From Brachyhypopomus gauderio (lineage: Eukaryota; Chordata; Actinopteri; Gymnotiformes; Hypopomidae): DNA of 64,000 nt. Position numbers and translations under genes: made by a program. Where the stretch lies: NCBI RefSeq assembly GCF_052324685.1, contig NC_135223.1:3468668-3532667 (forward strand). Direction: 5' to 3'. Positions 1 to 64,000 of this stretch are shown here, piece after piece; position 1 is the stretch's first letter, and each line of letters begins with the position of its first letter. The notes under the pieces were generated by a model. The model did no database searches and was not told where the DNA came from. It saw only the letters and a list, made by a program, of their open reading frames with translations.

Positions 1-325
1 TGTTCACAGACGGCGGATGTCTTGAATGTGTTGACATGCGTACGCGATCCCAGAGTGTACAACGATGGCACAGTGTAGCGTCCCCTTAACAGTGAGGCGT
101 CATTGTCGGCGTGTTTCATAGTTCCATCATTACACAGTCAGAAGCATTTCAGAGAAACCTTCTAGTACAGTCAAACCACTTTCTTGACATTATACGTGAG
201 CTGTGTGTGTTTGCATGCTTCTATTGTATTTGCAGAGGTGGAACATCTAATCCCTAATCAGCCTAATTCAGTAATTGCAGTTTTGATCACAGCTCTGCCG
301 CCCACTATAGAACAGTGTGTTCCCT

Positions 326-625
326 CCGTCCTCCTCTCTCCCTCCATCTCTCTCTCCCACCAGCCCTCCATCCCTCTCTCTCTCTCTCCCACCATCTCTC
401 CCTCCATCCCCTCCATCTCTCTCTCCCTTCATTTCTCCCTCCATCCCTCCATCTCTCCCTCCATCCCTCTCTCTCTCTCTCCCACCATCTCTCCCTCCAT
501 CCCTCTCTCTCTCTCTCCCACCATCTCTCCCTCCATCCCTCTCTCTCTCTCTCTCCCACCATCTCTCCCTCCATCCCTCTCTCTCTCTCTCCCACCATCT
601 CTCCCTCCATCCCTCTCTCCCTACC
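326..625. repeat. CT-rich minisatellite, about 36 bp unit
   Basis: Pyrimidine-only DNA repeats a unit built from CCCTCTCTCTCTCTC plus CCACCATCTCTCCCTCCAT, with length variation. All frames are open simply because the unit lacks stop trinucleotides. Confidence 0.9.
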
Positions 626-1286
626 TGATTCCTTCCTTTCCTGCGTCCTGTCAGTGCACTTGACTGAAGTCAAATAATATATCAGCCAGGCGTAGCAGTG
701 CAGGGCTGGGGGTTTTTCTCCGCTCTCCTCCCTCCTGTGTGGGGAGGATGGATGTTTTACAGGGGGAACATTCATCACTGGTTATTTCCCTCTCTTTGTC
801 GGCTGGCAGTAAAAAAGCACTTAAACGCACATCAACAGAATAACAGTCATTTCCATGCATGTTTGCACACTCGTCGTTCTCATTAGTGGCTGCTCCATCG
901 AGCTCACTCTCTCTCACACACACACACACACACGAACACACACACGTATACACACTCGTATGCCACCCACCCCCCCTCTGCATTTGGGTCCCAGGGGCCG
1001 TGCTAGTTTAAAGAGTGGCCTTTCTGCCCATGGTGGAGGCCCCGCCATGTGGCCCTGTGGTGGTACAGAGCGCATGAGATGCTGTGCCTCTCTATCTCCC
1101 CTCTCTCTCTCTTTTTCTCTCTCTCTCTCACTCACTCACTCCTCTCTCACCCCCCCCCCCCCCCCCCCCGTCTGCACTCGTCCAACAATCAATTTCAGCA
1201 GTGCAGCCCATCGGCCCCCTGCCTACACCCATCAGCTCCACGCCCCAAAGCAGAATTACTCGCAGGGCCACTGCCCTCTGAATGAG

Positions 1287-1320
<34 letters not shown>

Positions 1321-2997
1321 ACAAGGAACCAATTAAAAGCATGGACCTTCATGTCAAACTGGGAGTTTTAGCTTCATTACGTTTTATTGCATCGTGCATA
1401 AATATTGATATCTATGTCCTTAAATATCTATGTCCTTTTATTTAATCAAGAACTAAAAGTACAAATAAACATGTAAAAATGTATCCAAACATGAAACATA
1501 TTAATCGTGAGAGTAGTTGCTTGTGTATCATTTTGCTCAGTAAACGTCTTGCCTTCTCTCACGACGTGAGTGGCGAAACGGTAAACGTGATGCAAAAACA
1601 ACAAATGACTGCAGATCGTTTAGCGGTTTTGTCCTGCGTCATTCGGCAGCAAACATCGCAGACCTCAACCCCAGTCCTCGTTGTGCGTGCGGGCTCTTCA
1701 GACATGTACATGCGCGAGTTGCAACAGCGCGAGTTTTTGCCTTTTGTGGGCGTCGGACTCTGCGGTTGAAGGTCGGCCCGAGTCGCGCCGTCCCGATCGG
1801 CGGGATGATGAGCCGCTGCAGATTGATGGCGTCCTGACAAAAAGAGCGGCGCGTTAACGAAGTCACTGTCTCCGTCTTCTTGGAGGGGTGTCCTCATTTA
1901 TAAAGCGGCGTCAGTCAGAGGACGGGGCGGGACCGGTTGGGTCGGGACCGGACAACGGCTTTGGAATGTCGAGGAAGCCGGAGTTCCCTGATTAAAGCTC
2001 GTATGCCGTGAGTTTTATTCCAGGAGTGGTTTGCGTAGGATACGATATCCCGCATGGTGCGGTGCGTATGTGCGTATGTGCAGGCGGGAGGGGCCGCGCC
2101 ATGGCAACCGCCAATAAACGTCACGATTGGCCTCATGGCGAGGTCCGGCCGGATCGGTCCCCTTGTGCCACCGCCGACCGGTTAAACCGGCTCTTTTGTC
2201 ACATACTTCTCTGCTGTGCTTTAAGCATCCTAGCAGGTGAAACTGATCCCAGATCAGGTGAGCTAGTCTGTGTTCTGGAGGCGGGGAGGAGGGTGTCGGC
2301 GGCGATGCCCCCCTGCAGTGTGTGAAGAGGCAGTGAGCTCATGGAGTCTGATTCCCCCCCCCCCCCCTACACACACCCCCACTCCTCCCGGTTGTAATGA
2401 AGTTTGACATTTCGTTTGCCGAGAGCAGCGGTGTGTGCCTGCCCGTGCCTTGATTAGCCTGCTCTAATTGACTATAATAAGAAGGAGGTAGTGATTGTGT
2501 TCACAGAGTTCTTTTTTTTCTATTTCTTTTTTTTCCTCCCCCTTTCATTAATTGCAGCCATTGCCTTTGATTAGGGACGGGGGGTTGCTCTCTCGACTGC
2601 CGTGGGGGGGGCTGGGGGTCTTTGTCGAAAAATTACCGCTAGCACCCAGCGAGCTCTCGAATTACCGGAGGAAGTTTGTCCTCGCTTATGGAAGGGCAGA
2701 AAATAGAGAGTAAAAGATGAGAAAGAGAGAGAAAGAGAGAGAGTGAGAGAGAGCGACAAAGAAACGAGTTAACATCCCCACCTTTCGCCATCGCCCGCGG
2801 CCCTCATCACCAGAGCCTGGGTTTTTAAGCTCCGCCCCCTGCCGGGAAGGTAATGGGCTATAATTGCAGGTTAGCTCTCCGCCTTCTTCCTCCACCCTTC
2901 ATCGGAAAAGACTCCGACTCCACTTCTGCTCTGGACGCGAAACGGCCGACGACCCCTCCCGCACTTCATTATACGCCGCCGGTAACGCCTAACCGAG

Positions 2998-3037
<40 letters not shown>
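2998..3037. repeat. 40-base poly-C run
   Basis: An uninterrupted run of about 40 C bases. Its exact length in an assembly should be treated with caution. Confidence 0.85.
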
Positions 3038-3921
3038 ACTTCCTGCTGAGCTGGCCTGGCGGCCATTTTGGCTCTTTCTCTGAAGCGGTTTCCATCAGAG
3101 CATATGACGAGTAATTAAGCAGCTCGGAGAGGCCTTTTGAACATGGGGCAAATCGGGGTTATTTATGGCTAACCAGGCCATATATGATCTTACACTTGGT
3201 TTCTTATAAGAAAAAAATATTAACCTCCATTCAAAAAGATTTTTGCAAGTAGCACGAGAGTATGAATTCAAACAAAAAAAAAACTACTTAAAACTTAAAT
3301 GCCGGAGTGGCATGTGAGCCGTCTGCCGGTGTCGTGGAGGCGGATCTGAACGTAGCAGGAGGGGCTGATGGGCCGTGAGCGTCCACGGTTAGCTGGCCCT
3401 GCGGCAGGCGTAATGGCACGGCGCAGTGGGCTAGCGCCTCGGCTCAGTGAAAAGGTAAAAGCAAAAGTTATTTCATGTAAGAGGAGCTTGGTTAGGTCAC
3501 GTAAAAGTAGCCTCCACTGACAGGGCTTCAGGGTGCCGTTTCGTTTAGAAAGTTTTCGTTCGCTGTGGCTATGTGAGCTACGGGCTGGTGGGTATGTCCC
3601 TCGCAAAGTCGTTTTTGGGATTAAAAACCGGATCTATTTTTCCTAAGCAACTGTTTTGGGCCGTCGTTTTTTTTCCCACCTATTCCCGCTGTTTGCAGTG
3701 TCGTTAATTTGTGCCCCTAATAGCTGAGGTCATCGCTCTCCCCTCTCACCCTTATTGACTTTGATTGTGTGAATAAAACCATATGAATGAATCCGAGGTC
3801 TTCAGAGGTCTTGAGTGAGAGACAGGGGCAGGCTTCCACTTTAACCTCACGCTGTAGCACACAATACACCCTCTGGCACTGAACAGGTTGAGTGTTCTCC
3901 CCCCGCCCTCACACACCATAC

Positions 3922-3922
<1 letters not shown>

Positions 3923-3981
<59 letters not shown>

Positions 3982-4040
3982 CGAGCGCGCGCGCATGCGT
4001 GCATGAGCATACATACACACGTGTGTGTGTGTGTGTGTGT

Positions 4041-4103
<63 letters not shown>

Positions 4104-4152
4104 TGTGTGTGCTCGAGCGCACGCGCATGCGTGCATGAGCATACATACACAC

Positions 4153-4207
<55 letters not shown>
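3923..4207. repeat. composite GT array with duplicated GC/CATG spacer
   Basis: Three GT arrays are separated by two copies of a spacer of about 45 bp (3980-4020 and 4111-4153). Each spacer begins GCTCGAGCGC and continues through GCATGCGTGCATGAGC. The copies differ at one or two bases, so a higher-order unit of about 131 bp has been duplicated. Confidence 0.88.
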
Positions 4208-4210
<3 letters not shown>

Positions 4211-5107
4211 CTCCTCTGCCCCCAGCTGTCTGCTGCGTCTAATGATCAGTCCCAGGGGGGCTGCTGGGATGAGGAGTGTGGAAATTGAAACAGACGTTTG
4301 CACCGGCGCTGCGTCGTGTGTGGCAGCTGTGAGCCCCCCGTTCAGGGCTGGAGAGGGCCAATGCCACCTCAGATCCATGAATATCAACGACCACACCCCC
4401 CCCCCCCCGCGCGCTCCCGTCGGCCCATTACACCACCAGGACGGGTCAGATTAGCTTAACGGGCTTCTAATTGGGAGTCAAATCGGGCCGTAAAGATCAA
4501 GAGGAGAAGCAGCGGAACGCGAGGAGACGCTGATCTGGAGTCAGTTAGATCCCTCTTCATCTGACTCCGCGTCAAGAAATTTTTCTTTCAGCTCCGTTCC
4601 TTCCGTGACCCGGAGCTGTATATTGGCGTTGATGTTCTGTGGACTTTGTGAGGTTGCAGTGTTAAAGGTGAAGAGTGGAAATGGCACAGTGAACCGTAGT
4701 GACGGTACAGGACAGTCTTACTTACACCCATCAGCTGGTTCCCGTCCCAGTGCCAGAACAGCCGCCTTCGCCTCCTCGCGGCCCAAATGAGGAGCGCTGG
4801 GTAACCCGCCCCGCCCTGAGTGAGCTCGCAGGCGGGTCATAGGGGGTCGGGCGTCGGGGGTGGTGCAGCCCACATTGGCCGCATGGAGCCTGAGGCGGGT
4901 GTGCGGTGGTGGAGGTGGTGTTGGAGGCTCCTCCATCCTCCCCCAACACCCCCCCCCCCCCCCACGCTCTGCCCGGCCCGCTTAAAGAACTCCCTGAAGG
5001 GATCAGCCAAATTAGGTCTAATGTTCCACGCCAGCTAATGGCCACCACTGCCATTAGAATATGCAGCGCTTGGCACCGCAGGTTTTTGGATGTTCCCAGA
5101 CCACTGT

Positions 5108-5108
<1 letters not shown>

Positions 5109-5193
<85 letters not shown>

Positions 5194-5309
5194 ACACATA
5201 CACACACCCACACCCAGGCCTGTGGAGATGAATGGAGTTTGCAACACCACAATGAGCTTTTGATGCCAAGACAATAGAGGGAGCTGCCAGCATCTGACGC
5301 ACAGTGTGA

Positions 5310-5384
<75 letters not shown>

Positions 5385-5565
5385 GCTGTGTGTGTCGCTG
5401 TGTATGTGCGTGTAGGAGGTCTTAGCAATATGGGGTTCACTTTGCCAAGGCCTTCTGCCCTGGGGCTTGGTGAGGGGTTGTGGGTAATGGCATCCTGGGG
5501 GGACAGGAAAGTGATGTCCAAGTGTCAAGAGGCTTAGAAGGATGGCCATAGCCTCCCTATTGACA

Positions 5566-5611
<46 letters not shown>
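5109..5611. repeat. cluster of CA and GT microsatellites
   Basis: A CA array (5109-5216), a GT array (5310-5408) and another CA array (5565-5611) alternate in orientation within 500 bp, separated by unique spacers. Confidence 0.92.
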
Positions 5612-5614
<3 letters not shown>

Positions 5615-5943
5615 CCATATACACATCAGGTGCGTCAGGTTAATATCACATTTATATAAATCACCTTACACCAAGCCTGTATTACTTCTACGCCAGCATG
5701 ACTCCCGGTCTGTCCCCTCACACAGACGGACCTCAACCGGGCCCTGGTTTTCGTTCGTGTATCCTTCCTCTTCTGTGGGAGACTGTACTGCTCACAGGAG
5801 CTCCTGCTGCTGTTCTCATTTCTTTTGGAGCTTTAGAAAAGACACTACCAGACATACTGTTTATTCACCATGCGCTATCGAGTCACGTGACCCGTCATGA
5901 GAGAATTTCATTTTTGGTAAACACCAAATGTGTCTCCCTCTAG

Positions 5944-27761
<21,818 letters not shown>

Positions 27762-28559
27762 CGGCGACGTTACAACCCCCCCCGTACCCTGCACCGTACC
27801 CCGCACCGTACGGCTCCAGTGTCCTGCTGCTCCTGCGTGTCCCGCCGCCACACCGTCATCCTCGCAGTGAACTTCCACTACCCACCGTCCTCACTGTCCC
27901 GGGTTAATGTTGTAAGATGCCTTCCCTTCGGCGAAGACCGTGCTGCCCTGTTTATCTGACCAATGCTACTGTGTCGCGTCTGGGCCGTCTAGACGCGGAC
28001 GTCTCCCCGTCACTCCTCGTTAGGACTAAAATCGTGGCCCATCAAACTCAGAGTAGGGGCAGCAAAGACTGAGCCTGTTCAGATTCCCTGTGTGTTGTGT
28101 GGTCTTCCACCAGAGTCCAATATAACATGGATCCACACACACACACTCACACACACAAACATATATATTCCTTTTTCCTTAGAGCTCATCACAAGAGTTC
28201 TGCAGTTTCTTCCTGAAACAATTCTGAAGAAAACCTTGTAAGCTGATTAGGGAAAACTGTCTGAGTTTTAGCGCACCGTTTTAGTAAGGGACACCTTGTC
28301 CAACGTGATTTTTATTTTTTTATTTTATTTTTTTGTCCTGTCGCACCTTCCGCTCATCTAAGAATTTTTACTGGTGTTCATCAAACTCAATGGCTCCCTA
28401 AGAATACCTCTTCAGTTGGACCAAAAAAAAATCTCCTGAAGGGCATGATTACCCTGAGAATAATGTGTCATTATCAGGCCTTTGTAAGATGGACTTCTAG
28501 AGGGAGTCTGAAGTGTTCTCATGGCTTGACACTGGGGTCTCGCTCCCTAAAAATTTGTG

Positions 28560-28562
<3 letters not shown>

Positions 28563-28631
<69 letters not shown>
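28563..28631. repeat. TA microsatellite in the agap3 3' UTR
   Basis: About 34 TA units without interruption lie 800 bases after the stop codon. Confidence 0.95.
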
Positions 28632-28633
<2 letters not shown>

Positions 28634-29386
28634 AAGGAGACATCAGTGACTGGCAGATAGCAGTGACCCCACACTAGGTAATATAACATTTGCTGTGAAC
28701 TTGTGTGTATGGGTGTGTGTATGAGTGTTGGTGTGAGTGCCTGTTTACCTCCTCCATACTTGAGACTGACGAGGACATGACCGTTTTGTATTCTGTACTG
28801 ATATAGACTAGGATTCTACAAATAGAAAATTCAGGACGGTACAGCGGATTATGTACAGATCTGTGTATATAGTAGCTAATCTTTCCCTTATCTTTCCCTG
28901 TGACGGCCTCATCTGCACCCATTTAGGTACTAAACTGTTGGCGAAAGAGAAGCTTGTCCAATGGTGTTGCCTCTGTATTGACCCTTAACTGAATATGAGG
29001 AGCGTTCAGAAATCCTGAGCTGTTTAAAGGAATAGTCGAACTGAAATGGCTAACCAGGTCGCTAACCTATGACTGTGCGCTCGCAACGGCGAGTTAGCAT
29101 TAGCGCACCTGCACGATGCTAACTGACCCTCCTTTGGCTGCCGTTTGACATTAGCCATGTTAGTGTTTCATTTCTAAACTACTCCTTTTAATCGTTTCGA
29201 ACAAAGCAACAGGATTATTTCTAACTAGTCACATATGCCGAACTGAGGGCCACTGTAGTAGCAAGGGAAAACTCCTTAGAGCCTGAAACACATAAAAACC
29301 TGTTGATTTTTCTCTTTATACCATATAATGCGTTTATGTTCCCAGAGTGTTTGGCACAGGTGGTAATCCAGACACAGTATGGAGCA

Positions 29387-29545
29387 CGGACGTAATTTTG
29401 GGGGGGGACGGGGGGGGGGACATGTCCCCCCCACTTTTTCAAAAGCCGGCCTTGGTCCCCCCCAGTTTTTACGGTTAAAACCAAATATTTAAATAGCGAC
29501 GAATCTATGTCCCCCCCTACTTTTGAAATCAAAATTACATCCATG
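29387..29545. mobile_element. small inverted-repeat DNA element (MITE-like) in the agap3 3' UTR
   Basis: The ends GGACGTAATTTTG and CAAAATTACATCC form terminal inverted repeats with one mismatch. The 159 bp body is C/G-run-rich (CCCCCCCACTTTT and similar). A direct repeat GTATGGAGCA flanks it on both sides (29377-29386 and 29546-29555) and is read as the target site duplication. There is no coding capacity. The superfamily is uncertain; the duplication of 9-10 bp could fit a MULE-like element, or an hAT element with extra flanking identity. Confidence 0.8.
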
Positions 29546-30722
29546 GTATGGAGCATTTGATCAGCTGTACGAGGAAGTATAGTCTCTGTTCATACTGCCC
29601 ATGTCTGACATGGCCTTGGTGGGATCATTGAAGTTATTTAAAATCATGCACACGGCCCAGAAGTGTCTCCCACCCCTCCGCATGGTTTGGTAGATACGCC
29701 TTTATTAAATAATGATACCATTATTTAACTGGATCACAGTTCAAATACTTTTACAAGTTGGTAGGAAGAAAAATGATAGTAATTCATTGCTCTGCTGTGA
29801 GCAATTACACAGCTTTAAGTTAATGGTTCATTTTAAATTTTAACATGTGCTTCATTACTAGGTCACTGATGCTTTATATTTTTCAACAAACAGAAGATTT
29901 GAAATGGTGGATTTTATTTCGGACTGAGTTACTATGACGTTGGAATATGTGGTTTCGTTTCCAAGACTGAATAACAGTGTTTTGCCCTGTTTAAATATAA
30001 CAAGCTCATAGGTCAAACACTGAAGGTGTCAACATGCTGAATAAGTTATGCTTTCAGCTGATTGGCCGACGCTACTTTCAAATCGATCCTATCCTGGCTT
30101 ATATTTCTACTGTCCATGATACTGGTTGGCTAAGCTCTCACCAGGCCAAGGTCACACCCCTAGCCCACCCCCTCCGCTTACCTCAGCTCACTCACAGATT
30201 CAGTTATGGGACACAGAGGGAGGTGAAGCTCGCTCACCCCCCCCCCCCCCCCCACCCCCACCATCAAAGCTCCGCCGTGTCTGGGCGGAGCAGGCAGTTC
30301 ACCACTGGCATGGAGAGGGTCACGGTTCCTCGGCCCCCAGGGTTATCAGCTGACTGAAGTGCAGTCAGTACCTGTACTGTGCTCGGTTATAACCAGCCAT
30401 ATCCTCCTGGAGAAGACGTCCGGGCCCTTCTCAAAGCTTCTCTTTGTCTTCACATACTTTGCTTTGGTCTCAGTGTGTCCGCCATCACATTGTCAGACCG
30501 TCAAAGGTACTTTGTGTATAATGTTGTACATTTGACATATTTATAAAAGCCGGATGTAAATATTGTTTTTTTTGGTTGTTATTGTTGCTTTTTTGGAATT
30601 TTTGTCCGTTTTATTATTTTCTTTGAATTTCCTGTTGTTTTTACACTCTGCTCCGAACGTGATGAAGTGACTTCATGAGAGTTAGCTGTTGTGTGCTTGG
30701 ATGCTTGGCTGCCTATTGACAT

Positions 30723-30740
30723 AATAAACACTCCAATAAA
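30723..30740 (+). promoter_or_regulatory. agap3: tandem AATAAA polyadenylation signals of agap3
   Basis: Two canonical AATAAA hexamers lie six bases apart at 30723-30728 and 30735-30740. They are about 3 kb after the agap3 stop and follow a T-rich element. They are the best candidate 3' end for the gene. Confidence 0.6.
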
Positions 30741-31193
30741 ATGATTTATACCATAGTATGCGCAAGTGTTGTTTTTACATTAATCAGTTTATTCACTATA
30801 GCAAAACAACGCCCTATGGTTAATCACAAAAAAAGGGGAAATTTGGTACATCTCCAACGCCTGCCTGTTTCTACTTATCCGTGTGCACGTTCTGTTTCTG
30901 TTCCCCATCCCTCTCTCCACTCGTCCCCCATGCTGTCTCCATCTCTCCCGCCGCATCCGTGTGGCGTTTTTCCGTATTCCTTCCCCGTGTCTTTCCTGTT
31001 GCATACGCCTGCTCGGTGTCCCGGGCCCCGCTCCTTCCTCCTCCACCCTCCTCCACCCTCCTCCTCCTCCAGCGGCCCCCTGACTCTCACCCCCGCCCTG
31101 CCGCCGTCTCACCTTCTCCCCGCTGGTCGCCTCCACCTGTCTGTCTCTTGGTCTCTCGCACTCATCCTCTTGTCTCACATCTATTCCTGCTGT

Positions 31194-31235
31194 GCTCTCT
31201 CTCTCTCTCCCTCCTGCCTATTCTCTCCCTCTCTC

Positions 31236-31292
<57 letters not shown>
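31194..31292. repeat. CT microsatellite
   Basis: A CT array with a few CCT interruptions, in the agap3-gbx1 intergenic space. Confidence 0.92.
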
Positions 31293-31293
<1 letters not shown>

Positions 31294-31309
31294 TCCCCCC
31301 ACGTTAATT

Positions 31310-31560
31310 TGCTTGAGAATGCATTAGGCGTAATGAGAACCGAAGGCCGAGGGAATCCTCCAGGGTTCCATTAATCATTGCTCCTCAGACAGCCAACCTT
31401 GATTACAAGTGGCAAGAAATTCATTAGAGTCGCGCCTCTGACAACTTTTATCTCCGCCACTGGATCTGACTCATTAGGCAGCCAAATTAAGGCTATGATG
31501 GCCCTGATGAAATTCATCGCTTGTTTATCTTGTGCGATTTGATGCATCTGCCCATATTTC
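31310..31560. promoter_or_regulatory. candidate regulatory segment between agap3 and gbx1
   Basis: The segment directly follows the CT array. It is unique and holds GTTAATTTGC, CATTAATCATTG, ATTCATTAG and CCAAATTAAGG motifs at moderate spacing. Confidence 0.25.
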
Positions 31561-34185
31561 AGCCTCGTGGGCGTCCCCCCAGACACACCCCAGGATTCAA
31601 GCCTCCACCCAGCGTGCTGCTGCCCCGGAGTGTGGCGTACTGGGGCCGGGGAGATCCGGCCCGGCCCGTGCCGCGTGCTATACCCAAACGATTGGGCTTT
31701 TTTTGGGGGGGGGGGGACTTAGCAGAGGGAACTTGTTAGGTAACGATATGCTGAAGGAAACGAAGCAATTAAACCGTTCATTTTAGGGACATGATGAGTG
31801 TCACGTCGACAGTAGCGAGAGACTGGCGGTGCGGGAGCTCTGATCCACGAGCAGTTGGGCTCCTCACGTTCTGATGGATGTTCTTGTAAGGCCAGGGCCG
31901 TTGATCATACGGTAGTTCGACTGCTCCGAGACGGCTGCTGTGTGGGCCTGGAAGTTCCTTCAGTACCGTGGGAGAAGCAACGCTAAGGGCGTAGTGCGTG
32001 TGTGTTTTGATAACAGCGTTCAAGCACAAACAATGATAAAATACCAATTAAGCAATATACCTAACTGTTAGAATGAATATGCTGATAACAGCTGACTTGA
32101 AATCAAACCAAGTGGAGGTTTCTTCATTTTATATGGCAGTTAAATTTTTTATTCCCCGTTCTTTCGTTTTATTTTCTTACATGTTAACAGAGTATACAGA
32201 CCACCAAATGGTGCAATCAACCCTGACGGAGGTCTTAAGTGAACATCACCTGCACTGCTCAGACTTACAGACCTGCAAATCTGCTTGGGGTGGCATTTGC
32301 AGCAGGATCACTGGGAAATAATGCAGCAGTCAGATTTGGTGCGTGCAAATCCCCGCAGAAAGCAGCTGAAGTTGAAGAGTGACATCTGTTTGACAACGGA
32401 GGTGTCTCCACTGCTCATGTCAAAACGATGATTGCCCTGTTCGCTCCGACGGTAGTGTTCACCCTTGATTGCATGACTTGGCTGTTTTTGTGTCGGTACA
32501 GTGGAAGGCAGCAGCGTGCTGTAGGCCATCAGGGCCTGAGATTACTCAAAGGTCGCGGCCCTGACCCCTTAGCTCGTATACCTTACCTTGAGCGTCAGTG
32601 GGGAGTGGCGACCTGCTCAACAAACCGTTATATTAACCATATCACTTGCTGACTAATAGTAACGGATTTTCATCTTCTCACACTGTGCTGATTGTAAGTG
32701 AGAGGAGTAATGTCATGCTACTATACTACAGGAAACGTGAAAACACTATTCATTAGATTTGAAGGGCCACTGTAATCACCGTGGTGCTTTTATAGGATTT
32801 CATTTAAACTATTGTTTACGCTTCTCTCTTTTGATGTGTTGTAATATGGCCAGGTAACTCCCAGAGCCCTTCACCTAGCACCTGGACTGTTGTTGTTGTT
32901 GTTTATTTTTCATTCACTTTGACGTTTGACGACGGCTCTGTGTCTGTAAAGTCAGACGTTCAGGTGGATGTTTTTTAAAACCTATGACACCTCAGAGGAA
33001 ATCTTAGCGCTTACGATAGAAAACAGCTTATGGATATGTTATATTACGTTTTTTTTTAATGACTGACGAGTCACGAAGCAGTATTGTAGGCCTGTGTCTA
33101 AAGGTATTAAACTTTTCGAATTATTTATGGTTTCGGTAATATTACGGCGATACTTAAGCCACAATGAAGTTTGGACCATATGAATCCTACTTTGTAAACT
33201 TGTACTGGAGCGCTCGACATTATTCAGAAGCACACTGAGGATGCACACCTGCTGAGCGCCATAGAGCGGCAGCGATGAAGTCGAGACGTCTTAATGTTGT
33301 TTAATGGTGTTTGTGAGAGGAGCGACGCTGCCCCCCTCCAGTGCAGCCGTTTCATTTCCCCCAAGCTGAAGTGGAAGGAAAATACTCGTGTCGTTCGTGG
33401 GAGTGTTGTCAGTGTGTCAGGATCCGCAGATAAAACGGTCAGCGTTTGGTTGGTAAGCGGTGTTGTAAATTCATTGCCAACGTTAGGCGTTTTTAGGACA
33501 CAATAAGATTCTCTCGTATGAGTGTGTAACGATCAGAGAGGCTAGACAGTTTTGCAAGTTTGAAATCAAGTTACGAGCCCTTGCCACAAACTACATATCT
33601 TCGTGATTTCATTTGTCAAGATATTACACCTGAACGCAAACTCGCTTATTACATTTTCAAGTATGTGCATGAATATCACGTGTTTTGACTTGCCAATCAA
33701 TCCACCATAGTTTAAAAAATACACTCGTTGTAACTACTGTATATCATCTGTTTTTAAAAAAAAAGTTATAATTGCATACAAGTCTTGGGAGCCTGGGGCC
33801 CTCACTACCAGAACCACAGAAAGCGAGAGAGCGAGATTGATGTTGAAGATCATTACTGTTAGGTGAATATGACCAGTGTAGGAATCCATCACTTTCTGCC
33901 TTTGACAACATGGACTCCTAAAGAGAGACAAATGAGTCTCAAACTCATTAACAAAACCTCCTCACTCTCTCTCTGTCTCTCTCTCTTTCTCTCTCTGTTT
34001 TTTTCCATTTTGCCAAAATGATCATGGAACAAGGAGGAAAGATTTTGAATTACTATTTTTTTACCATTTTGAAGTTATGTGAAAATAACATATTTACTTG
34101 ACGAGATTTGAGTAGGCAACCTTCTAAATGGTAACATTAGCATAGCATCTGAGATGTGCATTTAAATGTTGGAAACGTTTTTACC

Positions 34186-34228
<43 letters not shown>
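34186..34228. repeat. TA microsatellite
   Basis: About 20 TA units. A nearby inverted AAGGCCTTTTAAGGCCT lies at 34232-34247. Confidence 0.9.
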
Positions 34229-34232
<4 letters not shown>

Positions 34233-35451
34233 GGCCTTTTAAGGCCTCACTTTATAAAAGGAGCTAAACTACTTATGTAGATAAAATGTAAAATAACACT
34301 CGTGTTGGGATAAAAGATGGAGTTAACAGCTTTGCGCCATTTGTTTTGGGTTGTCTATATTTGAACAGTAATAGATCTTTGTTTTTAAATTAATCGTCTT
34401 TTACAGGGGAGATGTCAAGGCCCCCTTAAATAAAAGGAAGCCTTTCAAATCCACGGAGAATTAAAAATAACAATAACAGTTTCTGAAGATTAAAACGCCA
34501 TTTGGGTCTAATTGCATGGTCTCAGTTCAATACTATTCAACACCTTGGGTATATCATAACTTTTGATTTCTTCCTCTTTTAAAACCAAATTGCAGATTTT
34601 TTTTTAAACGACAGAGCTACAGCAGAGAACTCAAGCCTGGTTATATGTCCCATCTTTTCTGAGCAAAAAAATATTTTAAATGAAAGAGGTTCAGTGTTAT
34701 TCAAAACACTTACCTCTTAACCCATAACCGATCCTCAAATATGTGTAATGTTGGGACATTTACTGTAGAAAAGTTAACATCTCGACTCGCTGACATTGAA
34801 ACTATTTTCAACATTGTGAAATACACACAGATAATAAGACAATAAAATATTTGTGGTCCAGCCAACGCTTGAACAACAAATTTGAACGAAATTTCTTAAA
34901 TATTCACATTTTGAAGGGAATTCCCTTTTCTGTAAATGCATCTTTTCACATTTAATTTTCATTAAAGTAACAGCTTTTTAAAAATCGAATATATACTACT
35001 CGACGTCTTTCTTGTCTTTGAAACTTTGTCGTTAGTGCCAAAGACCAGCAGCAGTCTTTGTCATTTAGGTCTGAATTTGAGAGGTCTACGTCTCACGCCA
35101 ACACTACTGTGGATTTATAGTGCAGCTACCTTTGATGAACAACATCTCGATTGATAAAGCGCAACGTTAAGAGGAGACAGTTGTTGTAATTTAAACTAAT
35201 CATGCCATCCATATTAGTAACAAATCAATTAACCTATTGGTTAATTATAGGCTACGTCATCCCGTTTAATTTACGTCTTGATGGACCTATTTTTCATAAT
35301 TAGTCCCATATACTCTCGCGATATTATTTTTTTTATATTTTTTTTTGGCTTTTTTCAAACTGTTCTGAAAGTTCAAATTAAGCAATCTGTTAAAGATTTT
35401 TCACGTCACTTCAAATACAGTATATCACTGTGTAATATACCCTTTTGATTA

Positions 35452-35457
35452 TTTATT
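35452..35457 (-). promoter_or_regulatory. gbx1: candidate polyadenylation signal of gbx1
   Basis: An AATAAA on the minus strand lies about 450 bases after the gbx1 stop codon. It is the first canonical hexamer I noticed downstream, so the 3' UTR probably covers 35909 to about 35430. The region is very AT-rich, so a chance match is possible. Confidence 0.35.
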
Positions 35458-35909
35458 TCAAACGTTTTTCACCGTTTTTCACAAATAACTGTGGAGCAGT
35501 CTCTAAAGACTGATCTGGAGAGCACATGCAAAGCGCGAGGGACAACAGAAATATCTTTTACAACCATACAAGTAAAAATCATGTAACACGTGGGTTTAAA
35601 CACATGCAGATAATCAACTAGACAGCAACTGATAAATATTTTTAAAAATGTCCTTTTACAATCTCATTCATAGTGCACGTGTGTGTCATTTAGACACATT
35701 TAATATTTACAAATATACAGAGCAATAAATTAAAGACAGGGGCACATTTAGAACAGGGGAAAATTAAACCTCGGAAAATAATGTAATAAAAACATCTATT
35801 GATATAAAGGTGAAATAAGATCCGTCTAGATACTCGACTTAATTCCTTTTTGTGCTTCATGCATTTGGCTATTTCAGCGCAGCAGAAGGAACCGTGACCC
35901 AGTGCAGTT

Positions 35910-36424
35910 TCAGGGCCTCGTCCCCTGCTCTATCTGTTGGTGTTGACTCCTAACGGCGAACCTGTTGACATGCACCGGAATGGGAACGACGATTTTTGGA
36001 TTCCTTACAGGCTCGCCGGATCTGTTGTTGACGTTCCCCGCTTTGATCCGTTTCCACTTGGCCCTGCGGTTCTGGAACCATATCTTCACCTGGACCTCGC
36101 TGAGTTTAAGTGCGTGTGCGATCTGCGAGCGCTCCGTGAGCGACAGGTACTTTTTACAGTGGAACTCCTTCTCGAGTTCGAGTAACTGCTCGCTGGTGAA
36201 AGCGGTCCGTCTCCTCCGGCTCTTTCCCGCAGAGCTGCCCGGCGCCAACGGCTCTTGTGAGCCGGGTTTTAGTTTCCCCTTCTGGGATAACGAACCACAG
36301 GTGTTCCCGTCGGAGAAACTTTCGTTTTCGCTGTCGGCGGAGCTGTCGTCCCGGTCGCTGCAGGCGGCCTCGGCGGACTTCAGGTCCAGTTTCTCCTCAT
36401 CCGAACTGTATAGTTTGGTTTCAC
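35910..36424 (-). CDS. gbx1: gbx1 exon 2: acidic linker, homeodomain and C-terminus
   Basis: The acceptor is TTATTGCAG and the exon begins by completing a Gly codon, then [18 protein letters not shown]. An acidic Ser/Asp/Glu-rich stretch leads into the homeodomain, and TGA lies at 35912-35910. The exon is open throughout. Confidence 0.96.
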
Positions 36425-37459
36425 CTGCAATAAGGAAGAGATATTAGTGTTGTGGCTGTGTAGGCCACGATGTCACTGCTCTGGGTCAGTATCTGCGTTA
36501 TCATGTTTCCTGCTTCCAGCGTGTGGGACGTCTTGTCTCTAATTTAGAATTAAGTGATCTCCTTAATTATAATCCTTAAGTGATCTCATAAAAAACTTGA
36601 ATAGATGAGATCTAGCCTATCTAAGATGAACGTGACTGTATTGCATTATTCCAGAAAGATCATAGATACAAGCAACGTTTTGTAATAAAATGACAACTGG
36701 CCAACAGCTACAGTAAAGAACTAAAACGGTCGAGTTTGCAGCCGTATGTCACCACTGTTTAGACTAAATGTGGTTTTAGTTATCAGTCGTTTTTTTTTCC
36801 ATTACACGCACGGATTTAAAAGCATATGTGAACGTAGCATGCAAATTACAAATTTTAAGGAATAAAACTAAACAGAACGTGGTGAAAATGCGGATTATGT
36901 TTACATTTTATCTTCAATAGTGAGGTCGAATTGAGATTATTGTTTTATAATAAACGCCCGCGGATCACTGTAAAATAAAGGCGTTTGAGATGCGAGTTGT
37001 ACTTGAGCGCTCACCTGTAACAGCCTGAAAAGTTTCTGAGAAGTTGAGTAGTTCCGCAGTCTTGTCTCTGCCGTGCAGCTCTTCGTGCGGGCTCTCCTGG
37101 CGATGGATCCCCGCGTCCGCACTTAACCTGGGGCCGGGCATCTCCTGCGAGGGGTAGAAACTGTCTGGAGGGTCCGAGAAACTGGGTAAGGTTGTGGTGA
37201 GCGCCACCATGGAGGGCATTCCCTGGCCCAAACTGGCACAGAACGTGTTCGTCAATCGACCGGCGAACGATGCCAGGGGCGCCAGCGGGGGAATGCCCGA
37301 CGGTAGGGGTGCGTGAGACAGAGCCTGCGGGATCATGAGCGGTCGGTACGGCATGAACATCGGGTAGCCCGTGTAGAGCAAGTGCCCCGGGCGCGGCTGC
37401 GGAGTGCCGATCAACGAGTCTATGGAGAACGCCGTCCCCGGACCGCTGGGTCTCTGCAT
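35910..37459 (-). CDS. gbx1: gbx1, gastrulation brain homeobox 1
   Basis: Two exons (37459-37015 and 36424-35910) join in phase 1 to give 319 residues. The N-terminus, [18 protein letters not shown], is the typical Gbx start, followed by [20 protein letters not shown] and [18 protein letters not shown]. The homeodomain starts at [20 protein letters not shown] and includes [13 protein letters not shown], with Gln at the specificity position 50 of helix 3. The C-terminus reads [20 protein letters not shown], where GBX2 has SRFAIRSQ, so this is GBX1. GBX1 is a nuclear DNA-binding regulator expressed in developing spinal cord and hindbrain. I chose the Met at 37459 because it matches the family start. 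An in-frame Met at 37516 would add 19 atypical residues. Confidence 0.96.
37015..37459 (-). CDS. gbx1: gbx1 exon 1: N-terminal region with repression-type motif
   Basis: The exon runs from ATG (37459-37457) to the donor ACAG|GTGAGC. It holds FSIDSLIG, which is Gbx-specific and resembles engrailed-homology-type repressor motifs, plus the proline-rich middle region and the segment HFSETF-like [12 protein letters not shown] at the exon end. It ends in phase 1. Confidence 0.94.
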
Positions 37460-38639
37460 GTTTGGGGGACAGAGAGTCTCGTGGTGTAAATTCCGAATAG
37501 TTTCTTTCTTCAACAAAACGGGTAAAAAAAAAATGTTCGTCCGCAGTTATCCCGGGGATTAGTGTTGATGATGCGCTCCTCGCCTTCCCCTTGGCGCTGA
37601 CTGAGACCTGACGGGTTTTTTGTCTCTAGCTCAGTCCCTCTCGCTCTATTTGTCACATACTGAGACATAAACACACACGCACCCCTTTCCCTCTCCTTGA
37701 CACCCCCTCGCTCTCTCACGCACACACACACTCACACACACACTCACACACGCTCACACACGCACACAAACAGAGCGCAAACGCTTATCATCAATACAAG
37801 AGGATAGAAGGGGGAGTTGCCCTGGAGACTCATCCATCTTCCTCAAATTACGCTTCATTTCCTCATTCAGGCCGAGGCTTTTTTGGCCGCCTTGAGAGGC
37901 AGCGGTTTCCCAGTGGATACCAAGTAGACGGGTCAAGTCCCCCTCCTATGCCCGGTCCACATTGACTGAGAGGCGATGTGAGAGACTGCTTTAGACCGAC
38001 CCCCTCTGTAATCGTTGACCACACCAACCCAATCAGCTATTATTAATTTTGATTGATGATTAGTAATTACTTTGTATTCAAGGGAAGATATACAACAACG
38101 GCGCTTTTGTTGAATTTTAGGGGCTGATGGCACCGGAGTCAGGAGGGCGGGGAGGCAGATGTTTTAGTCCGCTTGTGAGAGAGAGAGCCTTTTCTGTTCC
38201 GTAGAGCTAAACAGTGAATTTGGCCTCCTATGAGTAGCGCAACAATGATCCCCCAGAGAGAGATTTTCTTGATGAAATTGCATTCGCATGTAAAACAACA
38301 CGGGTTAACGGCACTTTGGAAGCGCGCTCCGGAGCTGCTAGTGAGCACTTTATTAAAGCAAGCAACGGATCAAACGGTTTTTAGACTGACCACTGGAGCA
38401 CGTGTGAAACGGTCTGATTACGTTAAATGTTGATATGCAGTATCATTTGACAGACTCTAATGGACGTTTTGAAGGACCCGCAAATTATGCACAACATATA
38501 TATTTTAAAATCCATTTCACTTTTTTTTTCTTCATCTGAGAACAGACAGTGAGAGAAAAAGGTAATTTAGATCCAAACTTTTTCCTTCTGTGAGCGCTCT
38601 TTTACTCTAAGTAGCCTATTCATTTAGTCGGAGATCATT

Positions 38640-38830
38640 TTGCCGTTTAAATGCCAATTCACTTCTGGTGATGATTAGGCGCTATTGAGTCCTGGGGCGC
38701 GAGCGCTCCGACTGGCCGTCTGATTGCGCGAGGACATAAACATCACCTCCGACTCTGATTAGCCATGAAGGACCCCACATGCTAATTATTCTTATAATTG
38801 CAAATGACTCCATTCAGGAGGTGCGCTCTT
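38640..38830. promoter_or_regulatory. candidate gbx1 upstream regulatory segment
   Basis: A repeat-free segment about 1.2 kb upstream of the gbx1 start contains GATTAG (two copies, near 38673 and 38757), TAATTA (38783-38788) and ATAATTGC (about 38793). Dense homeodomain-type cores in otherwise unique DNA are typical of developmental enhancers, but conservation was not tested. Confidence 0.3.
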
Positions 38831-38857
38831 TGATCTATTGAAACCAGACAGCCTCTC

Positions 38858-38882
38858 TCTCCCTCCCTCCCTCTCCCTCCCT

Positions 38883-38915
<33 letters not shown>
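38858..38915. repeat. CT-rich tract upstream of gbx1
   Basis: CTCCCTCCCTCC units lead into a CT dinucleotide run. Confidence 0.88.
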
Positions 38916-38916
<1 letters not shown>

Positions 38917-39154
38917 TATATTTCTGTCCATCAGGACCATGACACTTTTACCAGACCCGCGTCTACGTCCATACATTTTTCCTAGAAAGCCAGTTAACCC
39001 TTGCATCATTCTATCTGTATTTATAGTTGTAATTATGGTAATCAGTTTTTCATTGCAGTTTATCCAACTAACATAAATCTAAATATAAATGCTGAACTAC
39101 TCTACAAGTTTTAGAACATTTATGTTTTTAAGCGGTATAGCGGTGTGTATAGAA

Positions 39155-39173
39155 CATTATTATTATTATTATT

Positions 39174-39226
<53 letters not shown>

Positions 39227-39247
39227 TAATAATAATAATAATAATAA
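39155..39247. repeat. ATT array joined to its own complement AAT
   Basis: A run of ATT (39155-39177) switches to AAT/ATA units (39178-39247). The junction is therefore an inverted repeat that can fold on itself. Confidence 0.88.
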
Positions 39248-41121
39248 ATGCTTTCATTATTATTTTCCAGGTGCCCGATTCTGTGAGCATTTTCCCTGTC
39301 GGTCAGGAAGGTTTTTAAGTGCCATGTCAGGATCATTAACCGTGTGACACTCACCGCCAGCATCGCCTTCCCCCCATTTACAGCGGTTATCATTCAAGAG
39401 CGAGCCTCTCCTTCAGAGTAATCATATACCACTTCCATACAACCGCAATCTCCATAATCTTCCTCTCAGAAAGGACGTCGTCGCAATAGCAGATCTGGAA
39501 GATATGTTGCCTCAAGCCCCGCAGTGCGTTCGCTTTGCATATCATTTTTATCCACCATAGCTAGGCTTGTTGGCTTTGTAACCATTTTTTCTCTCCTAAT
39601 AAGATCAAAATCTATTAATATAGTCTAAGCGAAATTCTTGCTATATAAAAGTTAGCTGACGTATTTTACCATAACGATAAGTTACTTTTTCTCAGCGTTT
39701 TACTGCATATTAACCCGAGTGAAACGTTTATGATTGACGAGCTGGGGCATATTAAGGATACAGTGTACACTGAGGAATATTGCTGTGCATCATGTATATA
39801 CGGCCGTGTATTCAGGAGTGTGTAGAGCGTTTCTCTGAGGCAAGTAGGAGCCACGGAGCTGGAGAGAAAGAGAACGTGGGAAACGACGGCAGGAGGTTGG
39901 AAATGAAAGGAAGGATGATGAACGCGATAATGACAGTGACGGTGAGGTGGCACCCGAAGTCAGAACACGGAGGTCAAAGAACTCCTATCGTCATATTCAA
40001 AATAAAGGAACAACCTACTTTCGTTTTTTGCTGAGGTTAAGGAGAACATCTCTCATTACCTCATACCATTTTTGCATTTAATATAGCAACCAATATCTAT
40101 ATTTTCATTGTGATTGAGTATGATGTTGCCATGACCACAGGCACAAAAATAGAATTCTGAAAATAATCGTGTATTTTGTAAGCCTACTTGTATTACATAT
40201 TTATGTCTTTTTTAATGAAGTTATTCATTCGGTCCAACCACAAATTCTTAAACGCTTATTATCAGAACACTTAGGTTAATTTTTCCCAGGGTACGGGTTT
40301 GAAAAGGTATCATATTTTTATATGAAATCTACAGCACCCCCTTGTGGTACACAATACAGGAATGATATTATTACTACTACTACCATATGCTCTTTTAGCC
40401 TGTCAATGAAAATTTGACTAAAATAATATTATGGGAGTAATATAAAATAATTAAGAATATATGGAAAAAGAAGATAAAAAATTATTATTTTCAAAGTATT
40501 TTATATATTTTGAAGCAAAATCTTAAACAATAAATCAAAGTGGTAAATCAGTTATAGCAAACAATAAAGATGGGTCATACACAACCCACTTTAATCACTT
40601 CTATAATCACAATTATATTTACTATACATGTGCTTTCACAACAGAGTGAATGGTTAAGGGAATGAACATTACCTTCTGGGCTAACTAAATCATCTAGAAA
40701 GCTATTCAAATGACCCAAACTATTGCATTAGTCTCTGAAGCCTGTCTTCTCATATTGTTTGAGCTGCTCCAAACTTAGTATTGAAAGAACCTACATCTCA
40801 TCGTCGCCTAATATGTAAAAACTGTGTTCACTTCTATTTAGAATAATTCATTTTGATTTAGTTTCCACTGAATCATATGAACTTGATAGCCATAAATTTG
40901 TAACCAGTCCTCGGTCCTGGTACATTCTGCTGAACATATGAACAGATCAAATAATATGAGCATGAATGACCTCAACTATAGCCAGAAGTCTGAAGGACTG
41001 TGGTAAAGCCCCGCCCCCAGCCAGTCCCGCCCCCGGTCTACCCCAGATCGAGGCAGCCAGGGCTGTCCTCAGTGCCGTGATGGGCGGGACAATCCCCAGG
41101 CCCCATTAAGCCTCCGGTCCC

Positions 41122-41307
41122 TTAGTGCACATAGCCACGGAACTCCAGCATCAGGTAGTCCTTCAGGAAGGTGGGCAGGCCCAATTTGGGCACCGCCTTG
41201 ACCAGACGACCCTCCAGGTACGTTCGCAGTTGGTGGCGTGCCAGGTGTTGGAGAGACCGTGGCCCGCCGGCCAGCGCAAACACGGACTCGTAGAACTCTC
41301 GGTGCTT
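41122..41307 (-). CDS. asb10: asb10 exon 5: SOCS box and C-terminus
   Basis: The acceptor is CCTCTCTGCAG and the frame begins KHREFYESVFALAGGPRSLQ. The SOCS box is complete: the leucine-rich BC box (SLQHLARHQLRTYL) is followed by the Cul5 box (GLPTFLKDYLMLEF). The TAA stop is at 41124-41122, after RGYVH. Confidence 0.95.
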   Translation of the reverse strand, partial: KHREFYESVFALAGGPRSLQHLARHQLRTYLEGRLVKAVPKLGLPTFLKDYLMLEFRGYVH

Positions 41308-44300
41308 CTGCAGAGAGGGGCCCAGGGAACAGTAAAACATTCAGAGTTTGGGCTGAACCTGCCTACACAAGAACCTGACAAGAACCTGGAGATAATACAG
41401 GACAAGCTCCTTCTGCAGAACAGGTGTGTGCAGGTGAAGGCCCTAGGTATCTGAGTGTGCTCCTCACCTGGAATATCTCCGGGGCAACAGCCTCCACCCA
41501 CTTGTCGGTGACACGCAAGCGGTCGTATGCATTCAGAAGCACCTCTATCGTCTGTGGAGACATACAGCAGTACTTCAGGACCTAGGTGAAAACCACACAC
41601 ACACACACACACAACAAAGAAAAAGACCAGGTCAGTGAGTAAAGCTTCTCTAGATGGCCAGTCTGTGTGTGTACTAAACGTAGGTTAAAAAATAAATAAA
41701 ATTGAGCCACATAACTCATAAATCTCATAACTGTCAGCAAAAATCATAATGCTATGTTGTGGTTTTACTTTTTTTTACATTAACTATTTTTACATGAATT
41801 GTTCAGGTGTGTGACACGCAAAACTAGGGTGTAAGTGCACATACTATAAGTATGGACTATTTTAATGTCCAGTAATGTTCCAGTACTCTCATGTGGAAAT
41901 GGGCTGGAAAAGTGTGGAGCCATGTGTAGGTGGAATTTACTATTTGGAGCTGATCTGAGAACAGCTTCACAGTTTCTGTTAAAACAACTAACATCAACAA
42001 CTGGGAAACAGAAACAGCTTCCTGATCAGGGCAACAATGACAGCTTCCACCTGCAGTGATATCCCCACCTGTTTTGAGAAGGGCGAAGGTCAGAGGTCAC
42101 AGTTCTGATGGAGCGCAGAGAAGAATAATTAAGCACTTGCCTTGATGAACAGATTGGGCCCCCCTCTGGGGGATTGTTGAGAACTTCTGCAATTACTGCT
42201 AATTAATCTCCTATTAACATTTGCCTCGTTAACACTCAGGCAATTTATCTGGCACAAGTGAGATTCGCTGGAGGTACAGTACTGAGCAGAACACAGCATT
42301 TAAAGGAGAACCCAAAAAATCCTGCAAACAAATTAACAAAACCAAAAACGTATATTGTTCAGACCTATTTCGCATACTGGTTTGCTCCTTACAGTCCATA
42401 AAGTGGTATATGGTTGATTTCTATATAACCACATGCTTTCGTATCTCCATGAGAGTGCATCAGACAGCAGTATCATTCCTTCCCTTCTTGCTCTCTAGAC
42501 TTGAGGATGAGAGATGGCTCTAATTCATCCCGACCCTTTCAACCCTGTACAAGATTCAAGTTTAATCCTCAAAACCCTGAACTCAAACTCCAATCACCCA
42601 AAGACAGCCAAATAACAGCCGGGCTTCTCTAGCCTCGTCTGAATCTCAAACGCTTCTCCGATTTTAGAAGCTCAGCTAGCTTCTTCGGCATGTGAATAAA
42701 TGTACTGATTGAGGGCAGGATGGATCTCTGGAGGGTCTGGAGGGTGGAGGTTAGAGGGTGGAGGGTGGGGTCTCTGACGTACGTGGTCAGCACCACATCT
42801 CCCAGGCCTCACCTTTGGCAGTGCTCCAGGCCACACCCGGATCGAGCCGTAGTTTAAGAGCGCCCGCACGATCCTCTCCGGCTGGTGCTCCGTCTTGTAG
42901 GACACCATCTTCAGGACGTTGTGCATGGGCGCGTCTCCGCCGTAGTCCATCTGGTTGACGGAGGCGCCGTTCTGCAGCAACAGGTCCACGACCTCCGCGT
43001 TGGCGTTCTTGCAGGCCATGTGCAGCGGCGTCTGGCGGTCGGCGTCGCCCGCGTGCACGTTGGCGCCGGCCTCCACCAGGTGGCGACACACGCTGGCGTA
43101 GCGCCCCAGGGTGGAGCTCTCCTGTGGCTGTGAGCAGGCGGCGTTGAGAGGTGTGAGGCCCTCGTCGTTCTGGTGCTCCAACCCGCCGCCGTAGCGGAGG
43201 TACAGCGCCACGTGCTCCGGGAGGCCATTGCGTGCCGCCACATGCAGGGGCGTGTCGTTCTCCTCAAGGCTCCGCCCACTGATGGCAGCGCCAAACTGAA
43301 GAAGCAGCTTGGCGCACCTTTGGGATGATGAAATAATAACCAAAATATTTAGTTTAATCTTCACATGTTTTAAATGCAGATTATATTTAATTCAATGCAC
43401 TATTTATGTTCTGTTTATGTTATTTACTATTTCTATATATGTTCCTAAATTAAATGCATTTATGAAGTCATTTTTTAATAGTGGGACTTTTTCTGGGAGC
43501 AGATCGAATTTAATCTGGGAGCAGGATAATCAGTAGGTCTTTGTAGAGTTATGAATTGATATCAGATCATGGACACAGTGGTATTGGTACTTCTGTGGGG
43601 CCCTCAATGAGTCCTGAACGCTGACACGCTCAGTGCTGAACGAGTCCTGAACGCCGATACGCTCAGTGCTGAACGAGTCCTGAACGCCGACACGCTCAGT
43701 GCTGAGAGTCCTGAACGCCGACACGCTCAGTGCTGAACGAGTCCTGAACGCCGACACGTTCAGTGCTGAACGAGTCCTGAACGCCGACACGCTCAATGCT
43801 GAACGAGTCCTGAACGCCGACACGTTCAGTGCTGAACGAGTCCTGAACGCCGACACGCTCAGTGCTGAACGAGTCCTGAACGCCGACACGCTCAGTGCTG
43901 AACGAGTCCTGAACGCCGACACGCTCAGTGCTGAACGAGTCCTGAACGCCGACACGCTCAGTGCTGAATGAGTCCTGAATGCTGACACTCTCAGTGCTGA
44001 ATGAGTCCTGAATGCTGACACGCTCGGCGCCGAGTGCTCACTCCAGAGACTCCAGCTCGGTGCACACATGGAGGGGCATCAGGCCGTCCTCGCTGGTGGC
44101 GTTGGCGTTGGCTCCGTACTGCAGAAGCAGCTTGACACAGTCTGCCTGGCACTCCTCACAGGCTTCGTGCAGCGCCGTGGTGCCCCCGGGGGCAAAGTCT
44201 ACGCTGGCCCCCCTGAGGAGCAGGTGCCGGAGGCAGTCGGTGAAGCCTCGCCCAGCCGTGATGTGCAGCGGTGTGGTCAGCTCCTGTTCGTAAGTCAGTG

Positions 44301-46175
44301 ACCACAGCCCTGCGGAGTGGTGAAGAGAGGGGCAGTGAGTCAAAAACGGCACCTCATATAATGTAGCGTATTAGAAATATAATGTATGTGTGCAGTTTCA
44401 GCCACGAGCTGAGTAACTTGATTGGTACAAAATATCAGTGCTATTTTATGAGTTTTAAGCGAGATGATGGATTGCTAATGGAGTTAGTAAATCACATGCG
44501 TAATGTCATGCTCAGAGACAGCACTGAGATCAGATCTGAGATCAGCATGGTTTAAAAGAAAGATTTTTACTGTAGATTCTGAATGTACGCAAAGCCACAG
44601 GAGTAATAATCACAGTATTTTGTTTGTATTTTTGTATATGTATGGTGTAGAATCACAAGATCTGGTGATGAGGCATCAAATAAAGTGTGAGAGAGTCGAT
44701 CGTAAGAAAAGTACAGAGCACTGAACTACAATTACATTTGGATCACAAATCTTCATAAAACTACATAACTACAAAAGTCCTGCAGTCCTGAACTGTGTGT
44801 GGATGTAGGTCTGTGTTGAGTCTGTGCTAGGGCATGTAAATCTATACTTTATAAAGCAAATACAGACAAAGAAACTACATTTCTATTCTTGTCTATTCTA
44901 TTCTATTCTATTCTATTCAGCACAGCAATTCAGCTCCTGGCGTACTCAGTCCTCTGTAGTTGAACCTGAAGTTCTTCCACTCCTCTATGTTGCTGGTGTC
45001 GTAAATAGCGTCCATAAGGTACGAATATTCCGGGTCGTCGACGATACTGATCAAAGTGATGTCATCGCCCACGAGGAGCGCGTTCCAGAACTGAAGCGTG
45101 CTCCCTGAGGCTTGGGCAGTCGCTATCACGTCACAGCGATAGTTCTTCTGTTTCCGGAACTTAATCTTCGGCCCCATGTCTTCGGTACCAATAAGAAGCT
45201 TATCCCTGCTTGAGGAAGATGTCGAGCTCCAACCCCAGTACAGCGTTCGACTGGGTAATGTTTTGAAAGTCTGATCTTGGTTTGCCCAGACAGGGGCTAT
45301 TTAAAGAGAGGCTGACTGTTATATAACCTGTCTGATGCCACGGTGAGATTTTGGCGCACATGCCAAGTTGTTGCGTTTGATTACTCGGCTCCGTTAATGA
45401 TGACCTAAATCCTGCCACTTACCACAATCATAATCCCAATCACAGCTGTAATCCCAAATGTAACTCACGTATGCTCTCGTATAGAGAGCATACATTAATG
45501 ACTGCATTAATGATTTCAGTCTGGTGCCTACCTCTGAAACCTTCTGGAAATGGAATTGTTAAAATGATTTTCAGTTCAAAATATATTTTGGCTGCTGTAC
45601 AACCCAACTTTCAAACGCTGCTTTCATGAGTTCAGTGATCTTCAGATCAGTTAAGATAATATTTTTGATTACAGATATCTCCATAGATTTCCAGTCATAG
45701 TTAACTCCACGACTAATTGATCAGTTGTCATCCAACAAGATTTTGTAATGACTCTCTCTTCAACTGGCTGCTTCAGCCATCTGATTCCATCCACACGACC
45801 AAAGTCAAAGGAACAATGACCGGTTTCCATCTTACCTCTCACCTTACCATCCGAGACCCAACGCATGGCCCCACCCTCAGGCTGGATGACCAGTGTGGGG
45901 CTGACGCCCTTAGGGAAGAGCTCCTTCACTGCCCCCACGTCCCCCGTGAAGAGGGCGTTCTGCACCACCAGGTCTCGGCACACGAGGGGCGGAGGTGCCC
46001 CCGCGGTGGGCGGCGCCGAGCGCGCGCTCCGCCCCAGGGCCTCCTTCCGGAGCAAGTAGCCGGTGAGCACGATCTCCGTCGCCCGTCGCTGGTGTTTCTG
46101 CCTCTCCAGCAGGTCCCGCTCCTGCTCCAGAGAGCGCAGGGCTGCCGGGGAGAAGGCGAACCTCCCGTGGGACAT
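41122..46175 (-). CDS. asb10: asb10, ankyrin repeat and SOCS box protein 10, with two alternative first exons
   Basis: Exon 1a (46175-45848) or exon 1b (45177-44946) joins exon 2 (44309-44042), exon 3 (43317-42813), exon 4 (41581-41468) and exon 5 (41307-41122). All junctions agree in phase, which gives 466 or 434 residues. The shared body starts LWSLTYEQELTTPLHITAGR and carries a series of ankyrin repeats. It ends with a SOCS box: PRSLQHLARHQLRTYLEG as the Elongin B/C box and LGLPTFLKDYL as the Cullin-5 box. ASB proteins are substrate adaptors of Elongin-Cullin-5 ubiquitin ligases. Landmarks such as RVWPGALPKV and RSLQHL match ASB10, and the gbx1 linkage agrees. ASB18 is the nearest alternative. 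Confidence 0.93.
41468..41581 (-). CDS. asb10: asb10 exon 4: linker before the SOCS box
   Basis: The 114 bp exon is in phase 0 at both ends, with acceptor TTTTCACCTAG and donor CCAG|GTGAGG. It reads VLKYCCMSPQTIEVLLNAYD and ends VAPEIFQ, corresponding to the linker between the last ankyrin repeat and the SOCS box in ASB10. Confidence 0.92.
42130..42280. promoter_or_regulatory. candidate regulatory segment in asb10 intron 3
   Basis: The largest shared asb10 intron (42812-41582) holds a unique segment with AATAATTAAGC, GCAATTACTGC, GCTAATTAATC and CTATTAACATTTG. Motif density is well above that of the rest of the intron. Confidence 0.25.
42813..43317 (-). CDS. asb10: asb10 exon 3: central ankyrin repeats
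   Basis: The acceptor is TCATCCCAAAG and the donor AAAG|GTGAGG. Together with the previous exon it reads LECAKLLLQFGAAISGRS. It then carries the repeat cores ENDTPLHVAARNGLPEHV, EGLTPLNAACSQ, DRQTPLHMACKNANAEVV and GGDAPMHNVLK, and finishes with RALLNYGSIRVWPGALPK. It ends in phase 0. Confidence 0.95.
43604..44032. repeat. 33 bp minisatellite in asb10 intron 2, about 13 copies
   Basis: The unit is CGAGTCCTGAACGCCGACAC followed by GCTCAGTGCTGAA. One copy (near 43700) is shortened, and the copies near 44000 carry AATGCTG variants. The array starts within about 10 bases of the asb10 exon 2 splice donor. The 33-base length keeps frames open on both strands. Confidence 0.93.
44042..44309 (-). CDS. 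asb10: asb10 exon 2: first ankyrin repeats
   Basis: The acceptor is CACTCCGCAG and the donor TGGA|GTGAGC. It encodes ELTTPLHITAGRGFTDCL, GASVDFAPGGTTALHEACEE and ANATSEDGLMPLHVCTELES, about three ankyrin repeats. It ends in phase 2. The donor is directly followed by a 33 bp minisatellite. Confidence 0.94.
44946..45177 (-). CDS. asb10: asb10 alternative first exon 1b (short isoform)
   Basis: It starts MGPKIKFRKQKNYRCDVIAT and contains LQFWNALLVGDDITLISIVD and IEEWKNFRFNYRGL. The donor is CTGA|GTACGC in phase 1, so A plus GG of exon 2 makes Arg and gives RGLRLWSLTYEQ. This junction matches my recollection of human ASB10, which reads RALRLWSLTYEE there. It has its own ATG and no acceptor is needed. 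Confidence 0.88.
45848..46175 (-). CDS. asb10: asb10 alternative first exon 1a (long isoform)
   Basis: It starts MSHGRFAFSPAALRSLEQER, then a basic coiled segment (LLERQKHQRRATEIV), and ends LFTGDVGAVKELFPKG followed by a short tail. The donor is GATG|GTAAGG in phase 1, so G plus GG of exon 2 makes Gly and gives DGLWSLTYEQ. The start at 46175 is the Met nearest to the recognisable N-terminus. The frame stays open upstream to 46301, but that stretch does not look family-like. Confidence 0.85.
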
Positions 46176-47500
46176 ACCTAGGACCGAGAGCGGGTACGGA
46201 GTCGGGAGGAGAGCCGGAACTTTGAGCTCTGCTGGTTCCCTCGCTCTGATGCTCCAGATCTGTGGAGAGGAGAGGTGGTGGGACTGTCTAAGCCTCCACA
46301 CGTTCTGTCTGCTCCCTCTCTCGCCGGGGTTGTTTTGATATTCAATCTCGACTGGGCCTTGCTGCCTGTGAGCTGGGAGCTATTTTTTGCTGTGATCACA
46401 TGGACAGTGCATGCCAGTGTTGGATCTGCCCCTGCTGAAACCATGTGCGACGTGACCACATGGGCATTTTTTAAACACACTTTCTAAGAATACATTTAGT
46501 CACGATAAGCTCACAAAAAAAGACACAGTGAGTTTAGCTCAGGATTACGGTGAGCAGACAGGTCAATGCTGTACTCACCACTGATTGTTTGACTGTTTGT
46601 TGTTGTTTATATCACTGCCTAGTTTACTCACTGAAAACAGCCACAGATAAATGATGACTCACAACTGTGTATGTGTTAATAGCAGAATAGGTCGCTGCAT
46701 AGCTAACATGACCACAATCTCCTAGAAGTTTCCAATCAAAAGGGATGGATTTTGAGAAGGATTTAAAAGATATTAATGCATGGCTTGGTGATAGGAATGG
46801 ATAATTAATATATCGGCATTAAACATTTTTAAAAATCGGCACTTTGTTTTTTTATCGAAAAATCAGAAAAAAAAGTTACCATTTAAAAAAATTTATGTGT
46901 GTTTGTCAATGGCACTGACACACAAACACACACAAGAATATATAAAATATATATATATACACACACATACACACACATATATATGCTGTATATGACATTG
47001 ATTGCGTTCTGCAGTGCTGCAATAGCTGTCACATGGCTGAAGGCATCAAAGAGTTCCGACTTTGCAAACACACATTACTGGCGAGTGCGAGAGAGAATGG
47101 CGAGATTGTTTTTGCTGCTGGAGTACATCCTTTTAAATGATACGCATAATGAGTTTATAATATGCATCTGGCCTACCTCCTCTCTACTTTGATGTCTTCC
47201 AAATGGCCTGGGTGTCATCAGCAAAACATGTAGGCACTTTCCCGCCCCATTGCCTCCCAAATGTATTTTAAATATCATTCCTCGTAACGCAATTATTTAA
47301 AACGTTGAACTAAACACTTACTAATGGGGGAAAAGAGACAGCGACTTCCACGAATTCATTTCTCAAATGGTGGACATTCAATTTTTGTGGAGGCAGGGAC
47401 TTTCTCGACCAAGAAAAGAAGAGGGTTGAGAGAGAGAGAAAAAAAAGACAACTGCATCGAATCAGCACCCCCTCACTCATTCATGATGCTCCCCGCAGAC

Positions 47501-47542
<42 letters not shown>

Positions 47543-47699
47543 AAAGCTTGTCTTACTCCAAGCAGAACCCATACCGCCACCCCCTGACTCCACCCCACTA
47601 CCACCACACGTCCGTCTCGTTCCCCGGAGGTGAGAGCCACTGTATGGGCAGAGATGTGGCCATCTGTGATGTTGGGAGGTCAGACAGCCCTCTCACTGT

Positions 47700-48130
47700 T
47701 AGGGAGTGGACTCACAAACCAATCTAATGATCACGACTCCCATCAATACAATTAGGCAATTAGTTCCTGCTGATTATCTTCCACTTATTGTCGACTTGAG
47801 TGCTGCGTCTCCCATTAAAATTTAAGGAAAAAAAAAAAAAAGAATTATACTGATGCTCATCTAGTTGGCATGCAAAGACAATAACAAACTCACTAATTAA
47901 TGGGACATTGGTAGGAGGGGAGGACTTAGAAATGCAAGCTAATTGATTGAGACTAATTTATGAGGCAGTGGCACCACTTTTAGTGGAATAATTATTACAC
48001 TTATGTGGTATTCAAATGATGTCACTGTCCCATAAGAACGCACCATACGCACTGAAAATTAAGTGTGGAAATCCAGTATGCAGCATTGTCTTGCACCGAT
48101 TGGACGGTATGCAAATCACAGCCCATTAGG
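47700..48130. promoter_or_regulatory. candidate intergenic regulatory segment downstream of asb10 exon 1a
   Basis: Repeat-poor DNA with CAATTAGGCAATTAG (about 47749-47763), CACTAATTAATGGG (about 47891-47904) and GCTAATTGATTGAG (near 47940). It is one of the densest groups of homeodomain cores in the window. Confidence 0.28.
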
Positions 48131-49434
48131 GAGAAGGCACTAGACTACTCTCATTCCAAATATGACATCCAGATATGGCGTCATGGTCTGACACAGGAGG
48201 CAGGCGGGTCGCCGTAGCTTCGCCACCTCCGAACTCACGTGCCAGTGAGAGACCCTGATGTGAAACGGTCTCCTCCTCGCGCAGTCCTACCAAATGGAAA
48301 CTGCGCAGCAATAAATGATAATGTCCGACATGCGACAGAGGGATGAGGTTAGCATTGCAAATGGCCCGCACTCCTTCAAGATGAAAAACGCACAGTTTTT
48401 CGCCTGACGCCACCTGATGTGCTGAGTTATTGCAAGTTACGGGAACAGATCTTGCATGTGCTTCGGACGGGATTTCTTGGCCAGCGAAACCACAAAAGTC
48501 TTTTATAGCTTCTATCTGTCAACATTTTGAGAGCTGAGCATTTTGATGGGCTGAGTGTTAGCAGTGTCGTTGGGTTTCCTGACAGCAAAAATGACTTTTG
48601 CCTTTCCTTAACAGCCCTTAAACCAGTACCTGCCAAGCTTGCTGCTCTATACATTGCACAGTTGATCTCCGCATAAATGACGCCCCTCTTCATTATGACA
48701 ATCGAGAAGCTCATATTTCAACCTAATAGCTCTCAATAACTTTAACAATCGATCACAACCTCATTTCATTGCGAGCGGACTTAATACTCGCTTCCCCGCC
48801 AAGTGGAACATCTTCTAATGATGCACTTGCGCACCAAAACAATGCAGAGCCCAGTGACTACATTAGTCACTAATGTCCCAATCCATAATGTGCTTATAAC
48901 ACTCTCCCAAAAGAGAGAGAGAGAGAGAGAAATGACACCAGAGAGAGAGAAAGGGGATCAGAGAGGAACTGTGAGATCAGAGGGAAAATGGTCATGATGA
49001 TGATGGTGCTTAAGACACTGTCATTAATGGCCCTATCACACACGCGGTAATATGTCTGCAGACATGCTCTCATTAGCATACATCAGGCCACCAGCGAGTC
49101 ACGTTGCAGAAGTGAGGGGGGGGGGCACATTAACATCCAGCGTTGCTCAGACTGGTATTCTTCTGCTGCCCTGATTAATGTAGAACAAAAGGCACCATTT
49201 GTTTATGACCAAGTGTCTACTGCGCTTCCCGCTTACAACAGTCCAACAGAACAGTCCAATGTAAGTGGGACAAAGTGTTGACTAAACACTAATCAGCAAA
49301 ACAATGTATCTACTGTCATTATCCATTTGTACCTTTGGGCTAATTGGACGATACACTTAAGATCTCCGTGTTTATGCAATCAAAGACTGTGAGCATCTCT
49401 GCACTAACAAAGCATCAAAACTCAATACAACTTG

Positions 49435-50370
49435 AACACTGATCACACCATTAAAACCACTGACAAATGAAGCGATCAACACTGATGATCCTGTTACAGT
49501 AGCACCTGTTAGGGGTCGAGGTAAATTAGGCAGCAAGTGACCAGTCGGATCTTGAAGTTGTAAGGAGAGTTGGAAGGAGAATCAAGAAGTAGATGTAAAA
49601 CACGGCTGGATGACTGGGTCATCTCTGAAATGCCAGGTCATTTGGGGAATTCCCTGTATGCATCATACATGTCCAATGTACGACAACCAGTGAAATGGTC
49701 GCAGGTGTCATGGGTACTCAAGGCTCATTGATGCCCAAGGGGAGAGAAGATCCCACAGAAGAGGTACAGTACCTATATTGCTGGAAATGTTAATGATAGC
49801 TATAATATAGCATCGGGCCGCATAGCTACGGACCAGTCAGCGCGCAAACGCACAAGGTGGCCTGCTGAATCATGCTGCCTTTGTCATCATGAAGGCTGAC
49901 GGGTGTTGAGTGTTGTTTACCTGGAAAACAGACGGCGTCAGGATGGTCTAGAGAAGAAGGAAGAAGCTGTGTGAAACTCAGCTCAATGTTCTGGTAGGAG
50001 TTCCCTGGGTCCTGGAATTCATGCAGATTCATGCAGACTTCGACACATCCCACCTGCCTCAACACAGCTACAGCCCAAGTACACACGTTCATGGCAACAG
50101 AATTCCCTAATGGTAGTGGCCAGAAGGATCACGTATCCTGCTACACTACAAAAGTTGTTCTGGAATGGTTTCAGAAACATGGCGAATGGTTCAAAGACCT
50201 TGACCCCAAATCCTTCAGATGTCAATCTGATCAAGCGTCTGAGGCATGTGCCCTCTTCTTGCAGCTTACGGGACTTGCAGGACATCCCGCTAAGGTGTTA
50301 GTGCCAGATATCCCAGAACACCTTCAGGGGATCCACACGTCGACATGCCAGAGCTGTTTCACTGGCATGA
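49435..50370 (+). pseudogene. degraded Tc1/mariner transposase copy
   Basis: The DNA resembles a common fish Tc1-like element from end to end: ATTAAAACCACTGAC near the start, GGCAGCAAGTGACCAGTC, CAAGGCTCATTGATGCCC and ATCCCACAGAAGAG in the middle, then CTGGGTCCTGGAATTCATGC and a transposase C-terminal region with KVVLEWFQKHGEWFKDL. Stops and frame changes interrupt it throughout and a part near 49830-49900 seems missing, so it is inactive. The 3' terminal repeat was not found. The resemblance is from memory of the family, not from a search. Confidence 0.75.
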
Positions 50371-51893
50371 AAAGATGCATTGACTAATGAAACTAGTCCA
50401 AACAAGACTAATAAAACTGCATTAAATGATTATTTTATGGATACAAATTTAACCCATAGAATTAAATTATACTGTAATGTCCAGACGTCTGGGGACAGAC
50501 AAGCTATTCTGCCAGTGGGAATTAATTATCCAGTGGAAACATTTTTCAGAGGAGCCTCTCAGTTGGTATATTTCCTACATTTTTACAGACAAAGCAGCCA
50601 ATACACTAAGCCTAGGTTTGACCTAAACTCCACTCATAATGGGGAATCATCATTTCAAACCTACAGTCCTTAATTTAAGTCTGATATCAGCTGACGGTGT
50701 AGCTATCTGCGATTTATCTTTGTCAGGAAAATGAAATGAAAATCTGTGATTCACATGCTGGCTTGTCATGCACATGTTCAATAGCAAACAAAAACCCCTC
50801 AAACTCCAGTTGAAAATTTATTCCACACCAGGCATTATAACAACTCTCTAAAGATCTTGAATTTCATTCTTTATATGACCTTTTGACCTGATACGGCTTG
50901 TCAACCATCAAATTTCACAAATATGATCAGAGGAATAAAACAAAATCAGTTTTGGCATAAATGTCCAAGGCTTATTGCTAATTAGGACCTGGAGTGTGCT
51001 GTAGTGACCAGTGACTCATCTTCTGGCATGATTATTCTTCAGTGATTTTTTCCCCTGTGCACAATGCACTACATGAACATCTGATTCACTCTCAATTTTT
51101 TATAGTCACATTGTCTGGGCCGAACACAAAAGTTACTGGAGAAATTATGGCAGTTTACAGAGTTGGCAAACCTATAAACCTGTGTGTGGGTCATGTAACC
51201 TTATTTAGTTACTTCTACACACTCTAATAAGCAGCCACTGTAGAAGGCCCCCAGACCCTTGGACACTTTTCATGCCCAACTGGTTCAGTTTAGGTCTGAT
51301 GTTTAGTCCAGGATGGCTTTGTTAACTCCTCTCCAAAGCACATGTGAAGGTCCCTCACCAGCGTCCTGAGCTGGGTTATGCTCCACCTGAGGACGGTGCG
51401 TGGACATCACTGAGTGGTGGTATTCACAGTATCATATGTTGCACTACAGACCAGCAGTGGCATCTTTCGGGACATAAGTGCACTCAGATAGAGTGAACAT
51501 GATCCCCGTTTCCTGGTTGTTGCCTTCATATACCTTTTATGGAGTACGTTTACAATAATATGCCACTACTACCATCTAGTGGGGACTATGTACTACTGCA
51601 CAACACCATCCAAGCATTATATAATTTTTTTTTACATCTCAGCTCACTTGTAGGTTGCAAATAGCCGTTTGAATTGTATAAGCTTATAACGGGCAATTCC
51701 GTTAGACCAGTAGTTTTTAATCGCACTCCATCATGAAAAACTGAACATAACGCTTTAACCCTTATGTTAACTTGACTGTCGCTTTAAAAATGCATCACTA
51801 CTGACAATTGAGAATTAAAGCAGAGGTAGGAGATAAGTATAGACCGCTTTCGGCATGAGGAACAACAAAAAAGCTCCATAGTTATTCTGTGCA

Positions 51894-51899
51894 TTTATT
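51894..51899 (-). promoter_or_regulatory. polyadenylation signal of the H2B variant
   Basis: AATAAA on the minus strand lies about 78 bases after the stop codon. The interval between the stop and this signal contains no match to the usual replication-histone stem-loop with its ACCCA-flanked six-base stem, so processing by polyadenylation is likely. Confidence 0.6.
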
Positions 51900-51976
51900 C
51901 ACAAAAGTAAACGGTCACAAAAGAAGAAACAAAACAAGAAGGCTTTTGTCTGTGGGTGCTTCTTCGCACAAACTGC

Positions 51977-52213
51977 TCATTTTGAGCTCGTGTACTTGGT
52001 TACCGCTTTGGTCCCCTCCGACACGGCGTGTTTGGCGAGCTCACCGGGCAACAGGAGGCGAACCGCCGTCTGAACTTCACGGCTGGTGATCGTGGAGCGC
52101 TTGTTGTACAGCGTCAGTCTGGAGGCCTCCGTTGCGATGCGCTCGAAGACGTCGTTCACGAAGGAGTTCATAATACTCATAGCCCTGCTGGAAATACCTG
52201 TGTCGGGGTGGAC
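51977..52213 (-). CDS. histone H2B variant exon 2: histone fold and C-terminal helix
   Basis: The exon encodes 78 residues starting [11 protein letters not shown] and ending YTSSK, followed by TGA at 51979-51977. It contains the alpha-2, alpha-3 and C-terminal helices without any break. Confidence 0.93.
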
Positions 52214-52438
52214 CTGGGGACATATCCCACAGAACAGTCAGTTGAGAAGGTCATGTTCGCGAATTAGAGTTTACACACGTTGTTGAGCGGGGTTATTCAG
52301 ATCCGAGCAAAAACAACCCACCTGTTTCAAAACTTTATAAATATACACGGCGTATGTTTCCCGCCTTTTCCCTTTCCTTTTGGACGCTTTTTTGTCGCCT
52401 GGAGTTTTCCCTTTCTTTTTAGTTCCGTCATTCGTCAT
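51977..52438 (-). CDS. intron-containing histone H2B variant
   Basis: Exon 1 (52438-52322) and exon 2 (52213-51977) join in phase 0 to 117 residues. The intron is 108 bp, with donor CAG|GTGGGT and acceptor TGTCCCCAG|GTC. The tail is short and Lys-rich but unlike canonical H2B (start [20 protein letters not shown]). The fold region is nearly canonical: [60 protein letters not shown] and [20 protein letters not shown]. The acidic-patch glutamates and the C-terminal ubiquitination lysine (SEGTK) are kept. Substitutions such as SIM for GIM and TLYNKRS for AHYNKRS mark it as a variant. The intron and the poly(A) signal suggest a replication-independent gene. It may be the H2B.K-type germline variant, which I recall as intron-bearing and linked to this chromosomal block, but that is inference. 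Confidence 0.9.
52322..52438 (-). CDS. histone H2B variant exon 1: tail and alpha-1
   Basis: The exon encodes 39 residues from ATG (52438-52436) to VLKQ. The tail is about nine residues shorter than canonical H2B and lacks its usual Pro/Ala-rich start. The canonical KESYSVYVYKV is replaced by [11 protein letters not shown]. The exon ends exactly between the codons for VLKQ and VHPD. Confidence 0.9.
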
Positions 52439-52513
52439 TTTAGGTGGTTGTTATTGTAACGTGTGTAATCACAACGTTTAGAATATATTCTGCAGAAAGA
52501 GCGCAGCTAAACG

Positions 52514-52565
52514 CACGTGCCGCTCCACAGACCTCAGCTGTCGCCCATTATCAATTATGACGTCT
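52514..52565 (-). promoter_or_regulatory. candidate promoter elements of the H2B variant
   Basis: Upstream of the start codon, at about -76 to -127, lie an E-box core CACGTG (52514-52519) and a CRE-like AGACGTCA (52558-52565). No clear TATA box or CCAAT box was seen. Both short motifs may be chance matches. Confidence 0.25.
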
Positions 52566-55500
52566 CTCAAATGAATGATCAAAGTCTTAATTGGAGTTTA
52601 ATAGTAGGTCTAATTAGGCTATAATTGCTATTGGATATTTGCATGTGGTGCTACCTATAGAAAAGTACTGTCAAAATCACCTCTTACAAAACATGTCACT
52701 AATGTCTTATACAATTCCATGAACAGCGGTTAATAAAATGAGTTTCTTTATAACCTCAGTTAGCCACTAAGTGGCGTTCCTGCGTCATTATGGTAGTGTG
52801 TGCGCGTGTATGTGTGAGTGTGAGAGAGCGAGCAAGTCATGAAAAATCGCGTTATTAGCTTCCAACATACCTAGATTTAACCCGCTCAGCTAAAGCTCAG
52901 CTGTCATTGAGTTTTCGGACAGCAAAGCTCAGCCTAAATGAAGAAAGGCAAAGACGAGAGAGATTTATTTAGTGACAATCTCTCTATGGACAGAAACAAG
53001 CATGGCCATAAACGGGTTCAGTTCATCCTACAGCGATGGATGATGGGAAAATAACCTTATCAAACTCATCAAAGGAAAAAATTCTAACAAAGGCGCCTGC
53101 ATTTTGCTGAAAATCAGATGAGAAAATAAATTAATGTCTTTAAATAAATCATTTAAAAAGTTACAGAAATGTTTTAGTATTTAAAAGCTGTCAATTTGTT
53201 CAGTCTACGGAGAAGCTAGACAGGTGGCAGAATTGCCTCATTTGATTTAGTTTGTCTCTTGCCTAGTACATGCAATAACATTTGGTATGTGCCAAGAAAA
53301 AATAAGAAAACGGCAGTTTGCTTGCTCTGTCTTCTCTGCTGAATGTTCTGGAAGCGTTGAGAACAAAGGACCTGCAATATAGTCTCAGTACAGAGTACAT
53401 GACAAACGCCTACAGACAATTCATTTTGTGCTTCTGAGAATCTCATTTGTATCCACAGTCTGTATCCACAGCACTCAGCATACACATCACAGTCTGTGTC
53501 CACACGTGTAAAATAAACATATTCACCCCACAGATTTAGGCTCCCGTGTTAAGCTGGTAATTATCGGACACAGTTTCATCTTAGACTATAGTAAAATATT
53601 ATGAAAACACTCTGAATTTGATCACCTCAACACCAAAGCTAAAATAAATTTAGTTTGGTGAATAAAATTAGGCTTTACTTAAAATGCCTATCTTGACTGA
53701 TTTAGCTAATGCTAATCTCATGTGGCTTAGTCTGATGAGACCATGGTTAAAGGGATAGTGTTATTATACAAGATATGGTTTTTGTGAACTAAAACTGGGT
53801 GCTTTTAATATGCAAGTATTTGATGGTGTTGCTGGTTTTTCTTGTTCTGAATCAGCCTGGAGTTCAGACTCGTATGAACCAGTGTCTGACCCACAGTAGG
53901 CCTAATGTCCTCAGCACTGATCCTGAATCAGTTCTCTTCTGTGAATACTGCAGAGCTCTCCCCCTGGTGCACGAGGTCCGCTGCACTCCTGTTTGAGGTG
54001 GCCAATGGGAGGTAGGTCATTAGCATACAAAATCAATGCACAGAAAATGACCTTTTCTTCTCAGTGGAGAAAATGGACACACTGAACCAAAGCTGAATTA
54101 GGGTGGATTTCTTTTTGGTCCCTATACAGGATTGTTTGGAGGGAGCACGGGGAACTGTGTTGCAATACATTTATGAATGAATGCTCTGCCGAGATATAAA
54201 TGTGGCCCAGGTTTCAGACACGAGCAGAGCTGCAACATCTCGTCAGTGAGTCTGATAACATGTTCGGTCAGGGCGTGACACAGCGATGTCACATAGCTGT
54301 GAGGGAGGAGAAACCTTTTTAAGGACGAAAGTCATCTTTCCTTCCGTGGAAACAGGTCCATGAGCGAGAGCCTCATGATCACGACGTCATTCAGGACGAC
54401 TGTGTGGTGTCAACTGTGTAAACCAGAGAACAGCAGTGATACAAGCGTCTGAAGAGGACACGATTTGGAAGTGTGAGAAGACGAAGACGGATTAGTAAAG
54501 TGAAATTACCATTGGGAGGGTTCAAAAACGGCTCGTTGTGTAGTTTTTGTTCAGTTGTGGTTTAGTTGGTGAGGCACAGATGGAAATACTCTTGTATGAA
54601 GGACAAACTTGTTCGACAGAGATCAGTAGGGAGAAATTCCAGGGAAATTAAATGTCCTCAACAGCAAAATGTCTTTTACCATTAATGCATGCGCTACTGA
54701 ATCAGGTAAAAATGACCTTGCCCCGCCACTACATTGAAGACGTCTAGGACTGTGCGACATTTTGCCATCCATCCGCGCTGCTGGAAAAAAGATGCTGCAG
54801 CAGCCAAGACTGCGGAGTGGAGGAAGCTTCCAGGCGTGGCGTTCCTCTTCAGCGGCGTCATCGCTGCTGTGTACGATGGCAGAGCCAGCCTTGCAGCCAT
54901 GGAGAACCACTGGAGGAGAAAGACTGGGCCCTCATCACAGCTGGTGGTCGATTCTGCACCAAAGCACCCAAGCATTACGAAAACTGTAGGGGCTGCAGAA
55001 TGCCAAAACCCAGAAAATCACGAGCTAGCCTGCAGCAAGTTTTAAAAGAATGAAAACAGACACTCACACCTGAGCACAAAACAGGTTGTAGCTCTAAGAG
55101 CAAGATCGAATACCACATTCTGTTTGATTAACCAGCTGACAGACCCTATAATGCCAAGGTTGTCTGGTCCAGCTGTTAAACTGCATTCGCATGGGAATGA
55201 TTTCTTCTCTGCCTGTTGGGCTCAAGGCTTGTTTGTGGAATGTATATTTAAAGCTAGTCCAATTGATCACCAAATATTTGCAAAGGAACTGAAGCTAAAT
55301 CATTATTTAAACTAACTGTTTTTTGTAGTTTACTGCACTATTATTTAAAATCACAGGAAAGATCAACAATAAAAAAAAAAAAGAAACTTCAGCTCCACCC
55401 TCCTCTCTCCCACTGGAAATCGCCACATCACATCATTGCACGTTAGCATAAAACTAAACTATTCTCAACTTTATCTCATTTCCTAATCTGTCTATCCTAA

Positions 55501-56463
55501 AATGCATTCTCTTGCTGTAAATTGCCTGCTTTCATTAATAAGACAGCTTCAATTTGCTGCCAGTATGGATACATTGGGAAAAAAGTTACCTTGACCTCAG
55601 AGTCCTGAGAACCTTTTATGTGGACACTGCTTATAAATGGGTTGAATATGTTCGTTTGTACACAGATCTACTTAAGAAGTTTCTACCGATCAGCTTTACA
55701 GTGACAGGAGAAGAGAACTACTTCCTCAGTCCTGGCACCAAGCATCTTCTATGATTCAGATCTGAAATTCCGGAAAGTTTATGACACCACGGCAAGTCTT
55801 TCATGTTGAAAGTTATAAGATTCAGATCAATAATTATGACAGAAGATCAGTTAAAACGTCCACTCCCTGCTCACCTCTGAAAGCAGCAGTGAAGAGACCT
55901 GGGATGAAAACGGAAGAAAGAGGCTCACCTGGGTGGAGGCCTGGATTCCCCATCGCAGATGTGATTTACATGGACCTTTCCCTATGACTCCATCAAGACG
56001 TATCTTCTCCAGAGCAGTCTGTGTAGCTTCAAAGCGGAGACCCTGCCTTAGACTGAAATGCAGGAAGACAGCTCACTCTGTTAATGTTCACCACACCTTA
56101 TATTCTCATTTTTAATGCATTATGTAGCATTTCAGCAGCTTTTAAGATATAGACAAGAAGTTTGAGATGTTTGTATGGTTTTGTACGTAATTTAATCTGT
56201 TATGTATTACTGATATGATGCTATAGAGCCTTTTGGGAATGATATGTAGACACCTGAATGAGCTATTTTCTGGAAACAGCTTCTCTGCTAATTGTGTAAC
56301 TCTGTAAATGTCTACGTAATGAAATGTTATTTAGCAAGCAGCTAGTTATTGACAGGAAATAATTTATACAACAACTTATAATCAATAACAATGACTTAGA
56401 CCACAGATGAATGTGTGTAGTTAAAATAATTAAACAGAGGCAAACAAAATCTAATTTGCAAAT

Positions 56464-56469
56464 ATATAT

Positions 56470-56503
<34 letters not shown>

Positions 56504-56504
56504 G
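56464..56504. repeat. TAGA tetranucleotide microsatellite
   Basis: About nine TAGA units follow a short TA run. Confidence 0.92.
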
Positions 56505-56769
56505 TTTGCACAAGTTTCCATGATAATAAGATTAGCTGACAATGAGGATCAGATGTTGTGTGCTACATCATATTGTGCATGAGTGAAAAATGAGCTTGTT
56601 TGTCGTGGTCAGCAGTAGTGTTGCTTTACAAGGCCATTATGGATCTAATGTATTGGGAGATGCATTCACTTATGCCCTGATCTGTACACTTCAAAAGCTT
56701 GAGAGTTTGCTGTGTTTTTAATGAGGTTGTAGTGTGCCCATTATGTATGACTGATGCTTAACGACCATT

Positions 56770-56772
<3 letters not shown>

Positions 56773-56817
<45 letters not shown>
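56773..56817. repeat. GT microsatellite
   Basis: An uninterrupted GT array of about 22 units. Confidence 0.92.
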
Positions 56818-59095
56818 CACGCGCGGGCTGGGGTTAATTAATTTTTAAATATAGAAGATTATTCCAGGGAAAATCTGCACACAAGGTTTCCAGAAACAGG
56901 ATGTCTTGGACAGAGTGCCGCCATTAACTGTGTACAAAAGATCTCGTCAGTTGTGACTTGTATTCCAGTGCTCTCCTATCTCACCTGGAATTGTCATTTT
57001 AAGACATGCGAGTGTAGGTCTCGCTCTCTCTATCTGCATGCCTGCTGTGCCTTCTGCCTGCGTATGTGTACGAAATAGAAAAGCTTGATCACCACTCACA
57101 GCACTTCCTGCCCAAAGTGATTAGAAAACATGAAATGAATGATTTTTAGTTTTTAAGGTGTTAGAACCTAATCAGGAAGAGTCAACAAGCAGCTAGTTTT
57201 ATAGTGTTTTATTATCATTATGTTTCGTCTGCTTCAACATATTGTTTTTTATGCATTTATATAGGATTTTCCATTCAACAAGAAACTAGTTAGGTACAAA
57301 GCATGGGTAGTTAACATTATCTTATTACTGGAGTAGGTATGAAGTCTAGTCATATGTGAGTTTGAAAATGTTTTACATATCAGTTCATTTAAACTGAATC
57401 AGGACTCATTAGAATTGGCTCTACTAGCATAAACCTACAGTGCTTGAATAAACAGCACAGCAAAGCATAGAGTGAAGATGAGAGGTCAAAGATAAGAAAC
57501 AAGACACACTTATTCTGAGTTTTATTGAAAAAGATGTGTTCAGGTTCAGCGATACCATGAATCAAGTAAGCCCGTAGGGAAAGAAGCATGTTTCCAAAGA
57601 AAAACCTTTGAATTTGGTTATAAACCAAAAATGTTCAAATCATAAGCTTTTGGATATTAATATATAATCAGAGTAGACTTAGACATGGATCTCGGATCCA
57701 TGGATCTGTCCAGTTTAGTCTTCTGCTATAATATTCTTAACCCCTGCTGAAGAGGCCACAGAAGACCGTATGAATGTTTCTGAAGCGAAGCCGACTCATG
57801 CTGGCAATGCACAGACACAGTGAGTTTAGATGACTTTTGAATGGGTAAATTAGATATGTTGGAAAATTCTACCATATGTTAGCGGTAGGAAACATTCACT
57901 CTTGGAATATGTTCACATTTGTTGACCTGTTTGGTTATTTGCCTTTTCTGAGTGACAGCGGCTATTCAGGCTTTTCTGCTAAAACATTAGTGCACTTAAG
58001 AGAATGTTTTGGAAACATGGAAACTCACACACGTATGGTTGTATGTTGGGACCAATAAAGGTGATGAAGAGGGAAGATGAGGGCATCACTTCGCCAATGG
58101 CTGCCAAGAGACACTGGCTGTTGGCTCCTTAATGACGCCTGTCGTGTAGGAGAATGTACGTGTGGGTCACAGCTACATGGAGGAGAACATTTAAGAGGAT
58201 GGAGAGCTTCTTGATGCCTAGACAGGTTGTGCAAATGTACAATGTACAAATGTATGAACAGATGCACATTAGTTGTAATTCAGCACCAGACTGAAATTAT
58301 TACTAAGTACTTGTTACGTCTTGTTATTTTCTACTGTGTCCTGTTGTTTACAACAAGTTCACAAAATAAGGAAATGTATACTTGTTTACTCATATGCATA
58401 TTATATCTGTTAGCGGTTCATTTTTGTAGTAGATGACTGAAAGGCATCAGATTGAACCTTAGTCTCTGCCTTATCTCCACAAATGTTTTCTCTCGGGCCA
58501 TATGAGCTGTTAAACAGTGAGATTTCTCTCAGTCCATGGGAGCTGTTTAGCTGCGACATTTCTCTCAGCTTGTGCAATGTGCTTTCTTCGCCTTCCAACA
58601 TGTCAAGGTCTCTGCTCGGAGGCGAGGAAGAAAGATGCAGTTCACATCAAAGAGATGGAGGATGTTTGAGATGTCAATCGAGACATCTCGCCAAAGGCAA
58701 ACGTACTTTTAATTAGTTCGCATTTAAGAAAACAGTTGTTTTTTTGGTCAGACACTGAGCTACGATTCATGATGATGATGCAGTCAAATCATCAAGTCTC
58801 AACAGTTTTTCAACAACAACAACAAAAATGTACACTCATTTCTGAGATTTTAATCTCTCCAAAACGAGATCTTCTGTCCATCATAGCCTAAATTTATTTT
58901 GATGCCATAGATTATGATAATATTAGGCATCTGCATATTAGCCTGTAAAATGTTATCTAGGGGTGTGTTCACAGTTGGCCTGTTTTCTGAATTTGAATGT
59001 AATCTGAATGATCTGAGATCGAATGTAAGACTGTTGTTTGTTCAAATACTATTTTTTGTTAGTCTAAACCTGGAGGCCATGTTACATCATATTAA

Positions 59096-59194
59096 CCTCC
59101 ACCATGTTTCATCATGTGACCCTCCACTATGTTTCACCATGTGAACATCTACCATGTTTCATCATGTGAACCTCCACTACATTTCATGTGAACC
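59096..59194. repeat. 25 bp minisatellite, about 4 copies
   Basis: Units resemble CCTCCACCATGTTTCATCAT followed by GTGAA, with several base changes between copies. A G/T-rich degenerate TTAGGG-like stretch follows (59197-59275). Confidence 0.8.
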
Positions 59195-59407
59195 TTAGGG
59201 TTACAACTGGGGTTGGGATTGGTTGGGTTTGGGTTAAGGTTAGGATTAGAGTTGGGTTAGATCGTGTTTAGGTGGGGTTTTAGACCAATGTAGATGCTGC
59301 CCTCAACCTTTGTCACAATACTACTACATCAACCAGTCATACTTAGCTTACTTTCATATAGGCAGCAAATACTAGCTTCTTTCATATAAGCTAATATGTC
59401 TCTGAAG

Positions 59408-60336
59408 CAGTGGTGGACAGTAATGAAGTAAATTCGTTACTGTACTCAGTGTTCCATTTTTGTAACTTTTTATTTTAACGCCACTACATTTCAAAGTAAA
59501 ATATTTTACTTTTTACTCCACTACATTATGTGAAATATGTCGTTCCTTCAGGCGCGTGTGTTCATTAAAAAAGTAACAAAACAAAAGAAGCGGGAAGCAC
59601 GCGCACCAATCGCGGTTCGGCTCAACATCACTGCATCAGCGTGACGGTTGGACAGATCAGATCTCTCAGACGCAATGGCCTTTACCTGAGTGAAAATGTT
59701 GAAGTAGTCGGAAAGAAAAACGACTCCTCCGTTTTCAAGTTCCTTCTTTGCCTGCCTCAGTCCCTTAAGATTTATTCTTATAAGAATCCCCCATCCAATC
59801 TAAGGAAACACGTGGAGGTAAGCCTACTGGTCGTATCGGCCTACTACTGGTCATTTTCTTTAATGAGAAATCTAACAATAGCTTGTAACAAAAGGTTTCT
59901 GCATGTTAAAATAAGTCCGACATTAGCACTGTATACATGGTTAGTTAGCTAGCTAGCTAACTACTATTGCTAGTATACAACCGAAAACTGCCTTAGCAAC
60001 GCACAACATGCTAGTTATTTGTTATACAATAGTTCATAGTATTTGGAGCTCTTAGCTAGACAAATGCATCCATATTGTAAAATAATAAACATTTGAACAT
60101 AGTACTTTGTTAGAAAAACATTCTATTTTGACTGGTTACAGGTTTACATGCAGAGCACGGTGCTAAATATTGGAGCCTTTACGTTCAATACTTAAGTACA
60201 TTTGAAGGCCATTACTTTTGTACTTTTACTCCAGTAGAGGCCTAAATGGAGGAGTTCTACATGTACTGGAAAAATGTTTTGTCTTGGGTATCTGTACTTT
60301 AACTTTAATTAGCTACATGGTTTGTGTCTGCCACTG
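59408..60336. mobile_element. hAT-type DNA transposon with 8 bp target duplication and transposase exon remnant
   Basis: The element starts CAGTGGTGGACAGTAATGAA and ends GTGTCTGCCACTG, giving CAGTGG/CCACTG termini. The 8-base CTCTGAAG occurs immediately outside both ends (59400-59407 and 60337-60344), a perfect hAT-length target duplication. Near both ends are the ACTTTTTACTCC and GTACTTTTACTCC subterminal motifs. An internal frame (about 59641-59817, plus strand) encodes a BED-finger-like segment with LLCLPQSLK and NPPSNLRKHVE, and then meets a donor-like GAG|GTAAGC at 59818. No ATG is in frame and the first BED cysteine appears replaced by Phe, so the piece is non-functional. Confidence 0.88.
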
Positions 60337-60360
60337 CTCTGAAGGATAATGTATTTCCTG

Positions 60361-60777
60361 TAGGGATGTATATCGTCACCACTAAGCTAGATTCGATACA
60401 CATCTCGATACACTGCCAACGATGCAATATAACTGCAATACTCTGAAACCCCTTGTCGATGCGATGCGATACAAATGCGATGCGATGCGACACACTCACG
60501 AACGTAAGTTGTTGAGCGGGGGGGTTACGAGGGGGTAGCGGCCGCAGAGATGTCCACACCGTGCCGTCTTTTCATGCGTGTTGCCAGGTTCGTTGTGCTA
60601 CTAACGTATTTAGCCCCACGGCATTGTTTGCAGATTGCGTGACCGCCTCACTGAAGGCGATGCATCGTGAATTCGCTCGCAAATTAAACTCGATGCACGT
60701 TGAATCTACCGATGCAGTCGCATCGCAGACATGTGTACCGATTCACCGATGTGAATCGATGAATCTCCACATCCCTA
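60361..60777. mobile_element. non-autonomous hAT-type element (417 bp) with 8 bp target duplication
   Basis: The ends TAGGGATGT and ACATCCCTA are perfect 9 bp inverted repeats. ATTTCCTG flanks the element on both sides (60353-60360 and 60778-60785). The body is rich in GATGCGAT and CGATGCA-type repeats on both strands and has no coding capacity. Confidence 0.88.
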
Positions 60778-61504
60778 ATTTCCTGATATCACCTAACTGT
60801 AGGCCTAACTATTTTGGAGATAAAATGACAAATTAGTTTAGCTCTGGCTCATATACAAGAGCCAGGTTTGTTGATCAGTTGCGAAACTGATCCAAAGCAT
60901 ATTTGGAATATGGAATGGCTCATATTTTTGTGGTTTAAGGGGAGGTTTTTGTATTGAGCCACAAATCGGGTTTGCAAGTTGGAGATGGTTGGTATGAAAC
61001 ATTTCATAATTTGTCATACACAAGTGTTAGGAATAGTCCAAAAGTTATTTTTCTGTAATATGACATATAATGTTTTGTGCTACAGAAATAATAATTATTC
61101 TAATCCGTAATGACATTTTAAGGTGAATTACAGTAATGTGAAAAAGAAAGTACACCTTCTTTGAATCATTTTGCGTATCAGGACATAATACATTTTTTTC
61201 ATGTCCTTAGCAGGTCTTACAATCATGTAAATACAACAGCCTACAACAGATTCCTGTCCTTTTAGTTGTTTTGTCTGTATGTTCTCCCATCAACCATTTG
61301 CTCTTTGGTGGCTTTGTGGACCTCCAGTCTAGCACGGGTCAAGGTTCAAGTGCGCTCTTGGCTAAGCCGCTTCCCGTGGATGTGTTTGGGAGTTGGTCCA
61401 CCTGTAAAGCCATCCTGCCTGGTTGGATGAGCCACCCGTACCCCCTTCAGTTCTCAAGTGAGTACGCCCCTCACATTTAAGCCTATCTGCAGTTTATCTG
61501 CTCC

Positions 61505-61570
61505 CTATTAGCACAGTTGGTTGAGCTGTGCTGCTTATGACCCAGGTTCAAATCCCTATCTGGTTGTCCC
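61505..61570 (+). mobile_element. tRNA-like SINE head (Pol III promoter remnant)
   Basis: TAGCACAGTTGG (61509-61520) fits the tRNA A box and GGTTCAAATCC (61545-61555) fits the B box, 36 bases apart. A strong GCACAG/CTGTGC hairpin lies between them. No full cloverleaf with an acceptor stem could be drawn, so this is more likely a SINE remnant than a tRNA gene. The SINE family is not recognised. Confidence 0.5.
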
Positions 61571-64000
61571 CCCCCCCATTTGTGGTTTTGCTTCCTCAGT
61601 TGTTTCCTTATTCTTTACACCCCTTCCTGGGGTTAGAAACATTGATGCTGATGCACTGTGTGTTTATGGGTCACCAGGGGTTAAAGTTTCTGCAGTAGTG
61701 GCAAACCAAGAAAACCATCCTGTGCTAACCAATGATGGACCATAATACGGAAAGACAAGAATTATTTAATTAAAAGGAAGTAGAAGTAATAATGAATTAA
61801 AAAATCTATATGTCCCTGCAGGCCACCATTAGAAAACTTGATGCAGGGCAGCTTTCAGTGACAGAATGCAAAAAATTTGGCATTAATCAGAGAAAGACTT
61901 GCTGATATGCAGTTAATGTTTCTGTCTTATAATGTCAACTATATTTTTTATCAGCAAAATAATGTATGTGGATGGATGGACAGAAGAACATAAAGATCAA
62001 TATTACCACAGTGCTCCAAAAACAAACAAACAAACAAAAAAAAAAACATCACTGCTTCCTAAGCTTGGCTCTTGTAGTCCACAGTTCAGAGAGGGTGGCC
62101 TGCGATATCTCTTTGTCTCTAAAACATTGGATGACCTGGAGACAATTGGCTAATATTTATGTGAACTCAAATTCAGACATTAGTTCTCATATTTATTATT
62201 AGGAGGAAGCTTTTCTTGTCATTGTAAATGTTTTTCTGAATAGGCCTATGAAAAGGAGAAAAAAAGGTTAGAGTGGATATCAACATGCAATAAGGATGCA
62301 TAGGTGAATTTCTAAAAACAACCCACCTAATCCACTGGTGTAACCCTTAACGTTTCAGTACCCCTGCTTCTAACCGCCCAACCTCCCCACAACAGACAAG
62401 GCTGAAAAGGTCATGAAACAACTAAAAATGAATGTTAACCACGTTTTATTAAATCGTTCAAGAATATGGAAATTCACATTACAGACACCATTGAAATCTA
62501 ATTATAACCAATTATGGGAGCAGTAGGTCGATTTTGTATGTGTGTGTGTTGATTATCCACAGAGTAGCCAGTGGACATCATCTGAAGAACAAACAGTGTT
62601 TCGAACATGTCTATGTAGAATGTTAATTGTTCAACAACTTTTTTGGAAAATATTTTTGGGAGCTCAGTCACCTCAATGGTGGGTGTGACCATGCTCAAAA
62701 CCCTCCCCATTGTCTTCCAGTTTCTATAATATTACATAATTCAACCATGTTTGTGTACTTGAGCACTAAACATGTTTTAGATAGAAATGTTTGTTATTGA
62801 TATAATAAATTATTATTATTGTAAAGTGCTTCAGGATCCTGATGGTTTATAGTCATGAACTTAAGGTAGTGGAACATGAAGCCTTTTCTAATTGGTAAGC
62901 CTAACATATGGTTTGATTAGCATTATTTCTAAATTCATCTGTGTGCTACTAATACAGCGTGATCACTCTGCGGCTGCTTTGAAGAGTCACGAGGTATGAA
63001 TGAGCCGGAATGTGATTCTAAGTCAGGACAGAACCTTCCAATTTACTTTAAAAAATAAAAAACTGGAAGCAAAAAACTAAACTGGAAGGTAAATGTTTGT
63101 AGAGGGCAAAACTGCCCACATCACACTTGAAATGCATGTAGATAGGCTCATGTCTGAGGTGCTTCAACACATATAATTTTAAGGTGTAAACACTACTACA
63201 TATGCTCAAATAAGGTCCCCTTAAACATTCTATGTTTTAAAAAAGAGAAAAAATAATAAATAAAAAGGCACAATTAAAAGAGAAGGTTCCACAATTTATG
63301 AAAGATCCAACAGAGCCCATACAGGAATATTAAATTTTCTCTAATTTAAAAAATGAACAAAGGCTGGTGGCTGGATGTCTTTCTACTTGAATAATAGAGA
63401 GCTGGCCCACTGTAGCAGAGCGAAGACGGCAGGACACAAGTGCTTAAATGAGCAATATTTATTTGAGAGCAAATCCATAAATGTAATCCATATACCAGTC
63501 CATAGTCTTGTAGCCGGGGGCATGGAAACAAGTCCAGAATTGTATAAAGTCTTTGTAATATGGAGTGCTGAACTTCCTCCGGAATATTTTCCCCTACATC
63601 TTATTCCCAGAAAGTTTTTGTGATGGCGAAAAGGGAATGCTGTTTTTTCAAAATTGTAATGTAAATAATGGATATTTTATCTTCACAGGACAGGGCTGGC
63701 AAAGTAGTGTCACAGAGGTAGTGCTGGGGCATGAAGCGATGTTTTATGCATGCCTCAAACTTATAGGTACTTAAAAAAAAATTCTTTAAACAGTTTGGAT
63801 TTTTTATAAAGTTGCTAAAAAAAAACCCCCACAAACAAACGAACCACTGTCGGAATGAGAATCATGAAAGAAGTTGAGTCACATCCCTTGCTACATGCTG
63901 ATCATCTTCAGTAGCCTGTTAGCCACTGACCAAGACTGCCACTGCACTCCTGCAGACTATTACCAAAAACCGCACTCACAAATACCGCTGTGCCAAGTCT

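Follow-up and report, generated by a model that had tools for sequence, protein, structure and literature searches.

On its minus strand (52438-51977), the window, by which we mean the whole 64-kb stretch of DNA analysed here, carries a two-exon gene whose spliced reading encodes an H2B of 117 residues. The encoded protein scores 81.1 bits (E = 1e-22) against the Pfam Histone family and includes the H2B fold with a complete alpha-C helix, while the single predicted intron is placed inside the sequence coding for the histone fold. A first-pass annotation of this DNA had proposed an H2B gene at these coordinates with a 108-bp phase-0 intron between VLKQ and VHPD, and on rereading the sequence we found each of these particulars to be correct. 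The predicted donor reads CAG/GTGGGT and the predicted acceptor TCCCCAG/GTC, and the intron contains a branch-like CTGAC whose A lies some 25 nt from the acceptor. Retention of the intron would add 16 codons and then a stop. The features of the gene and its neighbours are collected in the table below.

Coordinates of the H2B gene, its flanking motifs and the neighbouring genes within the window
Feature	Position	Strand	Remarks
AGAP-type gene, PH + ArfGAP exons	12180..13621	+	Pfam; agap3 by position
gbx1	35913..37546	-	homeodomain frame 35913-36443; 36968-37546 taken as first exon by eye
ASB-type ankyrin gene, asb10 by position	42675..46175	-	two open frames rich in ankyrin repeats; a further open frame on the 5' side taken as first exon
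AATAAA	51894..51899	-	77 nt past the stop, followed by a T/GT-rich stretch; putative poly(A) site, by sequence
3' UTR	51894..51976	-	without histone stem-loop; three TTTTGT words before the AATAAA
Coding exon 2 and stop codon	51977..52213	-	runs from the V of VHPD through SSK to the stop; includes fold, alpha-C helix and the region of K120
Predicted intron	52214..52321	-	108 nt, phase 0, GT-AG; between VLKQ and VHPD
Coding exon 1	52322..52438	-	opens with the ATG and ends with the Q of VLKQ; codes for the Lys-rich tail (25 residues) and the first part of the histone fold
Octamer ATGCAAAT	52637..52644	-	206 nt upstream of the ATG; possible promoter element, suggestive

The 3' end of the gene bears the marks of polyadenylation rather than of a histone stem-loop, as the first-pass annotation had described it. 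An AATAAA paired with a T/GT-rich stretch occurs ten times on the minus strand of the 64-kb window, or about 0.016 times per 100 nt (one script was used for both), and the three TTTTGT words that precede it in the 3' UTR are weak cytoplasmic polyadenylation-like elements. Across the 64-kb window, all Rfam families stayed below their gathering scores, and a permissive scan of 51500-52900 gave four sub-threshold matches, none of them to Histone3, which was absent up to E = 10; a hidden stem-loop was rejected on this evidence. One perfect pairing of 6 bp around a 4-nt loop does lie within 300 nt past the stop, where it is A/T/GU-rich and overlaps the AATAAA. A search for inverted repeats of 10 or more found none, a 6-bp stem being below the reach of that test. 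Together with the intron boundaries, these signals lead us to infer that the transcript would be both spliced and polyadenylated.

The same genome supplied the positive control. Eight histone loci, two of which (L013 and L045) are one place counted twice, yielded nine Histone3 hits in five of the loci, the misses being L043 and L013/L045. With a simple pattern, a stem-loop was recognised 27-33 nt past the stop in 27 of 29 distinct canonical H2B contexts, which derive from all 36 canonical-type H2B matches (37 occurrences, one place being counted twice); the two contexts without it are at C10:22514346 and C12:15238186. An AATAAA within 300 nt past the stop also accompanies 4 of the 29 canonical contexts, and thus the AATAAA alone is no distinguishing mark.

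Two of the loci that serve as controls have features of their own. At C10:22510000-22518000 (L045), outside the large arrays, an H2B (4305-4682, plus strand) and an H2A open frame (3599-4042, minus strand) are divergently paired. Upstream of the H2B stand an octamer (-98) and a TATA-like word (-82). Scanned at E up to 1, the 8-kb locus still gave no Histone3, and the two genes are possibly a second stem-loop-free pair. At C12:15238186-15238524 (minus strand; L043), some 145 kb away from the histone cluster of C12, lies an H2B with 5 of 94 core residues changed, which is probably decaying and is without the stem-loop pattern.

Upstream of the window gene, a CCAAT at -196 from the ATG could be a further promoter element beside the octamer. 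The 64-kb window has three octamers in all, or about 0.014 for every 300 bp, and 1 of the 29 canonical H2B contexts has an octamer within 300 nt. The octamer (-206), the CCAAT and the three TTTTGT words, all short motifs chosen post hoc, are compatible with regulated germline use.

The earlier description of a near-canonical fold joined to a short, unusual Lys-rich tail was also borne out by comparison with the array H2B of the same genome. In the core, 81 of 92 residues are identical (88%), and so are the final 31 residues, a stretch that includes K120 and the alpha-C helix with its acidic-patch residues. The 11 changes, in human numbering, are K34R, S36T, I39V, V41I, K57R, G60S, I69V, G75T, A81T, H82L and I94V, of which A81T and H82L presumably sit at the edge of loop L2. 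The tail is 25 residues long and includes 11 Lys/Arg, compared with 32 residues and 13 Lys/Arg in the array H2B; it contains no polyglutamine. Net charge per residue is slightly lower than in canonical H2B (0.128 versus 0.145). Among solved structures, Drosophila H2B chains scored 182 bits and vertebrate canonical chains about 180 bits; the top-listed entry, 8grq_D, was set aside as it contains two H2B copies.

Searches of the whole genome indicate that the window gene is single-copy. The protein search returned 39 matches: 36 canonical-type H2Bs, one decayed copy on C32, and the two exons of the window gene, with exon 1 alone as a separate match over residues 1-40 and exon 2 matching at 96% over residues 36-117. 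The DNA search returned 37 matches, and exon 1 was covered by the window gene only. The other 36 extend over exon 2 and the last three bases of the intron, CAG, which align with the Q codon of the intronless copies. Canonical H2B matches lie on C17, C20, C70, C133, C10 and C12. On C13, the contig of the window, about 1.15 Mb separates the gene from the closest other core-histone match, with 150 of 181 candidates scored, and the gene is thus solitary and outside any histone cluster, as had been claimed. The decayed copy (C32:574110-574397, minus strand; L044) is intronless, with stops, frame slips and a canonical-like tail. As a retrocopy that would prove splicing of the window gene it was rejected, its DNA being nearer to canonical H2B (86.0 versus 55.4 bits; 95.5 versus 84.3 in tblastn); against this, by eye, it has a few residues in common with the window gene (RAMSI; a Leu before Tyr), and it may derive from either.

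The adjoining gene had been called asb10, and an ASB-type ankyrin gene is indeed there, its two ankyrin frames matching Pfam Ank_2 (1.3e-32 and 1.9e-25). The specific name goes by domain and place only; the solved structures did not separate ASB10 from other ankyrin proteins. Pfam gave no match on the 5' frame of this gene, whose start codon was set by eye. Short words stand in tandem at 43533-44078, in open frames adjoining an ankyrin exon of the same gene, probably as a minisatellite in an intron. Farther along, the homeodomain frame of gbx1 is identical to the GBX-1 chain 2m34 at 66 of 68 aligned residues, and its frame at 36968-37546 gave no Pfam match. Seven further ORFs of the window were submitted to Pfam, and none matched. 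Beyond the histone gene, the next nameable gene, at a distance of about 28 kb, encodes an ASIC-type channel (L010:6842-7483); between the two are transposase-like open frames (L009:4276-4614 and L009:7501-7899, both on the minus strand), Tc1-type by eye. Neither ABCF2 nor IQCA1L was seen on this far side, in the locus as examined up to the ASIC-type gene.

This arrangement can be compared with that of other vertebrates. In cattle, a copy-number paper places TMUB1, AGAP3, ASB10, GBX1, IQCA1L, H2BK1, ABCF2, CHPF2 and SMARCD3 within a single region that spans about 160 kb (PMC11061390), and a turkey table has AGAP3, GBX1, ASB10, ABCF2, CHPF2 and SMARCD3 together and does not list H2BK1 (PMC8470100). 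The AGAP-GBX1-ASB side of the window is common with the cattle list, AGAP3 and ASB10 being named in the window by domain and place only.

H2B.K was named by Raman et al. (2022), who trace its orthologs, in shared synteny, back as far as bony fishes at least and report an intron in all of them, zebrafish being among the species searched (PMC8857922). According to a nomenclature paper, birds and fish both have one-to-one orthologs of H2BK1, whereas mouse has none (PMC9526256). The statement in the first-pass annotation that this class bears an intron and is linked to this region in other vertebrates thus agrees with the published intron and with the cattle H2BK1 beside AGAP3, ASB10 and GBX1. We consider it highly probable that the window gene, as a single-copy, intron-containing, polyadenylation-type H2B outside the histone arrays, is the H2B.K (H2BK1) of a fish; the predicted orthology draws on synteny and gene structure. 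This was the reading first proposed, from which the fish origin is also taken, and it is supported by an intron in the fold, a single copy, a poly(A) signal without a stem-loop, a near-canonical fold with a divergent tail, and the AGAP/GBX1/ASB neighbourhood in a class present in bony fishes. Two further likenesses concern the fold and the charge. A81T and H82L of the window gene lie near the place where published H2B.K changes cluster, and its net charge per residue is, like that of H2B.K, lower than canonical. Raman et al. place most fold changes of H2B.K away from H2A/H4 contacts, with several near L2, and report its lower charge (PMC8857922). Poly(A) signals are likewise reported there in most H2B.L, H2B.N and H2B.K genes (PMC8857922). 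The novelty that had been implied is unsupported, because a fish H2B.K was already published in that same paper; the class is known, fish included, and the window gene is one more member.

Its departures from mammalian H2B.K are small. The mammalian tail is described as carrying polyglutamine and being without key lysines (PMC8857922), whereas that of the window gene is Lys-rich and has no polyglutamine. The core of the window gene has 11 changes in 92 residues, compared with 16 in the fold domain of human H2B.K, two stretches that are not identical (PMC11742582). On the far side, an ASIC-type gene stands in place of ABCF2. The intron of H2B.N (H2BN1) is published at the same position in the fold as that of H2B.K, but H2B.N is described as restricted to mammals, truncated in alpha-C and less than 50% identical in the fold (PMC8857922); the full alpha-C and high core identity (88%) of the window gene led us to reject an H2B.N identity. 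Canonical replication-coupled H2B has 88% of the core and the K120 and alpha-C region in common with the window gene. Yet the canonical genes are single open frames, mostly clustered, and in 27 of their 29 contexts the 3' end has a stem-loop, whereas the window gene has an intron, is solitary and lacks a stem-loop. Finally, sea urchin cleavage-stage H2B groups with vertebrate H2B.K without bootstrap support; it has no intron, and its orthology is left open by Raman et al. (PMC8857922).

If the window gene is a fish H2B.K, it could act mainly in testis or soma and not in oocytes. The published expression of H2B.K makes this unlikely: Raman et al. place it chiefly in ovary and oocyte in mammals and in ovary in chicken, and report no H2B variant detected in somatic tissues (PMC8857922). 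In pig, oocytes matured in vitro are reported to have less H2BK1 than in vivo ones, the gene ranking in the top five of those lowered. Our literature search, mostly at the level of listings, returned no functional study of fish H2B.K.

A different origin would be that a canonical array H2B moved out of its cluster in an ancestor and independently acquired both an intron and a poly(A) signal, converging on H2B.K. The core identity of 81 of 92 residues with the array H2B agrees with such a history, as does the ABCF2 side of the synteny, which was not seen. However, synonymous sites between the two genes are saturated (pS 0.72), with a dN/dS of about 0.05, dS being too large for exactness. Saturated silent sites beside such a conserved core imply a match beyond chance and, together with the low dN/dS, an old gene under purifying selection. 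A tree of 9 rows and 94 columns gave a similar answer. It comprised the window gene, two distinct H2B cores from its own genome, chicken, two Xenopus, human, fly and yeast. The window gene fell outside the vertebrate canonical rows with support 79/96, none of the six inner branches reaching the strong-support mark. Grouping it with the two canonical H2Bs of its own genome, one of which is probably a decaying copy, was rejected (p-AU 0.003), and a grouping with the vertebrate rows, to the exclusion of fly and yeast, was not (p-AU 0.145). The question whether the gene would fall inside canonical teleost H2B was thus answered against the canonical placement, in a tree of nine rows with weak inner branches, and the results support the conclusion that the window gene is not a canonical H2B of its own genome. 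We therefore rejected a canonical H2B outside its cluster on the saturated silent sites and the tree. Since location and intron presence also agree with published H2B.K, a moved array gene is very improbable. A decaying or silent H2B copy whose apparent intron is a mere insertion would have a precedent in the decayed copy on C32, but the open frame, the clean phase-0 GT-AG boundaries, the dN/dS of about 0.05 and the poly(A) signal make a pseudogene scarcely credible, and it was rejected.

As a fish H2B.K, the window gene may be expressed in the following way. Its mRNA would be spliced and polyadenylated, and would thus escape the S-phase-coupled stem-loop control of the array histones. H2B could then be made in non-replicating cells, outside S phase, most likely in growing oocytes, and a maternal store of mRNA or protein may result. 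H2B.K would pair with H2A in the ordinary nucleosomes of the oocyte and early embryo, and these nucleosomes would differ in the tail and at the edge of the DNA-binding loop L2. Going further, one might suppose that fish H2B.K continues an H2B lineage which predates the canonical H2Bs of vertebrates, that it provides a maternal polyadenylated supply under cytoplasmic polyadenylation control through the three TTTTGT words, as a stem-loop-free parallel in the egg to the array histones, and that the polyglutamine tail arose later, in tetrapods or mammals; we offer this extended scenario tentatively and regard it as rather doubtful.

Discovery of the H2B.K class belongs to earlier work. What the window adds is a further genome where an intron-bearing H2B of the poly(A) type has been kept in its neighbourhood with its fold nearly unchanged. 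Mouse being without H2B.K, fish would be convenient for an H2B.K knock-out, which may allow a direct check of the putative role of this variant in the chromatin of oocytes and early embryos.
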